Shown here in pieces: positions 1 through 64,000 of a stretch of 64,000 nt of DNA. The translations under genes were made by a program, and so were the position numbers. The stretch covers positions 248,001 to 312,000 of the forward strand of contig NZ_JAVDDX010000001.1 in NCBI RefSeq assembly GCF_030848575.1, written 5' to 3'. Position 1 is the first letter of the stretch. Each line of letters starts with the position of its first letter. The notes under the pieces are model-generated. The model saw only the letters and a program-made list of their open reading frames with translations, made no database searches and had not been told where the DNA came from. Source of the stretch: Haloarcula sp. H-GB4 (GTDB lineage Archaea > Halobacteriota > Halobacteria > Halobacteriales > Haloarculaceae).

Positions 1-423
1 GTCGAGGCAGACCAGGGCGGTGTCACGTTCGCTGTCGACGACGGGACCGGGCCCGTCCTGGTCGACCCCAAGGAGGCGACGCTCGACCTGTCCTCGACGC
101 GGGCGCTGTCCTTCGATTCCGAGGACGGGCCGCCCCCGGCGTTTCCGAACCCAGCCCCGAAAGTCGAACGGACGCACGACGACAAGCCCCGGACCTACGA
201 GGAGTCCATCGTAGCACCGGGCGACCGGGTTGCTATCGCCGGGACCGCAAGTGAGACCGCGGACGGCCTCCTCGTCTCCGGGCCCGACGCCCACGTCGCC
301 ATCGGGTCGCTTTCGACGGTGGCCACCCGGTACCGGAACAAAGCGCTGCTGTACGGGCTGGCGGGGGTCGTCGGTGTCGGCGTCGCCGTCGACTGGCTGG
401 CGGCGCTGTACGGCGTCTTCTGA
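1..423 (+). CDS. GIDE-like membrane protein, C-terminal part
   Basis: The window opens inside this gene; 140 residues remain, ending in TGA. A hydrophobic segment near the end (about visible residues 116-138) would anchor the C terminus in the membrane. The soluble part contains a Tyr-Glu-Glu-Ser stretch, then Pro-Gly-Asp-Arg-Val and a Gly-Thr-Ala, an arrangement I associate with the GIDE domain of MUL1-type membrane proteins, which also occurs in haloarchaeal proteins of unknown role. The start and any N-terminal membrane or RING-like part are outside the window, so a ubiquitin-ligase-like function should not be assumed. Confidence 0.6.
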   Translation, partial: VEADQGGVTFAVDDGTGPVLVDPKEATLDLSSTRALSFDSEDGPPPAFPNPAPKVERTHDDKPRTYEESIVAPGDRVAIAGTASETADGLLVSGPDAHVAIGSLSTVATRYRNKALLYGLAGVVGVGVAVDWLAALYGVF

Positions 424-463
424 GCATCGGGGGGCTTATCGACGACGGGGGCCGACACCAGCT

Positions 464-862
464 ATGGCCCGGTTAGTCCCGCGACGGTTCCTGCCCGCTG
501 TTGCGTTCGCGCTGCTACTGCTTGTCGTCTCGCTGCTCCCCGCGCCCGAGGCTGGCAGGCCGATCCCGGTGCTGCTCGGCGTCGCACTCGACAAGTGGGT
601 CCACGCCGGTAGCTACGCGGTACTCGCGTGGCTCCTTGCGCGGGCTCGTGGGAGTCGGACACTGGCCGCAGTGGTGCCAGTGGTCGCTCTCGCCGCCTGC
701 TACGGCGGCGGCATCGAACTCCTGCAGGGACTGACCCCCTCGCGGTCACTTAGCGGAGCCGATGCGATGGCAAACGCCATCGGCGCCGTCGTCGGTGGCG
801 GGCTCTGGGTGGCGCTAGGCAGGCCCGTCCCGACGAGAGCGCGGCGGCAGTCAGAACAGTGA
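464..862 (+). CDS. VanZ-like membrane protein
   Basis: A protein of 132 residues with about four membrane segments: residues 8-27, a second covering the 40s-60s, a third in the 70s-80s and a last near residues 102-118. The Glu-Leu-Leu-Gln followed by a Pro-Ser-Arg and an Asp/Asn-containing last helix match the VanZ family pattern. VanZ proteins are linked to glycopeptide (teicoplanin) tolerance in bacteria, but archaea lack peptidoglycan, so the role here is unknown. The reading frame is open further upstream, but the ATG at 464 follows the end of the previous gene and starts with a normal basic N terminus before the first helix. Confidence 0.75.
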   Translation: MARLVPRRFLPAVAFALLLLVVSLLPAPEAGRPIPVLLGVALDKWVHAGSYAVLAWLLARARGSRTLAAVVPVVALAACYGGGIELLQGLTPSRSLSGADAMANAIGAVVGGGLWVALGRPVPTRARRQSEQ

Positions 863-1251
863 CCGCAGCCACGCCAGCAGCCCCCCGTTCCCGCTCAATA
901 TCGATGTGTCGCCGGACGCCGTCTCTCGCTCCTATTTCTGGCACCCGGGGTGGTCGCATAGTGCTCTCGCCATACATATGGTAGTTCTGCGGTCGCTCAA
1001 CGACCGTCCCACAGTTCCGGGCACTCGTAGGCGTCTACAAGCCGTTCGTGTCGGTTTTCGACACGACCCCAGAGGTGTTGATGCTGTTGCCCCGATCGTG
1101 TTTCGTTTAGCAGCGACTGGTACGGCGAGCCAGAAAGCCCCGGCTGTTCGTACTGTATGGTCCGCAATCACACACTGCTGTCCCTCCAAACGAGACACCG
1201 ACCGAACGGCGAACACAGGAGCTATACACGCCCGTCGGCAAGGACGGCGTA
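863..1251. other. Intergenic region with one candidate small gene
   Basis: About 390 bases with no convincing long reading frame. The minus strand holds a possible 56-residue protein (997-1167, listed separately). The rest shows mixed codon character and no clear repeat. The last part should contain the promoter of the radical SAM gene that starts at 1252. Confidence 0.5.
997..1167 (-). CDS. Candidate 56-residue protein (TTG start)
   Basis: Too short for a 60-residue cutoff. Reading the minus strand from a TTG at 1167 to TGA at 999-997 gives 56 residues whose second half looks like real protein: charged and aromatic, with a segment ending Glu-Cys-Pro-Glu-Leu-Trp-Asp-Gly-Arg. There is no ATG or GTG start and an in-frame stop lies just upstream of the TTG, so it may be the tail of a decayed gene. 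GC bias at third codon positions is weaker than in neighbouring genes. I do not recognise a family. Confidence 0.25.
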   Translation of the reverse strand: MRTIQYEQPGLSGSPYQSLLNETRSGQQHQHLWGRVENRHERLVDAYECPELWDGR

Positions 1252-2328
1252 ATGAGCAAACCGAGTCCTGAAGTCTACGAGGAGGGCAAGGGCATGGACG
1301 CCCACAACTCCGTGATGCGTGACATCCGGTCGCGCAACGACTCCACCTACGACCCTCGCGAGCCGACCCGCGTGTGGCTCGACGAGGACAACACACCTGA
1401 CGGTGTCTACCAGAGCCTGACCATCATCCTGAATACCGGCGGCTGCCGGTGGGCGCGTGCCGGCGGCTGTACGATGTGTGGCTACGTCGCCGAGAGTGTC
1501 GAAGGCGGGACCGTTGCCCACGAGGACCTCATGGCTCAGATCCAGCACTGTCTGGACCACGAGAGCGAGAACAGCGACGAGCAGAGCGGCCTCATCAAGA
1601 TCTACACCTCCGGGAGCTTCCTCGACGAGCGCGAAGTCCCAGCAGAGACGCGGCAGGCTATCGCCGAAACCTTCGCGGACCGCGAGCGCATCGTCGTCGA
1701 GTCGCTGCCGGATTTCGTCGACGAGGAGACCGTCGGCGACTTCGTCGATGTGGGTCTAGAGACGGACGTGGCGGTCGGCCTCGAAACCGCGACCGACCGC
1801 GTCCGACACGACTGCGTGAACAAGTACTTCGACTTTGCCGACTTCGAGGAAGCCTCCAAGGCAGCACAGGCCGCCGGTGCTGGCGTCAAGGCGTACCTGT
1901 TGATGAAGCCTCCGTTCCTCTCCGAAGCCGAGGCCGTCGAAGACATGAAGCGGTCAGTGCGACGCTGTGCGGCCGTCGACGGCTGTCACACCGTCTCGAT
2001 GAACCCCTGTAACGTCCAGCGCTACACGATGGTCGAGGAACTATACCACGAGGGCGGCTACCGGCCGCCGTGGCTCTGGTCGGTCGCCGACGTGCTGGAA
2101 TCGACCGCCGACGAGGATGTCATCGTCGTTTCGGACCCAGTCGGCCACGGCAGCGACCGCGGCCCGCACAACTGCGGCGAGTGTGACGACAAACTCCAGC
2201 GCGCTATCAAGGACTTCGACCTCCGGCAGGACCCGTCGGTGTTCGAGCAGGTAAGTTGCGAATGCGAGGCGACGTGGGACGCCGTCATCGAACGCGAGCG
2301 CAGCTACTCGCTCCCGCTCGCTCGATAG
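1252..2328 (+). CDS. Archaeosine radical SAM enzyme RaSEA
   Basis: A protein of 358 residues with the radical SAM cluster cysteines at C65, C73 and C76 (a C-x7-C-x2-C spacing rather than C-x3-C-x2-C), as in the Elp3-like RaSEA family. RaSEA works with ArcS, which attaches lysine to the preQ0 base at position 15 of archaeal tRNA; RaSEA then cleaves the adduct to give archaeosine. Cysteines late in the protein (Cys-Gly-Glu-Cys and Cys-Glu-Cys) may bind a second metal site. The pathway's first enzyme, MptA, is also in this window at 36.6 kb. ArcS is not in the window. Family assignment is from motif spacing and overall pattern. Confidence 0.85.
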   Translation: MSKPSPEVYEEGKGMDAHNSVMRDIRSRNDSTYDPREPTRVWLDEDNTPDGVYQSLTIILNTGGCRWARAGGCTMCGYVAESVEGGTVAHEDLMAQIQHCLDHESENSDEQSGLIKIYTSGSFLDEREVPAETRQAIAETFADRERIVVESLPDFVDEETVGDFVDVGLETDVAVGLETATDRVRHDCVNKYFDFADFEEASKAAQAAGAGVKAYLLMKPPFLSEAEAVEDMKRSVRRCAAVDGCHTVSMNPCNVQRYTMVEELYHEGGYRPPWLWSVADVLESTADEDVIVVSDPVGHGSDRGPHNCGECDDKLQRAIKDFDLRQDPSVFEQVSCECEATWDAVIERERSYSLPLAR

Positions 2329-2405
2329 GCACTTCGAGCGCCAGAAACCATGTGACGGCCTGTCGACCAACGCTTATCCGTCTTTCGCGCATAACACTGT
2401 TCGAT

Positions 2406-2567
2406 ATGACCCCGAACGGTGACCAGGACAGGCGCAGTTTCAATACACGCGGGACGGTCACAGAGTGTGACCTGTGCGGTGAACAGCGACAGTGTATCGA
2501 CGGCGACGGAATGGTCGCCTGCAGTGCCTGTCAGTCAGACCTGCTGCCGTCCGGCTGGGGTCTCTGA
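2406..2567 (+). CDS. Small zinc-ribbon-like protein
   Basis: A protein of 53 residues with two CxxC knuckles (Cys-Asp-Leu-Cys and Cys-Ser-Ala-Cys) about 18 residues apart, typical of the many small haloarchaeal zinc-finger proteins with no known function. The ATG at 2406 sits close behind the expected promoter position and the upstream frame is just the end of the previous gene region. It lies alone between the radical SAM gene and the convergent ModE-like gene. Confidence 0.65.
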   Translation: MTPNGDQDRRSFNTRGTVTECDLCGEQRQCIDGDGMVACSACQSDLLPSGWGL

Positions 2568-2597
2568 GGCTCCACTTAGACGCTGCCTTTTGGTTGC

Positions 2598-3326
2598 TTA
2601 CGATGACTCATCCGACCGCGACTGGTCGAGAGCTGGAATGACGCCGGCGGTCGCGGTTGCTTTGAACGAAGCGACGAGTTCCGAGCCCGTGGTGATGTCG
2701 AGTTTGTCGAGGCTCGTGTCGGTCACGAGCGCTGACAGTGTCGTGGTCGGGTCGACTGCCAGTGCGACCAGCGCGATAGATGTCCCCTCGTCGATACGCT
2801 CGACGGTCCCCGCGAACTGGTTGCGTGCGCTCGTCCCCGTCGACTCTGGGGCCTCGGGCGGTGCGTTCAGCGTCACCGTGTCGGCGCGGATGCCGACCTC
2901 CACCGCGTCACCGGGACACGCTTCAGTGTCGACGATGGCACGGACCGTCCCCGGCGGGGTCTCGACGGTCGCAAGTTCGCCGTCACGGTTCACCACAGTC
3001 CCTCGCAGGACCGTCTCCTCCGCCGTCGCTACCCCATCGAACTCGGCCTGTAGCCGCTGAAAGCGGGCCAGCAGTTGCTCGGCCGTCACTGTAAGTTCGC
3101 TGCCGCCGCCACCGCTGCCACCTCGACTGCGGTCGACCAGCGGGCCGAAGGCGTCCTCCAGTTCCACGATGCGACGCTGGGCGTGAGCGTACGATCTGCC
3201 CAGCGCGTCGGCGGCGGCGTTCAGTGACCCGTGGGCGGCGACCGCCTGCAGGAGCGTCCGGTCGCGGGCGGTCAGCGCCACGTCGCCCTGCTCCAGTTGC
3301 ACTTCGACGTCCGCAGTCGCGTCCAT
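2598..3326 (-). CDS. ModE-family regulator with TOBE/MOP domains
   Basis: A protein of 242 residues. Residues 15-75 form a LysR-like winged helix of the ModE type (a Leu-Leu-Gln-Ala-Val-Ala-Ala-His-Gly-Ser-Leu-Asn-Ala-Ala-Ala stretch), then a Gly/Ser-rich linker, then two molybdate-binding TOBE-like parts around residues 105-165 and 170-230. ModE proteins sense molybdate or tungstate and repress uptake genes. It is divergent from the transporter operon, with only 66 bases between start codons, which supports direct control and self-control. The open frame extends 25 codons further upstream, but that would run into the shared promoter, so the ATG at 3326 is chosen. Confidence 0.85.
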   Translation of the reverse strand: MDATADVEVQLEQGDVALTARDRTLLQAVAAHGSLNAAADALGRSYAHAQRRIVELEDAFGPLVDRSRGGSGGGGSELTVTAEQLLARFQRLQAEFDGVATAEETVLRGTVVNRDGELATVETPPGTVRAIVDTEACPGDAVEVGIRADTVTLNAPPEAPESTGTSARNQFAGTVERIDEGTSIALVALAVDPTTTLSALVTDTSLDKLDITTGSELVASFKATATAGVIPALDQSRSDESS

Positions 3327-3355
3327 ACGAACGCCAGGCGGAGTGTGGTCAAAGA

Positions 3356-3361
3356 TTTTAT
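3356..3361. promoter_or_regulatory. Shared TATA-like element between modE-like and modA
   Basis: TTTTAT (ATAAAA on the other strand) lies 32-37 bases upstream of the modA ATG at 3393 and 30-35 bases upstream of the ModE-type ATG at 3326. Both distances suit a haloarchaeal leaderless promoter, so a single element could serve both directions. The gap between the two starts is only 66 bases, so any bound regulator would affect both. Confidence 0.5.
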
Positions 3362-3392
3362 GACTATCACGATTGAACTGGAAGTATCTCCC

Positions 3393-4529
3393 ATGACACA
3401 ACGACCGAACTCCGACACCGCACGCGGTAATTCACGACGACGAACGACCCGGAGAGCGTTTCTCACCGGGGCTGGCGCGGCAACACTGACCGCGTTAGCG
3501 GGCTGTAGCGGTGGTGGAGATGGCGGCGGCGACGGCGAATCGGGCGGTGCCACAGACACGGACGACGGCATGGCCGACGGGACGGATTCGATGACCGAGT
3601 CGGCGACAACCGAGTCGTCGATGGGTGATTCGATGACGATATTCCACGCGGGGAGCCTCGCGCCGCCGTTCAGTTCAGCCGAACCGGAGTTTGAGGACGA
3701 GTACGGTGTCGATGTCACCCGCGAGGCAAAGGGATCGGTTGCGTCGACACAGAAAATCACACAGCAGGGCCGAACGGCCGACGTTCTGGGCGTTTCCGAC
3801 TTCCGCCTCATCCGCGACCGCATTCTCCCAGATTTCGGGGACTGGTACGCGATCTTCACGACCAACTCGATGTCGATACAGTACCGTGAAGACTCACCCG
3901 GCGCGGGAGATATCTCGAAGGACAACTGGTGGGAAGTGCTGACTCGCGACGACATCACTATCGGGCACTCCGACCCGGCCGTCGACCCCGGCGGCTACCG
4001 TGCGGTCATGACACAGCAACTCGGCAAGGAGGAGTTCAACGGGGAGCGCCTCTACGACGAGTCGACCTACCAGGCCCTGCGTGACAACTCTGTGGTGCCG
4101 ACCGGTACGGAGACGAACCTCGAAGGCCAACTGGAGTCCGGCGAACTGGACTACGTGTTCTACTATCAGTCCATCTCCAGCACCGCCGACAAGCCGTTCA
4201 TCGACCTGCAGTCGGAGGTGGACCTCTCACAGGCAACCAGCGAGTACGCGACGCACTACGCGAAAGCCGAGGTCGAGACCGGCAGCGGGACATTCACCGG
4301 CGCACCCATCGCCTACGGCATGACGGTCCCGAACGTCGCGGAGGCGCCCGGACGTGGGGCGCAGTGGGTGGAGTACTTCGCGAGCGACGCGGGCCGGACG
4401 ATCCTGGAGGACCAGGGGCTCGTCCCGGTCGACCCCATCGTCGTCCCAGCGAGCGGGGAAGACGCCGTTCCTGACCGCGTGATGAACGTCGCTAGCGCGC
4501 AGAGCAACCTCGGTCCGCTGGAGCTGTAA
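3393..4529 (+). CDS. modA: Molybdate/tungstate ABC transporter substrate-binding lipoprotein
   Basis: A protein of 378 residues. The N terminus has a twin-arginine motif with RRAFLTGAG and a lipobox ending Ala-Gly-Cys, so it is probably exported folded and lipid-anchored. An acidic, Gly/Thr/Ser-rich linker follows, then the binding fold beginning Phe-His-Ala-Gly-Ser-Leu, the signature of archaeal WtpA/ModA-type tungstate or molybdate binders; an Asp-Pro-Gly-Gly-Tyr-Arg segment fits the same family. It is the first gene of a three-gene transporter operon next to a ModE-type regulator. Whether it prefers molybdate or tungstate cannot be read from the sequence. Confidence 0.9.
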   Translation: MTQRPNSDTARGNSRRRTTRRAFLTGAGAATLTALAGCSGGGDGGGDGESGGATDTDDGMADGTDSMTESATTESSMGDSMTIFHAGSLAPPFSSAEPEFEDEYGVDVTREAKGSVASTQKITQQGRTADVLGVSDFRLIRDRILPDFGDWYAIFTTNSMSIQYREDSPGAGDISKDNWWEVLTRDDITIGHSDPAVDPGGYRAVMTQQLGKEEFNGERLYDESTYQALRDNSVVPTGTETNLEGQLESGELDYVFYYQSISSTADKPFIDLQSEVDLSQATSEYATHYAKAEVETGSGTFTGAPIAYGMTVPNVAEAPGRGAQWVEYFASDAGRTILEDQGLVPVDPIVVPASGEDAVPDRVMNVASAQSNLGPLEL

Positions 4530-4578
4530 GTGGTCACACCGTTGCGGTCGATAGCTCACGAATACGAGACACCGTACG

Positions 4579-5559
4579 ATGGCAACTGAAACCGACCCCC
4601 GATTTGGCCGTGAACGCGTCGGCACGCGGCCGCTCGTTGCCGCCTTCATCGCGCTACAGGCGGTCGCGTTCGTTGCGGCCTACACTTACGGACGACCGAC
4701 CTGGTACGCATACTTCATGGTCGGGAGCACTGCCGTCACCGCGTACTACCTCGACGGCTCCTCGTTCACCGTCGCAACGGCGACCGTCGGGAGCATTCTC
4801 ACGGTCGCGCTCGGGCTCCCACTGTTCCTCTTCGTTGCCCGGCAGAACCCCTCGCTTGTCGCCGAGAAAGCGGCGGACCCAGGCGTCCACCGAGTCCTCT
4901 ACCTTGGGGTTTATGGGCCGCTGTTGGCGGCCGTTCTCAGCCTGGTCCTCGGTGTGCCACTGGCACATCTCCTCGCAGAGGGGTTCCCGGGGCAACCGTT
5001 CGTCGAGAGTCTCGTGGACCTCCCGCTGGTCGTCCCGCACTCGGTCGCGGGCATCCTCATTCTGTTCGGGTTTGGGAAAGGTGGTGCGTTCCCGCAGTTC
5101 TCCGTGCTCGGGACGATGTTCGGGATGGTGCTCGCGATGACGTTCGTCTCGGCCCCCTACGCGGTGAACGCGACCCGGGAGTCGTTCGAGGCTATCGACA
5201 CCCGACTCGAATACGCGTCGCGGGTCCACGGCGCGAACAAGTGGGCGACGTTCCGTCGTGTCACTGGGCCGCTGGCCTTCCGTGGAATGGTCACTGGCGG
5301 CGTTCTTGCCTGGGCTCGCGCCGTCTCGGAGTTCGGTGCGGTCGCCGTCGTCGCCTACTCGGTGTCGTTCTTCTACCCGCCCGAAGGCGGCGAGGTCACT
5401 GCCCAGCACGCTCCGGTGTTCGTCTACAACACCTACCTTCAGGGCGGCCTCGCGGAGAGTGGTGCTGTCGCGTTCCTGCTGTTGGCCGTCTCGGCCGTTA
5501 TCTTCCTCATCGTCAGGTATCTCACCGATGACGGCTCGGCCACCGGAGGGATGCCATGA
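4579..5559 (+). CDS. modB: Molybdate/tungstate ABC transporter permease
   Basis: A protein of 326 residues with about seven membrane segments, the first two in an N-terminal extension. The EAA-type cytoplasmic loop, which contacts the ATPase, reads Glu-Tyr-Ala-Ser-Arg-Val-His-Gly-Ala (about residues 214-222). Like other ModB/WtpB proteins it forms the membrane channel for the oxyanion. It starts 49 bases after the binding protein, and its stop overlaps the ATPase start by four bases (ATGA), so the last two genes are translationally coupled. Confidence 0.9.
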   Translation: MATETDPRFGRERVGTRPLVAAFIALQAVAFVAAYTYGRPTWYAYFMVGSTAVTAYYLDGSSFTVATATVGSILTVALGLPLFLFVARQNPSLVAEKAADPGVHRVLYLGVYGPLLAAVLSLVLGVPLAHLLAEGFPGQPFVESLVDLPLVVPHSVAGILILFGFGKGGAFPQFSVLGTMFGMVLAMTFVSAPYAVNATRESFEAIDTRLEYASRVHGANKWATFRRVTGPLAFRGMVTGGVLAWARAVSEFGAVAVVAYSVSFFYPPEGGEVTAQHAPVFVYNTYLQGGLAESGAVAFLLLAVSAVIFLIVRYLTDDGSATGGMP

Positions 5560-6569
5560 ACGGACTAAACGCCGCTGTCGAGGCGACGTTCACGGCCGAT
5601 GGAGCCGAAGCGTTCACCGTCGACGCTGAAATCGAAGTCGAACCGGGCGAGAGTGTCGTGATTCTGGGACCAAGCGGTAGCGGGAAGACCCTCTTGTTAG
5701 AAACCGTGGCTGGATTTCACGAACATGACGGGTTCGTTGCGTCTGACGGCCGTCAACTCACCGACTTGCCGCCTGAGCGACGCGACTTCGGATTCGTGTT
5801 TCAGGACTACGCCCTCTTCCCGCATATGACTGTCAGGGAGAATGTCGTCTACGGAACCCGGTACCACGACGAAACGGGCGATCCCGATGCGCTGCTGACA
5901 GAACTGGGGGTAAGCCATCTCTCGGACCGATACCCACCCACGCTGTCGGGTGGGGAAAAACAACGAGTGGGGCTCGCTCGAGCGCTCGCTATCCAGCCGG
6001 GGGTTATGCTGCTCGATGAGCCACTCGCAGCGCTAGATGTCCCAACCCGACAGACGCTGCGAGACGACTTGGCAGACGTGCTCGCCGACGTGACATCGGT
6101 ATACGTCACGCATAACCGAACAACAGCCAGGGCGCTCGCCGACCGTATCGCGGTGATGTGCGACGGACGCATCGTTCAGACCGGAACGCCCGAGGAAGTG
6201 TTCGAACGACCCGCTTCGCCGATGGTCGCCGATTTCACCGGTGCCAACACTATCGAACTCTCGTCAGCCCCGTCTCTGCGCCGATTGCTGGACGGGAGCG
6301 CCCCGGCAGAGAGTGATGGCGACAGTCACGCTGCGATACGACCGGAAGCTATCACGATCAGCGATTCCGGCGATATACGGGCCTTTGTTGAACGGATCGT
6401 CCGCGAAGACGCGACCAGCAGAGTGACGCTCTCGTTTGACGATGTCACCGTCGACGCTTTCGCCGACGATCCGCCGTCAGTCGGCGACACGGTCGGACTG
6501 TCATTCCAGACGGACCGACTCCATCACTGCAGGTCGGCTGGCCCCGATCAGCGTGCTCGCCGACTGTAA
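5556..6569 (+). CDS. modC: Molybdate/tungstate ABC transporter ATP-binding protein
   Basis: A protein of 337 residues. Walker A is Gly-Pro-Ser-Gly-Ser-Gly-Lys-Thr (about residues 36-43), the Q-loop is in Phe-Gln-Asp-Tyr-Ala-Leu-Phe-Pro, the signature is LSGGEKQRVGLARAL, and Walker B is MLLDEPLAALD. A TOBE/MOP-like domain follows from about residue 250 and may sense the transported oxyanion. It overlaps the permease gene by four bases. Its codon usage is a little less GC-rich than the permease, which I regard as minor. Confidence 0.9.
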   Translation: MNGLNAAVEATFTADGAEAFTVDAEIEVEPGESVVILGPSGSGKTLLLETVAGFHEHDGFVASDGRQLTDLPPERRDFGFVFQDYALFPHMTVRENVVYGTRYHDETGDPDALLTELGVSHLSDRYPPTLSGGEKQRVGLARALAIQPGVMLLDEPLAALDVPTRQTLRDDLADVLADVTSVYVTHNRTTARALADRIAVMCDGRIVQTGTPEEVFERPASPMVADFTGANTIELSSAPSLRRLLDGSAPAESDGDSHAAIRPEAITISDSGDIRAFVERIVREDATSRVTLSFDDVTVDAFADDPPSVGDTVGLSFQTDRLHHCRSAGPDQRARRL

Positions 6570-6633
6570 CTGTGGATTACACTTCCACTCCGGTACGCAT
6601 GTATTTATACGGCTTGACCGCCAAGGTCGATAT

Positions 6634-6672
6634 AGGGACCGCCGGACTATGTCACACGCTCCGCTGGTCCCT
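6634..6672. terminator. Inverted repeat between convergent modC and purQ
   Basis: AGGGACC at 6634-6640 pairs with GGTCCCT at 6666-6672, and CGG/CCG extend the stem inside. It lies between the end of modC and the end of purQ on opposite strands and is followed by a pyrimidine run on the plus strand, so it could end transcription from either side. Confidence 0.4.
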
Positions 6673-6766
6673 TCCCCTTTGCAATAAAACCAGATAGCTG
6701 CGCGGCTGTTCGGATGTGTCCTAGTCGATTATCAAACCGCCGCACTGACAGTTTCGTCTGCGAACA

Positions 6767-7444
6767 TCACTCAGCGAAGCCTGTGAGAACGCCGCGGCCG
6801 TCGGTCCGCCCGAGGTCCGAAAGTGTCGCCCGCTCCGGGTGGGGCATCATGACGGCGACGTGCTCGGCTTCGTCGGTGACGCCGGCCACGCTATGCTTCG
6901 AGCCGTTCGGGTTCGCTTCGGGTGTGACAGTCCCGTCCTCGTCGCAGTACTTGAACAGAATCCGGTCCTCAGCCTCGAGTTCATCCAGCCGCTCGTCGTC
7001 GATCTCATAGCGGCCTTCGCCGTGAGCGATCGGGAGTTCGACGATGTCACCCTCCTCGTACTGGCTGGTCCAGGGCGTGTCGGCGTTCTCGACGCGCAGG
7101 TGGACGTGTTCACACTGGAAGCGGGCGCTCTCATTGGTCGTGAATGCGCCAGGGGTCAGCGACGACTCGCAGCCGATCTGTGCGCCGTTGCAGATGCCAA
7201 GCACCGGCGTCCCCTCGCTTGCGGCTTCCCGAATGTCAGCCATGATTGGCGAACGGGCGGCCATCGCGCCGGCACGGAGGTAATCGCCGTAGGAGAAGCC
7301 GCCGGGGAGGACGACACCCTCGACATCCTCGGGAAGCCCGTCCTCGTGCCAGACGCGCTCGGCGTCAAAGCCCAGCGATTCTAGGGCCTGGACAGCGTCG
7401 CGGTCGCAGTTCGAGCCGCCGAACTGGATGACGGCAATAGTCAC
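6767..7444 (-). CDS. purQ: Phosphoribosylformylglycinamidine synthase subunit PurQ
   Basis: The glutaminase subunit of the three-part FGAM synthase (PurL-PurQ-PurS) in de novo purine synthesis; it releases ammonia from glutamine for PurL. From the chosen GTG at 7444 it has 225 residues, the catalytic cysteine is C85 in Gly-Ile-Cys-Asn-Gly, and the catalytic His/Glu lie in the C-terminal His-Pro-Glu-Arg. The chosen GTG gives the usual PurQ N terminus (Met-Thr-Ile-Ala-Val-Ile-Gln-Phe-Gly-Gly); another in-frame GTG at 7453 is possible. It lies 52 bases downstream of purS, in the same orientation. Confidence 0.93.
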   Translation of the reverse strand: MTIAVIQFGGSNCDRDAVQALESLGFDAERVWHEDGLPEDVEGVVLPGGFSYGDYLRAGAMAARSPIMADIREAASEGTPVLGICNGAQIGCESSLTPGAFTTNESARFQCEHVHLRVENADTPWTSQYEEGDIVELPIAHGEGRYEIDDERLDELEAEDRILFKYCDEDGTVTPEANPNGSKHSVAGVTDEAEHVAVMMPHPERATLSDLGRTDGRGVLTGFAE

Positions 7445-7496
7445 AGAGACCACCCTGTGTGGGAACAGGTCACTGCCGTCCGTTTCGAGGCGCTGG

Positions 7497-7751
7497 TCAT
7501 TCTGTCTCGGTCACCTCAACGTCGTAGTCGTGGATGGTGGGGTTCGCCAGAAGCCGCTCGGCCATCTCCTCGGCGCGCTCGGCCGCGTCGTCGGCGCTGT
7601 CGGCGTCGAGATCCAACTCGAACACGTCAGCTGAACGGAGGTCGTTCAGGTCGAAGCCGAGGCGTTCCAGCGAGCGCTGTGTCGTCTCGGCTTCGGGGTC
7701 GAGGACGCCCCGCTTGAGCCGGACGGTGACAGTCACGGTAAAGGCAGTCAT
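7497..7751 (-). CDS. purS: Phosphoribosylformylglycinamidine synthase subunit PurS
   Basis: A small structural subunit of 84 residues that bridges PurL and PurQ. The beta-alpha-beta pattern, with N-terminal Val-Thr-Val-Arg-Leu-Lys-Arg-Gly-Val-Leu-Asp-Pro-Glu and a following Ser-Leu-Glu-Arg-Leu-Gly-Phe, is typical of the family. The ATG at 7751 is preferred over the in-frame ATG at 7760 because family members normally begin close to the first beta strand. It forms a short operon with purQ. PurL is not in this window. Confidence 0.92.
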   Translation of the reverse strand: MTAFTVTVTVRLKRGVLDPEAETTQRSLERLGFDLNDLRSADVFELDLDADSADDAAERAEEMAERLLANPTIHDYDVEVTETE

Positions 7752-7802
7752 TACTGGCAAGCGAGCGGGCAGCGGAGAAAACGCTTGTGTTCTCCCGGCA
7801 GG

Positions 7803-8462
7803 TCACGTCCCGACAGGCGTCCAGTTGGTTGGCTGGTCACGCAGGCCAGCCACTCGGAGATCGAGGTCGCCCTGGTCGGCGCGAACGTCGACCCGCCCGT
7901 CGAAAAACCGTGCCACGCTTTCGACGACCTGCTCCTCGTGGGCGTTCGGGTCAAGCACGCAGACACCAAGGCCGTTAGCGGTTCCGATCCGGCCGGTGAT
8001 CGTGTTGAGGAACCGGTACACTGCCCGCACGTCGTCGCAATAGACGAGCAGCGGCGTCAGCGTGATGATCCCGGTTCGGACCCGCGTGTAGCCGCTGGCG
8101 TACGTCGATTCATACTGGCCGGAGTACTCGATACCGATACCGGTCAGGTCCGCCGGCGTGTTGACCGCGGAGACGCTGTCTTCTGGCAGGTCGCTGCTCT
8201 CCTGTACGCAATCGATAACACGGACCCGCTCGCGGTCGAGCGCACCCCCGTGGCGCTCGAAGTCTGCCAATATCGTCGTGGCGTCGCTGTCTGTTGCGAC
8301 GAGGACGGTTCCGTCGTTGGTATCGGGACTGCAGAGTAGTCGCAGTCCCATCTCCCGCGCACCGCTCAGAACAGGGCCGGTCACGAGCAGGCTCGTCCCC
8401 GGTTCGACCGGATTCAGCGGCAGGCCGTCGAACGTGTACCGGTCGTCTCGTCGCTGTGACAT
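7803..8462 (-). CDS. RecA-like protein of DUF7504 type with degenerate P-loop
   Basis: A protein of 219 residues that looks like the haloarchaeal DUF7504 group of RecA/KaiC-related proteins often found beside signalling genes. The nucleotide-binding loop reads Val-Thr-Gly-Pro-Val-Leu-Ser-Gly-Ala-Arg, so the Walker A lysine is missing and ATP hydrolysis is doubtful. Later core strands (Thr-Val-Leu-Val-Ala-Thr-Asp; Pro-Leu-Leu-Val-Tyr-Cys-Asp-Asp) are kept. Its ATG overlaps the stop of the upstream receiver-GAF gene by one base, so the two are probably made together. Confidence 0.65.
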   Translation of the reverse strand: MSQRRDDRYTFDGLPLNPVEPGTSLLVTGPVLSGAREMGLRLLCSPDTNDGTVLVATDSDATTILADFERHGGALDRERVRVIDCVQESSDLPEDSVSAVNTPADLTGIGIEYSGQYESTYASGYTRVRTGIITLTPLLVYCDDVRAVYRFLNTITGRIGTANGLGVCVLDPNAHEEQVVESVARFFDGRVDVRADQGDLDLRVAGLRDQPTNWTPVGT

Positions 8463-9337
8463 CAGTGATCCCCCTGCAGCCGGCGTCGCAACAGCAGTTG
8501 TTCCTCGACCTCGTCAGCGAACCGCTGGAGATCGTCCAGTTCAGTCTGGGTGTAACGCCGCGGTTCGCCGTCGGTGCAACAGACGGCACCGATCGCATTC
8601 CTTTCCTTGTCCGTGATTCGGACGCCGGCGTAGGACCTGATGTTGAGCTGTTTCAGTGCATCGACCTCGCCGAAGCGGGGGTCTTCGTGGGTGTCCTCGA
8701 CGACCATCGTTTCGTCAGAGAGAATCGTATGGGTACAGATGGAGTCCTCGCGGGCGAGGGTCCGCCAGTTGGCCCCCTCACACGCCACGAACCGCTCCTC
8801 GTGCTCGTCCATAAGCCCGACAAAGGCCACGTCGATGTCGAAGTGACTGGTCATGAGCGCTGTCAGCCGGTCGAACGCGTCGATTGCCGCCAGTTGGTCG
8901 ACGTCGTACTGTTGGACAGCGGCTAGCCGCTCCGTCTCGGTCTCCGGAACGGGATAGGCCGCCTGCGTTACCTCGGCGGCAGCCATGGCAGCGACATCCG
9001 CAAGCCGCTCCCGGGACTCCGGGACTGCCCGCGGCACGTATTCGACAACCTGCTCGGGCCCGCCGCGGGGGAGATCCGACGGTGCGTGTTCCGTATAGAG
9101 CGTCACAACACAGTCCGGGTTCACCGCACGGACTGCATCGACCACGTCGAACCCGTCTCCGTCTGGAAGATCGAAGGCCGTCACAACGCAGTCGACCGAC
9201 CGGTCAAGTACTGCGGTCAGCGTATCGAGGGACCTGACTTCCTCGACAGCGAGTCCGGCGTCGGCAAGCGCATCGGCTGTCTCGGCGCGCTCGTCGGCGT
9301 CCGGGTGGACACAGAGAACGGTCGGCAAATCACTCAT
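8462..9337 (-). CDS. Pseudo-receiver plus GAF signalling protein
   Basis: A protein of 291 residues. Residues 1-120 resemble a response-regulator receiver, but the place of the phospho-accepting aspartate holds alanine (Cys-Val-Val-Thr-Ala-Phe-Asp-Leu-Pro-Asp-Gly-Asp-Gly), so normal phosphorylation is unlikely. Residues about 135-285 form a GAF sensor domain with the Gly-Ala-Val-Cys-Cys-Thr-Asp stretch usual in haloarchaeal GAF proteins. No kinase or output domain is seen. The ATG at 9337 is chosen because the upstream extension has no receiver-like strand. It is one-base coupled with the DUF7504-type gene. Confidence 0.75.
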   Translation of the reverse strand: MSDLPTVLCVHPDADERAETADALADAGLAVEEVRSLDTLTAVLDRSVDCVVTAFDLPDGDGFDVVDAVRAVNPDCVVTLYTEHAPSDLPRGGPEQVVEYVPRAVPESRERLADVAAMAAAEVTQAAYPVPETETERLAAVQQYDVDQLAAIDAFDRLTALMTSHFDIDVAFVGLMDEHEERFVACEGANWRTLAREDSICTHTILSDETMVVEDTHEDPRFGEVDALKQLNIRSYAGVRITDKERNAIGAVCCTDGEPRRYTQTELDDLQRFADEVEEQLLLRRRLQGDH

Positions 9338-9453
9338 TACGGCTGTACGTACGCGGACCGATATACAAAGGGTTGGTGTCAACGCTAGGTTGAAAACGAA
9401 GGCTTTTGCCGTGGGACTGCCGACTCTGCGTCAAATGAATCACGACGCTGTCC

Positions 9454-9460
9454 GGAGGTG
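9454..9460 (+). promoter_or_regulatory. Shine-Dalgarno site of purU-like gene
   Basis: GGAGGTG ends six bases before the GTG start at 9467. Strong sites like this are not the rule in haloarchaea, where many genes are leaderless, so this gene probably has a leader and its start is well fixed. Confidence 0.6.
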
Positions 9461-9466
9461 GGTATC

Positions 9467-10441
9467 GTGACTCGCGGTTTGACCGAGATTACGGTCGTCG
9501 GTGAGGACGACACCGGCCTCATCGCCGAAGTGACCTCGCTCCTGTTCGAGCGCAGCATCAACATCGAGGACCTTGACCAGGCCGTCCGGGAGGGGGTCTT
9601 CCGGATGACCATGCGCGTCGACACGTCCGGGATGGTGACGACGGAAGAGAAACTCCGCGAAGACCTCACCGAACTCGGCGACGACCTCGGCGTCGACGTG
9701 CAGGTCCGGTTCCCCGCTGACCGCGAGACCCAGACCATCGCCGTCCTCGTTACGAAGGAGTCCCACTGTCTCGAGGCGCTGTTCGAGGCGTGGGCCAACG
9801 GCGACCTCGGGGCCGACATCGAGGTGGTCATCGGGAACCACGATGACCTTGAGCCGCTGGCGGCCAAATACGATGTTCCGTTCCACGATATCGGCGACGA
9901 GAAGGGGACGCCGGATGAGGACCAACTGCTTGATCTGCTCGCGCAGTACGACGCCGACCTCATCGCGCTGGCCCGGTATATGCGCATCCTCTCGCCCGAT
10001 GTCGTCTTCCGGTACGAGAGCCGGATCATCAACGTCCACCCGAGCCTGCTGCCCGCCTTCCCCGGCGCGTCGGCATACATGCAGGCCATCGAGGAAGGCG
10101 TCCGCATTGCCGGCGTCACGGCCCACTACGTGACGACGGATCTGGATCAGGGACCAATCATCACCCAGCGCGCGTTCAACGTCCCCGACGACGCCACCGA
10201 AGAAGAACTCCAGCAGATCGGTCAGCCGCTGGAAGCTGAGGCGCTCATCGAGGCCATCAAGCTCCACCTCAACGACGAGGTGAACGTCCACCGCGGCCGG
10301 ACGAAACTGCGGGACCCCGAGGAGACCTCGGCCCAGCTTGGTGCACCGGAGAAACTCGATCAGCTGAACCCTGACCGTCCCATCGACGGCCTTGGCGAGT
10401 TCGTCGCCGAGGACGACGGTGAGATAGAGGCTGACGACTGA
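9467..10441 (+). CDS. purU: Formyltetrahydrofolate deformylase-like protein (ACT + formyltransferase)
   Basis: A protein of 324 residues. Residues 5-85 form an ACT domain, and about 90-280 the formyltransferase fold with the Asn-Val-His-Pro-Ser-Leu-Leu-Pro motif and the following Asp in Asp-Leu-Asp-Gln-Gly-Pro. PurU hydrolyses 10-formyl-THF to formate; close relatives (PurN) transfer the formyl group to GAR, and the two are hard to separate here. The last 45 residues are an acidic extension. A GGAGGTG at 9454-9460 lies seven bases before the GTG at 9467, a good ribosome binding site that fixes this start. It sits between purine genes. Confidence 0.82.
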   Translation: MTRGLTEITVVGEDDTGLIAEVTSLLFERSINIEDLDQAVREGVFRMTMRVDTSGMVTTEEKLREDLTELGDDLGVDVQVRFPADRETQTIAVLVTKESHCLEALFEAWANGDLGADIEVVIGNHDDLEPLAAKYDVPFHDIGDEKGTPDEDQLLDLLAQYDADLIALARYMRILSPDVVFRYESRIINVHPSLLPAFPGASAYMQAIEEGVRIAGVTAHYVTTDLDQGPIITQRAFNVPDDATEEELQQIGQPLEAEALIEAIKLHLNDEVNVHRGRTKLRDPEETSAQLGAPEKLDQLNPDRPIDGLGEFVAEDDGEIEADD

Positions 10442-10463
10442 AACGCGCTGTCTTTTACAATCC

Positions 10464-11498
10464 TCAGAGTTCGCTCGCGGCGCTGACGGCTTCGTCAAGC
10501 GATGGCGCGTCGAACACGTCGCCGCCGACGTAGGCGTTCGTGCCGGCACAGTAGAGGTCCCGCGCGACCTGGATTACGTCCTCGTCGAGCGGCTGCGGCG
10601 ACTCGTCACAGAGTGCTTTCCAGTCGGCGACGCCCTCTGTGTCGGCCTGCTGCTTGGCCTCGCTCACGGCTTCGACCCACTCTGACTGGGTGCGCTTGTG
10701 GTACTGGCGGATGACCTCCTTTGAGACCTGCTGCCTCCCGTAGGAGAAGCGGTTTTCGTCGAAGGTTCCGACCACGTCGGCCACGCGGATCTCCCCGTCG
10801 TAGTACAGACACTCGATTTTCCCGTCTTCGTGGACGAGGTCAGCTTCGGCGGCCTGCTCGGTGACGATGTGGTTGACTGCCCGAGCCAGTTCTTCGAGAC
10901 GGTCGATGCTGGCCGCGCCGGCAATGCGGTCGGCTGCCTCCCGGTCGAGGTAGCGGTCCTGTTCCTCGTATTTTGTTGAGAACTCCACGATGGGGTCGTC
11001 GAGGCTGACGACTTCCTCGGGCCAGGTGTCGAAATCGAGGCCGTGGTCAGCGGGCTCGGTCCGGGACCGAAGTGATGACCCAACGCCGACCCGGTTCCGG
11101 AAGACGATCTCCAGCGGGATGAGGTAGTTCTCGTCGGCCCCCACGTGGTAGGCGTCGTAGTCGTAGCTCCCGTCCTCGAAGGGGAGGTCCGGGACCTGCG
11201 TGAGTTCGATGACCATCTCCTCGGGAGCGGCGTCGGCCGACAGCGCCTCGCCGAGGTCAAGCACCTCGTCGCTATCGGGGAGTCTGACGCCCTCGTAGTG
11301 TGTCGGGACGTGGTTCTCCTCCAGTAGTTGGAAGTTGTACGCGCCCATCGTACACAGCGACGCGCCCTTGTCGGGGATCTGGTCTGGCATCTTCCCCCAG
11401 TCGAATACGGAGTAGTCGTCCGTGAACACGAACGCGCCGCGGCCGAGCCCTTCGGCCGTCGCCGGTTCGTCAACGCGAAATTCCTTGACGCTCGTCAT
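10464..11498 (-). CDS. purC: Phosphoribosylaminoimidazole-succinocarboxamide synthase (SAICAR synthase)
   Basis: A protein of 344 residues. It joins aspartate to CAIR with ATP in purine synthesis. The N terminus [12 protein letters not shown], the Pro-Leu-Glu-Ile-Val-Phe-Arg-Asn strand and the Val-His-Glu-Asp-Gly-Lys-Ile-Glu region are SAICAR synthase features. It is longer than the bacterial enzyme (about 240), which is normal for haloarchaeal forms. The ATG at 11498 is chosen over one nine codons upstream because it fits the family start. It converges with the purU-like gene with 22 bases between stops. Confidence 0.93.
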
Positions 11499-11649
11499 TG
11501 TGCCCGCCTTTTGCGCCGGGGACAAAGACGTTTCTCATACTGTTGGCTGTAACTATTGTAAGATATTCGCGGTAGCAAAATTCGTTACAGACAGCATCAC
11601 TCGCGCTCGGAAGGCAACGTTTTCTGTCGGGCTGTCGACTAACCGCCTG

Positions 11650-12666
11650 ATGGCTTCCAGTCTGTTGGTCGAGGCTGCGATCATCGTCGCTGCGACGGTC
11701 GCGATCTGGAAAGGGAGCGACTGGCTCGAATCATCGAGTGAACGGCTCGCGACGTACTACGGGCTCCCAGAGGTCGTCCAGGGCGCGATTATCGTCGCCG
11801 TCGGGTCAAGTTTCCCGGAGGTCGCGACTGTCGTCGTCGCGGCGCTTGGCGGGTCGATGCCGCTTGGCGTCGGCGCAATCGTCGGTTCGGCTATCTTCAA
11901 CATTCTCATTATCCCCGCAGCTGCGGGCATCGCTACGGACGACGAACTCGAATCGAGCCGGACACTCGTCTACAAGGAGGCGCAGTTCTACATGCTCGCC
12001 GTCTCAGTCCTGCTCATCACGATGGCGCTTGCGGTCATCTACTACCCTGGCGAGGCCACGCTCACCGGCGTCATCACGCGACCGCTGGCGGCGATCCCGC
12101 TCGCGCTCTACGGGCTGTACGTTTTCATCCAGTACCAGGATACGGCCGACCACGACCCCGAAGAGGACTGGACCGCCGGCATCTCGGTCGGGCGAGAGTG
12201 GCTCTTCCTCCTGCTGGGTTTGGCTGTCATCCTCGTGGCTGTGGAAAACCTCGTCCACGCCGTCAGGGTCATTGGTCGGGCCGCCGGCGTTCAGGAGTTC
12301 CTGCTTGGCGTGACGATTCTCGCGGCGGCGACGAGTCTCCCCGACACGCTCGTTAGCGTCAGAGCAGCCCGTGACGACCGCGGGGTCACGTCGCTCGCGA
12401 ACGTTCTCGGCTCGAACACGTTCGACCTGCTCGTCGCTATCCCGCTTGGCGTTCTCATTGCCGGCACGTGGACCGTCGACTTCGCGATGGCTGTGCCGAT
12501 GTTCGGCGTCCTGACCGGAGCAACGATTCTCCTGTTTACCGTCCTTCGGACCGACCTCGTGTTGAGTGAACTCGAATCGTACGCGCTGCTGGGCGCCTAT
12601 GCGGCCTTCGTCGCCTGGGTTATCGTCGAAACCGGGGGCTGGATCGGCGGCGTATTGCCGACCTGA
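11650..12666 (+). CDS. CaCA-family cation exchanger (Na+/Ca2+ type)
   Basis: A protein of 338 residues with about ten membrane segments. The two alpha repeats that form the ion pathway are visible: Gly-Ser-Ser-Phe-Pro-Glu (near residue 55) and Ala-Thr-Ser-Leu-Pro-Asp (near residue 232), each followed by a Gly-Ser-Ala/Asn-x-Phe-Asn/Asp segment. Repeat 1 has the usual Pro-Glu, while repeat 2 has Pro-Asp, as in several prokaryotic members. The long open frame upstream is non-coding; the ATG at 11650 begins directly before the first helix. It probably exports calcium in exchange for sodium (or protons). Confidence 0.88.
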   Translation: MASSLLVEAAIIVAATVAIWKGSDWLESSSERLATYYGLPEVVQGAIIVAVGSSFPEVATVVVAALGGSMPLGVGAIVGSAIFNILIIPAAAGIATDDELESSRTLVYKEAQFYMLAVSVLLITMALAVIYYPGEATLTGVITRPLAAIPLALYGLYVFIQYQDTADHDPEEDWTAGISVGREWLFLLLGLAVILVAVENLVHAVRVIGRAAGVQEFLLGVTILAAATSLPDTLVSVRAARDDRGVTSLANVLGSNTFDLLVAIPLGVLIAGTWTVDFAMAVPMFGVLTGATILLFTVLRTDLVLSELESYALLGAYAAFVAWVIVETGGWIGGVLPT

Positions 12667-12765
12667 TGTACTGACCGCTCGCGTCACGAAACACAGACCC
12701 TGCCGACCTTGTGGACCATGTGCGTACCCATACGTTTTTGACCGTTCTTTCCCTCCTGTCCAGCA

Positions 12766-14118
12766 ATGCCGGACGTCCCAGAGACCGTCGGTACTCCGGA
12801 CGGCTCCACCGAGTTCGAGCACCGTCCGACGACTGACCAGTCGTTCGAGAACGCCCTCGCCAAGGCGAGAAACGGGACGCGACTGACAGTTGACGACGCT
12901 GTCGAACTCTTTACCACGGGCACCGGCCGGGACGGCATCGACCACGACCGGAAAGAGCAGGTACTCGAAGCGGCCGACCGCCGCCGGGCCGAGGTCGTCG
13001 GCGACGAGGTCACGTTCGTCGCGAACCTCAACAACAACGTCACGACGGCCTGCAACACTGGCTGTCTGTTCTGTAACTTCAAGGACCGCTCCGAGCAGTT
13101 CCGCAGCGACTATCAGGAGGACCACGGCGGCTTCACGAAGCCGCCGAGCGAGTCCCGTGAAATCGTACAAGACGCCCTCGACCGGGGCATCTACGAGGTC
13201 TGCTCCGTCTCCGGGCTTCACCCCGCGCTCGCGCTGGACGACGAACACCGAGAGATACTGGAGACGAGCGACCGCAGGGACCTGAACTACCGCTCGCCCG
13301 ACGAGTACGAGACGGACCCGGCCACATACTGCGAACAGCTCGAGGCGATGAACGTCGGCGACATTCATCTCCACTCGATGACGCCGGAGGAAGCCTATCA
13401 CGCCCGCCGTGGCACTGACTGGTCCTATGAGGAGGTGTTCAGCCGACTGCAAAACGCCGGGCTCGACAGTGTCCCCGGAACCGCCGCCGAAATCCTCGTC
13501 GACGAGGTCCGCGACGTTATCTGTCCGGGGAAGATCCGTACTGACGAGTGGCTCGAAGCGATGGAGGCGGCCGCGTCAGTCGGCCTCGATATGACCTCGA
13601 CAATGATGTACGGCCACGTCGAGAACGAGCGCCACCGCGCGCTGCACCTGAAGCGCATCCGTGACTTGCAGGACCGGACCGGCGCAATCACGGAGTTCGT
13701 CCCGTTATCCTTTGTCCACGAGGAGACGCCGCTGTACGAGCGTGGCATGGTCGACGGCGGCGCGACGATCGACGAGGACGAACTGCTGATCGCCGTCTCA
13801 CGGCTCTTCCTCGACAACGTCGACCACATTCAGGCCTCGTGGGTCAAATATGGTGACACGCAGGGATTGAAGATGCTCACCTGCGGCGCGGACGACTTCA
13901 TGGGAACGATTCTCTCCGAAGAGATCACCAAACGTGCCGGCGGCGACTACGGCGAGTTCCGGTCGTTCCAAGAGTACGCCGACATGATTACCGCCATTGG
14001 CCGGACGCCCGTCGAGCGCTCGACGGACTACGAGCAACGCCGCATCATCGACCCCGACGCTGACGTGCTCGGCCCGCAGCTTGGACCGAGGGCTGACGGA
14101 ACGCCATTACTCGACTGA
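12766..14118 (+). CDS. cofH: FO synthase subunit 2 (CofH)
   Basis: A protein of 450 residues. Radical SAM cysteines are C96, C100 and C103 in Cys-Asn-Thr-Gly-Cys-Leu-Phe-Cys-Asn-Phe. CofH joins a tyrosine-derived fragment to 5-amino-6-ribitylaminouracil; CofG then closes the ring to give FO, the chromophore of coenzyme F420. The radical SAM barrel is followed by the typical CofH C-terminal region. It faces cofG (convergent), with cofC next to cofG, so three steps of F420 synthesis are within 3.4 kb. Confidence 0.93.
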   Translation: MPDVPETVGTPDGSTEFEHRPTTDQSFENALAKARNGTRLTVDDAVELFTTGTGRDGIDHDRKEQVLEAADRRRAEVVGDEVTFVANLNNNVTTACNTGCLFCNFKDRSEQFRSDYQEDHGGFTKPPSESREIVQDALDRGIYEVCSVSGLHPALALDDEHREILETSDRRDLNYRSPDEYETDPATYCEQLEAMNVGDIHLHSMTPEEAYHARRGTDWSYEEVFSRLQNAGLDSVPGTAAEILVDEVRDVICPGKIRTDEWLEAMEAAASVGLDMTSTMMYGHVENERHRALHLKRIRDLQDRTGAITEFVPLSFVHEETPLYERGMVDGGATIDEDELLIAVSRLFLDNVDHIQASWVKYGDTQGLKMLTCGADDFMGTILSEEITKRAGGDYGEFRSFQEYADMITAIGRTPVERSTDYEQRRIIDPDADVLGPQLGPRADGTPLLD

Positions 14119-14237
14119 ATTAGTGGACCACGGCTGGGCACTGGCCGTGGCCGGTGTTGTAGAGTATTCTGCCTGGAACTGCTGTCAGAGGCACGCCCAG
14201 GCATGATATATATTGGTGCGCCAGCGTATGTGTAGAT

Positions 14238-14259
14238 ATCGCCTAGACTGCTAGGTGAT
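14238..14259. terminator. Hairpin between convergent cofH and cofG
   Basis: ATCGCCTAG at 14238-14246 can pair with CTAGGTGAT at 14251-14259 (one G-T) around a four-base loop. It lies in the middle of the 205-base gap between the two convergent genes and may stop transcription from both sides. The rest of the gap is AT-richer and has no gene. Confidence 0.4.
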
Positions 14260-14323
14260 TTCTGTCCAGTGTCTGTTCTGGCTGTTGTGACCGTCCAGCC
14301 GGCCCTGTTTCTTGTTGTCGGAG

Positions 14324-15430
14324 TCACAGCGTCATTGGATTCACACCCCGGTCCAGTATCGACCGGAACCGTTCGCCGGCATCATCATCGGCCTCGATAG
14401 CTGCCTCAATGGGGTCCGAGAGCCAGCCGTCGTCGACGAAGTGGTCGTAGACCGGCAACCGCTCGCTCAGTGGCACCTCGGCGGCCTCGGCGACGGCTGT
14501 CAGTTCCTGCAGCGCGGGCCACTCGTACTCGGGGTTGATGTGGTCGACTGTGACCGGGGAGACGCCGCCCAGATCGTCGATGCCACAGTCGGTCAGGTCT
14601 TGGGCGGGCGCGAGGTTCGGGGGGACCTGTACGGATACCGCCTCGGGAAGGGCTGCGCGGGCCATCGAAGTCACCCGGCGCATCGTCGCCAGGTCGGGGG
14701 ACCCGCCCTGCCAGCGTTCGTTCTCGACCACGGGCTGGATGATGACCTCCTGAATATGGCCGTAGCGTTCGTGCATCTCTCGGATAGCGAGCAAGCTCTC
14801 GGCACGGTGGTGCCAGTCCTCGCCGATGCCGACGAGAATTCCCGTTGTGAACGGAACGCCGAGTTCGCCGGCCACCCGCAGGGTGTTGAGTCGCTGACCG
14901 GGGTTTTTCGCCCGCAGGCCACCGTGTGCCTGAACCTCTGTGGTCGTCTCGAGCATCACGCCCATCGAGGCGTTCAGATCGGCGACGTGGGACATCTGCT
15001 CGCGTGTCTGGTCGCCAGGGTTGGCGTGCGGGAGCAACCCCTCTTCCAGCGCGATTTCGCAGGCTTCCCGGAGGTACTCGTGGATGGAGTCGTGGCCCCA
15101 CTCGGCGAGCTGGTCGTGGACCGCGGTGTAGCGGTCGTCCGGGTCGTCGCCGAAGGTAAACAACGCCTCGGTACAGCCGGCGTCGGCCCCGCGGCGGCAG
15201 GTCTCCCGGATTTCTTCTCGGTCCATCAGCTCCGCCTGCCCCGGTGGGTCGTAGTACGTGCAGTAGGTGCAGGTGTAGCGGCAGGCGGTCGTCAGCGGCA
15301 GGAACACGTTCCGACAGTAGGACAGCGCCGACGCGGCCTCAACATCCTCGGGCATCACCGTCAGCAGTCGCTCAATGTCGGCGTCCGGAATCTCGATAGC
15401 GACGTCATACGCGTCCGTGCCGGGTATCAC
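14324..15430 (-). CDS. cofG: FO synthase subunit 1 (CofG)
   Basis: From the chosen GTG at 15430 it has 368 residues, and the radical SAM cysteines are C50, C54 and C57 in Cys-Arg-Tyr-Thr-Cys-Thr-Tyr-Cys. CofG completes the deazaflavin ring of FO. The start is uncertain: in-frame GTG at 15451 and TTG at 15457 are also open; I prefer 15430 because it begins at the Ile-Pro-Gly segment that usually starts haloarchaeal CofG proteins. It follows cofC by 33 bases (or fewer with another start), in one transcript with cetZ1, a secreted protein and cofC. Confidence 0.9.
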   Translation of the reverse strand: MIPGTDAYDVAIEIPDADIERLLTVMPEDVEAASALSYCRNVFLPLTTACRYTCTYCTYYDPPGQAELMDREEIRETCRRGADAGCTEALFTFGDDPDDRYTAVHDQLAEWGHDSIHEYLREACEIALEEGLLPHANPGDQTREQMSHVADLNASMGVMLETTTEVQAHGGLRAKNPGQRLNTLRVAGELGVPFTTGILVGIGEDWHHRAESLLAIREMHERYGHIQEVIIQPVVENERWQGGSPDLATMRRVTSMARAALPEAVSVQVPPNLAPAQDLTDCGIDDLGGVSPVTVDHINPEYEWPALQELTAVAEAAEVPLSERLPVYDHFVDDGWLSDPIEAAIEADDDAGERFRSILDRGVNPMTL

Positions 15431-15463
15431 GTCCCGGGGTCTGCACCCCACGAACAAAAACCT

Positions 15464-16087
15464 TCACTCGCGGCGGACGGTGACACGGCCGTCTGTGAGC
15501 GACAGATTGAAGCCGGCGTCAATAAGCCAATCCGCGGCCGCACCGTCGCTGTGTAACAGCACCTCCGCGAGGTCGCCCGGTTCATCGATGTCGGTTGCGA
15601 GCCGCCGGGAGTCAACTTCGGTAACGCTGGCTCCCACGTCCCGTGCGTTCTCGCGGTGGTCGCGGATAGACGCGCCGTGGTAGTCGACCCTGAACTCCGG
15701 ATGCCGGCAGACGAAGGCGTTCGTCCCGCCGCCGAGGCCCGGGGCCAGCACCACGCCAGTTTCGGGAGCAAGCAGCCGCTCGATGCTCTCCCGGGTCACG
15801 AGCGGGAGGTCGGCCATTACGACGGCAAGTGTTCCTTCGCCGTCAGTCACTGTTGACGCGAGCAGGTCGTTGATGAGCGGGTCAAGCCCGCGGTCGTCGA
15901 CGGTGACCGGAACGGCACAGTTGAGGGGCGCTGTCGAGATGACTTCGGGTTCGTGGCCCGCCGCTGTCACCGCGTCGACGACGTCTGCAAGCATCGCTTC
16001 GGTAAAATCACGGCGCTCGTCGGGAGAAAGAACGGCTGCAAGTCGCGTTTTGGGGTCAGACCCCGAGACGGGGACGACGAGACGCAT
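15464..16087 (-). CDS. cofC: 2-phospho-L-lactate guanylyltransferase (CofC)
   Basis: A protein of 207 residues with a nucleotidyltransferase fold: N-terminal Val-Val-Pro-Val-Ser-Gly, then Pro-Lys-Thr-Arg-Leu and the Asp-Leu-Pro-Leu in residues about 110-113. CofC activates phospholactate (or a related three-carbon acid) with GTP to make the side-chain precursor of F420. Its ATG overlaps the stop of the upstream secreted-protein gene by one base (TAATG). Pairing with cofG fits a shared role. Confidence 0.9.
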   Translation of the reverse strand: MRLVVPVSGSDPKTRLAAVLSPDERRDFTEAMLADVVDAVTAAGHEPEVISTAPLNCAVPVTVDDRGLDPLINDLLASTVTDGEGTLAVVMADLPLVTRESIERLLAPETGVVLAPGLGGGTNAFVCRHPEFRVDYHGASIRDHRENARDVGASVTEVDSRRLATDIDEPGDLAEVLLHSDGAAADWLIDAGFNLSLTDGRVTVRRE

Positions 16088-16863
16088 TACAGCTTGGAGT
16101 ATTCGTCCTCACTCATCTGGGAGTACGCGTAGTAGCCGCCACCGACCAGCAACAGGAGGACGATGAGTCCGCCGCCGACAAGCAGGAGCGTTCGCTGGGT
16201 CTGTGCGCTCTGCTGGGCCTGCTGTGCCTGGCTCTCGGCCTGCCCGGCGAGGTCCTGAGCGTTCTGGAAGTTCCCGTTCTCGTAGGAGGAGATAGCGCTA
16301 CTGACTAGCTCCTCGGCGCCTTCGTTCCCACCGGCTTCGTCGATTGCGGCCTGCGCATCATCGATTGCCTGCCTGGCCGCCTGGCTCTCTTCGGTGTAAT
16401 GATGCGCGGTGTCGTTGCGGAACTCATCTTCGTTGTTCCCGCTGATACGACTGAGGGTGGCGACCTGATAGTTCTGCGCCGGATCGTACGTGTAGTTCGA
16501 GATGCCCGGCGTCGTGCCAACGAGTTCAATCCGGACTTCGTCCCCGTTGTTGTCAACCGCCAGATCCTGCTCGAAGGACTGGTCGCCGTAGGTCTCTTGG
16601 TCCACTTGGTCACCTGCACGCAGCACGGTAACCGTCCAGCTGACGTTCTGGAGCTCGGTCGAGCCGGCGAGTGTCCACTCGTTCGGTGCGTCGGTGAACG
16701 GGTCATCTACCGTATACGTCACCGATACCTCTTCGCCGACAGCCGTTTCGGTCGGGACTCCGTCGGCAGAGACAGAGAACGCACTCGCTGTGCCGGCAGT
16801 CGCGAGTAGTGCGACAACACAGAGGAGTGCGGCGGTCTTGTTAGAACAGCGGATCAAGTTCAT
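16087..16863 (-). CDS. Secreted coiled-coil protein with C-terminal anchor
   Basis: A protein of 258 residues not assigned to a named family. A Sec-type signal peptide covers residues 1-28 (cleavage likely after Thr-Ala-Ser-Ala). Residues 30-140 form a beta-rich extracellular domain, 150-215 a Gln/Ala-rich coiled coil, then a strongly hydrophobic segment (about 222-245) and a short charged tail. So it is probably fixed in the membrane with the bulk outside. Its start lies 23 bases inside the end of cetZ1 and its stop overlaps the cofC start, so it is translated with both. A link between cell surface and CetZ1 is possible but not shown. Confidence 0.75.
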   Translation of the reverse strand: MNLIRCSNKTAALLCVVALLATAGTASAFSVSADGVPTETAVGEEVSVTYTVDDPFTDAPNEWTLAGSTELQNVSWTVTVLRAGDQVDQETYGDQSFEQDLAVDNNGDEVRIELVGTTPGISNYTYDPAQNYQVATLSRISGNNEDEFRNDTAHHYTEESQAARQAIDDAQAAIDEAGGNEGAEELVSSAISSYENGNFQNAQDLAGQAESQAQQAQQSAQTQRTLLLVGGGLIVLLLLVGGGYYAYSQMSEDEYSKL

Positions 16864-18022
16864 CTTCGTCGTCTTCGACTAAGTCTTCTAAGTTATCTTC
16901 GCTTTGGTTACGGATATCGTCGATGTTGTCCTGTGCCTCGATGGCGACCTGCTGGAGTTCCTTGATCCGCGGAACGTTGTGGACACCGGCTAGCAGGATG
17001 GATGCGGCCACTTTCGGGGCGTTAGTCGGATAGTCGCCACCGCGGACTTCCATCGAACCGGTCTGCTCCTCGAGCCACTTCCGACCGCGTTCTATTCCCT
17101 TCCGGTTCAGGTGTTTCGGCGGCCCTGCCATCACGAGCAAGGCACGCTCTGCACCTTCAATCTCACAGGGGAGTGTCAGTCGGCCGAGCGCGGCTTTCCG
17201 GACGAGCGACGTGATTCGGTTCGTCGTGTTCGCCGTATCCATTCCGTCATCGGACGAATCGTCGCCCTTGAACCGCGAGAGCAGGCCGCCGCCACCAGAG
17301 GAGACCTCGACATCCTCGGAGGCGTAGCCGACAGTGGACACGCCACCGCCGTCGAGCGTGTTGATGATCTCGGAGGAGTCGACGACGCTTTCCGCGACGT
17401 TGTCACCGGCCTCGATCTCGCCGGCCCCGAACAGCACGCCGAAACGCCGGACGATCTCCTCGTTGATATGGTCGTAGCCGCCTTCGACGGACTCGCCGGT
17501 CTGTCGCCAGGCGTCGTTGTCGAACACCATCAGGTTGTCCACCTCGCGCACGAACGTCTGGAACGAGCGGGCGGCGTTGAGGGTGTAGATGCCACCCTCG
17601 TCACTGCCCGGCAAGACGCCCAGCCCGTACACCGGTTCGGTGTAGATCCGTTTGAGGTGTTTCGCGACGACCGGCGACCCGCCCGATCCGGTCCCGCCGC
17701 CGAGACCGGCGACGATGAGGAAGGCATCCACTTCGTGGACAGGGATGTTGTCAATCGCACCCTGCACCTCGTCGATATCCTCTTCGGCGATTTCCGCGCC
17801 GAGTTCGTTGTCAGCGCCCACGCCGTGGCCCTTGACGCGGGCCTGGCCAATGAGCACTCGATTCTCTTCCGGAATGTGTTCTAGCCCAAGCAGGTCTGCT
17901 TTTGCTGTATTAACCGCTACAGCCGAGCGGACGATTCCCGAGCCGGTTTCCTTGTCGTACTCGAGGAATTTGTCCACAATTTTGCCACCGGCCTGCCCGA
18001 AGCCGATCATCGCCAGTTTCAT
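16841..18022 (-). CDS. cetZ1: CetZ tubulin-family cytoskeletal protein, CetZ1-like
   Basis: A protein of 393 residues. The tubulin signature Gly-Gly-Gly-Thr-Gly-Ser-Gly (about residues 105-111) binds GTP phosphate, and the N terminus Met-Ile-Gly-Phe-Gly-Gln-Ala-Gly-Gly-Lys is the CetZ form of the tubulin/FtsZ nucleotide site. Known CetZ1 controls rod shape and swimming in Haloferax. An insert of about 30 residues, rich in Gly, Ser and Asp, sits near residue 245. The C terminus ends acidic, then Leu-Asp-Pro-Leu-Phe, a tail also seen in the second CetZ at 52.7 kb. The ATG at 18022 has a TATA-like element about 40-46 bases upstream. Confidence 0.92.
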   Translation of the reverse strand: MKLAMIGFGQAGGKIVDKFLEYDKETGSGIVRSAVAVNTAKADLLGLEHIPEENRVLIGQARVKGHGVGADNELGAEIAEEDIDEVQGAIDNIPVHEVDAFLIVAGLGGGTGSGGSPVVAKHLKRIYTEPVYGLGVLPGSDEGGIYTLNAARSFQTFVREVDNLMVFDNDAWRQTGESVEGGYDHINEEIVRRFGVLFGAGEIEAGDNVAESVVDSSEIINTLDGGGVSTVGYASEDVEVSSGGGGLLSRFKGDDSSDDGMDTANTTNRITSLVRKAALGRLTLPCEIEGAERALLVMAGPPKHLNRKGIERGRKWLEEQTGSMEVRGGDYPTNAPKVAASILLAGVHNVPRIKELQQVAIEAQDNIDDIRNQSEDNLEDLVEDDEDELDPLF

Positions 18023-18075
18023 TATATAGTTCTCCGCTTAAAGGGTCAAAGAGCGATAGCGAGTATAAGTGTTTT

Positions 18076-18103
18076 GCCCGGCTCTCAACCTTGAAAGCCC
18101 GGC
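18076..18103. promoter_or_regulatory. Operator-like palindrome upstream of cetZ1
   Basis: CTCTCAA and TTGAAAG (18082-18088 and 18091-18097) form an inverted repeat with one mismatch and a two-base centre; each side is bounded by the same GCCCGGC word in direct orientation (18076-18082 and 18097-18103). It lies just upstream of the likely TATA element (18063-18068) of cetZ1, where an activator or repressor would act. The word TTGAAA occurs again at about 18104-18109. Confidence 0.4.
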
Positions 18104-18159
18104 TTGAAAACAAATCCTAGCTTACACAAACCCCTATAGGTGGAGACTACTGCCAGTCC

Positions 18160-19059
18160 TTATCGGTGGAGGTATCCGCTGAGCGTCGTTAAAGAGCCAC
18201 TACTAACCCCGAACGCGTCGATATCGTTTGTTGCCGGACTATTATCGAATTTGAGCGAGCGGTACTGGTCGGCACCCATTGGGAACCCAACGCTTCCCAG
18301 GACAGAGAGACCGACCTTCGCGAGCGGCATCGGAAGGGGGACGATGCTTACCGACGACGCCTCGGCATCGTATACCTGATTTGTCACGTCTCTGAGCGTC
18401 AGTACTTCTGGTCCACCGATCTCGTAGGTCTCGCCGACGTGTTCCTCGGATTCGATACTGTCGACGAGCATCGGAACGAGGTCACCGACCCAGATGGGCT
18501 GGAACGTGGTCTGTCTACCGCCGCCGGGGAGCGGGTACAGTGGGACGCCTGGCGCAAACATGCCTTTGAGGCGCTTCGTGAATGAGACGAACTCCCCGCC
18601 CTCGCCGAAGACGACTGACGGCCGGAAGATAGTCCAATCCAGCGAGGATTCGGTAACGACCTGCTCGGCCTGTCCCTTCGACCGGATGTAGTGTGTGTCG
18701 CCATTGGGATCTGCACCCAGTGCGCTCAACTGGACGAACTGGTCGACACCGTGCTCCTCTGCGGCCTGTACGCTGTTTTCGGTCCCACCAAGATGGATTC
18801 GTTCGTGCATCTTATCGCCGCCATCCGGTTTGAACAGGGGCGACAGCGCAACCAAATAATACACTACGTCCTGGCCCTCGAACGCGCTCTCGATGCTACC
18901 GTAGTCTGTGACATCCCCGGCGACGGTTTCGACACCGTCTGGTAGTGTCGCGTCCTCCGGAGATCGGGACAGCGCAGTGACAGTGTGTCCCTGTTCGTTG
19001 AGTTCACGGCACAGGTGCTGTCCGATGAATCCAGTCCCGCCGACGACAAGTACATCCAT
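18160..19059 (-). CDS. NAD(P)-binding epimerase-like protein (NDUFA9-like SDR)
   Basis: A protein of 299 residues from the ATG at 19059; an ATG two codons upstream (19065) is equally possible. The Rossmann motif Gly-Gly-Thr-Gly-Phe-Ile-Gly is at residues 7-13. This is the atypical short-chain dehydrogenase group that includes NmrA-like proteins and the complex I accessory subunit NDUFA9. Instead of the classic Tyr-x3-Lys it has Tyr-Ile-Arg-Ser-Lys at about residue 125. The substrate is unknown; the protein may bind quinone- or NADPH-related partners. It is the gene upstream of cetZ1 in the same orientation but with a 137-base gap. Confidence 0.78.
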   Translation of the reverse strand: MDVLVVGGTGFIGQHLCRELNEQGHTVTALSRSPEDATLPDGVETVAGDVTDYGSIESAFEGQDVVYYLVALSPLFKPDGGDKMHERIHLGGTENSVQAAEEHGVDQFVQLSALGADPNGDTHYIRSKGQAEQVVTESSLDWTIFRPSVVFGEGGEFVSFTKRLKGMFAPGVPLYPLPGGGRQTTFQPIWVGDLVPMLVDSIESEEHVGETYEIGGPEVLTLRDVTNQVYDAEASSVSIVPLPMPLAKVGLSVLGSVGFPMGADQYRSLKFDNSPATNDIDAFGVSSGSLTTLSGYLHR

Positions 19060-19199
19060 AGGCATCAGTACGGCTGGTAGAACCGTAAAGGTGGGCGTAT
19101 TTCATCGCTTGACCGGCCCGCAGTCCGGTCACTTGTGTCAGCCTACGGATGCACCGTCTAGGTCGGGGCGCTTACGTCCCCCCACACAGATTGTGAGGT

Positions 19200-19787
19200 A
19201 TGCTCGTCACGCTTGAAGGACTGGACGGGAGCGGCAAGACGACCGTGTGGGAACGGCTCCGAAGCGACGACACAGTCCCCAACGAGGCTGTGTTCACGCG
19301 CGAACCGACCGATAGCTGGTACGGAGATGCCGTCCAGCGTTCCATCGACGACGACGACGCGGACTCGCTGGCCGAACTGTTCCTCTATACGGCGGACCAC
19401 GCCGCGCATCTCTCGAACACGGTTCGACCGGCACTCAGAGAGAACCAGCTCGTCGTCTCCGACCGCTACAGCGACTCGCGGTACGCCTACCAGGGTGCGA
19501 CACTCGAAGCGAGTGAGACGTTCGACGACCCGCTGTCGTATGTCCGGGAGGTCCACGCTCCATGGACCCGGCCGCCGGACCGGACCGTGTACCTCGACCT
19601 TGATCCCGAAACCGCTGCACAGCGAAGCGGCGCGACGAACAAGTTTGAGACCGCTGACTATCTCACAACGGTTCGTGACAACTACGAGCGACTCATCGAA
19701 GCCGACCCAGATCGGTTCGTTCGGGTTGATGCGACCGCCAACCCGGACACCGTGTACGAACGGGTCAAAGCAGCGATTCTGGACTAA
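19200..19787 (+). CDS. tmk: Thymidylate kinase
   Basis: A protein of 195 residues. It makes dTDP from dTMP and ATP. The P-loop is [10 protein letters not shown] (about residues 6-15), followed by Thr-Arg-Glu-Pro-Thr and the [12 protein letters not shown] segment that binds the nucleotide. The ATG at 19200 starts right at the first beta strand. It overlaps the stop of the following minus-strand gene by four bases. Confidence 0.92.
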
Positions 19788-20104
19788 TCTATCGACGCCG
19801 GTACGTCGACTTCATCGGGGGCCGGCATCCAGAAGTAATCGAAGGTGACGCCAATTGCCAAGGGAATGAGGACAGTCACAAGCATGACGGCAGTCGTGGA
19901 TCCGAGGTTCGCCCCAAGTCTGAACACGCCACTCAACACCAACACGAGAACAACCATGACCACCGGACAGAGAAGCAACGAGTAGACGATACTTCCCCAT
20001 CGCGTGTGTAAGCGGACGCGGAAAAAGCGCGTCATGAGCGCCGTCACAGCACTGTTGACCAGCACGATGACGAGCAGGCCGATAATACCGGCGACACTGA
20101 CCAT
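19784..20104 (-). CDS. Small three-helix membrane protein
   Basis: A protein of 106 residues with three hydrophobic segments: about residues 1-24, 35-60 and 68-92. The tail is short, acidic and Pro-rich. I do not recognise a characterised family; similar small haloarchaeal membrane proteins are annotated only as hypothetical. The ATG at 20104 is chosen because the upstream frame is Ser/Arg-rich and non-protein-like. It converges with tmk. Confidence 0.65.
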
Positions 20105-20156
20105 ATTCGTCGTAGGGTGGCAAGTCCCTTTGCCGTGTCGGAACAACGCGGGGAAC

Positions 20157-20387
20157 TCACTCCAAACAGATGTACGTGCGCGTGTCGGCGACGCCGTCGA
20201 GGTCTCGGACGTGGCCCGAGACCGACTGCATGATGTCATACACTTCCGTACCCGTCGCTTCGCCGATGATGTCGTACTGCCCGGCGACGATGTGTGCCTC
20301 GGTGATGCCCTCGGCATCGCGAACTGCCGCAAGGAGTTCTTCGGATTTGCCGGCAGCGGTCTTGATCATAATGAACGCGCTAACCAT
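20157..20387 (-). CDS. Stand-alone Lrp/AsnC ligand-binding (RAM) domain protein
   Basis: A protein of 76 residues that is only the C-terminal RAM domain of the Lrp/AsnC family, without the DNA-binding helix-turn-helix: a beta-alpha-beta-beta-alpha-beta pattern with Ile-Thr-Glu-Ala-His-Ile-Val-Ala-Gly-Gln-Tyr-Asp in the middle. Such domains form ring-like oligomers and often bind amino acids between subunits. It is divergent from trkA, and a close paralogue follows trkA at 21217. That arrangement suggests a link with potassium uptake control. Confidence 0.85.
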   Translation of the reverse strand: MVSAFIMIKTAAGKSEELLAAVRDAEGITEAHIVAGQYDIIGEATGTEVYDIMQSVSGHVRDLDGVADTRTYICLE

Positions 20388-20432
20388 ATTGTGGTGTGTC
20401 GTGTCATAGCACGAAAAAGCTTCCGTCAAGAG

Positions 20433-20451
20433 ACAACAATGTCTTTGTTGT
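20433..20451. promoter_or_regulatory. Palindrome in RAM-trkA divergent region
   Basis: ACAACAAtgtctTTGTTGT: seven-base perfect arms with a five-base centre, 46 bases upstream of the RAM gene start and 77 upstream of the trkA start. Size and symmetry suit a dimeric regulator. Confidence 0.4.
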
Positions 20452-20472
20452 TTGCTATCGTGGTCAAGGCGT

Positions 20473-20488
20473 CCGGTGGTTCCACCGG
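20473..20488. promoter_or_regulatory. Perfect inverted repeat upstream of trkA promoter
   Basis: CCGGTGG and CCACCGG around two bases, immediately upstream of a TATA-like ACTTTTATTC (20495-20504) that lies about 25-33 bases before the trkA ATG. A third short repeat, CCCC-ATA-GGGG (20512-20522), spans the region just before the start codon. Confidence 0.4.
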
Positions 20489-20527
20489 GTGGGTACTTTT
20501 ATTCACCCCCGCCCCATAGGGGTGTGT

Positions 20528-21214
20528 ATGCGATTCGTTATCGTGGGTGCAGGCCGTGTCGGATTGCGGACGGCTCGCGTCCTGCAAGAGAGTGGCCACG
20601 AAGTTGTCCTCATCGAGCGCGATGAGAACGCAGTCGAGCGCGCGCGAACGGCTGGCTTCGAGGTGATTGCGGGCGACGGCGCTATCGAGGAGACACTCGG
20701 CAACGCCGACCTCGAAGCCGCCGACGCGCTCGGCGCGCTCACCGGCGACCTGAACGACAACTTCGTTGCCTGTATGATTGCCAAGGAACACGGCTGTCGA
20801 ACCGTTATGCGCATCGACGAGGACTACCGCGAGGAAATCTACCGACGCTACGCCTCCGACGTTGACGAGATTATCTACCCCGAACGGCTGGGCGCTATCG
20901 CCGCCAAGAACGCGTTGCTGGGCGGGAACATCCGCGCAGTCGCCGATATCGCACAGAACCTCCAGCTCGTGGAGTTTACCATCCAGCGGCAATCGCCGAT
21001 GGAGGGGTACACACTGTCGGAACTGGAGCTTCCGTCGGATTCCCGGCTGATGGCGCACGGGAAAGGTGAGGACCCACTCGCTATTCCCGACCCGGACGAA
21101 ACGCTGGAAGCCGGTGACCGAGTCGTGATACTGGCCGACTTTGGGACGCTCTCCGATGTGCGTAGTATTGTTGTCGGTGAATCAGATCCCGCGACCGCGC
21201 TTGGAGGTGCCTGA
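20528..21214 (+). CDS. trkA: TrkA-type potassium uptake regulator
   Basis: A protein of 228 residues: an N-terminal RCK/TrkA-N Rossmann domain (Gly-Ala-Gly-Arg-Val-Gly at residues 7-12, acidic residue after the second strand, so NAD(H) binding is likely) and a TrkA-C domain from about residue 140. TrkA is the cytoplasmic ring that gates TrkH potassium channels, central to salt-in osmoadaptation. No trkH is in the window. The ATG at 20528 is placed by a TATA-like element 25-33 bases upstream. A RAM-domain gene starts two bases after its stop. Confidence 0.9.
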   Translation: MRFVIVGAGRVGLRTARVLQESGHEVVLIERDENAVERARTAGFEVIAGDGAIEETLGNADLEAADALGALTGDLNDNFVACMIAKEHGCRTVMRIDEDYREEIYRRYASDVDEIIYPERLGAIAAKNALLGGNIRAVADIAQNLQLVEFTIQRQSPMEGYTLSELELPSDSRLMAHGKGEDPLAIPDPDETLEAGDRVVILADFGTLSDVRSIVVGESDPATALGGA

Positions 21215-21216
21215 AC

Positions 21217-21447
21217 ATGGTCATTGCCTACGTGATGGTCAAAGCCCACACTGGTGACGCGGACCGTCTGAAGACTGATATCGAAGCTGTCGACGGCGTT
21301 GTCGAGGCCCACATCGTTGCTGGTGACGTCGACTTCATCGCAAAAGTGAACGTGGAGACGCCCGCCGAAGTCAAAGACGTCGCAGCGACACATATTCAGG
21401 AAATCCAGGGCGTCGAAACGACACAGACCTATATCGCGATGGACTGA
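21217..21447 (+). CDS. Stand-alone Lrp/AsnC ligand-binding (RAM) domain protein, second copy
   Basis: A protein of 76 residues, the same length and fold as the RAM protein at 20157, with the matching Val-Glu-Ala-His-Ile-Val-Ala-Gly-Asp-Val-Asp stretch and a Thr-Gln/Arg-Thr-Tyr-Ile ending. No DNA-binding domain. It begins two bases after trkA, so it is almost certainly in its operon. The two RAM proteins could form mixed rings and sense an amino acid, with TrkA as the target; this is inference. Confidence 0.87.
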   Translation: MVIAYVMVKAHTGDADRLKTDIEAVDGVVEAHIVAGDVDFIAKVNVETPAEVKDVAATHIQEIQGVETTQTYIAMD

Positions 21448-21487
21448 GACGGACTCCTATCTCTGTTTCGAGCTCGGGACCGTACAG

Positions 21488-22000
21488 CTACAGCGGTGTC
21501 CCGCCGCGGGACCCCTCGCTCCCGCCGGTACTCGCCGAATTGAGCAGGTCAGCTACGACGCCGACGTAGTCGTAGCCGGGAATGACGCCCTCCACGTACG
21601 TCCCCTCGACGTACTCGACGAAGGTTTTGGCGACGTCGGCGGCCTGCCGTTCGCCACCCATTGTGTATTCGAACGTGACCACGACCTGCTCGCCGTCCTC
21701 GACGACGCTGTAATCGTCCAGTTCGACGGCGGTTCGGGTCGCTTTCGGCGCGTCCTCCAGCCGTCGCTCCAGCGTCTCAAGCCAGCCGTCAACGACTGCG
21801 TCCCCGACCTCGTCGCTTGTCGCGGCCTGTAGCGACGGCGCTTTGACCGTCACCTCGTAGTTCGTCCGCCACTCTTCGCCCTCAGACGCGGTCACGCGGC
21901 CATCGAAGTTTGTCGTCTCGACAGCGTAGCTATCCCCGGCCGAGACGAGCGCATCGTGTTGGTCGAACGCTTCGGCAACATCATCTGGCATATCAGTCAT
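21488..22000 (-). CDS. DUF5813-like haloarchaeal protein
   Basis: A protein of 170 residues, strongly acidic, with a mixed alpha-beta pattern and a central Gly-Trp-Leu-Glu-Thr-Leu-Glu-Arg-Arg-Leu-Glu helix followed by Tyr-Val-Glu-Gly-Thr-Tyr-Val-Glu-Gly-Val-Ile-Pro-Gly-Tyr-Asp-Tyr. This matches my memory of the haloarchaeal DUF5813 family, whose function is unknown. The C terminus is Ser/Gly-rich. Starts at 22000 or 21991 are both possible. The gene converges with the RAM gene. Confidence 0.65.
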   Translation of the reverse strand: MTDMPDDVAEAFDQHDALVSAGDSYAVETTNFDGRVTASEGEEWRTNYEVTVKAPSLQAATSDEVGDAVVDGWLETLERRLEDAPKATRTAVELDDYSVVEDGEQVVVTFEYTMGGERQAADVAKTFVEYVEGTYVEGVIPGYDYVGVVADLLNSASTGGSEGSRGGTPL

Positions 22001-22264
22001 TACGCCGGTATAGGCCACAGACGTGCAAAAACGCGTCGTGTCCGGACACAATCCGTTCGAACTATCTGTCACTACTGCATCCAAAGCCGTAACCACACAG
22101 GCTGTGCCACATCTGGGCCACGTAGACCACAGAATGTGTTTCAGGCGAGCGGTCAGCGTTGCATCTTGTGAACGTCTGTGCCGAACTGCCTCCGAGCCAC
22201 GGTATCCGCTGGACGGTGGTTCGAATCCCATTCGCATTGCTCCCCGTCTCGACTCGTCACAGAA
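22001..22264. other. Intergenic region containing a tRNA-Leu 3' end fragment
   Basis: No gene seen. At 22218-22238 the plus strand carries GGTTCGAATCCCAT-t-CGCATT, almost the T-arm, acceptor end and flank of the minus-strand tRNA-Leu next door (which reads the same with three extra bases). The copy is in opposite orientation to the tRNA gene, 34 bases from its 3' end. Confidence 0.6.
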
Positions 22265-22349
22265 TGCGAGGGATGGGATTCGAACCCACGGACCCCTACG
22301 GGAGCGGGTCTTAAGCCCACCGCCTTTGGCCAAGCTCGGCTACCCTCGC
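22265..22349 (-). tRNA. tRNA-Leu(UAA)
   Basis: 85 bases including the discriminator A. The 5' GCGAGGG (22349-22343) pairs with CCCTCGC (22272-22266). The anticodon loop reads CTTAAGA with anticodon TAA, decoding UUA. A long variable arm (TCCCGTAGGGGTCC region) shows this is a class II tRNA, and the T-loop GGTTCGAATCC is intact. No intron or encoded CCA. The serine alternative is excluded by the anticodon. Confidence 0.96.
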
Positions 22350-22497
22350 GCAGATTGAACTCTGCGGGGGCTAGTGAATGGTCCTTTCGGTCTCGGGCTG
22401 CGAGATGACCTATCGTGTCCCACCGCCGTCACGTCGGCGGCACTGGACACGGACTGTGACACATCGACGTGGCTGTCACTCCCTCCGATGCCGATAC

Positions 22498-23022
22498 CTA
22501 CTCGTCGACAGGGAGTCTATCTGTTGGGAGGAACTTCGTCCGGTCCGCGTGGTTGAACGTTGCGACCGGGGTCCCGTCCAGCTTTCTGAGCATCGTCTGG
22601 AACGTCGCGCCGTCGTTCGCAGCGGTAACCGCGTTCCCGGCATCTTGGAGCTTGTACGCGCCAGCGATGAACAGCGAGGCGGCGTCCGGGTCGAAGTACT
22701 CGACGGCCAGAAACACCTGCTCTCCGACCGTCCGCCGGTACACGTCATACGCTTCGAGTGGGTTCGATTCGACCAGCCGCGTTACGTCTTGGGCCTTGTT
22801 GCCCGGAATGACGAACACGAGTTCGAGTCCGTCACCGTCGTCGACTGTTTGCAGGCCCGCATCCCCAGCCGGGACGACGACGGCCTCGCGGCCGTTAGAA
22901 CGGCGCTGATCCGCCAGTGCCTGTGTCTCTTCTAGCGTCTGTTTCCACGATGCCTTGCGGTCGTCCGAACCGGCGGCAAGCCGTTCGAGGTCGTCTGTCC
23001 CCTCGCCACCTGTCTTAACCAT
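22498..23022 (-). CDS. Uncharacterised haloarchaeal protein
   Basis: A protein of 174 residues with a charged N-terminal helix, then a possible beta-rich core with Leu-Glu-Leu-Val-Phe-Val-Ile-Pro-Gly-Asn and Gly-Glu-Gln-Val-Phe-Leu-Ala-Val-Glu-Tyr-Phe-Asp-Pro. No signal peptide, membrane segment or metal motif. I recognise it only as a conserved-looking haloarchaeal type. It follows the membrane protein at 23060 by 37 bases and may end the peptide-transporter transcript. Confidence 0.6.
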   Translation of the reverse strand: MVKTGGEGTDDLERLAAGSDDRKASWKQTLEETQALADQRRSNGREAVVVPAGDAGLQTVDDGDGLELVFVIPGNKAQDVTRLVESNPLEAYDVYRRTVGEQVFLAVEYFDPDAASLFIAGAYKLQDAGNAVTAANDGATFQTMLRKLDGTPVATFNHADRTKFLPTDRLPVDE

Positions 23023-23059
23023 ATCCTGTCGTTACGCCCGCGGGAGGTAAATGGTGGTG

Positions 23060-23467
23060 TCACTGGACGCCGAAGACGACCTCCATGCTCAGGGAGAGCC
23101 CGAGGACGAACAGACTCGCAACGAAGAGCTTCACCGGTGGCGAGAGTCGGTCTTCTGGCGGAGCGAGCGTATCGAGAGGCGGGACGACACGAGCCAGCAG
23201 CGACTCGAATGGCGTCCGATCCCGCGCTGACACGCCAAACGACACGTTGGATTCGCCGGACTCATCGGAACCGAGAGAGGGCGCACGCCACAGCGTGACC
23301 GAGGCGTAGCCGAACAGCGCGAAGCCGATAAAAAACAGTGCAAACTTCACTGTCACCCAGCCACCGCCACGGAGCGGCGAGAGCACGCCACCGATAAGCA
23401 TAGCTGTGAGCGTTACGCCGAGGGCGTACCACAGCAGATCGAGTACCTTTCCCGCCAGGTTATCCAT
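23060..23467 (-). CDS. Small membrane protein following the peptide transporter
   Basis: A protein of 135 residues with three or four membrane segments: about residues 8-27, 37-57 and 112-132, with an acidic, Ser-rich loop between. Unknown family. Its start overlaps the end of the ATPase gene by eight bases, so it is translated with the transporter; an accessory role is possible. An in-frame ATG at 23515 would lengthen the N terminus by 16 residues. Confidence 0.65.
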
Positions 23468-24797
23468 CGTGCGTGTCGTAGCCACGTTGGCGAAGTTCGT
23501 CACCAGGGGAGACATGCTCCTGTGCGTGCCGGTGACAGAAGCTCATCCGTCCGTTGTCGACATCATAGTACTGCGGTGTTTCGGTGTCACACTGACTGCC
23601 GAACACTTCTCTGAGGTAGGCTCGAGCGGCGTCTGGGTCGCCATCACTGAGATACGTCGCCGCCTGCTCGACGTGCTCCTGTACGTCCGGCGGAAGGGTC
23701 ACGTCGCTGAACTCCTCTTCGACGATCTCCTCGCTGTCGGCCAGCGCGGTGTCGAACCCAAGTCGTTCCTTGAGCCGCTCACCGATCGACTGTTCCGCGC
23801 GGGACCGCTCGCGAATGACATCTCGGAACTCCCGAATCCGGTCCCACACCGCGTCGCTGGCTTCGATATCTTCCGGGTGGATCCGGACGGGACACCGCGT
23901 TGCGAAGGGACACCCTTCCGGCGGGTCCCGTGGGCTCGGTGGTGATCCCGGCAAGGTAATCCGGTCCACCTGCACCGTCGGGTCCGGTTCCGGAATCGCC
24001 GACAGCAATGCGCGCGTGTAGGGGTTTTCCGGGCTCTGGAACAGCCGTTCCGTCGGCCCGACCTCCATGAGGTTCCCGAGATACATTACCCCGACGCGGT
24101 CACAGATGTGCCGGACCACGCTCAGGTCATGCGCGATGAAGAGGTACGTGAGACCGAACTCCTCTTGCAGTTCCTCTAGCAGATTGAGTATCTGGGCCTG
24201 AACGGACACATCGAGTGCCGAAACGGGCTCGTCGAGGACGACGAACTCCGGTTCGAGTGCGAGTGCGCGAGCAATGCCGATTCGCTGTCGCTGCCCGCCG
24301 GAGAACTGGTGGGGATACCGGTAGTAGTGCTCCGGCATGAGCCCGACCTGGTCGAGCAGTGTCCGCACCTTCTCCCGACGCTCGCGGGCCGTGCCCTGTT
24401 CGTGAACGTCCAGCGGTTCGCGGATGATCTCGCCGACAGTCATCCGGTCGTTGAGGCTCGACTCGGGGTCCTGAAACACCATCTGGGCGTTGCGGCGCCA
24501 CTGCTTGAGGTCGCCGCCGCTGAGCTCGGTTATATCGGTTCCATCGAAGGAGACCGTTCCAGACGTGGCCGTCTCCAGTTGGATGAGCGTCCGACCCAGA
24601 GTTGTCTTGCCACAGCCGGATTCACCGACCAGACCGAACGTCTCGCCGCGTGAGATTTCGAAGCTCACGCCGTCGACGGCTTTCACAGGGTCCCCCCCGA
24701 GTAGTCCACCGCCTTCGTAGTACGTCTTCAGGTCCTGCACATCGAGCAACGTCTCGCCAGTCTGGTGTGACACAGTGTCGACGACTGATTCACTCAT
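23460..24797 (-). CDS. Peptide ABC transporter ATP-binding protein (DppF/OppF-like)
   Basis: A protein of 445 residues. Walker A is Gly-Glu-Ser-Gly-Cys-Gly-Lys-Thr-Thr (about residues 58-66), the signature is [15 protein letters not shown], Walker B is FVVLDEP. After the ATPase comes the oligopeptide/dipeptide C-terminal region with Arg-Cys-Pro. About 110 extra residues follow, ending with a Cys-His-containing stretch (Phe-Cys-His-Arg-His); that tail is unusual for OppF. The ATG at 24797 is chosen because the open frame upstream belongs to the preceding gene. It overlaps that gene by eight bases. Confidence 0.9.
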
Positions 24798-26001
24798 CCG
24801 CGCCACCCCCCTCACTGTGTCCGCCGGTGTCACCGGCACTGTGGCCGTGGCCACCATCAGCCCGGGCATCGCTGTCTTCGGGACCAGTGTCCTCTCCGGC
24901 GTTTCGCTTTGCAGCCGGCCAGTCATCCGCTGACAGCGCTTCGTCTGCCTCAGCGCCTGTCTGGTCTGCGTTCTCTTCGTGGTGTGTCACAGTGTCGTCG
25001 GTAGGCATATCTTCGGGGTACAAGAGACAGGCGGCGGTATGGTCTGATGAGTCGCCGACTTCCACGTGAGCGGGATGGACCCGCTCACACTCGTCGAAGC
25101 CCTTCGGGCACCGGCTGACGAATCGGCAGAACGACGCTGATTCGTGTGGCGTCGGCACGTCCCCTTCGATAGTGGGGAGCCGGTCCGTACTGGGGTTCCG
25201 ACCGGGAATACTCTGCAGGAGTCCCTGCGTGTATGGATGGTGTGGGTTTGCGAACAGTTCCTCTACGGGTGCTCGCTCGACGACTTCGCCAGCGTACATC
25301 ACGGCGACGCGGTCAGCAACTTCCGCGATAACGCCCATGTCGTGCGTAATGAACATGATACCGATGTCGCGCTCTGTCTGAATTTCCTGCAACAGGTCCA
25401 GAATCTGGGCCTGAATAGTGACATCGAGCGCTGTCGTCGGCTCGTCACAGATGAGCAGGTCGGGGTCACAGGCCAGTGCCATCGCGATGACGGCTCGCTG
25501 GCGCATCCCGCCGGAGAACTCGTGTGGGAACTCATCGACGCGCCGCGCCGCGTCGGGGATGCCGACCGCACGCAGCAGTTCGATGGCTTCCGACTTGGCT
25601 TCGGCCCCCTCCATATCGCGGTGGAGCTCCAGCGCCTCGATGATCTGGTTCCCGACAGTGTACACTGGGTTGAGTGAGCTTAGCGGGTCCTGAAACACCA
25701 TCGCGATGTCCCCGCCACGAACTGACCGGTATTCCTTCTCCGAAAGCGCTGTCAGCTCTCGCCCGTCTAACCGTATCGACGACTCCTCGCGGATTTCGCC
25801 CGGACTGTCGACCAGTCCCATTATCGAGCGTGCGGTAACACTCTTGCCCGAGCCGGATTCGCCGACAATACCAAGCGTCTCGCCGCGAGCAATTTCGAAG
25901 GACACCCCGTCGACAGCACGGATCTCCTCTCGCTCGCTGTGGAACACGGTTCTGAGGTTGTCAACGGCCAGCAGTGGCTCGCCGTCTTCGGTGTGGCTCA
26001 T
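24790..26001 (-). CDS. Peptide ABC transporter ATP-binding protein (DppD/OppD-like)
   Basis: A protein of 403 residues. Walker A is Gly-Glu-Ser-Gly-Ser-Gly-Lys-Ser (about residues 47-54), signature [15 protein letters not shown], Walker B LLICDEP, then the oligopeptide-type Cys-containing C-terminal motif ([10 protein letters not shown]). The last 70 residues are a low-complexity acidic tail with repeated His-Gly/His-Ser pairs that could bind metal. Pairs with DppF to form the two-ATPase motor. Start overlaps the upstream permease by four bases. Confidence 0.92.
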
Positions 26002-27458
26002 CCGCCACCACCTCCGGCGGCCGCGCCAGCTGCGCCGCCTTCTGCACCCTCGCTCTGTGGGTCGATAGCGTCACGAATTCCATCACTCAGTGCATTGAAC
26101 CCGGTGACAACCAGCGTAATCAGGAGCCCCGGAATGAGCGAGATGTGCCAGGACTGACTGGCGACGTACTGCTGCCCGATGTTGATCGCTCGCCCCCACT
26201 CTGGGGTCGGGGCGGTAATCCCGAGTCCGATGAACGAGAGGGCAGAGACGGAAATAATGACGCCACCGAGCGTCAGGGAGGCGTAAACCAAGAGATAGCC
26301 GAGGATATACGGTGCCATGTGTTTCCGCATAATCACAGTGGGTCGTTGGCCGTAACTCTTTGCCGCGTCGACCCACTCCTGTTCGCCGACCTGTAACGCA
26401 GGGCCACGTACTGCTCGCCATAACCCCGGCCAGCGTATTAACGCAAACAGGAGGATGAACAGCATCGCCCCGTTGTATAACTCTGCTATCCAGTGGTTCT
26501 TGAACACAACTGTCGCAAGAATCACCAACAGCAATGCTGGCATTGCCTGCACAGAGTCACTGGTCAGTACCACAATGAGGTCGGCCACCCCCTTGTAGTA
26601 GGCGGTAACCAATGCCAGCGTCGTCGCGATAAAGCCTGCAATCGCCATCGATCCGAGGCCGATGAACAGTGACACCCGTGCGCCAAAGGCGAGGAAGGTG
26701 AACAGGTCCTTGCCGCTGACGAGCGTTCCGACAGGGTGGAACCGCCCGAAGTCGTCGTAACTCCAGACGCCGACATTGCTGTCTCCGCTACCACGGGACG
26801 CAGAACCGAGGTTCGCTTCGCCAATGGTAATCGTTTCGACCGTCTCCGTGTCTTCGTTGTAGTACTGCATATCGTAGGAGTACGGTCCTTCGATATTCTC
26901 TTCGGCCGTCGTTGGGCCGACAACGGGCGCGAACGCGGCCATCGTAATGAAGAAGACGACGACAGCAAGCCCGAATAGGCCCCAGTAGTGGCTTCGGAGT
27001 CGGTCGATAACATCGTCAGTTGGCGTCCAGTCAGCAGCGCGGTAGTGCCGACGGAAGAGCACGTAGCCGTACCACAGCCAGCCCAGCAGGACTGCAACGT
27101 ATGCATACACCAACAGGAAGCGGATGAGCCATGCGTACTTCGGCTCGAGGCCGAGGAACGTGCCCTGCCAGGCGCTCCCGTCGTAGTACCCCCGGTTGGG
27201 TATCAGTTCTCGGCTCAGCAGATGTGGCAGTTCGCCAAAGTAGGCTGAGGCATTGGCGAACGCCTCGGCGCCGGGTGCTCCCGGGAGCAACCCAAGCCCA
27301 GCGCCTATCGCACCGAGCAGTCCGTCAAGGTACGTCGGACCCTCAAGCAACAACAGGAGACAGAGCACAGCCCCCCACAGCAGTGCCGGCCCGGGGTGTG
27401 CCTTGAGCCGGTCTCGCAACGGCTGATCGATGTCTTCGGTGGATTCTGTCTCCATCAT
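25998..27458 (-). CDS. Peptide ABC transporter permease (DppC/OppC-like), extended
   Basis: A protein of 486 residues, well above the usual 290-330 for DppC. The C-terminal half is the standard permease with the EAA loop (Trp-Val-Asp-Ala-Ala-Lys-Ser-Tyr-Gly). The extra length is N-terminal and central: two or three additional hydrophobic segments before the core and an extracellular loop of about 60 residues after the first core helix. Start overlaps the DppB stop (ATGATG; 27458 or 27455). Confidence 0.88.
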   Translation of the reverse strand: MMETESTEDIDQPLRDRLKAHPGPALLWGAVLCLLLLLEGPTYLDGLLGAIGAGLGLLPGAPGAEAFANASAYFGELPHLLSRELIPNRGYYDGSAWQGTFLGLEPKYAWLIRFLLVYAYVAVLLGWLWYGYVLFRRHYRAADWTPTDDVIDRLRSHYWGLFGLAVVVFFITMAAFAPVVGPTTAEENIEGPYSYDMQYYNEDTETVETITIGEANLGSASRGSGDSNVGVWSYDDFGRFHPVGTLVSGKDLFTFLAFGARVSLFIGLGSMAIAGFIATTLALVTAYYKGVADLIVVLTSDSVQAMPALLLVILATVVFKNHWIAELYNGAMLFILLFALIRWPGLWRAVRGPALQVGEQEWVDAAKSYGQRPTVIMRKHMAPYILGYLLVYASLTLGGVIISVSALSFIGLGITAPTPEWGRAINIGQQYVASQSWHISLIPGLLITLVVTGFNALSDGIRDAIDPQSEGAEGGAAGAAAGGGGG

Positions 27459-28495
27459 GCGTCGTACCCCACACGTGGATCGATAATTGTGTACGCGAAG
27501 TCCTGTACGATATTCAGCCCGACAATAAGGAGGATGAACAGATACATCAGTGTTCCAACAAGCGGCAGGTCACCCTGCTTTGCCGCCTTGACGAACAGCA
27601 GGCCGATGCCATTAATCGAGAAGACAGTCTCGACAAGCACTGACCCGCCGATCAGGATGAACGCCTCCGCAGTGATTACCGGCACGAGCGGAATCAGCGC
27701 GTTCCGGAAGATGTGTTTCCAGACCAGCACCCGCGGTGAGACGCCTTTGGCCTTTGCCGTCTCAACGTACTTCGAGTTGATCGTTTCGAGCACAGCAGTT
27801 CGGCCGATACGCATCTCTGTACCCATCGATGCGGACCCGAGCACTAGCGCGGGCGGCAGTATCTGTTTTGTCGCTTTTGCGAGGTTGGTCCATGCCTGTC
27901 CCGGGTCCGTTATGAGTCTCGTGGGACTCCTCAGCACGGCGAGGTTCGGCGAGGTCACGACGTTAGTCTCGACGATAAAGCTGGTCCAGCTGAACCCAAA
28001 CAGCTGTTCCGACTGGGAGAGCACCGTCACCAGAATGACCGCGAGCCAGAAGTTCGGCATCGCCCGCCAGACAATCCCACCGAAGGAGGCGAAGTAATCA
28101 GAGAACGTGTTGGGATTCAGACCGGCGTAGAACCCGAGCGGAATGCCGATTCCGATGGCGATCACGACCGCCCAGAATCCGAGCCAGATCGTCCGCGGTG
28201 CGTAGCTAACAATAAGGTCGATGGCCGGCGTCCCGGAGTTGATAACCCACGACTGGCCCAGATCGAACATGAACAGGTTTCCCATAAAGTCGAAGTACTG
28301 TTCCCAGAGCGGTTCGTTCAACCCTAACCGTTGTTCGATCTGTCGGATCGCGCGTGCGTCACCTTGCGGGCCGAGGATCGCCGCTGCAGGACTGAGCGGC
28401 CCCAGCCGGATAATTGCGAACGTTACTGTCGTCCCGAATATAATAACAGGGATTGACAGTACCAAGCGCTTGAGCATATACGTAGCACGGCTCAT
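27455..28495 (-). CDS. Peptide ABC transporter permease (DppB/OppB-like)
   Basis: A protein of 346 residues with about six membrane segments, the first at residues 10-30. The EAA loop is Tyr-Val-Glu-Thr-Ala-Lys-Ala-Lys-Gly (around residue 234). It forms the channel with the DppC-like protein. It begins 112 bases after the binding-protein gene, with a hairpin between them. Confidence 0.92.
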   Translation of the reverse strand: MSRATYMLKRLVLSIPVIIFGTTVTFAIIRLGPLSPAAAILGPQGDARAIRQIEQRLGLNEPLWEQYFDFMGNLFMFDLGQSWVINSGTPAIDLIVSYAPRTIWLGFWAVVIAIGIGIPLGFYAGLNPNTFSDYFASFGGIVWRAMPNFWLAVILVTVLSQSEQLFGFSWTSFIVETNVVTSPNLAVLRSPTRLITDPGQAWTNLAKATKQILPPALVLGSASMGTEMRIGRTAVLETINSKYVETAKAKGVSPRVLVWKHIFRNALIPLVPVITAEAFILIGGSVLVETVFSINGIGLLFVKAAKQGDLPLVGTLMYLFILLIVGLNIVQDFAYTIIDPRVGYDA

Positions 28496-28558
28496 GGCTT
28501 AGCTTGTCTCCGTTGTACGGGTACTTGTGAGTTCATAATCTCTGAGGGCTGCGAAGTT

Positions 28559-28585
28559 GTTCCCGTCACCAACCGCGACGGGGAC
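28559..28585. terminator. Hairpin between peptide-binding protein and permease genes
   Basis: GTTCCCGTC (28559-28567) and GACGGGGAC (28577-28585) form a nine-pair stem with one G-T around a nine-base loop, 23 bases past the binding-protein stop. Placed here it could protect or end part of the transcripts, making more binding protein than channel, a common pattern in such operons. Confidence 0.4.
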
Positions 28586-28607
28586 GATTACGCCAGCAGG
28601 GACGCGA

Positions 28608-30473
28608 TTACTGTCTGTCTCCGAGCGACACAGTGTTCATCTTCTGTCGGCTCGGCCCCATCCCAGCCGGCGGCGTAAAGTCGACATGGTCGTACCAGAA
28701 CAGCTCAGTCAGCTCGTGATACACCGGCAGCATTGCGACGTCTTCCCAGTTTGCGTCCTCGAGTTGGACGTATGCGTCGTTCCGAGCGGCCTGGTCTTCT
28801 TCTGTCGGTGCGGGGTTCTCGGCGATTGACTGATACGCCTCCTCAGCCCGCTGTGCAGCGTCGCCGTTCTCCGGCTGCCAGTTGACGTACGAAATCGGGA
28901 AATCGAGGCTCGTATCGGTCTGTGGCGGGTTCAGCAGCTGAAGGAAGTTGTCCGGGGCAGGCCAGTCGGCGACCCAGCCAAGCGAGTACATCTCTAGTTC
29001 GCCGTTGCGACCACGTTCGAGGAGCGTGTTGAACGGCGCTTGATTGACTTCGAGGTCGATGAAGACACTCTCAAGCTGGTCCCGAAGGATGCTTGCGGTT
29101 TCGCTCCAGACACCGGACTCGTAGATTGTCAGCTCCATGGCGAAACGCTCGTTTTCGCCGTAGCCAGCCTCTTCCATCACTGAGCGGGCCTCTCCGAGCT
29201 GGCTGTCGTCGTAGCCGTATGGATACTCGTTTTCGGCGCGGTCGTTGTAGTTCTGGGGGCCGCCGGGGAAGATGGATTTCGGCGTGAAGTTGTAGGCAGG
29301 CTCGCCGCGCTGTTTGAAGACCTGCTCGACAACGGTATGCTGGTTCATCGCGTACGCGACCGCTTGCCGGACCGGCTTGGGCACGCTGGCCATATTAAAG
29401 CCGAGATAGAACACGCCGATGTTCGACACACCGGAGTAATTGGCCGTGGCGCCGTTGCGCAACTCTCCGTAGGTCCCGTTCTGACGACCCTGGTCGTCTT
29501 CCTCTTCGACGGATACCTTCCCGGGGTCGTACTGCGCTGTGGGGAGCTCGAAAATGTCGGCATTGCGGTTCATCGCGTAGTTGTAATTGGCCGAATCGCT
29601 CTCGATGACCGCAAAGTGGACGCCGTCAACGCTCGCGCTCTCGCCGTAATAGTCGTCGTACGCACTGACTCTGGCCTCAGTGCCGGAGTCCCACGTATCG
29701 AATTCGAAGGGCCCGTTCCCGACCGGGCTCGAACTGGAGAACTCGGCCTGTGTCACCTCGCCCTCGTATCCTTCGATGTCGCCGACCATGCCCTCAGGAA
29801 CCGGGGCGAAGGAAGTGTACGCAAGCATTTCCAGCGTGGAAGCAAATGGCGATTCCAGCTGGACTTCGAGCGTCGTTTCGTCGACAGCTTCGACGCCAAG
29901 CGTCCCCGGCTTGTACACTTCCTGTTCCTCGCCGTCGACCGTCTCGGTCGTCGTTTCGTGTGTCACGCCTAGTGAGTCTAGAACGAAATAGGCACGACTG
30001 GAGTTGTCAGATGCAGTCAGCCGCTCGAATGAGTAGACAAAGTCACTGGCGGTTACGGTGTCCCCGTTGTGGAAGGTCGCATCTTTCAACTGGAACGTGT
30101 AGGTCGTGAAGTCCTCAGATACCTCATAGTCCGCAGCCATAAGCCCCTCTACAGCGGGCTGGCTGTCGGGATAGTTCATCAGTGGGTCGAACATCTGCTG
30201 GATGACGATTCCCGACTGGGTGTCCGTTGCCTCGATCGGGTCCATTGTCGTCATCGTGCCCGTGTTGACCCGCCAGAGGTCACCCTCTTGTTTCAGGTCG
30301 GTCCCGACATCGCCCCCACTGCCGTCTGTCGAGTCCATACCGCCGCCAGTCCCCTCCTCTGTTCCCTCAGTCTCGTCGCTATCACTGGAACATCCTGCCA
30401 GCGCTGCGGCCGCCGCAGCACTGCCCGTTGTTTTCAGAAACGATCGCCGTTCCATGCTACTTGAACGTGGCAT
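28608..30473 (-). CDS. Peptide ABC transporter substrate-binding lipoprotein
   Basis: A protein of 621 residues of the family 5 solute-binding type (DppA/OppA). The N terminus has a twin-arginine motif (Arg-Arg-Ser-Phe-Leu-Lys) and a lipobox ending Leu-Ala-Gly-Cys, followed by an acidic Gly/Thr linker of about 35 residues. It would bind peptides (or other ligands such as nickel chelates or sugars; the family is broad) outside the cell. First gene of the operon, so its promoter lies in the AT-rich gap upstream. ATG at 30455 is a possible shorter start. Confidence 0.9.
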   Translation of the reverse strand: MPRSSSMERRSFLKTTGSAAAAAALAGCSSDSDETEGTEEGTGGGMDSTDGSGGDVGTDLKQEGDLWRVNTGTMTTMDPIEATDTQSGIVIQQMFDPLMNYPDSQPAVEGLMAADYEVSEDFTTYTFQLKDATFHNGDTVTASDFVYSFERLTASDNSSRAYFVLDSLGVTHETTTETVDGEEQEVYKPGTLGVEAVDETTLEVQLESPFASTLEMLAYTSFAPVPEGMVGDIEGYEGEVTQAEFSSSSPVGNGPFEFDTWDSGTEARVSAYDDYYGESASVDGVHFAVIESDSANYNYAMNRNADIFELPTAQYDPGKVSVEEEDDQGRQNGTYGELRNGATANYSGVSNIGVFYLGFNMASVPKPVRQAVAYAMNQHTVVEQVFKQRGEPAYNFTPKSIFPGGPQNYNDRAENEYPYGYDDSQLGEARSVMEEAGYGENERFAMELTIYESGVWSETASILRDQLESVFIDLEVNQAPFNTLLERGRNGELEMYSLGWVADWPAPDNFLQLLNPPQTDTSLDFPISYVNWQPENGDAAQRAEEAYQSIAENPAPTEEDQAARNDAYVQLEDANWEDVAMLPVYHELTELFWYDHVDFTPPAGMGPSRQKMNTVSLGDRQ

Positions 30474-30721
30474 ATTGATACCCAAATTGCCCCCTACAAA
30501 TAGAAGTTATGTCATACAGTAGCTTGAAATATTAAACTGCTCGCATGAAGAAATTCAGTTTATTATCTATAGTAATCTTACATGATATATCCTGTAGCGG
30601 TTGTTTCCTGCATACAGATATTCTACCCAGCAGAACTGAATTATCGGTGTTATTGACCGCGCGCACCGGTATCTACGCGGACTGATAGACGGTGGTAGAA
30701 CTGCCGCTAGTAGAAACTGCG
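30474..30721. promoter_or_regulatory. AT-rich promoter region of the peptide transporter operon
   Basis: About 250 bases, much lower in GC than the genes around it, especially 30520-30600. A TATA-like CTATTTGTAG (minus strand, 30493-30502) lies 20-30 bases before the ATG at 30473, fitting a leaderless transcript. No gene seen. Confidence 0.45.
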
Positions 30722-31060
30722 CTACCAGTCGACGGATAGTGACCCGTCGCCATTCGGGTCCGGAGCGATTTCTTCGTTCGTTCGCCGGTCGATGACGTGG
30801 ATAATTCCCCGGTCTTTCTTTGCCGGGCAGGCCTCTGCGGCCGCGATATTATGATCGAGATCCGATTCGTCGATGAAGTACGCCTTGGGCTTGGCGATGC
30901 CAGTGTCTAGGTCAAGCGTCCAGTTACGCGACTTTTCGGCGCACTTGCCCGCGCCGAAGCACTTGTTGGCTTCGAAGATTATTTTGTAGGGCTTCTCCTC
31001 GACTGGGGGGCCGTCCTGTTCGCCGAACTCGCTCGGATCGACGTCGTCCGCGTCTGCCAT
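30722..31060 (-). CDS. Three-cysteine ferredoxin ([3Fe-4S] type likely)
   Basis: A protein of 112 residues with exactly three cysteines, C34, C40 and C78, in Cys-Phe-Gly-Ala-Gly-Lys-Cys and Ala-Cys-Pro-Ala. That C-x5-C ... C-P set is the pattern of one-cluster [3Fe-4S] ferredoxins; the fourth ligand of a [4Fe-4S] cluster is missing. Acidic N terminus. Related ferredoxins often feed P450s or other oxidoreductases. The upstream neighbour in the same direction (57 bases) is a MOSC protein, a possible redox partner. Confidence 0.75.
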   Translation of the reverse strand: MADADDVDPSEFGEQDGPPVEEKPYKIIFEANKCFGAGKCAEKSRNWTLDLDTGIAKPKAYFIDESDLDHNIAAAEACPAKKDRGIIHVIDRRTNEEIAPDPNGDGSLSVDW

Positions 31061-31116
31061 TACGCTCTATTCGAGATGGACTGCCTTTCGATTGTCGGTC
31101 TCGCCGTCGTTCGCCG

Positions 31117-31902
31117 CTACGTCTCAATCGCCGAGACGACCTCGACAGGGTCCCCGACGGTGAGCACCGCGTCGCGGTCGGCCTCTGGAATGCGGGCGAT
31201 AAGCATCAGGGTGTAGAAGTGATCGAAGGCGTCCCGGTCGGCCCACTCCGGAAACGTCTCTTGCCGGCGCTCGATGAACTGTTCCCGGAACCCCGGCGTT
31301 TCCTCGCCGGTATCGGGGTCCCGCTGAGGGACCACACAGCGACCGCAAGGTGTCACCCCTTCGAAGCGGACGCCGCCGGCCTGGAATGCGGGAGCCTCCG
31401 CGCCGACGAAGCGGTCCTCCCAGAACGCTGGGACGCCGCCGATTTCGACGTTCGCGCGAAGCCGCCGTCGCAGTCCGTCGACGGTCACGTCGTCGAACCA
31501 CGATGCCACAGTTTCCAGTGTCGCAGTGCTGATGACTGACGGCCCCATCTCCCGGCGGTCGACGTAACCGAGCGCCTCGTCGCGCTTGACGGTCAGGTCT
31601 ACATCGAAAAAATCGCTGAGCCAGTCGGCTGCTCGGGTGCGCTCACCTGCATCCCGGAGTTCGAACGATGCACTGTCGCCGTCGGTGGTGACCGACAGCG
31701 TTCCTGTTTCGGGGTTGTAGCCGGTGTCGATGTTGTGGACGCGGCGGGTTCGCTTCCCGTTGAGCACGTCGCCGTCGGCGTCGAACAGGGCGAACTCGCG
31801 GTCGTGCGCCAGCGTCCCGCCCGGGCGGATCGATACTGAGTTGCAGTCCATACCGTCCAGTGCCTTGACGGGGTAGACGGTGAGGCGTTCGACGTGTGCC
31901 AC
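31117..31902 (-). CDS. MOSC domain protein (YcbX/mARC-like)
   Basis: A protein of 261 residues. Residues 1-100 are the MOSC N-terminal beta barrel; about 105-255 the MOSC domain with Pro-Cys-Gly-Arg-Cys-Val-Val-Pro, whose cysteine is the expected molybdenum ligand. In YcbX and mARC such proteins reduce N-hydroxylated compounds with molybdenum cofactor; YcbX has a fused ferredoxin, while here a separate ferredoxin gene follows. The fused domain is absent, and the two genes together could do the same job. Confidence 0.8.
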   Translation of the reverse strand: MAHVERLTVYPVKALDGMDCNSVSIRPGGTLAHDREFALFDADGDVLNGKRTRRVHNIDTGYNPETGTLSVTTDGDSASFELRDAGERTRAADWLSDFFDVDLTVKRDEALGYVDRREMGPSVISTATLETVASWFDDVTVDGLRRRLRANVEIGGVPAFWEDRFVGAEAPAFQAGGVRFEGVTPCGRCVVPQRDPDTGEETPGFREQFIERRQETFPEWADRDAFDHFYTLMLIARIPEADRDAVLTVGDPVEVVSAIET

Positions 31903-31941
31903 TATCGGGTGCTCGGCCGGAACGACGAAAACGTTGTGTGG

Positions 31942-32490
31942 TTACCGGTGAACGTCGACCGATTCCAGCAGCATCTCCTCGGTCGGCGCGTCGTTGTGGT
32001 CGGTGTCGACGTTGCCGATGGACTCGACGACATCCATCCCGTCGATGACCTTCCCGAAGACGGCGTGCTTACCGTCGAGGTGGGGCTGGGCGTCGAGGGT
32101 GATGAAGAACTGCGAGCCGTTGGTGTTCGGGCCGCTGTTGGCCATGCTGAGGACGCCCGGGCCGTCGTGACTGAGTTCGTCGTGGAACTCGTCGTCGAAG
32201 GAGTAGCCGGGGCCGCCGCGACCGGTGCCGGTCGGGTCACCCATCTGGATCATGAAGTTCTCGATGATGCGGTGGATGTCGATATCGGTGTACAGCGGGT
32301 CGATGCGTTTCTCGCCGGATTCGGGGTCTTCCCACGCGCCGGTCCCCGGACCGACTTCGGTCCCGTCGTAGTCGTCGGCCCCTTCGGCCAGACCGACGAA
32401 GTTCTCGACGGTAGTCGGCACGCGCTCGTCGTACAGTTCGACTTCAATCTCGCCCTCTGTTGTGTGGAGGGTCGCAGTCAGGTCACTCAT
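31942..32490 (-). CDS. Cyclophilin-type peptidyl-prolyl isomerase
   Basis: A protein of 182 residues. The fold and active site of small prokaryotic cyclophilins are visible: Phe-His/His-Arg-Ile-Ile near residue 72, [12 protein letters not shown], and Gly-Ser-Gln-Phe-Phe-Ile-Thr. No signal peptide, so it acts in the cytoplasm. An insert of about 20 acidic residues (about 40-60) is typical for haloarchaea. ATG at 32490 chosen; the upstream open frame is not protein-like. Confidence 0.9.
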
Positions 32491-32656
32491 ACTCAATCGG
32501 AGGGAAGCCCGGCAGAAAAGCTTGCCCACTGACCGAGAGTTCAAGTACCGAAACGAGGCCATCGCCGCCATGGTCTGAGTAGCCGTCGCGTGGCGGGTCG
32601 CGGGAGCCCGACATGTCGCCACGTGAGCGGGAGTGTCGGCTGTTCGCTATTCCGGA

Positions 32657-33589
32657 CTACGGCAGATGTGACAGTAGTAGCTTCGACACCTGCTCGGGGG
32701 CGTCGAACTGGACCCAGTGGCTCGCCGCCGGGAGCCGCTCGACTCGGCAGTCCGGGATCCATTCTTCGAGGTCCTGAGTCAGATCGATCGAGAGCGCATC
32801 GTCCTGCACACCCCAGACAAGGAGCGTCGACGCTGTCACCGGACGGTCGCCGACGCCGCCTTCCGTGAACGTCAGTTTTGCGTTCCGCCGGACAAGCGCC
32901 CGGTAATAGTTGACTGCAGCCGTGCGTGCGCCCGGCTGCCCGAGCGCCCGCTTGTACCGCCGCACGTCGGTCTCGGTGAAGGCGTCAGGGCGGCTCGGTC
33001 CGTCAGCCAGAATGCGCTCCAGCATGGTGAAATCGTCCCAGCCGAGGCTGGCCTCCGGAAGCACGGGAAGCTGGAAGAACAGCACGTACCAGGAGCGCAA
33101 GAGCTGGTCAACTGAGCGGCGGAGCTCCCGTTCGTATGCCGACGGGTGTGGTGCATTCAGGACCGCAAGCTGGTCAACGACATCGGGACGGTCGATGGCA
33201 GTCTGCCAAGCGACTACGCCGCCCCAATCGTGGCCAACGACGTGCGCCTGTTCGCGGTCGAGCGCCGAAACGAGGCCCGCGACATCGGCGACCAGCTCAT
33301 CGATGTGATACGCGGCGACGCCGTTGGGCTTGTCGGAGTGGTTGTAGCCTCGGAGGTCCGGCGCGACCACACGGTAGCCGGCGTCCGCGAGCGCTGGAAT
33401 CTGGTGTTTCCAGGCGTACCAGAACTCCGGAAAGCCGTGCAACAAGACGACGAGGTCGCCGTCCGGCGGCCCGGCAGTCACGGTGTGGAGCCTAATACCG
33501 TTGGTGTCGACCAGTTCGTGGATGCCGGGTGTTTCTGCTGCGGGTACCGTCCACGCAGTGCTGTCACGAGCGCTGGCGTGTTGTCCCAT
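32657..33589 (-). CDS. Alpha/beta hydrolase, epoxide hydrolase-like
   Basis: A protein of 310 residues. The oxyanion motif is His-Gly-Phe-Pro-Glu, and the nucleophile elbow is Gly-His-Asp-Trp-Gly-Gly, so the nucleophile is aspartate, as in epoxide hydrolases and haloalkane dehalogenases. The catalytic His is in Ser-His-Trp-Val near the end, and a cap region of about 60 residues lies between. The Trp in the elbow and cap tyrosines favour epoxide hydrolase over dehalogenase. Substrate unknown. Confidence 0.82.
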   Translation of the reverse strand: MGQHASARDSTAWTVPAAETPGIHELVDTNGIRLHTVTAGPPDGDLVVLLHGFPEFWYAWKHQIPALADAGYRVVAPDLRGYNHSDKPNGVAAYHIDELVADVAGLVSALDREQAHVVGHDWGGVVAWQTAIDRPDVVDQLAVLNAPHPSAYERELRRSVDQLLRSWYVLFFQLPVLPEASLGWDDFTMLERILADGPSRPDAFTETDVRRYKRALGQPGARTAAVNYYRALVRRNAKLTFTEGGVGDRPVTASTLLVWGVQDDALSIDLTQDLEEWIPDCRVERLPAASHWVQFDAPEQVSKLLLSHLP

Positions 33590-33646
33590 CAGAATGCCTT
33601 CGCCCGCTCGGTAGAAGTGGGTTCCGCTCTGCCCGCCGTCGCCGGA

Positions 33647-34732
33647 TCAGAAGGCCCGAAGGTTGTCGAGTGTCTCCGCTGCACTGCCGTCGGCGATCGC
33701 TTCACGGGCTTGCTCAAGGCCGTGTTGAATGCTGTCGGCGTCCTCGCGGGCGTAAATGCGGAGGGCGGCGTTGAGCTCGACAGCGTCAGCGAAGCCGTCC
33801 TCGCGCTCGCCAGTCAGCACGGCCTCAGTTATTGCCGCCGACTCTTCGGCTACGTCGTCGACCTGCAGATCCTCGCTCTCGATGTCCATCCCGTACTCGC
33901 CGGTGCGGATCTCGAAGTCCGCGATGTCCTCGTCGTCGGACTCCTCGCCGGTGACGGGCCATTCGGCCACGATGGTCTCGCCGGGACGAACGTCGTCGTA
34001 GCCCTCCATTCCCTGGAAGAACAGGGCACGCTCGACACTGCTGGTCTCTGACCGGACGAGCGTTCGGACCATCTTCTTCGCGAAGGCCAGATGATAGAAG
34101 CTGCCGAGATGCACACTGGCGTTAGCCGGGTTCGCGAGCGTTTCAACAGTGTTGACGAACGTCCGGACGCCCATGTTGTCGCGGCGCTCGAACAGGGCGT
34201 CGATGCCGGGGTTGAATTCGGGCTGATAGTAGAAGCCAAAGCCGACCTCATCGACCATATCGGCGCTTTCGCTCGGCTCGATTTCGGTTCGGACGCCCAG
34301 TTCGTCTAGCACGTGTTTGTAGGCGTCCTGCTTCTGCGTCGGGACGCGGTCGCCGGAGTGAACCACAACGGGCGTCCCGGCGGCGGCGGCGACGACACCT
34401 GCGCCGACGCCGAGAATCGCGGACCGGCCTTTGCCGTCGTAGTTGGCCCCGCAGTCGACTGGGTCAGCTTCTGGTGTAGCTGTCTCGACCGATTCCTCGG
34501 ACATCACGTCGACGTACGCACCCAGTTCCTCGGGACTGTTGCGTTTCCACCGGTTGGCGAGCCAGAACGCGCCAAGCGTTGTCTGGTCGGGTTCGTCGCC
34601 GAGGATGCGCTGGAACGCCTCCCGGGCCTGTGTGCGGGACATGTCGTCGGCCGATTTGTGACCGGAGCCGACGACTTCCGTCATGAGTCGTTTGAGCGGC
34701 CATTCGCCGTACTCCCGGGTCGCTTGCGCCAT
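33647..34732 (-). CDS. TrpD2-like glycosyltransferase-family-3 protein
   Basis: A protein of 361 residues related to anthranilate phosphoribosyltransferase. The N-terminal helical domain (residues 1-85) and the phosphate loop region with Val-Val-His-Ser-Gly-Asp-Arg-Val-Pro-Thr fit the family, but the canonical TrpD motifs (Lys-His-Gly-Asn-Arg) are changed to the TrpD2 type. TrpD2 proteins do not work in tryptophan synthesis in the studied bacterial example, which binds nucleic acid. No trp genes are near, so I do not call it trpD. Confidence 0.7.
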   Translation of the reverse strand: MAQATREYGEWPLKRLMTEVVGSGHKSADDMSRTQAREAFQRILGDEPDQTTLGAFWLANRWKRNSPEELGAYVDVMSEESVETATPEADPVDCGANYDGKGRSAILGVGAGVVAAAAGTPVVVHSGDRVPTQKQDAYKHVLDELGVRTEIEPSESADMVDEVGFGFYYQPEFNPGIDALFERRDNMGVRTFVNTVETLANPANASVHLGSFYHLAFAKKMVRTLVRSETSSVERALFFQGMEGYDDVRPGETIVAEWPVTGEESDDEDIADFEIRTGEYGMDIESEDLQVDDVAEESAAITEAVLTGEREDGFADAVELNAALRIYAREDADSIQHGLEQAREAIADGSAAETLDNLRAF

Positions 34733-34841
34733 GGAAACGTGTTCGGGCCAGAGTTCAAAAGCCCCTGCGTTTCGTTCTCAATTTGCGGGAACTGGCTGAG
34801 GTCCCGAAAGGGATACACGACTACACTCCTAACCAGATACA

Positions 34842-35879
34842 ATGAGTCTCCAGTCGGGCGAGTGGCGCGAGCAGATCGACGAGATAGACGCTGCGCTCAT
34901 CGATGAGTTCCAGAGCGACTTCCCGATTCAGGAACACCCCTTCGAGGCCGTCGGTGATGCACTGGGGGTTTCGGCGGGAACAGCACTCGACCGGGTCAAA
35001 ACGCTCCGTGACGACGGCATCTTTCGTCGGTTCGGTCCAGTTCTCAATCCGCCGGTCATTGGTTCTTCGACGCTGGCTGCTGTCAGTGCCCCGGAGGATC
35101 GGTTCGACGAGGTCGCCGAGATAATCAACGGGTACCGCCAGGTGAACCACAACTACGCTCGCGACCACGAGTGGAATATGTGGTTCGTTGTCACTGCAGG
35201 CTCCCGACAGCGACGCGACGAGATTCTGTCCGAGATTGAGGAGCGAACGGGCTGTTCGGTACTCGTCTTGCCGATGCTGACCGACTACTACATCGATCTG
35301 GAGTTCCCGGTCGTCAACGGTGACCGGTTTGCCCGGGAGAGTCTGGAGACGACCGACGCCACTGCGACCCGAATAAGCGAAGACGCCGCCGCAGATCTCT
35401 CGGAACTGGACCGACGGTTGTTGCTCGAAATCCAGACCGGTTTCCCGCTCGTCGCAACGCCCTACCAGGACGTGGCGGACGCTGTCGATGCCGACGTGTC
35501 CGACGTGCTCTCGGCCATCAAGCGACTCCAGCAAGCCGGCTGTATCAAGCGCATCGGCTGTGTCGTGAATCACATTGTCACCGGGTTCGACAACAACTGC
35601 ATGGTTGTCTGGGATGTCCCTGACGACGCCCTCGACGAGCGCGGGCAGGCAGTCGGCGAGCTCCCCTACGTCACGCTCTGCTATCACCGGCCTCGCCGGC
35701 CTGAGCAGGACTGGCAGTACAGCCTCTTTACAATGATTCACGGACGCGAAGCGGCCATCGTGGATAAGAAGATAGACGAACTCGCGACCGACCACCTCCC
35801 CTACGACCACGACCGACTGTACTCGACGGAGACGCTCAAACAGACAGGAGCACGATACGACGACATCGTCGGACAGTAG
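34842..35879 (+). CDS. Fused siroheme decarboxylase (AhbA-AhbB)
   Basis: A protein of 345 residues made of two AsnC-like halves. Half one, residues about 8-160, has a winged helix and the Asn-His-Asn-Tyr-Ala-Arg-Asp-His-Glu-Trp-Asn-Met-Trp-Phe motif; half two, about 185-345, has Cys-Tyr-His-Arg-Pro-Arg-Arg and Tyr-Ser-Leu-Phe-Thr-Met-Ile-His-Gly-Arg. These match AhbA and AhbB, which decarboxylate siroheme to 12,18-didecarboxysiroheme in the alternative haem route; usually they are two separate subunits. It could be misread as an Lrp regulator. AhbC and AhbD are not in the window. Confidence 0.85.
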   Translation: MSLQSGEWREQIDEIDAALIDEFQSDFPIQEHPFEAVGDALGVSAGTALDRVKTLRDDGIFRRFGPVLNPPVIGSSTLAAVSAPEDRFDEVAEIINGYRQVNHNYARDHEWNMWFVVTAGSRQRRDEILSEIEERTGCSVLVLPMLTDYYIDLEFPVVNGDRFARESLETTDATATRISEDAAADLSELDRRLLLEIQTGFPLVATPYQDVADAVDADVSDVLSAIKRLQQAGCIKRIGCVVNHIVTGFDNNCMVVWDVPDDALDERGQAVGELPYVTLCYHRPRRPEQDWQYSLFTMIHGREAAIVDKKIDELATDHLPYDHDRLYSTETLKQTGARYDDIVGQ

Positions 35880-35953
35880 GACTTGGTGAATAAGGTAGCC
35901 TGATTTGAGCCGGCCGGAATCCTTTTGCAATCCTGTTGTAAATATGCTAGCTA

Positions 35954-36553
35954 ATGACAAAGGGTCGGCAAGCGACAATCCTCGTCGTCGACGACGAATC
36001 AGCGGTGGCCGACGTGTACGCAGAACAGCTACGGGATCGGCACGCAGTCGAGACGGCATACAGCGGTGAGGCCGCCCTTTCGAAACTGGATTCTGCAGTC
36101 GATATTGTCCTGTTAGACCGGCGAATGCCGGATCTCTCCGGTGACGAGGTGCTGTCGGCGATTCGTGAGAAACGCTACGACACGCGCGTAGCGATGGTGA
36201 CCGCAGTGGACCCTGATTTCGATATCATCGAGATGCCCTTCGATGATTACGTCCTCAAACCGGTGTCGAAGGAAGACCTCTTCCAGACAATCGAACAGTT
36301 GCTTCTGTACGCTGATTACGAGGAACGCCTGCGCGAGTGTTACTCGCTCACGGCGAAATACGCGGCACTGGAATCGTCGAAACCACAGGCCGTCCTCGAT
36401 GAAAGTGAGGAGTTTGCTGCACTGGAGGCTGAACTCGCGGAGGTCCGGGCGGAGCTTGACGAACTCACGGATTCGTTCGATGCCACGGACTTCGAGTTGC
36501 TGTTCCGGGATTTCGAGACGGACGAATCACTGCCGGACAGTACACAGCTTTGA
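35954..36553 (+). CDS. Response regulator with HalX domain
   Basis: A protein of 199 residues. Receiver domain residues 8-120 with Val-Asp-Asp-Glu and the phospho-acceptor in Val-Leu-Leu-Asp-Arg-Arg-Met-Pro (Asp about residue 55) and Lys-Pro near 103, so it can be phosphorylated. The remaining 75 residues are the HalX domain, a helical module with repeated Glu/Leu (Ala-Leu-Glu-Ala-Glu-Leu-Ala-Glu). Function of HalX is unknown; no DNA-binding domain. No partner kinase is adjacent. It starts about 74 bases after ahbAB. Confidence 0.88.
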   Translation: MTKGRQATILVVDDESAVADVYAEQLRDRHAVETAYSGEAALSKLDSAVDIVLLDRRMPDLSGDEVLSAIREKRYDTRVAMVTAVDPDFDIIEMPFDDYVLKPVSKEDLFQTIEQLLLYADYEERLRECYSLTAKYAALESSKPQAVLDESEEFAALEAELAEVRAELDELTDSFDATDFELLFRDFETDESLPDSTQL

Positions 36554-36650
36554 TCCGGTTCGGAGCGGGTAGTTTCCGCGGTGGCGATGCTCACGGCGAC
36601 CCGCTCACCCTTTCGAAAACACTAACCGATTCTCTTCCATAGGGAGGGCA

Positions 36651-37580
36651 ATGAGTCAACAACTCCCGGACGTGCAGGCGTCGAGTCCGGACGTAACGGT
36701 CGGTCTCAATCGCGTCGGTGTGACGGGTGTCGAGAAACTCGTCAAACTGGGGCGTCGTGACCGCGACCCCATCGTACTCATGGCGGAGTTCGAAGTGTTC
36801 GTAGACCTGCCGTCCTGGCGAAAGGGTGCCGACATGTCCCGCAATATGGAGGTTATCGACGAGACACTGGAAACCGCTGTCTCCGAGGAAGCCTATCGGG
36901 TTGAGGATGTCTGTGGCGACGCCGCCGAACTCCTGCTTGAGAAGCACGATTACACGACGAAAGCAGAGGTTCGGATGGAAGCGGAGTACGTCACCCACGA
37001 ATCCACGCCGGCGTCGGAAATGGCGACACAGTCGACCGCCGATATCATCGCCTCGGCGACGGCGACCGAAGACGGGACGAGCGAGGAAATCGGTGCTCGT
37101 GTCACCGGGATGACCGTCTGTCCGTGCTCACAGGGGATGTCGGCTTCCCGCGCCCGCGAGACGCTCCAGCAGCTAAACGTTGACGACGATGTCATTGAGG
37201 AGTTCCTCGAAACCAATCCACAGGCCGGCCACTCACAGCGGGGCCACGCCACGCTCACCGTCCAGAGCGACGGCGCGCCCGAGGTTGACCTGAACGAACT
37301 CATCGAAGTCGCCCGCGACTCGATGAGCGCCCGCATCTACAATCTCGCGAAGCGGCCCGACGAGGACCACATGACCTACGAGGCCCACAAGGACGCCAAG
37401 TTCGTTGAGGACTGCGTTCGCGCGCTCGCTGAGGGCGTCGTCGAGACGTTCCCGGATCTACCCGACGATGCCGTCGTGACGATGAAACAGTCCAACGACG
37501 AGTCCATCCACCAGCACAACGCCCACGCGGAGCGCGTGGCGCAGTTGGACGATCTGCGGCAGGAAGTCAGCGAGGACTGA
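36651..37580 (+). CDS. mptA: GTP cyclohydrolase MptA
   Basis: A protein of 309 residues of the FolE2/MptA family. Metal ligands are likely C157/C159 in Cys-Pro-Cys-Ser and H194/H199 in Gly-His-Ser-Gln-Arg-Gly-His. It opens GTP to dihydroneopterin cyclic phosphate, the first step towards folates/pterins and, through preQ0, archaeosine in tRNA; the radical SAM enzyme RaSEA at 1.25 kb works at the end of that route. The ATG at 36651 is just after a short AT-rich stretch. A hairpin follows at 37617. Confidence 0.92.
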
Positions 37581-37616
37581 GCGCAGCGACGTCTTCGGAA
37601 TTTTGAGTGGGGAGCG

Positions 37617-37635
37617 CGAGACGCTGTGCGTCTCG
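37617..37635. terminator. Hairpin between convergent mptA and TrmB-like gene
   Basis: CGAGACGC-tgt-GCGTCTCG, a perfect eight-pair stem with a three-base loop, 36 bases after the mptA stop and facing the convergent TrmB-like gene. A GTGAGCGTAGCGACC-like sequence of the type seen in haloarchaeal intergenic repeats follows at about 37654. Confidence 0.5.
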
Positions 37636-37761
37636 ATTGTGAACGCTGAAACCGTGAGCGTAGCGACCCGCAGAACCGCAGTATTTTTTGAGCGGCGCAA
37701 TCCGTGAGAGTACGGACATCGTTTTCGGCCCGATTTCTCCCCGCCTGTTCCAGCGGTCCAA

Positions 37762-38568
37762 CTATGGCGGGCCGACCGGTTTCGCTTCGGCCCAGTGTTC
37801 TTCGAACGCCTGGCTGATATCGGCAGTGAAATCGGAGTCTTTCATGTCGATGACGCCGAAGGTCTCTTCTCGGCCCAGCGGGTGTGGGACCTCGATACAG
37901 ACTTCAATCCCGTCGAGTAGCTCGAACGTAGTCCTGATGTTCGGACTGGCGCGGGCGCTGTAGTTGTCGTAGTGGAAGAGCCGCTCGTAGTACTCACGGT
38001 TGGCCTCCTCAGGAAGACTCTCAAACAGATCCGGTCGGACGAGCAGGGACACCTCGACGCCTCGTTCCAGCGCCGCTTCGAGCTCATCGACGATCCGCTC
38101 GGTGCCAGAGAGGATATCGACCTGCCGAGCAGGTGCCGAGCCGACCATGATAATCTCGTCGTCGGCAGCAGCTAGTCGTTCAAGCAACAGGTCAAGCGAA
38201 TTATCGGGGCCAACAGCGGCCGTCCAGAACGGCTCATCGACGGGGTCTGCCGACTCCAGTTGTGACGAGAGGTCGTCGACGATTTCCTCGTACTGGCCGA
38301 CCTTTTCTTCGAGTTCGCGCTTCTTATCTTCGAGCAGACGGTCGAGAGCCGTGTCGGGCTCGACAGCAACGTATTTTTTGGGTCGGCTGGCGGTCTGACT
38401 GCGGACGAGATTGTACGTTTCGAGGCTGTTGAGTACGTCGTAGATGCGGCCCATTGGGACGTCGCTGGCCCGTGATAGTTCCTTGGCCGTTGTCGGTCCC
38501 GTTTCCAGCAGTGACCGATATGCTCTAGCTTCATATTCGGAGAGTCCGAGATCTCTGAGACTGGACAT
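37762..38568 (-). CDS. TrmB-family transcriptional regulator
   Basis: A protein of 268 residues. Residues 1-75 form the TrmB winged helix (Leu-Gly-Leu-Ser-Glu-Tyr-Glu-Ala-Arg-Ala-Tyr), with a coiled-coil linker (about 76-108) and a PLD-like C-terminal sensor domain. TrmB proteins control sugar or central metabolism. In this short type the maltose-binding region is not obvious, so the ligand is unknown. An ATG two codons upstream (38574) is possible. It converges with mptA and has no clear target next to it. Confidence 0.85.
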   Translation of the reverse strand: MSSLRDLGLSEYEARAYRSLLETGPTTAKELSRASDVPMGRIYDVLNSLETYNLVRSQTASRPKKYVAVEPDTALDRLLEDKKRELEEKVGQYEEIVDDLSSQLESADPVDEPFWTAAVGPDNSLDLLLERLAAADDEIIMVGSAPARQVDILSGTERIVDELEAALERGVEVSLLVRPDLFESLPEEANREYYERLFHYDNYSARASPNIRTTFELLDGIEVCIEVPHPLGREETFGVIDMKDSDFTADISQAFEEHWAEAKPVGPP

Positions 38569-38644
38569 ACCCATACATCAGGGTACGCGTGCAAAAACTT
38601 ATCGGGGGTTTACCGTTTGTCCACGTTTGCTGCCGTTGTTCGTG

Positions 38645-40258
38645 TCAGCGCTCGCCAGTTAGCGAGGCGTCGAGTTCGGCCGGCGTCGTCCCTTCGGCGA
38701 CGATAGCGTCCCCGTCGAGGAGTCGCGCCGTGCCGTCGCCGTCCGGCTCCGGGACGACGGTGGTCTCGTGGTCGGCCAGCCGAAGCGCCGCGCGGTGGAG
38801 ATCTGTCCCCGATTCAGTACCGACGGTGAGTGTCTGGGGTTGCTGAAGGCGGGCCGCAACGCCGGCGTAGCCGGCTACCTCAACGCCCATCCGTTCTGCC
38901 GCGCCGGCAAAGGACTCGACGGCCGAAAGCGCCGCGTTGCGGTATCGATCCTCGCCGGTGAGTGCTGCGAGGTCGACCAGTGCGTCAGCCAGTTCCACTG
39001 TCGCGTCGAGCGGGTGGAGCGAGCGGGTACACAGCCCCGCGCCGCTGGCGGGACCGTCGCGGAACGCGCCGTCGTCCTGCTGGCGGTTCTCGATGGTCCA
39101 GTCGGCGACAGCTCTGGCCGGCCCCGGTTCACCGAGGACCTGCCAGCTCGTCGTCAGGCCTTGGAGGAGCTGCGCCTGGTCTAGCAACAGGCCGGTGTCG
39201 CTGTCAGTACCGTCGTAGTGGGCGACCTCGCCGCCGTCGACAAGCGACTCACAGATAGCGTCCCGAGCGCGACTGGCATACTGCTGGGCGCGCTCGTCGT
39301 CGGTGTAGGCCGCGACCCACAGTAGGGCATCGATAGCGAGGCCGTTGCGGTCGGCGAACACCGTTTCGTCGACATTGGGTGACACTGTTCCTTCGCGCTC
39401 TGTCGGCTCTAGGCGGTAGTACTCGTCCGACCCGGCCTGACTCGCGGCGAACGCGTCGCCGGCCCACAGCGTCGTCGTGAGGTAGTCGACGGTCCGCTGG
39501 GCGGCGTCCCGGTACGCCTCAGTTCCGGTGTACCGATAGCCGTGAGCGAAGGCCCGGACCAGGGCTGCGTTCTCGTCGAGCAATTTCTCTCTCCGCGGGT
39601 TCCCCCAGCTGCGCTCCGTGGAGTATCGGAAGAAGCCGCCGTCGTAGGTGTCGAGCAGGTGTGTGCGGATCGCTTCGAGCGTCCTAGTGGCCTGGTCCCG
39701 CGCTCGGACGAGGGCGAACTCTACGGTCCGCGGCAGCGGGAACTTCACGTCGGTTCCCCAGCCGCCGAACTCGTCGTCGAACGCGCCAAGCAGTTGCTCG
39801 ACCATGTGCTCCTCGATACGCGGGCGGAGCTCGCCAGCAGGCGGCGACTCGTCCTGTAGCTGCCGAGGAATCGAGCCCGCCGCTGCGCCCTGGGCGTCCC
39901 ATGACTCTCGGACAGAGTCAAGAATACCGCGGAACCCGTCCGGCCCGAGGAACGTCGCGCCGGTGATAACCTCACCCTCAGGGGTCAGGAACACCGTCGA
40001 CGGGAACCCACCCATCGTGTACCGCTCCCGGACGCGCGGATTGCGGTCGGCGTCAACGCGGACTGGAATGAACCCGTCGTTGATGTTGGCCGCGATGCGG
40101 GGCTCACCGAACGTGCCCCGATCCATCGCTCGGCATTCGGCGCTCCACGGGACTGTCAGCGCCAGCAGCACTGGCTTCCCCGACTCGGCGGCGTCCTCAA
40201 ACGGGGTTGTGCCCCATTCGCGCCACTCGACCTTGGTGTCGCGTGCGTATTCGTCCAT
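38645..40258 (-). CDS. DUF255 / thioredoxin-domain protein (SPATA20-like)
   Basis: A protein of 537 residues. Residues about 10-140 form a thioredoxin-like domain of the DUF255 type; the rest is an alpha/alpha barrel like N-acyl-glucosamine epimerases. Usual family members have Cys-x-x-Cys in the first domain; here the sequence at that place is Trp-Ser-Ala-Glu-Cys, so the first cysteine is lost and classical disulfide exchange is unlikely. Function of the family is unclear. The ATG at 40258 gives a normal family N terminus; the track of open frame upstream is antisense. Confidence 0.8.
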   Translation of the reverse strand: MDEYARDTKVEWREWGTTPFEDAAESGKPVLLALTVPWSAECRAMDRGTFGEPRIAANINDGFIPVRVDADRNPRVRERYTMGGFPSTVFLTPEGEVITGATFLGPDGFRGILDSVRESWDAQGAAAGSIPRQLQDESPPAGELRPRIEEHMVEQLLGAFDDEFGGWGTDVKFPLPRTVEFALVRARDQATRTLEAIRTHLLDTYDGGFFRYSTERSWGNPRREKLLDENAALVRAFAHGYRYTGTEAYRDAAQRTVDYLTTTLWAGDAFAASQAGSDEYYRLEPTEREGTVSPNVDETVFADRNGLAIDALLWVAAYTDDERAQQYASRARDAICESLVDGGEVAHYDGTDSDTGLLLDQAQLLQGLTTSWQVLGEPGPARAVADWTIENRQQDDGAFRDGPASGAGLCTRSLHPLDATVELADALVDLAALTGEDRYRNAALSAVESFAGAAERMGVEVAGYAGVAARLQQPQTLTVGTESGTDLHRAALRLADHETTVVPEPDGDGTARLLDGDAIVAEGTTPAELDASLTGER

Positions 40259-40339
40259 ATCTAGTCTGGGCGGTGGGCGTACAAAGGCCCTCTCACTCCC
40301 GGCGAAAGACCGATTGGCTGGGCGGCCCAAACATTGGCG

Positions 40340-41716
40340 ATGGATACCCAGCAGGCGATTCACGAAACACCGAAACCGGTCACACCGGGCGACCGGCCAC
40401 CCCGTCTCGGCCGCGTCCCGTTTGTCGACAATACCGCCGCGATGTTGCGTGATCCACTGGGGTTCTATGACCGCGCCGGTGCCCACGAAGCCGATGTGGT
40501 GGGGTACAGCGTCGCCGGGACGACGGGCTGTTTCGTCTGTCATCCTGATCTCGTCGAGCAGGTGCTGGTAACTGACGCCGATGTATACGAGAAGGGGCGG
40601 CTGCTTCAGGATACCCTTGGCCAGTTCATCGGTGAGGGCCTGTTTCTGTTAGAGGGCGAAGAGTGGCAACGCCAGCGGACGGCGCTCCAGCCCGCGTTCT
40701 ACCGGGAACGCATCGCCACCTACGGTGACACGATGACCGAGTTCGCCGACCGGACGGCGGCAGGCTGGAGCGACGGCCAGCGCATCGCTGTCCTCCCGCA
40801 TATGCAGTCGCTGACGCTGAACATTCTCGGCAAGACGCTGCTAGACGTGGATATCGAGACCACTGCGGATGCGCTGGAACCGCTGCTTGACGCGTTGCGC
40901 AAGCGGCTGGATCCGCGGTCGCTGTCGGCGTACCTCCCGCTGTGGGTTCCGACCGGAACGAACCGCGCCGTCAACAGCTCGCTGGCCGAGTTCCAGTCCA
41001 CGCTTGACGACGTTATCGCCGCTCGCCAGCGTGAGGATGAGCGCGCCCGCAAGGCGCGCGACGACGTTCTTTCCTTGCTGCTCTCGCTCGATGACGAGAC
41101 GATGAACCGCGAGCGACTGGGCCACCAGCTCCTGACGTTTCTCGTCGCCGGCCACGACACGACGGCGCTGACGCTCACCTACGCCTGGTTCTTACTGGCG
41201 AACAATCCGAAGCGCCAGCAGCGCCTCCATGATGAACTCGACGCGACGCTGGGAGACGGTCGGCCGACGCCCGAAGACCTGTTCGAACTGCCGTATCTCG
41301 ATGCCGTGCTGAACGAAGTCCTACGGCTGTACCCGCCCGCGTTCACGGTGTTTCGCCAGCCGACGGAGCCGGTGACCCTCGGCGGATACGAACTCTCAAC
41401 GGACGCCCAAATCACTCTCCCGCAGTGGCTCGTCCAGCGGGACGACCGGTGGTACGACGCGCCCGACGCCTTCCGCCCCGAGCGATGGGACGATGACCTT
41501 GAAGCGTCGCTCCCGGACTACGCCTACTACCCTTTCGGCGGCGGCCCGCGCCACTGCATCGGCATGCGCTTTGCCCGGATGGAGGCCAAGCTCGCCCTGG
41601 CGACCATGGCCCAACAGTACGCCGTGGAAGCGGTCACCGAACCACCGCTGTCGCTGGCGATGCAGATTACGCTGAGTCCCACAGAACCGGTCGAAGTCCG
41701 ACTGCGGGAACGCTGA
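40340..41716 (+). CDS. Cytochrome P450
   Basis: A protein of 458 residues. The haem cysteine is in Phe-Gly-Gly-Gly-Pro-Arg-His-Cys-Ile-Gly (about residues 397-406), the I-helix oxygen motif is Ala-Gly-His-Asp-Thr-Thr (near 273), and the Glu-x-x-Arg is Glu-Val-Leu-Arg (near 329). No membrane anchor, so it is soluble, unlike many fatty-acid P450s. A monooxygenase that needs an outside electron donor; no reductase is adjacent, but a three-cysteine ferredoxin lies at 30.7 kb. The in-frame TTG at 40334 is less likely than this ATG. Confidence 0.92.
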   Translation: MDTQQAIHETPKPVTPGDRPPRLGRVPFVDNTAAMLRDPLGFYDRAGAHEADVVGYSVAGTTGCFVCHPDLVEQVLVTDADVYEKGRLLQDTLGQFIGEGLFLLEGEEWQRQRTALQPAFYRERIATYGDTMTEFADRTAAGWSDGQRIAVLPHMQSLTLNILGKTLLDVDIETTADALEPLLDALRKRLDPRSLSAYLPLWVPTGTNRAVNSSLAEFQSTLDDVIAARQREDERARKARDDVLSLLLSLDDETMNRERLGHQLLTFLVAGHDTTALTLTYAWFLLANNPKRQQRLHDELDATLGDGRPTPEDLFELPYLDAVLNEVLRLYPPAFTVFRQPTEPVTLGGYELSTDAQITLPQWLVQRDDRWYDAPDAFRPERWDDDLEASLPDYAYYPFGGGPRHCIGMRFARMEAKLALATMAQQYAVEAVTEPPLSLAMQITLSPTEPVEVRLRER

Positions 41717-41789
41717 CCCGCTCCCTCGGCAGTTGACTGCTCGGTTCTGCTCTCGAAAGGCGTTTGGGGGCGGGCCTGCAAGCAGTCGT

Positions 41790-42347
41790 ATGCTCCGGGC
41801 CATCGGGCTATTGCTGCTCATCCCGCTGTTTGACATCGTGTTGCTGGTGACGGTCGCAATACCGTTCCTCGGCTCGCTCGTGACGGTTGCCCTCGTCGTA
41901 CTGACGGCGCTGGTCGGTATGCTGCTGGTCCGCGCCGAAGGCCGTGCGACGCTTCGGAAGATCCAACAGCGACTCGCCGTCGGCGAACTCCCGACCGACG
42001 AACTCATCGACGGCGGCCTCCTCATCGCCGCCGGCGCGTTCTTCCTTACCCCCGGTCTGGTGACGGACTTCGTCGGCCTCCTGCTCGCGGTACCGTTCAC
42101 CCGGTACCCCGTCCGTGCCGCCACGCGCCGCTGGGTCGTCCGCCCCTACATCGACGCCAAGACAAGTGGTTTCGCCAGCGGTCAGGTGTACGTTGGCGGC
42201 TTCCCTGGTGACGAAAACGGCCCGGCTGGCCCCGGTCCGACCGGTCCAGAGGGTGGCCCCGGTTCCGGCTCTGGCTCCGGTTCCGGCACCTCCTTCGACC
42301 CAGACGAAGCCACCGACGTCGACTTCGACGACAGCGACGAAAACTGA
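41790..42347 (+). CDS. FxsA-family membrane protein
   Basis: A protein of 185 residues. Hydrophobic segments at about residues 5-25, 26-48 and 74-96 with the family motif Phe-Leu-Thr-Pro-Gly-Leu-Val-Thr-Asp. The bacterial FxsA protein affects phage T7 exclusion in E. coli, but general function is unknown. C-terminal low-complexity Gly/Ser/Pro repeat of about 45 residues ends in acidic residues. It follows the P450 gene by 73 bases, same strand. Confidence 0.85.
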   Translation: MLRAIGLLLLIPLFDIVLLVTVAIPFLGSLVTVALVVLTALVGMLLVRAEGRATLRKIQQRLAVGELPTDELIDGGLLIAAGAFFLTPGLVTDFVGLLLAVPFTRYPVRAATRRWVVRPYIDAKTSGFASGQVYVGGFPGDENGPAGPGPTGPEGGPGSGSGSGSGTSFDPDEATDVDFDDSDEN

Positions 42348-42428
42348 AGCCCTGACGCGGTTTCACATCCCCAACCGGCCGCGAAACGTTACCCTTTTCA
42401 ATACCCCTCGGGTACAAAAGAATGCGTT

Positions 42429-42502
42429 GGGCCAATAGCTCAATCAGGTTGAGCGCTCGGCTGATAACCGGGAGGTTCGCGGTTCAAATCCGCGTTGGCC
42501 CA
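42429..42502 (+). tRNA. tRNA-Ile(GAU)
   Basis: 74 bases including discriminator A. GGGCCAA pairs with TTGGCCC; the D-arm AGCTC...GAGC and T-arm GCGGTTCAAATCCGC are intact. The anticodon loop CTGATAA has GAT, decoding AUC/AUU. No intron. A CA-rich TATA-like stretch about 30 bases upstream fits a promoter. Confidence 0.96.
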
Positions 42503-42889
42503 TACCGAGTTCTTCCCGTTCCTTGCTTTACCAGAACCAGATCTACAGCGTTGTAGATTGGAGATTTCGGCAAAATTGAAAGATGCCGCTGAAGGAAGTA
42601 TTTGTCAACTCGAAAGGGAACCTTGCGGACCCTGCCACCGTCTTGCGTTTACTACGGCTCAGGCTGTTATCACAAGGTGGTCCCGGTGACAACCCCGGAG
42701 AATCAAGAGACGGGCATCAACAAAGCGGCGACGTGGACGCTCACATTCTACTAGACGGTAAACCAGCGTCTGGTCTTGTTCGGAATTGATGACGAACGGA
42801 ATCGATCAGACAACCATACACAATATTGAACAGTTGCGGGTGCGTTCGGCGGTCTCTAAAGAGACATCACATGACATACCACCAATAAT
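42503..42889. other. Lower-GC gap between tRNA-Ile and methyltransferase
   Basis: About 390 bases with GC near 50 percent, lower than its surroundings. Plus-strand frames of 64 and 68 codons exist, but neither has the codon bias of this genome and I recognise no domain. A perfect hairpin ATCTACA-gcgt-TGTAGAT is at 42541-42558, 39 bases after the tRNA. No second copy of the tRNA 3' end and no integrase are seen. Confidence 0.45.
42541..42558. terminator. Hairpin downstream of tRNA-Ile
   Basis: Perfect seven-pair stem ATCTACA / TGTAGAT with loop GCGT, 39 bases past the tRNA. It could mark the transcript end; no poly-T run follows. Confidence 0.35.
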
Positions 42890-43669
42890 ATGATGGGGCC
42901 ATACCACGGTGACAAAAGTATGGACCTCGCAAAAGACTTTTTCGACGAGTGGGCGGGCTTTTACGATGCTAATTACGAGGAGCAGGAAATCGGTGATGTC
43001 GAGTTCTACGTTGATCTGGCCGCAGAGACCGATGGTCCGGTGCTTGAAGTCGGCTGTGGAACAGGCCGCATCTATCTTGAACTCCTTCGGGCTGGTGTAG
43101 ATGCGGACGGTATCGATATCTCTGCGGAGATGCTCACCGTTCTGGAACAGAAAGCCGACGAAGCCGGCCTCACGCCCGCTGTCAGGCAGGCTGATATGAC
43201 CAACTTTGCCACCTCCCGGGAGTACGAACTCATTATCGTCCCGTTCCGCACTTTCCTCCATAACGTCACAGTAGCGGAACAGAAAGCGGCGCTCCGACAA
43301 TTCCGCGAGGCTCTTGCGCCGGATGGACGACTTGCTCTGAACTTCTTTGTCCCGAGTTTCGATATGATATCCGAATCCTATGACGAGCCGCAGACGCGGT
43401 CTGTGACATATCAGGGCGAGGAATACGTTGTCACCAACATCTCCCGGCTTGTCGACGAAGTTTCCCAGACCGTCGAAACGGAGCGAACGATTGCACACGA
43501 CGGAGATGTGGTTCGACGGGCAACGTTTCAACTGGCCCTCCTTTCGAAGCCAGAGTTCGAGCTTCTTCTGGAGACAACCGGATGGAGCGACTGGACTGGC
43601 TATGGCGGCTTTGACCGGCAGCCGCTGAAAGACGGGGCAAAAGAGATGGTCTGGATAGCGGAAAAATAA
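42890..43669 (+). CDS. Class I SAM-dependent methyltransferase
   Basis: A protein of 259 residues with motif I Val-Leu-Glu-Val-Gly-Cys-Gly-Thr-Gly-Arg at about residues 51-60 and an acidic residue at the end of the second strand (Gly-Ile-Asp-Ile-Ser). It resembles small-molecule methyltransferases of the UbiE/SAM type; the substrate is unknown. Its codon bias is slightly weaker in GC than nearby genes and it follows a low-GC gap, so horizontal gain is possible. Starts at 42890, 42893 or 42920 are all open; the 42920 one would start nearest the fold. Confidence 0.75.
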   Translation: MMGPYHGDKSMDLAKDFFDEWAGFYDANYEEQEIGDVEFYVDLAAETDGPVLEVGCGTGRIYLELLRAGVDADGIDISAEMLTVLEQKADEAGLTPAVRQADMTNFATSREYELIIVPFRTFLHNVTVAEQKAALRQFREALAPDGRLALNFFVPSFDMISESYDEPQTRSVTYQGEEYVVTNISRLVDEVSQTVETERTIAHDGDVVRRATFQLALLSKPEFELLLETTGWSDWTGYGGFDRQPLKDGAKEMVWIAEK

Positions 43670-43881
43670 GCTGCTTTGTCCCTCGACTCCGTTTCAGCGA
43701 CCCCTCCACACCGAGTGTCATCACAGCCGCCATATCTCACCCGGGGAAACGACCGCTATTAGGAGATAGTAGAAACCTTGCCAGTCAGTGCGCACGCTCA
43801 CTCTGTTCATAGCGATTACCGAGGTCAACACAACGAGCTTGGCCCAGAAGACTTTCGTTCCGGTTGGCTGTCAATAGCTGT

Positions 43882-44739
43882 ATGCGACGACGCCAGTTCC
43901 TTGCAAGTGGAACAGCCCTCCTCTCGGTCGCTGTCGCCGGCTGCGGCCATCCCTCTGTCGTGCTGGACATGGACGATGCGACGGGAGCCGACATTGCCGA
44001 CGAAGTCTCGATATCGCCCGATCCCGAGTCGGCGGAATACACGGCCGTCTCAGCGGCCATCGAAAACGGCTCTGCGACACGCCGGGGACGATACGAACTG
44101 TTCGACCGGACCGATACCGTCCGGATTGATGATGCCTTCTACGAAGTTTCGGAGACGGCACTCGAGAGCAGTGAAGTGACAGTGTATGAGGTGCGAATTG
44201 ATCTTGACCCGGGTGATTCGACGGCTGAACTCGGCGAAATCGACTACGAGGAGCTACCGGCCGTGGACCGCCAGCGACTTGAGCCGATCATTTCAGACGA
44301 TAACCCGCCCAGCGGGGACGGGTACGATGTGGGTGTCGGGTATGGTACTGCCGAGGAAGTGGGCGACGGGTCGGTGTTCGTTCCGGAGCGCCAGTACGAT
44401 ATTATCGTCCACAACGGCGACCGCTACCGGGTGACGGTCAGCACACGAATGACAACAGAGACGAAATACTGGTACGAAGCAACGGAAGTTGCGTCGGGTG
44501 TCGACTCGTTCGCTGACCAGATCCGGGACCAGTACCTGTTCACGCTTACGGGCCTTTCCGAAGCCGAACGAGAAGTCGTTGAAGAAGCGATTGACGGCGG
44601 CTACTTCCAGGATGACGAGGCCTTCCGGTCGGTCACTGACCACATTCGAGAGCACGAGGGGGTTGAGGTCACAGATAGCTACGGGACGTGGCTTCTGGCG
44701 TACGAACAGGTCGAGTATCTCACGTACGTCGAGTGGTAG
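43882..44739 (+). CDS. Uncharacterised twin-arginine lipoprotein
   Basis: A protein of 285 residues. N terminus Met-Arg-Arg-Arg-Gln-Phe-Leu and a lipobox ending Val-Ala-Gly-Cys (C21) point to Tat export and lipid anchoring. The mature part is acidic, beta-rich, and without a recognised domain; a Tyr/Trp-rich segment sits near residue 200 and a helical part follows at about 215-260. No metal motif. Probably a haloarchaeal surface protein of unknown role. In-frame TTG at 43864 is less likely than the ATG at 43882. Confidence 0.7.
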   Translation: MRRRQFLASGTALLSVAVAGCGHPSVVLDMDDATGADIADEVSISPDPESAEYTAVSAAIENGSATRRGRYELFDRTDTVRIDDAFYEVSETALESSEVTVYEVRIDLDPGDSTAELGEIDYEELPAVDRQRLEPIISDDNPPSGDGYDVGVGYGTAEEVGDGSVFVPERQYDIIVHNGDRYRVTVSTRMTTETKYWYEATEVASGVDSFADQIRDQYLFTLTGLSEAEREVVEEAIDGGYFQDDEAFRSVTDHIREHEGVEVTDSYGTWLLAYEQVEYLTYVEW

Positions 44740-44832
44740 TTAGTGGTCAAGGACTGCCGCGGCTCTGTCGGCGTGCCGGACCGCCCTAGCTTCAGCGTCT
44801 GCAGCAGGCGTCGGTTTTAGTAGCACTGACAT
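44740..44832 (-). CDS. Candidate 30-residue microprotein
   Basis: ATG at 44832 to TAA at 44740 on the minus strand, antiparallel to the lipoprotein gene and touching its stop. The predicted product is Ala/Asp/Arg-rich and could form one amphipathic helix (Ala-Glu-Ala-Arg-Ala-Val-Arg-His-Ala-Asp-Arg-Ala-Ala). A start with no obvious promoter and small size make chance likely. No family recognised. Confidence 0.2.
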   Translation of the reverse strand: MSVLLKPTPAADAEARAVRHADRAAAVLDH

Positions 44833-44883
44833 TTAGTGTACACCTGATCGCACGAGAGCAGTGCGCCCGGTGTGTACATCGTT

Positions 44884-45312
44884 TCAATTGGTACTGCTGT
44901 CGGTGAATTCGTCGAACAGGTCGGCGACACGCGTCTCGATCTCGTCTCGGATTTCCCGCACCCGCTCAACCGACTGCCCGTGCGGGTCCTCTAGCGCCCA
45001 GTCACGCACTGCGATGTCGGTATCGAGTTCGAGCGTCGAACACCCCATCGTCGCAACGACGGTGCAACTGTTGAGCTCGTCGTCCGGAACCGCTTGCGGG
45101 GCCCGGTCAGAGAGGTCGATGTCGAGTTCGGCCATCGCCTCGACGACTTCCGGATGTACTTCATCTGCGGGGTCTGTGCCGCCGGTCAGAATTTCGACCG
45201 TATCTTCGAGTCCGCGACGGGTGCGTTCCCGTTCGGCAAACGCTGCGGACATCTGGCTTCGGCCCGCGTTCTGGACGCAGACGAACCCGAGCTTCAGCGG
45301 CATATCAGTCAT
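44884..45312 (-). CDS. Arsenate reductase / low-MW phosphatase-like protein
   Basis: A protein of 142 residues. The P-loop is Cys-Val-Gln-Asn-Ala-Gly-Arg-Ser with C12 as nucleophile; two more cysteines at C83 and C91, plus the Asp-Trp-Ala-Leu-Glu-Asp-Pro segment, match the thioredoxin-linked ArsC type (S. aureus ArsC uses three cysteines this way). So it probably reduces arsenate, with tyrosine phosphatase as the alternative. No ars transporter or ArsR gene is adjacent. ATG at 45312 (or 45303). Confidence 0.82.
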   Translation of the reverse strand: MTDMPLKLGFVCVQNAGRSQMSAAFAERERTRRGLEDTVEILTGGTDPADEVHPEVVEAMAELDIDLSDRAPQAVPDDELNSCTVVATMGCSTLELDTDIAVRDWALEDPHGQSVERVREIRDEIETRVADLFDEFTDSSTN

Positions 45313-45503
45313 CGTGTAACCGTACCGAGCGAGTGGAATAATCCTTCCTAAGACCACTATTGTGGGCTATATATTCGAGACGCTCCACTGTACGACACCA
45401 GCGATCGGCGAGCTGACTCGCGAGCGGAACGCCCCCACGTATGTGTAGTCCCTCCACATTGAGGGGGCAGTTCCTTCGGCTATCCAAGTCCCTGCCTGAG
45501 TAC

Positions 45504-45665
45504 ATGCCGGAGTACCGCTTCACGTGCCCGAACTGTGATGTGTGTGCAACGGTCGACGGTGGCGTTCGGGAGCGCCTGTTGGTTGTTGGGTGCCCGGTTT
45601 GTGCCGGAGGAGTCGACACCCCGGCGTTTGTCGAGGTTTCGCCACACAGCACTGATCGAACCTGA
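45504..45665 (+). CDS. Small zinc-ribbon protein (DUF7560-like)
   Basis: A protein of 53 residues starting Met-Pro-Glu-Tyr-Arg-Phe-Thr-Cys-Pro-Asn-Cys, with a second Cys-Pro-Val-Cys 25 residues later, so four cysteines for one zinc. This is the haloarchaeal small zinc-ribbon type (DUF7560-like from memory). Function unknown. The open frame upstream to 45441 does not look coding, so the ATG at 45504 is preferred. Confidence 0.7.
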   Translation: MPEYRFTCPNCDVCATVDGGVRERLLVVGCPVCAGGVDTPAFVEVSPHSTDRT

Positions 45666-45770
45666 GCCACGCTCTTGTCCGTACTGAACCAGTCCGAGAG
45701 CTGCGATGTCTGGCTCGCAGCTTTCAACCATGACACAACTTATTTGAATCTATCTTAAGACTGACTGAAC

Positions 45771-46640
45771 ATGATAGAAGACGCACTTCGCTATCAGACA
45801 CAGGGCGATGACTGGGCCAAACGCATCGGCCTCGGTGGGGTTGTACTGTTTTTCGGCTTTTTGATCGTTCCGCTGTTCACGTTTCAGGGATATATGCTCG
45901 AAGTGATGCGCCGGGTCCTCAGGGGGGAGACTGACACGCCGCCGGCCTGGGACGAACTGGACCTGGCCGACATAACCGTCGACGGAATCCGACATACGGT
46001 CGTCGTTATGGGGTACGGGTTGTTGCTCACGCTCGCGCTTGCTATCCCGGGCCTGCTGGTGATCGGTGGTGGACTCGGCGGCTCAGAGGGATTGCTGCTC
46101 GTCGGTTTTCTCGTCGCCGCCTTGCTCTACTTTATCGGCGTTCTCGCAATGGCAGTGATACTGCCCGTTGCGACGGGGAACTTCGTCCGGGCGGACAGTA
46201 TTGCTGCGGGCTTTGACCGTGATGTTCTCTCGTCTGTTGGGACGAACCGAACGATGCTGATGGCCGTGGTAATGGCGTTTGCGGTCAATATCATCGTCTC
46301 CGTTGGAGCGACCGTCCTGGGATTCACGATTATTGGCTACCTCGCGGTTCCGTTCCTCGCGTTCGTCGGCCAGTCGGCGATCATGTACGTCTGGGCGCGT
46401 GGCTTCGCAGACGCATACGAGGAGGAGTACGGCGAACCGCCGCTTGCACCCACGACTGCGCCCGGTGGGACACACAGGTCCGGACCAGCCACGACAGGGA
46501 CAACTTCGAGCGTGGATGAACAAATAGGAGACAGCTACACCGATGACCCGAGTCGGAGTAACGACACCGATGATGACGGATTCGGCACTTCGGCCTGGGA
46601 CGACGTCGGTGACAGTGACGGTGACAGCGGGCAACGCTGA
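45771..46640 (+). CDS. DUF4013 membrane protein
   Basis: A protein of 289 residues with about five membrane segments (residues 20-42, 83-105, 112-135, 158-180 and 185-207) and the Asp-Pro/Pro-Pro-Ala-Trp-Asp-Glu-Leu segment between the first two that is typical of DUF4013. The last 75 residues are a soluble, Thr/Ser/Asp-rich tail. Function unknown. Leaderless-looking start, with an AT-rich stretch just upstream. Confidence 0.8.
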   Translation: MIEDALRYQTQGDDWAKRIGLGGVVLFFGFLIVPLFTFQGYMLEVMRRVLRGETDTPPAWDELDLADITVDGIRHTVVVMGYGLLLTLALAIPGLLVIGGGLGGSEGLLLVGFLVAALLYFIGVLAMAVILPVATGNFVRADSIAAGFDRDVLSSVGTNRTMLMAVVMAFAVNIIVSVGATVLGFTIIGYLAVPFLAFVGQSAIMYVWARGFADAYEEEYGEPPLAPTTAPGGTHRSGPATTGTTSSVDEQIGDSYTDDPSRSNDTDDDGFGTSAWDDVGDSDGDSGQR

Positions 46641-46685
46641 TAGCAGTTACTCGACACGGCTTGTCACCCGTAACGCAAAATATCG

Positions 46686-47975
46686 TCAGAAGTCGCTCAA
46701 TTGCGACTGAAGCCCGGCAACGAGTTCGGACTTGCGCCGTAATTGTCCGAGACTGACGGGGAGCTGGTCGGCGATAGCCGTCAGCGTCTCCCGGAAGGAC
46801 TGAGCGGTCCCGGGTTCCCCGTCGAAGGCATTCCGGACGCCCTCGCGCACCTGCCAGACACCGACGGGTGCCCAGTAGTCGTCGGTGATTTCCCGCAGCA
46901 CCAGACACTTCGCCTGCTTGTCCCGCTCCTGCAAATGTTCGAGGACGCCGAGCCGTGCTGCGTAGTACGCTCCGGCCGTCTCCTCGACGTAGGCGGTCCG
47001 TCCCTCGTAGCCTTCGTGAGCGCTGGACATGTAGTAGCCCGTCTCCGGGCGTGGGTTCCAGACGCTCTGTGGGGCCTTCATCTCGACGAGCTCGAACTCC
47101 CAGCGACCGGGCGCGAGCACGACCCAGTAGCGGTTCCCCATGTACTCGTTGTACCACAGCTCCGGCTTGTCGATGGTGTCGGCGTTACGCAGCGTGCCAC
47201 GAACGTACTGCCCGACTGTGTCGTCGACGGCAGTGATCGACCATCGTGTCGGCACCAGCGAGCGCTCGCTGGCCTGCCCGAGTGCGCCCGCTGAGAGGAT
47301 GGTGTTGATGTCGTACACGTCGAACCCGCGGCGGTACAGGTACGCCATCGCGCCCTCCGCGCGCCAGTCGTCGTCCGACAGCGTCTTTTCAACGGGGCGG
47401 GGGACGTGGGGGTTCTCCGCCAAGTCGGCACCCGTCGCGTGTGCTCGTGGCCCCGTTGGCGTCCCAACGTCGTCGAAGCTCACATCCATCTCAGGAGTGC
47501 CGTCGAGCCCCACCTCCACGTCGACGGGATGGTCCGCGATGGCGACTTCACGCTGGACGCCGACGAAGCCGTTCCAGACGTCGTGGACCCCACCGCCGCC
47601 GCGCCCACCACTGGCCCTGACCGAATCGACCGACGTGGTCTGGGTGGAGTTCACCATGCCGGTCCGGCGCTGGAGTACGTCCTCAATGCCCAGTCCTTCC
47701 TGATACCAGTCGCCGCTGGTCGCGAACCCGGCAGCGGCGGCGTCGGTGTCAACCGGGGAGAGCAGGCCCGTCGAGACGTTGGGGTATCCCGACCGTCCGA
47801 CGAATATCTCCGGGGCCGTCGATCCGAACAGCGAATCGCCCTGTACCGCCGCCTCGAACTGCTGCTCGACGTCTTCGAGGTGGTCCGTGATGGCGTAGGA
47901 CTTCTCCGCCGCGAGGCGGCGCCGCTGTGCGGCTTCGTCTTCCTCGAACCCCTCGATGAACTCGTCGAGTTGCAT
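46686..47975 (-). CDS. nreA: DNA repair protein NreA
   Basis: A protein of 429 residues matching the archaeal NreA family. The C terminus ends Gln-Ser-Gln-Leu-Ser-Asp-Phe, a PCNA-interacting (PIP-like Gln-x-x-Leu-x-x-Phe) motif as known for NreA, which aids repair of DNA damage in Haloferax. The central part has Tyr-Gly/Trp-rich segments such as Leu-Trp-Tyr-Asn-Glu-Tyr-Met-Gly-Asn-Arg. No N-terminal zinc finger. It is on the minus strand next to RNase HI-like genes on the plus strand, both linked to DNA maintenance. Confidence 0.82.
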   Translation of the reverse strand: MQLDEFIEGFEEDEAAQRRRLAAEKSYAITDHLEDVEQQFEAAVQGDSLFGSTAPEIFVGRSGYPNVSTGLLSPVDTDAAAAGFATSGDWYQEGLGIEDVLQRRTGMVNSTQTTSVDSVRASGGRGGGGVHDVWNGFVGVQREVAIADHPVDVEVGLDGTPEMDVSFDDVGTPTGPRAHATGADLAENPHVPRPVEKTLSDDDWRAEGAMAYLYRRGFDVYDINTILSAGALGQASERSLVPTRWSITAVDDTVGQYVRGTLRNADTIDKPELWYNEYMGNRYWVVLAPGRWEFELVEMKAPQSVWNPRPETGYYMSSAHEGYEGRTAYVEETAGAYYAARLGVLEHLQERDKQAKCLVLREITDDYWAPVGVWQVREGVRNAFDGEPGTAQSFRETLTAIADQLPVSLGQLRRKSELVAGLQSQLSDF

Positions 47976-48075
47976 CTGTCACGCCTTCGGTCCTCCCCGA
48001 TAAGAACCTTTCCAGCGGTCCGTGGGAGAGCAACTCTTACAGGGGTGGATTGAGTAACAATAGGTGATATAAATC

Positions 48076-48471
48076 ATGGTAAATACAACGAAGTGGTTCC
48101 TGCTCGGCGCGACGCTGGTCAGCATGGCTGTCGTATTTGTCTCGGCGATTATACCTGTCGCGTATGAGCAGGCGCTGGTCAACCTTCTTGTCGGGGAACT
48201 CGCAGCCCTCACTCTTGCCCATTCCACGTACCGCGTCTCGTCGGGGAAACAGGTAAGTCCCGTCGCAGCGGCGACAGCCATCCTATCCGGTATTATCCTG
48301 TTCCTCTCGCCCATCCTCATCGAGCCTGTCGACCCGATCCTGTCGATCATGTTCGCCGCCGGAGCCGTTGTCACCGTTGGCGGGCTGGTCGGTGTTCTAG
48401 GTCGGTTCTTGGGTGGTGAAGAGGGCCGACAGACCGGTGCTGAACGAATCAGCAGCAAAGCCGGGAACTGA
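48076..48471 (+). CDS. Small four-helix membrane protein
   Basis: A protein of 131 residues with hydrophobic segments at about residues 7-27, 33-50, 63-82 and 88-109, then a short charged tail. No named family. It starts 100 bases after the nreA start, in the opposite direction, so the two probably share a divergent promoter region. The rnhA gene follows after 47 bases. Confidence 0.65.
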   Translation: MVNTTKWFLLGATLVSMAVVFVSAIIPVAYEQALVNLLVGELAALTLAHSTYRVSSGKQVSPVAAATAILSGIILFLSPILIEPVDPILSIMFAAGAVVTVGGLVGVLGRFLGGEEGRQTGAERISSKAGN

Positions 48472-48518
48472 TAGGGCGACCACAACGTCTATACCGACGG
48501 GTCAGCCACCCTCGGACA

Positions 48519-49115
48519 ATGCCGGTCATCGAATGTGACGAGACGACGGCCCGCGAGCGCCTAGCGGATGCGGGACTCGACATTGAATCGGGAAACACTG
48601 ACCACGAGCGCTGGCGCGTCGAATACGGCGGCGCGACAGCGGTCGCCTACGACGGGAAAGTCGTCGTACAGGGTGAGGGGACCGCACGACTTGAGGCTCT
48701 GCTGCGCGACAATGACGGCGGGCGCGTCCATGCGTATTTTGATGGCGCATCGCGTGGCAATCCGGGACCGGCCTCGGTCGGCTACGTGCTGGTCAACGAT
48801 AGCGGAATTGTCACAGAGGGCGGGGAAACGATTGGAACGGCGACGAACAACCAAGCGGAGTACAAAGCGCTCATCCGCGCGGTTGAAGTCGCACGTGACT
48901 ACGGATTCGACGACGTCCATATCCGGGGTGATTCAGAGCTTATCGTCAAACAGGTCCGTGGCGAGTGGGATACGAACGACCCCGAACTGCGAGAGAACCG
49001 CGTCCGTGTCCGCGAGCTACTGACAGACTTTGACGACTGGCAGATCGAGCACGTTCCGCGGGAAATAAACGACCGTGCAGACGAACTAGCGAACGACGCA
49101 CTCGACGATGACTGA
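48519..49115 (+). CDS. rnhA: Ribonuclease HI, archaeal type
   Basis: A protein of 198 residues. N-terminal 65 residues form an extra domain; the RNase H fold begins near residue 70 with Ala-Tyr-Phe-Asp-Gly-Ala-Ser-Arg-Gly-Asn-Pro-Gly-Pro (D75). Further acidic active-site residues are E114 (Asn-Gln-Ala-Glu-Tyr), D138 (Gly-Asp-Ser-Glu) and D185/D188 near the end. It removes RNA from RNA-DNA hybrids. Its stop overlaps the next gene by eight bases. Confidence 0.92.
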   Translation: MPVIECDETTARERLADAGLDIESGNTDHERWRVEYGGATAVAYDGKVVVQGEGTARLEALLRDNDGGRVHAYFDGASRGNPGPASVGYVLVNDSGIVTEGGETIGTATNNQAEYKALIRAVEVARDYGFDDVHIRGDSELIVKQVRGEWDTNDPELRENRVRVRELLTDFDDWQIEHVPREINDRADELANDALDDD

Positions 49116-49662
49116 CCTGCCGACAGATGTGACTGAACAGGCCGAACGGCTGACCAGGCTCGCTCGCGAAGCGGTCGATGAGGCCGAGGCTGATGCCTAC
49201 AGAACCGAACGCGACGAAATCCTCGCCGAGTACGACTACACTGCCCGTATCAGAGACGACGAGACGGGTGACGTACTCGTCTGCCATCCCGCCGAATGGG
49301 TCGACGATGGCGTCATCCGTCCGGAGCGGGTCGACGACATCGACCGTGGGGTCGAGATACGGCTCTCAGGCCCCGGTGACCCGGACGAGTGGGCAGAGAT
49401 AGACGCTGCAAACCGAGCCGTTGTCGAAGCTGTTACCGAAGTCCATGGCGAGACACACGGCGCCAACGCGGAGTTGCTCGCCGATTTCATGAGCAACCAC
49501 TACGCCAAACCGATCTCCGAGGCGACGCCGGACGAAATTCAGGAGTTTCGGGACGATTACGTTCGGCGGAACGCGTGGCCAACTGCGGAACAGCAGTCGG
49601 TTCTTGAGCAGTCGATTCGTCTCACTGTCGAAGAAGCCGGTGGCCGCGTCCCCGACGTCTAA
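49108..49662 (+). CDS. rnhA-linked haloarchaeal protein (DUF7108-like)
   Basis: A protein of 184 residues, acidic and mainly helical, with no recognised catalytic motif. It begins inside the last codons of rnhA (eight-base overlap), so it is translationally coupled. The type resembles a haloarchaeal family (DUF7108 from memory) that sits beside rnhA in relatives; a helper role in RNA-DNA hybrid removal is a guess from that position. Confidence 0.65.
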   Translation: MTDLPTDVTEQAERLTRLAREAVDEAEADAYRTERDEILAEYDYTARIRDDETGDVLVCHPAEWVDDGVIRPERVDDIDRGVEIRLSGPGDPDEWAEIDAANRAVVEAVTEVHGETHGANAELLADFMSNHYAKPISEATPDEIQEFRDDYVRRNAWPTAEQQSVLEQSIRLTVEEAGGRVPDV

Positions 49663-49746
49663 TCATCTGGTACACCCGCTGGTGATCCGTATTTGTCTGC
49701 CGTTAAGAAGTGGTTACCAGTAGTTCGCAGGTGCCCAGGTGCGAAT

Positions 49747-50106
49747 CTACTGCTGCGCCGCGATCAGATCACGGAGTTCGTCGGCTCGGCCGTCATCGGA
49801 GATGAACTTTCCGAACACCCATCCGAGCTGGTCAAGGACCGCGTCCTTGCCCGACTCTGTCAGGGAGTACTGGTTCGTTCGCTTGTCGAGTTCACTCTTC
49901 TCGACGAGTCCCATCTCGACGAGGTCGTCGAGGTTCGGGTACAGGCGACCGTGGTTGACTTCGTCGTTGTAGTATTCTTCCAGTTCGCGCTTGATAGCGA
50001 GACCATACCGTGGCTCTTCAGCAAGTATTACTAGGATATTCTGCTGAAAAGCGGTGAGTTCTTTTGCGATGCCCGGACTGTCAGTAACTGTTTGTGCCTC
50101 TGACAT
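49747..50106 (-). CDS. PadR-family regulator, RosR-like
   Basis: A protein of 119 residues: a single PadR winged helix (Glu-Leu-Thr-Ala-Phe-Gln-Gln-Asn-Ile-Leu-Val-Ile-Leu-Ala-Glu) with the Gly-Arg-Leu-Tyr-Pro-Asn-Leu-Asp-Asp-Leu recognition region. This strongly resembles RosR, the haloarchaeal regulator of the response to oxidative stress described in Halobacterium. No cysteine is present, so redox is not sensed through thiols. A palindrome overlaps its TATA-like element (50132-50145), fitting self-control. Confidence 0.8.
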   Translation of the reverse strand: MSEAQTVTDSPGIAKELTAFQQNILVILAEEPRYGLAIKRELEEYYNDEVNHGRLYPNLDDLVEMGLVEKSELDKRTNQYSLTESGKDAVLDQLGWVFGKFISDDGRADELRDLIAAQQ

Positions 50107-50403
50107 AGTTGAGTAAATGTCAGCAAGCTATTTAACACTTGTTAACTCTGGCGTACAACGCCTGCTGTGGGGCATTAACCACCACACAGCTAGCAGCCAC
50201 AATCGTGTTGGATTTGTTATATTATGTGCCCTTGGTTGAATTGAGTTTCCGATTAATTTGCTTTCAGATTGTCGTTTACAGGTAGTAAGTGTAATCTAAG
50301 AATATATCTATAGTTAGATATTATTGGGTTATATAGCGCATAATACCGAATAGCTGCGGCTATTACGAAAGGACTTTTTGACGGCGTCGCGCAGTCGCCG
50401 GTG
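50107..50403. promoter_or_regulatory. AT-rich divergent region of RosR-like gene and ppa
   Basis: About 300 bases, low GC in 50190-50345. It holds the promoters of both genes: TTAAATA 22-28 bases before the RosR-type start, and TATA-like words (TTATATAG at 50331-50338) upstream of ppa. AATAGC-tgcg-GCTATT (50349-50364) could form a small stem in the ppa leader. Confidence 0.5.
50132..50145. promoter_or_regulatory. Palindrome overlapping the RosR-like gene promoter
   Basis: TTAACA-ct-TGTTAA: six-base arms with a two-base centre, next to and overlapping the TATA-like element, 26-39 bases upstream of the start codon. A repressor bound there would block TBP. Confidence 0.45.
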
Positions 50404-50937
50404 ATGACGAACCTCTGGGAAGACCTCGAAACTGGACCGAACCCACCCGAAGAGATCTACGCTGTCGTCGAGTGCCTGAAAGGCGAGCGTAACAAGTACG
50501 AGTACGAGAAGGACATCCCCGGTGTCGTCCTCGACCGTGTCCTTCACTCGAACGTTCACTACCCGTCCGACTACGGCTTCATCCCGCAGTCGTACTACGA
50601 CGACGAGGATCCGTTCGACGTGCTCGTCCTCGTCGAGGACCAGACGTTCCCCGGCTGCGTCATTGAGGCCCGTCCCGTTGCCCTGATGAAGATGGACGAC
50701 GACGGTGAGCAAGACGACAAGGTCATCGCAGTCCCGATTGAGGACCCGCGCTACGACCACATCGAGGACCTCGACGACATCCCACAGCAGACCCTCGACG
50801 AGATTGACGAGTTCTTCTCGACCTACAAGAACCTCGAAGAGGGCAAAGAAGTCGAAACGCTAGGCTGGGAAGACAAAGAAGCCGCAAAGGACGCTATCGT
50901 TCACGCGCAGGAACTCTACGACGAAGAGTTCAACTGA
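50404..50937 (+). CDS. ppa: Inorganic pyrophosphatase
   Basis: A protein of 177 residues of the soluble family I. The active-site stretch Asp-Pro-Phe-Asp-Val-Leu-Val-Leu and the acidic metal sites (Asp-Asp-Asp-Gly...Asp-Asp-Lys; Val-Pro-Ile-Glu-Asp-Pro-Arg-Tyr) are present. It removes pyrophosphate from biosynthesis. ATG at 50404 directly follows a GTG at 50401; the ATG is the more usual start. Family members are about 175 residues, matching. Confidence 0.94.
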   Translation: MTNLWEDLETGPNPPEEIYAVVECLKGERNKYEYEKDIPGVVLDRVLHSNVHYPSDYGFIPQSYYDDEDPFDVLVLVEDQTFPGCVIEARPVALMKMDDDGEQDDKVIAVPIEDPRYDHIEDLDDIPQQTLDEIDEFFSTYKNLEEGKEVETLGWEDKEAAKDAIVHAQELYDEEFN

Positions 50938-51280
50938 CGCTTCCAGAACCACGTTTTGCGGTTTTTGTCCCGCTGACGGTGTATTTCCAGAAGTAATACC
51001 GGCAGGTGTCTCCGATTATGTATGAGCATGGGTAATCTTTTGTCCGTGTAACCGCTATCTGTACGCGTATGGCTACTGATGACACCGACGCGGCGCTTGA
51101 CCACACGACTGTCGTTCCGCGAGCCGAACGACGGTCGACACCCGGAATCGCACATCTAACTGTGGTTCCGGAGAACGCGGACCAGTCGTCTTAACCACAG
51201 ACCGCGTCGATGATATTGCCGCTTTCGGTGACGCGGCGCCGAAAAGAAGTTTCTTGTTCCTGACCTGACTAACGGATCGT
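50938..51280. other. Intergenic region with one weak small reading frame
   Basis: About 340 bases. GTTTTGCGGTTTTTGTC at 50954 may end the ppa transcript. A 41-codon frame (51069-51194) is noted separately. Otherwise I see nothing. Confidence 0.4.
51069..51194 (+). CDS. Candidate 41-residue protein
   Basis: ATG at 51069 to TAA at 51192-51194. The product is acidic (Asp-Asp-Thr-Asp-Ala-Ala-Leu-Asp) with a Leu-Thr-Val-Val-Pro-Glu-Asn end. An AT-rich AATCTTTT lies 30-37 bases upstream. No family recognised; may be chance. Confidence 0.22.
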   Translation: MATDDTDAALDHTTVVPRAERRSTPGIAHLTVVPENADQSS

Positions 51281-52624
51281 ATGGGATTATTCGACCGATT
51301 GAAGGGCGACGACGCACCGCGTGTTGCCTTCTTCGGCATTGACGGCGTACCGTTCAGCCTCATCGACGAACACCCCGACGTGTTTCCGAACCTTACGGAG
51401 ATGGCGTCGGACGGAAGCGCCGGCCCCATCGACAGTATCGTCCCTCCCGAGTCTAGCGCCTGCTGGCCAGCGCTGACGACCGGGGTTAACCCTGGGCAAA
51501 CAGGCGTCTACGGCTTCCAGGACCGCGAAGTTGGTTCGTACGACACCTACGTCCCGATGGGGCGTGACGTGCAGGCGACGCGCCTCTGGGACCGTGTCAC
51601 CGACGATGGCCGCAACGCGACGGTTTTGAACGTGCCGGTCACCTTCCCGCCGCAGCGGAACGTCCAGCGGATGGTGTCGGGCTTTCTCTCACCGGGCGTG
51701 GACAAGGCCGCTTACCCGGACGAACTCCGGGACCACCTCCAGGACAGCGACTACCGGATTGACGTCAACGCCAAACTCGGCCACGACGATGACAAGAGCG
51801 ACTTCGTCGAAGACGCCCACAAGACGCTGGAAAAGCGCTACGAGGCGTTCAAACACTACGTCGAGCAAGATGACTGGGACCTGTTTTTCGGCGTATTCAT
51901 GACCACGGATCGGGTCAATCACTTCCTGTTCAAGGACTACGAGCGCGACGGCGAGAACCAGGAAGCCTTCTTCGAGTTCTACAAGCAGGTCGACGCCTAT
52001 CTCGGCGACCTGCGCGACCGACTCCCCGACGACGTGACGATGGTCGTCGCCTCGGACCACGGCTTCACCTCGCTTGACTATGAGGTCCACTTCAACGAGT
52101 GGCTCCAGCAGGAGGGGTGGCTCGACTACGCGACCGACGACCACTCCGAACTCGGCGACATCAGCGAGGATACCAAGGCCTACTCGCTCATCCCCGGCCG
52201 CTTCTACATCAATCTCGAGGGCCGCGAACCGAACGGCGGCGTCCCCGAAGACGAGTACGAGTCCGTCCGCGCGGACCTCAAGGAAAAACTCGAAGCGCTT
52301 GAGGGACCGGATGGCAAGCCCGTCGCAGACCGTGTTGTCACCAAAGAAGACGCCTACCGTGGCGACCACGACGACATCGCGCCGGACCTCACCGTCGTCC
52401 CAAACCACGGGTTCGACCTGAAGGCCGGATTCAAAGGCTCCGAGGACGTGTTCGGTGTCGGGCCGCGAAACGGTATGCACAGCTTCGACAACGCGACGCT
52501 CATGGTCGACGACCCGGACGTTCGCATCGACGACGCCGACCTCTACGACATCGCGCCGACCATTCTCGACCTGCTTGACCACGACTTCGACCGCGCAAAG
52601 TTCGACGGTAGCAGTCTCGCCTGA
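51281..52624 (+). CDS. Alkaline-phosphatase-superfamily phosphodiesterase/hydrolase
   Basis: A protein of 447 residues. Metal-binding and catalytic parts of the superfamily are visible: Phe-Gly-Ile-Asp-Gly-Val near residue 18, Pro-Glu-Ser-Ser-Ala-Cys-Trp-Pro-Ala-Leu with the probable nucleophile region, Thr-Thr-Asp-Arg-Val-Asn-His, Ser-Asp-His-Gly-Phe and a late Gly-Met-His. The family includes nucleotide pyrophosphatases and phosphonoacetate hydrolases; it has no signal peptide, so it is cytoplasmic. Substrate unknown. Confidence 0.85.
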   Translation: MGLFDRLKGDDAPRVAFFGIDGVPFSLIDEHPDVFPNLTEMASDGSAGPIDSIVPPESSACWPALTTGVNPGQTGVYGFQDREVGSYDTYVPMGRDVQATRLWDRVTDDGRNATVLNVPVTFPPQRNVQRMVSGFLSPGVDKAAYPDELRDHLQDSDYRIDVNAKLGHDDDKSDFVEDAHKTLEKRYEAFKHYVEQDDWDLFFGVFMTTDRVNHFLFKDYERDGENQEAFFEFYKQVDAYLGDLRDRLPDDVTMVVASDHGFTSLDYEVHFNEWLQQEGWLDYATDDHSELGDISEDTKAYSLIPGRFYINLEGREPNGGVPEDEYESVRADLKEKLEALEGPDGKPVADRVVTKEDAYRGDHDDIAPDLTVVPNHGFDLKAGFKGSEDVFGVGPRNGMHSFDNATLMVDDPDVRIDDADLYDIAPTILDLLDHDFDRAKFDGSSLA

Positions 52625-52664
52625 GGCTCCTGCCGTCACCAAGTGATTCCGATATCTGGATCGG

Positions 52665-53738
52665 TTAGAACAGCCCGTCCAGCTGGTCGTTCGTGAACTC
52701 GTCCGGGTCGGTCGTTCCGCCCTGTGAGTTTGCCGCTTCCGTGGCGCGCTCCATGAACTCGTCGACCCGCTGGGACCGCTCGACACCCGAAAGGACGATG
52801 AGCGACGCGATCTTATCGGAGCCGAGTGGGAAGTCTCCGCCCCGGACCTCCATACTCCCGGTCTGGTCTTCCACCCAGCGGCGCGCTCGCTCGACGCCTT
52901 TCCGCGAGAGTCGTTCGGGGTCACCCGCGACGACGAGGAGGGCCGAGTCGGCCTTGACCGCGTTTGGCAGGCTCATGCTCGTAAGGAGGGCTTTCCGGGT
53001 CACGCTGGTGATCGTGTTGACGTTCTCGCCGGCGTCCTCGCTGGCCTCGGCGCTGGCGTAACCGATAGAGGCGATGCCGCCGCCCCTGAGTGTGTTGATG
53101 ATCTCCGAGGAGTCGACGACGCTCTCACCGACCCCCTCAACTGCCTCGCCGGAGGCGAACAGCAGGCCGACACGTCGTGAAATGGCGTCGTTAACGCGTT
53201 CGAAACCGGCGGCGACGCTGTCGCCGCTGCCACGCCAGGCGTCGTTATCGACGAGGAGGAGGGAGTCTGCCTCGCGGGCAGCGGTCTTGAGTGAGCGACC
53301 GGCATTGGCCTGATAGAGACCACCCTCGTCCCGGCCGGGGAGAATGCCAAGGACGTACACCGGCTTCTCGTAAATCCGCTTGAGTTCGCGGGCGAGCATC
53401 GGTGCGCCACCCGAGCCGGTACCGCCGCCGAGTCCGGCGACGACGACGATAGCCTCGGCTTCGGTCGTGATGCGACCGTCAAGTTCGTCGAGCACCTCGG
53501 TGGCGTTCTCTTGCATAATCTGGGCCCCGAGCTCGTTGTCACCGCCGACGCCGTGACCTTTCACTCGGTCCTGTCCGATGAGGGCCGTGTCGATATCGAG
53601 GTTCTGGAGGTCGGCTCGCGCCGTATTAACGGCGAGGGCCCCCCGGACAGCGTCGAACCCCATGTCGTAATCGAACTGGGCAAGTGACTGGGTTACTTTC
53701 CCGCCAGCCTGCCCGACACCAATCAGGACGACTTTCAT
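52665..53738 (-). CDS. CetZ tubulin-family cytoskeletal protein, second copy
   Basis: A protein of 357 residues. The Gly-Gly-Gly-Thr-Gly-Ser-Gly nucleotide loop is present (about residues 103-109). It lacks the 30-residue insert of the cetZ1-like protein at 16.8 kb and has a shorter tail ending Leu-Asp-Gly-Leu-Phe. Haloarchaea often have several CetZs with different shape functions (CetZ2 in Haloferax has a lesser role). The ATG at 53738 has a TATA-like element 23-30 bases upstream inside an inverted repeat. Confidence 0.9.
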   Translation of the reverse strand: MKVVLIGVGQAGGKVTQSLAQFDYDMGFDAVRGALAVNTARADLQNLDIDTALIGQDRVKGHGVGGDNELGAQIMQENATEVLDELDGRITTEAEAIVVVAGLGGGTGSGGAPMLARELKRIYEKPVYVLGILPGRDEGGLYQANAGRSLKTAAREADSLLLVDNDAWRGSGDSVAAGFERVNDAISRRVGLLFASGEAVEGVGESVVDSSEIINTLRGGGIASIGYASAEASEDAGENVNTITSVTRKALLTSMSLPNAVKADSALLVVAGDPERLSRKGVERARRWVEDQTGSMEVRGGDFPLGSDKIASLIVLSGVERSQRVDEFMERATEAANSQGGTTDPDEFTNDQLDGLF

Positions 53739-53750
53739 ATCAAATGTCTT

Positions 53751-53780
53751 GTGAGGGTGACTAATCAACGTTGTCCTCAC
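53751..53780. promoter_or_regulatory. Inverted repeat around the cetZ2-type promoter
   Basis: GTGAGG (53751-53756) and CCTCAC (53775-53780) flank the likely TATA of the gene (minus strand TTGATTAG, 53761-53768). The arrangement places a possible operator over the promoter of the cytoskeletal gene. Confidence 0.35.
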
Positions 53781-53863
53781 ACTGTGAACGGGCGACAAAG
53801 AGGGTGAAACAGCCCCTGGCGTGGAATGGTGGATGCGGTTCCTCGACGTACCGCGTTGGGTGG

Positions 53864-54139
53864 TTACTCGACCCGGAGCGTGTAGATCCGTTTACGGGCG
53901 TCGGAAAACGAAAACCGAGAGTCGATGACGCCGACATCTTCGAGTCGGGACAGGGCGTACCGGACGGTCCGCGGCGGCAGCAGCGTCTCCTCGGCCAGTT
54001 GGCTCTGGGTCAGAGTCTCATTGTACTCTAAGACTTTCGCGACGAGTTTCGCGCTTGGCGGAAGATCGCGGACGGCTTCCCATCCACTGTCCTCGTGCTC
54101 GCTGTCGGAATCAGCGGACTGGATATCGGATGCGCTCAT
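53864..54139 (-). CDS. Small winged-helix regulator (MarR-like)
   Basis: A protein of 91 residues: an acidic, Ser/Asp-rich 25-residue N terminus, then a single winged helix (Lys-Leu-Val-Ala-Lys-Val-Leu-Glu-Tyr; Leu-Thr-Gln-Ser-Gln-Leu-Ala-Glu-Glu-Thr-Leu-Leu-Pro; Thr-Val-Arg-Tyr-Ala-Leu-Ser-Arg-Leu). It has no ligand domain. Promoter region carries two palindromes at 54150-54199, one over the TATA, which points to autoregulation. Divergent from the SRPBCC gene, upstream of cetZ2 in the same direction (126-base gap). Confidence 0.82.
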   Translation of the reverse strand: MSASDIQSADSDSEHEDSGWEAVRDLPPSAKLVAKVLEYNETLTQSQLAEETLLPPRTVRYALSRLEDVGVIDSRFSFSDARKRIYTLRVE

Positions 54140-54149
54140 GCTACTTTCA

Positions 54150-54199
54150 CTGTATCCAATACAGAGTGATAATATTTTCTGTTCACTATTATGCTCTGT
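54150..54199. promoter_or_regulatory. Compound palindrome in divergent winged-helix/SRPBCC region
   Basis: First palindrome CTGTAT-cca-ATACAG (54150-54164), perfect. Overlapping its end, a second with arms ACAGAG-tg-ATAATA (54161-54174) and TATTAT-g-CTCTGT (54187-54199), including the TATA of the regulator gene (about 54168-54175, 29-36 bases from its start). Together they look like two adjacent dimer sites. Confidence 0.5.
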
Positions 54200-54280
54200 A
54201 GAAATGTTTCGGCAAAAAACACGGCCGCGGCCGGAGTCCATGCCCGAAAGTTTACCTTCGGTACATCCGGTGTCACAGAT

Positions 54281-54811
54281 GTGGACGAAGTCGAGGTTAG
54301 CACAGTCGTGTATGTTTCACCTGAAGCGGTCTACGAGTTTCTGCTGGACTTTCCGGGCTACGCACGATATTCCGAATATCTCGACCGCGTGGTACAGGAC
54401 GGCGACGGCTCGCCAGGAACCAACTACGACCTCGTGTTCTCATGGTGGAAGCTCTCCTACACCGCTCGGTCAGAGGTGACTGACGTTTCGCCGCCGACGC
54501 GCATCGACTGGCGGATCGTCAAAGACATCGACGCCGAAGGGTACTGGGCAGTCGAGCCTGATCCGGACGACGCTCCGGCGGACGTACAGACGGCGTCACG
54601 TGTGCGATTTCATGTCGCGTTTGACCCGGGATCGGCCTCGGACAGCGCTATCGACCTCCCCCGACTCGTTTCGATGGACTGGGTAATCGAGAAAGTCAAG
54701 CCGCTCATCCGCAAGGAAGCGACTAAAATCGTCGAACGTGTCGTCGAGGACCTCGAAGGGCAGGAACGGGACGTTGATCTGGAGATTCACGCCGGCCCGG
54801 ATTCGGTATAA
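54281..54811 (+). CDS. SRPBCC (START-like) lipid/ligand-binding protein
   Basis: A protein of 176 residues of the SRPBCC/polyketide-cyclase-coenzyme-Q-binding fold: N-terminal Val-Ser-Thr-Val-Val-Tyr-Val-Ser-Pro-Glu-Ala-Val-Tyr-Glu-Phe-Leu, then a beta-rich cavity and the long C-terminal helix with Ile-Arg-Lys-Glu-Ala. Binds a hydrophobic ligand in relatives; the ligand is unknown here. The GTG at 54281 is chosen because the frame before it (to 54191) crosses the promoter. Regulated region is shared with the winged-helix gene. Confidence 0.75.
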   Translation: MDEVEVSTVVYVSPEAVYEFLLDFPGYARYSEYLDRVVQDGDGSPGTNYDLVFSWWKLSYTARSEVTDVSPPTRIDWRIVKDIDAEGYWAVEPDPDDAPADVQTASRVRFHVAFDPGSASDSAIDLPRLVSMDWVIEKVKPLIRKEATKIVERVVEDLEGQERDVDLEIHAGPDSV

Positions 54812-54826
54812 CGCGGCGACGGAGCG

Positions 54827-55495
54827 TTACTCGGGCGTCTCGTAGTCGCCGCCGTACCGGATAAAGAAGTACCCGAGTCCGAGCGTTGCGACCATCACGA
54901 ACGAGGTTGCGACGCCGAGCGTCTTCGCGCTGTTTGGCACTTCCGGCGGGCCGGAGCTCCCACCACCACCGCCGCCATCGGAGGATTTCGTTGGGTAGTC
55001 CGTCCCGACGACGATAGCCCCCTTCATCCCCAGTCCTTCGTGTGGCACACAGACGTAGGGATAGATGCCGTCCTCCTCAAAGGTGTGCTCGTAGTTGACA
55101 CCAGCGCTAGAGGTGGCGCTTCCAGAGTCAAGCGGGCCCTCACTGTCTGATACGACGTTGTGGCCGCCGCCGTTGCCCGTCCACTCCCACTGGACAGTCG
55201 CGCCGTTGTCGACGTGAATCGCGGGTGGGCCGAAGCCGAACGCCCCGCCGTTTGCCTGCACGCCGACCTCCACCGTCGCCGTGTCTTGTCCGGTCGCATC
55301 GGCGACCGAGCCATCGTAGTTTCCAACCTGATCAAGGAAGCCGCCGAAATCCGGCGGTCCACCGCCACCACCGCCATCGCCGCCTTCGGTGCCTTCCTGT
55401 GCGGTCGCGGTGCCTGCTGCGGCCGACGCAGCCGTGGCCCCTGCCGCCGTCCGCAGGAAGCCCCGACGGGACACGTCCGCTCTACCGTCTGTCAT
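54827..55495 (-). CDS. Halocyanin-like blue copper protein
   Basis: A protein of 222 residues. A Tat signal (Ser-Arg-Arg-Gly-Phe-Leu) and a Gly-rich linker precede a cupredoxin domain. Copper ligands in the type-1 pattern: H112 in Gly-Gly-His-Asn, C149, H152 and M157 in Cys-Val-Pro-His-Glu-Gly-Leu-Gly-Met. A C-terminal segment (about 190-212) anchors it in the membrane. It likely carries electrons in the respiratory chain on the outside of the cell. Confidence 0.92.
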   Translation of the reverse strand: MTDGRADVSRRGFLRTAAGATAASAAAGTATAQEGTEGGDGGGGGGPPDFGGFLDQVGNYDGSVADATGQDTATVEVGVQANGGAFGFGPPAIHVDNGATVQWEWTGNGGGHNVVSDSEGPLDSGSATSSAGVNYEHTFEEDGIYPYVCVPHEGLGMKGAIVVGTDYPTKSSDGGGGGGSSGPPEVPNSAKTLGVATSFVMVATLGLGYFFIRYGGDYETPE

Positions 55496-55623
55496 ACCTG
55501 ACCGTTTGGGACTCCCCGTCCTGAATATGTCGGTTTCGAATCGGGGCCGTACTCTTCACAGCGATATCACAACAGCCACGGGTGCCGTGAAACATTTAAC
55601 GCCGGTAGACCGAAACCACCGGT

Positions 55624-56373
55624 ATGTCTACCGGAAGCCATGGGGTCGTCGGCGGGATCCGTATCGACCTCAATCGGTTACACGAAACGTGGATGGAACT
55701 CGTATATCCACGTCAGCGAAACGCTAACGACACCGTCCTCGGGACGTGGACACCGGACTCTTCGTTTGGGATGGTCCTCTACCGTCTCTGGTCTGCGCTC
55801 GGTGTCCCAGTCATCGCGCTGGTGTATCCGCTGGTATTGTGTGGTGTGGTCCTGCGCTACCAAACCCGCCGCATTGACGGCACGGCGACCCGCTTAGGTG
55901 TTGTCGGTGTCGTTCTACTTTCTGTCCTCGTCTGGGGCGGCTTAGCGGCACTCGCCCGGTTCGAGCCCGGGAGCATCGACCTCGTGTCGGGTGGATTCAC
56001 CGCTGTCGCTGTCGCCGGCGGCGTCGCGACGCTGTCAGCCGCGCTCGCCGTCACGTTCCGGCGCGTCGGCGGCCGCGGGACGACGGTCGCGCTAGCGTAT
56101 CCGTTCGCCATGACGGCCATCTTCCTGCCGCCGGTCGTCGCGGCGCTGTACTCGACGACTGTCGCCTCAGTCGTCATCCCAGCAAGCGACTCACTGTCCC
56201 GGTGGTTCCTCTATGAAGTGCTGGCTTCCGTCGGCGTCGCGGAGTTCTTCATCGAGAACTTCGACCGGGAAGGCATCGCTTACGTCATCATCTGGCTCGG
56301 GATTTCCATCCCGCTGGGGTGGGTGCTCGGTCTGCTGGTGACGCTTGCGGACTTCGTCCGTCCGACTGAGTGA
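55624..56373 (+). CDS. Multi-helix membrane protein
   Basis: A protein of 249 residues with five or six membrane segments from about residue 42. N-terminal 40 residues are charged and contain Trp. The last helix ends with Thr-Leu-Ala-Asp-Phe-Val-Arg-Pro-Thr-Glu. No family recognised. It is divergent from the halocyanin gene (128-base gap), so a membrane-bound partner in electron transfer is conceivable but unsupported. Confidence 0.65.
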   Translation: MSTGSHGVVGGIRIDLNRLHETWMELVYPRQRNANDTVLGTWTPDSSFGMVLYRLWSALGVPVIALVYPLVLCGVVLRYQTRRIDGTATRLGVVGVVLLSVLVWGGLAALARFEPGSIDLVSGGFTAVAVAGGVATLSAALAVTFRRVGGRGTTVALAYPFAMTAIFLPPVVAALYSTTVASVVIPASDSLSRWFLYEVLASVGVAEFFIENFDREGIAYVIIWLGISIPLGWVLGLLVTLADFVRPTE

Positions 56374-56585
56374 CCGCAATTCGACGACTCCGGCTCCGGC
56401 GACAGACCTATCCTGAATCCGACGGGAGACTCACGAACACGGTCAATTTGTCGTTTGATAGAATGGCCTCACACACAGCCGAACCAGCCGACATACAGCC
56501 GTGCTGGTAACCGAGTGGGGTTGAAATAGGAGTGATTTAGCGTAGTGGTCCCGTGACCATGCAGACCGTGTGGACCGAGAGATTG

Positions 56586-56777
56586 TTACGGACTGGCGCG
56601 GAACTCGCCGTGCTTCATCCCAAAGAAGAACGCGATGACCGAGAAGACGATCATCGAGGGTAGCACCATCATGAACACTGTCGAGCGACCCATCACATCC
56701 ATAGATATGAATGCCACCGTCGCGATGGCGACAATTACAACGAGTGGGGCTACCGCGGTCTTGAAGTCAAAACCCAT
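56586..56777 (-). CDS. Small two-helix membrane protein
   Basis: A protein of 63 residues with two hydrophobic segments, about residues 8-26 and 35-53, then a Lys-His-Gly-Glu-Phe tail. Typical of the small conserved haloarchaeal membrane proteins (one such family is DUF7333, from memory). ATG at 56777 is chosen because the upstream open frame is not membrane-like. A TTTAAG-type AT-rich promoter lies at 56803-56815. Confidence 0.65.
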   Translation of the reverse strand: MGFDFKTAVAPLVVIVAIATVAFISMDVMGRSTVFMMVLPSMIVFSVIAFFFGMKHGEFRASP

Positions 56778-56926
56778 ACTCTTGCTTGTAGCCGGACAAA
56801 TAAATTCTTTAAGAAAGCAACAGCGTCCATCAGCTGACTGACCAGCGATTCCGTTTTGCATCTGCACCAACACGGCGACTACCGCGTACCCGCTACGCAC
56901 ATTGATGACGAACGTCCGCCGGATTG

Positions 56927-57676
56927 CTACGCTGGTGTCGCGTCGGCCGGCCGAACAACGATTTCCTCGGGCGCATCCCCGTCGGCAACGGCGATATCCG
57001 CAGCCTCGTCGCCGCCGAACACGACCGTCGCACCGGTCCGCATCGGTGCAAGCAGTCCGGCGACGACCGCGCCCGCAGTTGTCATCGGTGCCCGGAGCGC
57101 GACGGTCGTCTCCGCATCGATATCGTAGTCGGCGACGACACGGCCGCTCTCGGCCATTAGTTCGCCGTGCGTGTACGTTCTATCGGCCGCCAGTACGCCG
57201 TCCTCGGGCGAAACTTCGCCTGGCGGCTGGAGCGGGTTCTCGCTCCACAGTTCCCGCTCGAACTGGGCGACGGTGGGGTCATCGACCGGACCACCGTAGG
57301 CCAGCCCCTTGGTCCCCGGTCCCTGTGTGTAGCGGTCGAGCCACGCTGCCGGCGCGACGAGCGCCGTCGCATCGACCGCATTCGGTGGGTCCATATCGAC
57401 GACCGCGCCGTCGAGCGCCGCCGCGAGGAAGGCAAGCAGTGCGTCCGGGGCGTCCCGGAGGTAGCCCGGTCGGTCCTCGTCGGTCGGCTCTTTCGGACCG
57501 ACGACGACGGCGACCCGCGTCCCGTGCCGGACGCCGTAATGTCGCAGCAGATTCCCGCCTTTCCAGGCGTTCGTGGCGAAATCGGAGTAACTGTACGGCG
57601 TCGCCCGCTCCGGCGAACGAAAGAGGACGCCGTCGCGGTCGCGGGCCTGCGCGACAAGGTCACCGAGTACCTGCAT
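56927..57676 (-). CDS. Truncated AMP-binding (adenylate-forming) enzyme
   Basis: A protein of 249 residues resembling the N-terminal half of an acyl-CoA synthetase (Pro-Tyr-Ser-Tyr-Ser-Asp-Phe; Val-Ala-Val-Val-Val-Gly; Leu-Leu-Ala-Phe-Leu-Ala-Ala-Ala-Leu-Asp-Gly-Ala). Full enzymes are 500-650 residues and carry Thr-Ser-Gly-Thr-Thr-Gly and a C-terminal domain; both are missing. Codon usage is normal, so it is probably a short functional protein that has lost catalysis. The ATG at 57676 is preferred; the frame continues to 57745 with a hydrophobic N-terminal extension. Confidence 0.65.
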   Translation of the reverse strand: MQVLGDLVAQARDRDGVLFRSPERATPYSYSDFATNAWKGGNLLRHYGVRHGTRVAVVVGPKEPTDEDRPGYLRDAPDALLAFLAAALDGAVVDMDPPNAVDATALVAPAAWLDRYTQGPGTKGLAYGGPVDDPTVAQFERELWSENPLQPPGEVSPEDGVLAADRTYTHGELMAESGRVVADYDIDAETTVALRAPMTTAGAVVAGLLAPMRTGATVVFGGDEAADIAVADGDAPEEIVVRPADATPA

Positions 57677-57754
57677 ACGTCGTCGTTCGGCCCCACCGAT
57701 GAAAAACAGCGCGGCCACAAAGCCGATGTAGGTGGCTATCCCCACGCTCTAGAA

Positions 57755-58060
57755 ATGAAACGACAACAACAGGTTGCCGACGTACTCAGGCATAGCGACA
57801 TCGACACGCCGCCCGCCTACCAACTGCTCGATGTGGTGTCTGAACTCGGCGACATCGCGGCACAGGTCAATGAAACGACCGGCTACGGCACCGACTCGAC
57901 GGCGCTATCGATACCGGAGGCCGAACTCGGCGATGCTCTATTTGCACTGCTCGCGCTGTGTGAAGAACTCGACGTCGACGCCGATGCCGCACTGTCGACG
58001 GCACTGGCGAAATACGAGGGCCGATCAGGCACAAGCGGGACGCCGGCGAGTGGCGACTGA
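57755..58060 (+). CDS. MazG-like nucleotide pyrophosphohydrolase
   Basis: A protein of 101 residues: an all-helical MazG-like module with Leu-Leu-Asp-Val-Val-Ser-Glu-Leu-Gly-Asp-Ile-Ala and a second acidic helix (Glu-Leu-Gly-Asp-Ala-Leu-Phe-Ala-Leu), which give the metal-binding Glu/Asp set. Relatives remove damaged or extra nucleotides. The ATG at 57755 is chosen because the frame before it belongs to the opposite gene. It ends directly against dnaJ (convergent). Confidence 0.8.
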   Translation: MKRQQQVADVLRHSDIDTPPAYQLLDVVSELGDIAAQVNETTGYGTDSTALSIPEAELGDALFALLALCEELDVDADAALSTALAKYEGRSGTSGTPASGD

Positions 58061-59215
58061 TTACAGCGAGCTCTTCAGTTTCTCGAAGAAGCCTTCCTCA
58101 ACGTCGACCTCTTCGCCGCCGGCCTCTGCAAACTGTTCGAGAGCCTCCTTCTGTTCGGCGTTGAGGCTATCGGGCGTGACGACCTGCACCTGCACGTAGA
58201 GGTCGCCCTGACCGCGGCGGCGGAGTCGCGGCATTCCCTTGCCTTCTAGTCGGAATACCTCGCCGCTCTGGGTACCGCTGGGCACGTCGACATCCACCTC
58301 GCCGTCCAGCGTCGGGACGGTGATGGTGTCACCAAACACTGCTTGCGGGAACGAGATGGCCTGCTGGTATTGCAGGTCGTCGTCGTCGCGCTCGAAGTCC
58401 GGGTGGTCGCGGACCCGCACCTCGATGAGCAGGTCGCCGTTCGGGCCGCCGTTTTCTCCGGGCGCGCCCTCGCGCCCCATCCGGAGCGTCTGCCCGTCGG
58501 CGATGCCGGCCGGGACCTCGATTTCGAGGCTCGCGTCGTTCTGGACGACACCGTTCCCTCGGCAGGTCGAACACGTTTCGTCGTACAGCGTTCCCTCGCC
58601 GTCACACCGGCGGCAGGTCGTCCGCTGTTGCACCCGACCCATCGGTGTCTGCTGGACCTGCGTTGTCTGGCCCTGGCCGTTACACTCTGGACAGGTCTCC
58701 GAGTCGGCTCCTGGCGGATGCCCGGCTCCGTCACAGTCGTCGCAGGCTTCCGGCCGGGTGACGTTCAGTTGCTTTGTCGCGCCATTGTAGGCCTCTTCGA
58801 GGTCGACCTCCAGTCGCGTCTGGAGGTCTTGTCCCTGTCGCTGTCGGCTGCCACCACGTCCGCCGCGGCCGCCGCCCCCGAAGAACTGGTCGAAGATATC
58901 CTGCATATCGAAGCCGCCAGCGCCGCCACCGAACGGGTCTCCACCCATTCCACCGCGGCCGCCGCCACCGCCAGCGCCGCCGCGCTTCTCGGCCTGTTCG
59001 AAGCGCTCGTGGCCCATCTGGTCGTACATCTGGCGCTTCTCCTCGTCAGTGAGGACCTCTTTGGCCTTCTTGGCCTGCTTGAACTTCTCCTCGGCGTCGG
59101 GGTCGTCACTCACGTCCGGGTGGTATTCCCGGGCTTTCTCCCGATAGGCCTCCTGAATCTCGTCTTCGGAGGCGTCTCGAGAGACACCCAGTATCTCGTA
59201 GAAATCCTGACTCAT
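58061..59215 (-). CDS. dnaJ: Chaperone DnaJ
   Basis: A protein of 384 residues. J domain (residues 1-70) with His-Pro-Asp at about 32-34, Gly/Phe-rich region (about 75-130), four zinc-finger repeats of Cys-x-x-Cys-x-Gly-x-Gly, and the C-terminal substrate-binding part. It brings unfolded protein to DnaK, whose gene starts just beyond the window's end at 64 kb. About 2.9 kb of unrelated genes separate the two; no grpE is seen. Confidence 0.95.
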   Translation of the reverse strand: MSQDFYEILGVSRDASEDEIQEAYREKAREYHPDVSDDPDAEEKFKQAKKAKEVLTDEEKRQMYDQMGHERFEQAEKRGGAGGGGGRGGMGGDPFGGGAGGFDMQDIFDQFFGGGGRGGRGGSRQRQGQDLQTRLEVDLEEAYNGATKQLNVTRPEACDDCDGAGHPPGADSETCPECNGQGQTTQVQQTPMGRVQQRTTCRRCDGEGTLYDETCSTCRGNGVVQNDASLEIEVPAGIADGQTLRMGREGAPGENGGPNGDLLIEVRVRDHPDFERDDDDLQYQQAISFPQAVFGDTITVPTLDGEVDVDVPSGTQSGEVFRLEGKGMPRLRRRGQGDLYVQVQVVTPDSLNAEQKEALEQFAEAGGEEVDVEEGFFEKLKSSL

Positions 59216-59326
59216 TCGTTGTACAAGGCTTAGACGATTGAGCTACTTCAAAAGAACGGGTTGCCGACTAGTCGTGTTCGACCCGTACCGGGGCGCTTAT
59301 TTTCGTGCCGGGGGAGGATTCGGGCA

Positions 59327-59845
59327 ATGAGTCCTGAGTCGTCGCGCGGTCACCGGGGTCTCGTCACGGTCGAGCGAGTCGCAGTCTGGGGACTCGCGGC
59401 ACTGGCCGTTGTCGGGCTGGTCGCACTCGTCGCTGGCCCCGGTGCTGACCTGCGGACGGCGTCGCCGTCGGTGACCATCGACGCCCAGTTCGATGCCGAA
59501 GCGGGAGCGGTCACGCTCACTCACACTGGCGGGGACCGGCTCACGGACACCAGTACGCACGCGCTGGCACTTGTCGTCACCGACGCCGACCGGAACCGCT
59601 CCACCACGTTGACATGGGCTGAGGCAGCACAGTTGCCCGTCGCGTCCGGTGACAGCGTCATCGTTGACGACCCGCGCGTGGACTCAAATGGTGACGGTAA
59701 TTATCTTGACGGCGATGTCTCGGTTGGCTTCCACCTCGACAGCGGCGACACTGTCGCGGTCCGCTGGACTGGCCGACCACTCGGTGCACCGGACGAGCGG
59801 ACAGCGACGCTCGATACCGTAACGCTCGGTAACAAGACTGGCTGA
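59327..59845 (+). CDS. Type IV pilin-like exported protein
   Basis: A protein of 172 residues. A charged N terminus precedes a hydrophobic segment (about residues 18-40) in the Arg/Gly-Leu-Val-Thr-Val-Glu-Arg-Val-Ala layout of haloarchaeal type IV pilin-like proteins, followed by a beta-rich domain with Asp/Asn-rich loops. Predicted pilin peptidase processing would occur before the hydrophobic segment. Starts at the ATG 59327, preceded by GGGGGAGGAT, a possible ribosome binding site. No pilus machinery nearby. Confidence 0.65.
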   Translation: MSPESSRGHRGLVTVERVAVWGLAALAVVGLVALVAGPGADLRTASPSVTIDAQFDAEAGAVTLTHTGGDRLTDTSTHALALVVTDADRNRSTTLTWAEAAQLPVASGDSVIVDDPRVDSNGDGNYLDGDVSVGFHLDSGDTVAVRWTGRPLGAPDERTATLDTVTLGNKTG

Positions 59846-59931
59846 CTGTCTACCGATTACAGTGGGCTTACTAGAGCGTCTCCGGGAAGCGTCCACGGCC
59901 GTTTGTGTCGGTGCTCTTGCTTCGCGTATAG

Positions 59932-60240
59932 TCACGGACGAACGGGTCCGGTGTGAACATACACGTCTCCGGTTCCGGTCACAGTCACTCTGTAGTCACC
60001 CAGCTGAAACGAGAGCGAGACGGCGCTGTCCGGCTCTGACAAATGGCTGAATAGCTGGTCAAGCGCGTCTGGATCGAGCGTCTCGATGAGGGGTGATAGC
60101 TCTATCGCCTCCTGATCAGCCGCGATTGCGACCGTCTGTACGACCGCTACTGATGGTGAGACTGCGTTCCAGTCGAACTCCGCGTGGAGCGTGTCCGGAT
60201 TGTCGGATGTCCGGTCGGGCCGTCTGTCGGACCCACTCAT
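59932..60240 (-). CDS. HalOD1 output-domain protein
   Basis: A protein of 102 residues matching the haloarchaeal output domain HalOD1: Ser-Val-Ala-Val-Val-Gln-Thr-Val-Ala, the Leu-Ser-Pro-Leu-Ile-Glu-Thr-Leu-Asp-Pro-Asp-Ala-Leu-Asp motif and the beta strand near the end. HalOD1 proteins often act as stand-alone modules of phosphorelay systems. Leaderless-looking start at 60240 with an AT-rich promoter upstream. Confidence 0.8.
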   Translation of the reverse strand: MSGSDRRPDRTSDNPDTLHAEFDWNAVSPSVAVVQTVAIAADQEAIELSPLIETLDPDALDQLFSHLSEPDSAVSLSFQLGDYRVTVTGTGDVYVHTGPVRP

Positions 60241-60763
60241 TACTAGAAATATGTTAATCAAACATCTTAATTCTATTGTCAATTCATCAGTCGGAATTAT
60301 GATGTATAAAATGAATACCTGATTACCGACTAAAAGCCGGTCAAAGTGTTTAGAACCGGTTGTAACTGGTTGTTTATGACTGCAAAATGATATAATAGCT
60401 ATCCGTTAGACTTTCTATTCCAGGCGTACCGCTTGAACCCTGCGCGTACAGTTTTCGTGAAAGTGGCACGCAGCAGATGTGGTTGGGACACATAGGACGC
60501 TGCGTGCCAACTAACTCTACTCTGGACCGATGTATAACAGTTGTGTGATTAACTGAGTAAACAAGGGCACGGCATCGGAGCGGCCGACACGCAGACCAGT
60601 ACCTGCGACAACTGGTGCCGTGCTGTCATAATGCGCTCCGAACCCGCACCGAGCGGCGCTAACTCAGGTGAGAGCCGACAGTGTGGCAGTAACAACGTCT
60701 TTTACCTGTGGGCATCATCTCCCTACATATCCTCGGCTTCCACCGAGATGAAGGTTGGGACAC
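60241..60763. other. AT-rich intergenic region with hairpin and repeated word
   Basis: About 520 bases between the HalOD1 gene (minus) and the TrmB-like gene (plus); 60241-60420 is much lower in GC than the genes. No gene seen. It has a perfect ten-pair inverted repeat (60465-60508) and a 13-base word, GGTTGGGACACAT, present at 60481 and again at 60753, over the TrmB-like start. Confidence 0.5.
60465..60508. repeat. Perfect 10-bp inverted repeat with repeated loop
   Basis: GGCACGCAGC (60465-60474) and GCTGCGTGCC (60499-60508) with a 24-base loop. The loop contains GGTTGGGACACAT (60481-60493), repeated at 60753-60765 directly over the start codon of the TrmB-like gene. Could form a stable RNA hairpin; no transposase near. 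Confidence 0.5.
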
Positions 60764-60765
60764 AT
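60753..60765 (+). repeat. Second copy of GGTTGGGACACAT
   Basis: Identical 13-base word to the loop of the hairpin at 60481-60493, 272 bases apart, ending within the ATG at 60764-60766. Preceding AGATG also occurs in both. Confidence 0.45.
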
Positions 60766-61573
60766 GACATCTGATGCAACACACGAAGAAGCGATCAGTT
60801 TACTGCAGGAGTTGGGCTTGAAAGAGTACGAGGCGAAGTGTTTTGTGGGACTTTCTCGGATGTCCAGCGGCACGGCCAAAGGATTGAGCGAGGTAACTGA
60901 CGTCCCAAGGACGCGCGTCTACGACGCTGTCCGGATTCTCGAAGCGAAGGGGCTTGTCGAAGTCCAGCATTCGAGCCCCCAGCAGTTCCGGGCTGTCCCA
61001 CTCTCTGAGGCCACCGAAACGCTCCGCGATCAGTACGAAGAGCGTGTCGAACGCCTCCAGTCCGCACTGAACGAGATGGGACGCATCGAATCCGACGATG
61101 ACGAGGCCGAGTTACAGGAGGTCTGGTCGCTCTCCGGGTCCGATGCTATCGAGAACCGCGCCGCGGCGATCAGCAAGGACGCGACCGACGAAGTGGTCCT
61201 CGTCATCGCTTCCGAAGCGGTCCTCACCGACCCGCTGATTGAGCAACTCAATTCGCTTGACGCGAGCACCGACCTCATCGTCGGGACTGGGTCCGCCTTG
61301 ATACGGGATCGCGTGGAACAGGAAATCCCACGTGCCACCGCGTTCCTGTCGGAACTGGACTGGCTTCACAGTGGAATGACGCCAGAAGAGGACGCTGCCG
61401 TCGGACGACTGCTGCTCGTCGATCGGTCGGCAATGCTCGTCAGCTCAATCGACCCACAGACTGGCGATGAACAGGCCATCTTCGCGACCGGACTCAGGAA
61501 CGGACTCATCGTCATCGCACGCCGCCTCCTCTCACAGGGCGTCGTGGAGATGACTCCACTAGAGCAAGATTAG
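60764..61573 (+). CDS. TrmB-family transcriptional regulator, second copy
   Basis: A protein of 269 residues with a TrmB winged helix (Gly-Leu-Lys-Glu-Tyr-Glu-Ala-Lys-Cys-Phe near residue 21), a coiled-coil linker (about 85-110) and a PLD-like C-terminal domain. It is clearly related to the TrmB-like protein at 37.8 kb but differs in the sensor part. Ligand and targets unknown. The ATG at 60764 is chosen; upstream TTG at 60755 gives a three-residue extension. A 13-base word repeated 272 bases upstream lies over the start. Confidence 0.85.
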   Translation: MTSDATHEEAISLLQELGLKEYEAKCFVGLSRMSSGTAKGLSEVTDVPRTRVYDAVRILEAKGLVEVQHSSPQQFRAVPLSEATETLRDQYEERVERLQSALNEMGRIESDDDEAELQEVWSLSGSDAIENRAAAISKDATDEVVLVIASEAVLTDPLIEQLNSLDASTDLIVGTGSALIRDRVEQEIPRATAFLSELDWLHSGMTPEEDAAVGRLLLVDRSAMLVSSIDPQTGDEQAIFATGLRNGLIVIARRLLSQGVVEMTPLEQD

Positions 61574-61609
61574 CGAGCCATGTGCACGGGCCGTCACCGC
61601 CCACTTCTC

Positions 61610-61797
61610 TCACTCGTCGTGATACTCGGCGAGGCACACAAGTAGTGGTCGAAGCCGCTGATACTCCGGGCCGCGTGTTACGCAGTGGGTCTCTCGGTCC
61701 CACTCAATGAGTCCCATCTCCGCCAGTTTCGGGAAATGCTAATGGTAGAATGCAACAGAGTCAGCCAGTAACGGACCACTGTCGTGAGCGCAGCGGG
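61610..61797 (-). pseudogene. Broken DUF7344-type winged-helix gene
   Basis: Minus strand reads Leu-Leu-Ala-Asp-Ser-Val-Ala-Phe-Tyr-His, then an in-frame TAG (61740 region), then His-Phe-Pro-Lys-Leu-Ala-Glu-Met-Gly-Leu-Ile-Glu-Trp-Asp and on to TGA at 61612-61610. This fits the haloarchaeal DUF7344 winged-helix type, whose wing has Tyr-His-x-His-Leu-Pro-Lys-Leu. The N-terminal part before residue 1 of this fragment is missing and one codon is a stop. So it is a remnant of a regulator. Confidence 0.75.
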
Positions 61798-62023
61798 CCA
61801 GTGACGCACCTACCACTGCCTACTGTTGCCTCAAAATGGTTGGATCGGCGGTGTGATGGACAGGCGCCGCCTCCGCCTTGTTTTGGCCGTCTTCCGGGCC
61901 GACGCCAAACCGGTGTGACCGAGTCAGCAAGTCACACTCCGGGGACGGTCTGCCCGCAGGTCAGCTTTCGTTGCCGTTGTGCCGACGAAAGTGACGTGAC
62001 TCGCGTTCTTCGTCTTCGTCAAG

Positions 62024-62054
62024 CTTGAGAAGCTCACTTCGTTCGCCTCTCAAG
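62024..62054. terminator. First of two hairpins downstream of dnaK
   Basis: CTTGAGA (62024-62030) and TCTCAAG (62048-62054) form a seven-pair stem with a 17-base loop. It lies 60 bases past the dnaK stop (minus strand). Loop sequence GCTCACTTCGTTCGC is of the kind seen in haloarchaeal intergenic repeats. Confidence 0.45.
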
Positions 62055-62058
62055 ACAC

Positions 62059-62086
62059 CGATAGACTCGCTAACGCTCGTCTATCG
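62059..62086. terminator. Second hairpin downstream of dnaK
   Basis: CGATAGAC (62059-62066) and GTCTATCG (62079-62086), eight pairs around a 12-base loop, 28 bases past the dnaK stop. Together with the first it may end the abundant dnaK transcript. Confidence 0.45.
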
Positions 62087-62113
62087 AGCCGAGGAAAGCT
62101 CTTCGGACTCGTT

Positions 62114-64000
62114 TCACTCGTCTTCGTCGCTTTCCTCGACGTCTTCGAAGTCGGCGTCGACGTACTCTTCGCCTTGCCCGGCCGTGCCGCCCGCTGCGCC
62201 GCCCGGTCCAGCAGCACCGCCGGGGCCGGCCGCGCCACCCGGACCAGCGCCCGCGGCGCCGCCTGCGGCCTGCTGGGCCTGATCCTGATACATCTGCTTC
62301 CCGATTTCCTGCAGTTCCTCGCTCAGGGTTTCGGTGACCTCTTCGTAGTCCTCTTTCGTGGCGTCCTCGTCTTCGAGAACTTCCTCAACGTCCTCGATCT
62401 TCGCTTCGATGTCAGACTGGAGGTCTTCGTCGATCTCTTCTTCGTTTTCTTCGAGGAGCGTCTCGGCACGGCGGACGGACGCCTCGGCCTCGTTGCGCGC
62501 TTCGATGCGCTCGCGGCGCTGCTCGTCCTCTTCGGCGTGCTGTTCGGCCTCCTGTTGCATCTCCTCGATCTGATCGTCGGAGAGGCCAGCACCGCCTTCG
62601 ATGGTGATGTCCTCTTTGTTGCCCGAGCCCTTGTCCTCGGCTTCGACGTTGACGATGCCGTTCTCGTCGATGTTGAACGACACCTCGATCTGGGGCGTGC
62701 CTGCGGGAGCCGGTGGGATGCCCGAAAGTGCGAACGCGCCAAGCAGTTCGTTCTCCTCGGCGATCTCACGCTCGCCCTGGAAGACGCGGATCTGGACCTG
62801 CGTCTGGTTGCCTTGGGCGGTCGTGAAGATCTTCGACTCCTCGGTCGGAATGGTTGTGTTCTTGTCGATGAGTCGCTCGAACAGGCCACCCTTGACCTCG
62901 ACACCCAGCGAGAGCGGCGTCACGTCGAGCAGGACGATGTCGTCCACGTCGCCCGAAAGGACGCCGGCCTGAATGGCCGCGCCCAGCGCGACGGCCTCGT
63001 CGGGATTGACGTTCTTCTTGGGCTCCTGCCCGGTCATCTCCTCGACCTGGTCCTGCACTTGGGGCATCCGCGTCGAGCCACCGACGAGGATGACCTCGTC
63101 AATGTCGCTCTTGGTGTAGTCCGCGTCGGCAAGCGCCTGCTCCGTCGGGCCGACGGTGCGCTCGATGAGGTCCTCGGTGAGGGACTCGAACTTCGCGCGC
63201 GTGATCTTCTGTTCGAGGTCCAGCGGACCGTCATCCGTAGTCGCAATGAACGGGAGGTTGATGCGGGTCTCCTTGCGCGAGGAAAGCTCGATCTTGGCTT
63301 CCTCGGCGGCCTCGGTCAGGCGCTGGAGGGCCTGCCGGTCGTCGCGCAGGTCGACGCCATGTTCGGCCTCGAACTCGTCGGCAAGGTAGTCGATGATGGC
63401 GTGGTCCCAGTCGTCGCCACCGAGGTCGTTGTCACCGTTGGTCGCGACAACTTCGTAGACGCCCCCGCCTAGGTCGAGGATGGAGACGTCGAAGGTCCCG
63501 CCACCGAGGTCGTACACGAGGACGGTCTGGTCGGACTCATCGTCGAGGCCGTAGGCCATCGCGGCCGCGGTCGGCTCATTGACGATCCGTTCGACCTCGA
63601 AGCCGGCGATTTCGCCAGCGTCCTTGGTCGCTTGGCGCTGGCGGTCGTTGAAGTAGGCCGGAACCGTAATAACGGCCTTCTCGATTTCGTCGCCGAGGTA
63701 CTCCTCAGCGTCGTGTTTGATCTTCTGGAGGATCATCGCCGAGACCTGCTCGGGGGTGTACTCCTCCCCGTCCAGTTCGACCGAGTAGTCGTCCTCGCCC
63801 ATGTGGCGCTTGATCGACTGGATGGTCTCGTCGGGGTTCTTTATCGCTTGGTTCTTCGCCGGTTTCCCGACAAGCCGCTCACCGTCGTCGAACGCGACAA
63901 CGGACGGTGTTGTCCGCTCGCCTTCGCCGTTGACAATGATTTCAGGGTCGCCACCTTCCATGACCGCGAACGCGCTGTTCGTGGTCCCAAGGTCGATACC
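62114..64000 (-). CDS. dnaK: Chaperone DnaK, N terminus cut by window end
   Basis: 628 residues are visible; the gene runs past 64000. The last visible residues (reading in) begin Gly-Ile-Asp-Leu-Gly-Thr-Thr-Asn-Ser, the phosphate-1 motif of Hsp70, so only a few codons are missing. The Asp-Leu-Gly-Gly-Gly-Thr-Phe-Asp and Val-Gly-Gly-Ser-Thr-Arg motifs are present, then the substrate domain and a Gly/Ala/Pro-rich tail ending acidic (Asp-Glu-Asp-Glu). Long open frames on the other strand over this gene are codon-bias shadows. Confidence 0.96.

Follow-up and report, generated by a model that had tools for sequence, protein, structure and literature searches.

The window, a 64,000-nucleotide stretch of the genome of Haloarcula sp. 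H-GB4, contains a trkA gene flanked by two genes for stand-alone RAM (Lrp/AsnC ligand-binding) proteins, designated here as RAM1 and RAM2 (Table 1). The initial annotation placed two 76-residue RAM proteins around trkA, and the coordinates, strands and lengths are borne out, as are the divergent orientation of RAM1 and the start of RAM2 two bases (AC) past the trkA stop codon. RAM1, trkA and RAM2 are genuine genes. The near-identical core motif also ascribed to the two RAM proteins is seen in EAHIVAG-x-x-D, but the similarity does not extend to the proteins as a whole, which are only 32% identical.

Table 1. Features of the RAM1–trkA–RAM2 module and its surroundings (window coordinates)
Feature	Position	Strand	Remarks
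107-aa membrane-type protein	19784-20107	-	No Pfam match; beside module; widely syntenic in haloarchaea
RAM1, stand-alone RAM, 76 aa	20157-20387	-	ATG at 20387; divergent from trkA
Putative divergent promoter region	20388-20527	.	Between RAM1 and trkA
Dyad CGTGTCATAGCACG	about 20400-20413		In 20388-20527 intergenic region
A-rich box	about 20413-20419	opposite strand	About 26-32 nt before RAM1 ATG
Dyad CCGGTGGTTCCACCGG	about 20473-20488		In 20388-20527 intergenic region
TTATT	20499		29 nt before trkA ATG
trkA, single-RCK TrkA/KtrA-type regulator, 228 aa	20528-21214	+	PF02254 and PF02080; stop TGA
GGAGGTG, Shine-Dalgarno-like	21203-21209	+	In trkA 3' end, 7 nt before RAM2 ATG; sequence reading
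RAM2, stand-alone RAM, 76 aa	21217-21447	+	PF01037; co-operonic with trkA
DUF5813 protein	21491-22000	-	Beside module; widely syntenic in haloarchaea

Pfam analysis has shown that PF01037 covers RAM1 (2.2e-10) and RAM2 (2.5e-14) from end to end with no other domain, and that the N-terminal HTH domain, the mark of an Lrp/AsnC transcription regulator, is absent from both. Each is thus a stand-alone RAM protein in the sense of a single PF01037 domain spanning the protein without a DNA-binding domain. The trkA product consists of a TrkA_N Rossmann domain (PF02254, 2.5e-26) and a TrkA_C domain (PF02080, 4.8e-12), as do the TrkA/KtrA RCK regulators, and its best solved relatives are KtrA (PDB code: 7zp9, 3.8e-19) and TrkA (PDB code: 4j9u, 7.8e-19). 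Among solved chains, RAM1 comes closest in sequence to P. horikoshii DM1 (2e1a/2z4p, 1.2e-7). The AlphaFold model of RAM2 (pLDDT 94) has the beta-alpha-beta-beta-alpha-beta fold of RAM domains, and its top PDB matches (TM 0.84-0.89) are all RAM proteins, namely TTHA0845, PHS023/DM1 and STS042, followed by full-length Lrp proteins. The same fold is predicted for RAM1 from its sequence. Of the RAM residues, only G36, D39, T71 and Y72 are near or fully invariant.

The 4.19-Mb genome carries seven PF01037 genes, among which only RAM1 and RAM2 are stand-alone; the other five are longer (142-176 aa) and presumably encode full-length Lrp proteins. The genome also has more than 20 TrkA_N genes, and both stand-alone RAM genes stand beside the same one; these numbers, together with the class-wide arrangement described below, rule out a chance adjacency. 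A second, different Lrp/TrkA_N neighbourhood is found on C2 of the same genome at about 27.2-29.3 kb (L179, 5166-7345), where an apparent 2-oxoacid:ferredoxin oxidoreductase pair precedes a full-length Lrp-type gene; the next gene, of 571 aa, matches TrkA_N weakly.

Comparison of 54 non-redundant divergent intergenic regions has revealed TTATT or TTATG at 29-31 nt upstream of the trkA start codon in 42 of them, and an A-rich element (AAAR) before RAM1 that peaks at 25-27 nt. A TGTGRTAC-type motif is present near RAM1 in 15 of the 54, compared with 0.4 in shuffled sequences. Such motifs, which are akin to the dyads of the window, recur before RAM1 in other genera, and in some genera also beside the trkA promoter. 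As judged from these sequence elements, the intergenic region may hold two back-to-back, probably leaderless promoters with a shared operator.

Conservation of the module in haloarchaea

A TrkA orthologue is present in 91 of 116 haloarchaeal genomes searched, and the flanks of the gene were examined in 90 of them. RAM2 lies directly 3' of trkA at 88 of the 90 loci with a gap of -1 to +5 bp, often overlapping the trkA stop codon, so that 88 of the 91 orthologue-bearing genomes have RAM2 within 5 bp of this stop; the RAM2 protein is 76 aa long in 79 of the 88. RAM1 is upstream of trkA at 79 of the 90 loci, in divergent orientation at 71 and codirectional at 8, nearly all of the latter belonging to one genus. 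Of the remaining 11 genomes, seven carry RAM1 at another locus, two (G002, G066) lack it, and two (G073, G044) lack both RAM genes while keeping TrkA. Overall, RAM1 is present in 86 of the 91 TrkA-bearing genomes. The 91st of these, G014, has no RAM genes; a reading of G014 as TrkA-less was rejected because a diverged orthologue, with 74% identity to that of a congener versus 45% to the paralogue, occupies the site. RAM2 is conserved to the same degree as TrkA.

When RAM2, whose nearest named relatives are from Haloarcula species, was used to search a second, named collection, 31 haloarchaeal loci were retrieved. The order RAM1(-) TrkA(+) RAM2(+) is found at 27 of them, in genera including Haloarcula, Halorientalis, Halapricum, Halorhabdus, Halovenus, Halorussus, Halohasta and Halobaculum. 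Three more loci have TrkA and RAM2 (one of them, on a short contig, with RAM1 in a different overlap order), and the last is a contig fragment; two further matches are bacterial RAM proteins without TrkA. The initial annotation had proposed a neighbourhood search across haloarchaea, with a lack of conserved synteny counting against a link; the order is in fact widely kept. RAM1 and RAM2 form two orthologue groups across haloarchaea with a 100%-supported split, and the pair thus predates the diversification of the genomes sampled. In some haloarchaea, a third stand-alone RAM gene lies apart from trkA (L198, L200, L201, L202).

Joint loss and separation of the RAM and trkA genes

Since the whole neighbourhood of tmk, the 107-aa membrane protein, an epimerase, cetZ and DUF5813 is also widely conserved, synteny by itself is weak evidence for a link. 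More informative is that in several genomes (e.g. L088, L095, L102 and L113) RAM1, trkA and RAM2 have been inverted together with respect to tmk and DUF5813. Eight genomes (G006, G009, G042, G067, G074, G080, G093 and G097) have an empty site, from which TrkA, RAM1 and RAM2 are all gone while tmk and DUF5813 are intact, these two genes being adjacent or having no more than a few small or usual genes between them. In G067, the distance from the E1 gene to DUF5813 is 6 bp, where congeners have the module. Outside the module, no TrkA gene was found in 15 stretches around stand-alone RAM genes and at five third RAM copies in haloarchaea. RAM genes of other archaea of the phylum likewise have no TrkA beside them, none of the sampled non-haloarchaeal stand-alone RAM genes having one within about 4 kb, and the TrkA paralogue of the Haloarcula genome has no RAM neighbour. 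The RAM–TrkA link is therefore specific.

Among 114 scorable genomes (G034, with broken contigs, and G021, with ambiguous RAM genes, were omitted), TrkA and RAM2 occur together in 88, are jointly missing from 20 and are split in 6, giving a phi of 0.84 that ignores phylogeny, with many of the absences falling in one genus. RAM1 and RAM2 are both present in 89, both absent from 23 and split in 2. A published per-family table gives RAM-only Lrp proteins as about 17-21% in most families, compared with 4.8% for Halorubraceae and 2.7% for Halococcaceae (PMC8229911), and these low values fit a lineage-wise loss.

The two halves of the module part in a few genomes. TrkA is found without RAM genes in two independent lineages, G073/G044 and G014, and the RAM pair is found without this TrkA in two lineages, G001/G007 and G099. 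In G007 (L164, 6104-6679) and G001 (L165), RAM1 and RAM2 stand back to back in the syntenic position between tmk and DUF5813, trkA having been lost, and no transporter gene is seen at this site. In G099 (L163, 4961-6824), a gene for a CBS-CBS-MgtE magnesium transporter lies between RAM1 and RAM2 in the place of trkA, near tmk, with a gap of about 130 bp to RAM2. Neither the RAM proteins nor TrkA is strictly dependent on the other half, and these break cases indicate that the RAM1–RAM2 bond is stricter than the RAM–TrkA bond. Only two TrkA positions (N76 and Y100) are lost in both RAM-less lineages, which is near the chance expectation.

Functional interpretation of the module

The operon of trkA and RAM2, the usual place of RAM1 beside it and the mostly joint keeping or loss of all three suggest that these genes very likely work together, and their functional coupling can be proposed with good confidence. 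The best explanation is that they form a haloarchaea-specific signalling module. A physical action of a metabolite-binding RAM1/RAM2 assembly on the RCK ring of TrkA, tuning cation uptake, is a plausible mechanism to which slightly less than even confidence is given. RAM2 would be made right after TrkA from one mRNA and RAM1 from a divergent transcript; the two proteins would assemble through RAM dimers into rings and bind a small metabolite at the dimer-dimer interfaces; and the assembly would contact the TrkA RCK ring or the C-terminal tail of TrkA, thereby tuning the transport of a cation, most likely K+, to the metabolic state of the cell. By analogy with their relatives, RAM1 and RAM2 may be expected to oligomerise and to bind amino acids; that the assembly touches TrkA, that its rings mix RAM1 with RAM2 and that the channel is TrkH are further steps that we infer. 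The initial annotation's reading of the locus as an amino-acid-responsive input into potassium uptake is supported in part.

In a mirror-tree analysis controlled for flanking genes, TrkA does not covary in rate with RAM1 or RAM2 beyond the background (partial r of 0.07 and 0.16), which lends no support to contact. No TrkA fusion with RAM1 or RAM2 is seen. In some genomes, trkA and RAM2 abut in frame, and the AlphaFold model of the read-through TrkA–RAM2 single chain (pTM 0.51) has low confidence at the joint and shows no confident docking, and so speaks neither for nor against contact; the TrkA C-terminal tail ahead of the stop codon is short, variable and rich in Gly and Ala. All 116 genomes have TrkH, with or without the module, and so TrkH content does not correlate with the module. 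Because TrkH occurs in every genome of the class, TrkH as the target is neither supported nor refuted.

RAM1 and RAM2 may instead act mainly in transcription, forming hetero-oligomers with full-length HTH-containing Lrp proteins to alter their DNA binding, with TrkA being a co-regulated output rather than a partner. DM1, the nearest solved relative by sequence, forms hetero-octamers with FL11 in vitro (PMC2995911), and the five longer PF01037 genes of the genome, the survival of RAM pairs after the loss of TrkA in some genomes and the conserved dyad-like motifs in the common RAM1/trkA intergenic region are in agreement with such a role. However, it leaves unexplained why RAM2 is hardly ever even a few bases away from trkA and why the three genes are lost jointly while longer Lrp genes stay, and it is regarded as somewhat unlikely.

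The retention of both RAM genes without trkA in G001/G007 and the CBS-CBS-MgtE gene between them in G099 raise the idea of a wider clientele. In its strict form, with RAM1/RAM2 as an obligate hetero-oligomeric sensor for gated cation-transport regulators, RCK-type TrkA being the rule and CBS-MgtE the exception, this idea is unlikely. A looser form makes the RAM pair a sensor that serves cation-transport regulators in general, usually TrkA but also others such as CBS-gated MgtE. It is likewise regarded as improbable: no transporter accompanies the RAM pair in G001/G007, and the MgtE gene may be an incidental insertion because it is found in a single genome and about 130 bp from RAM2. Passive synteny of three unrelated genes in a slowly rearranging region, although consistent with the wide synteny of the surrounding genes and the absence of rate covariation, is very improbable because the module holds together where its flanks have been inverted or exchanged, is packed more closely than they are (within 5 bp at nearly all loci) and disappears as a unit from sites that keep their flanks.

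Related systems and biological meaning

The stand-alone RAM proteins DM1 of P. horikoshii (2e1a/2z4p/2cvi), STS042 of S. tokodaii (2zbc) and TTHA0845 of T. thermophilus (2djw) have the same length, RAM fold and GxxD core as RAM1 and RAM2 and likewise lack an HTH domain, whereas here two paralogues are paired around trkA. The single-RCK TrkA/KtrA regulators of TrkH/KtrB channels have the same TrkA_N and TrkA_C domains, and the protein described here is of KtrA length; in contrast to them, trkA is an orphan with small RAM genes as neighbours, no channel gene, TrkH included, being recognised in the examined module flanks of about 1.5-3 kb. Haloarchaeal Lrp proteins fused to TrkA_C exist, as described for Trh2 of H. 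salinarum and two proteins of Hfx. mediterranei (PMC4236453, PMC8229911). Like the module, these fusions bring Lrp-type sensing and an RCK_C sensor into one system, but each is one DNA-binding polypeptide, whereas the module consists of separate proteins with a whole RCK and no HTH domain. Two RAM-only Lrp proteins of Hfx. mediterranei, WP_004059678.1 and WP_004059676.1, are listed with no link to trkA noted in the available part of the source (PMC8229911); their accessions, two apart, would fit a RAM–TrkA–RAM locus. No published description of the paired RAM/trkA arrangement was found in the open-licence literature. The parts are known; judging from this literature, their paired, operonic and co-lost arrangement is new.

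Structures of stand-alone RAM proteins have been solved, and their physiological significance was unclear according to a 2010 review (PMC2995911). The tie to an RCK regulator seen across the class, in an operon and with mostly joint loss, provides a concrete and testable candidate client for two such proteins. If RAM1 and RAM2 do form an obligate sensor, it would feed a metabolite signal into ion homeostasis in trans, in a way not described before. In salt-in archaea, acidic proteins and metabolites balance a very high potassium content, and a metabolite input to potassium uptake would therefore help explain how ions and metabolism are matched in these organisms.
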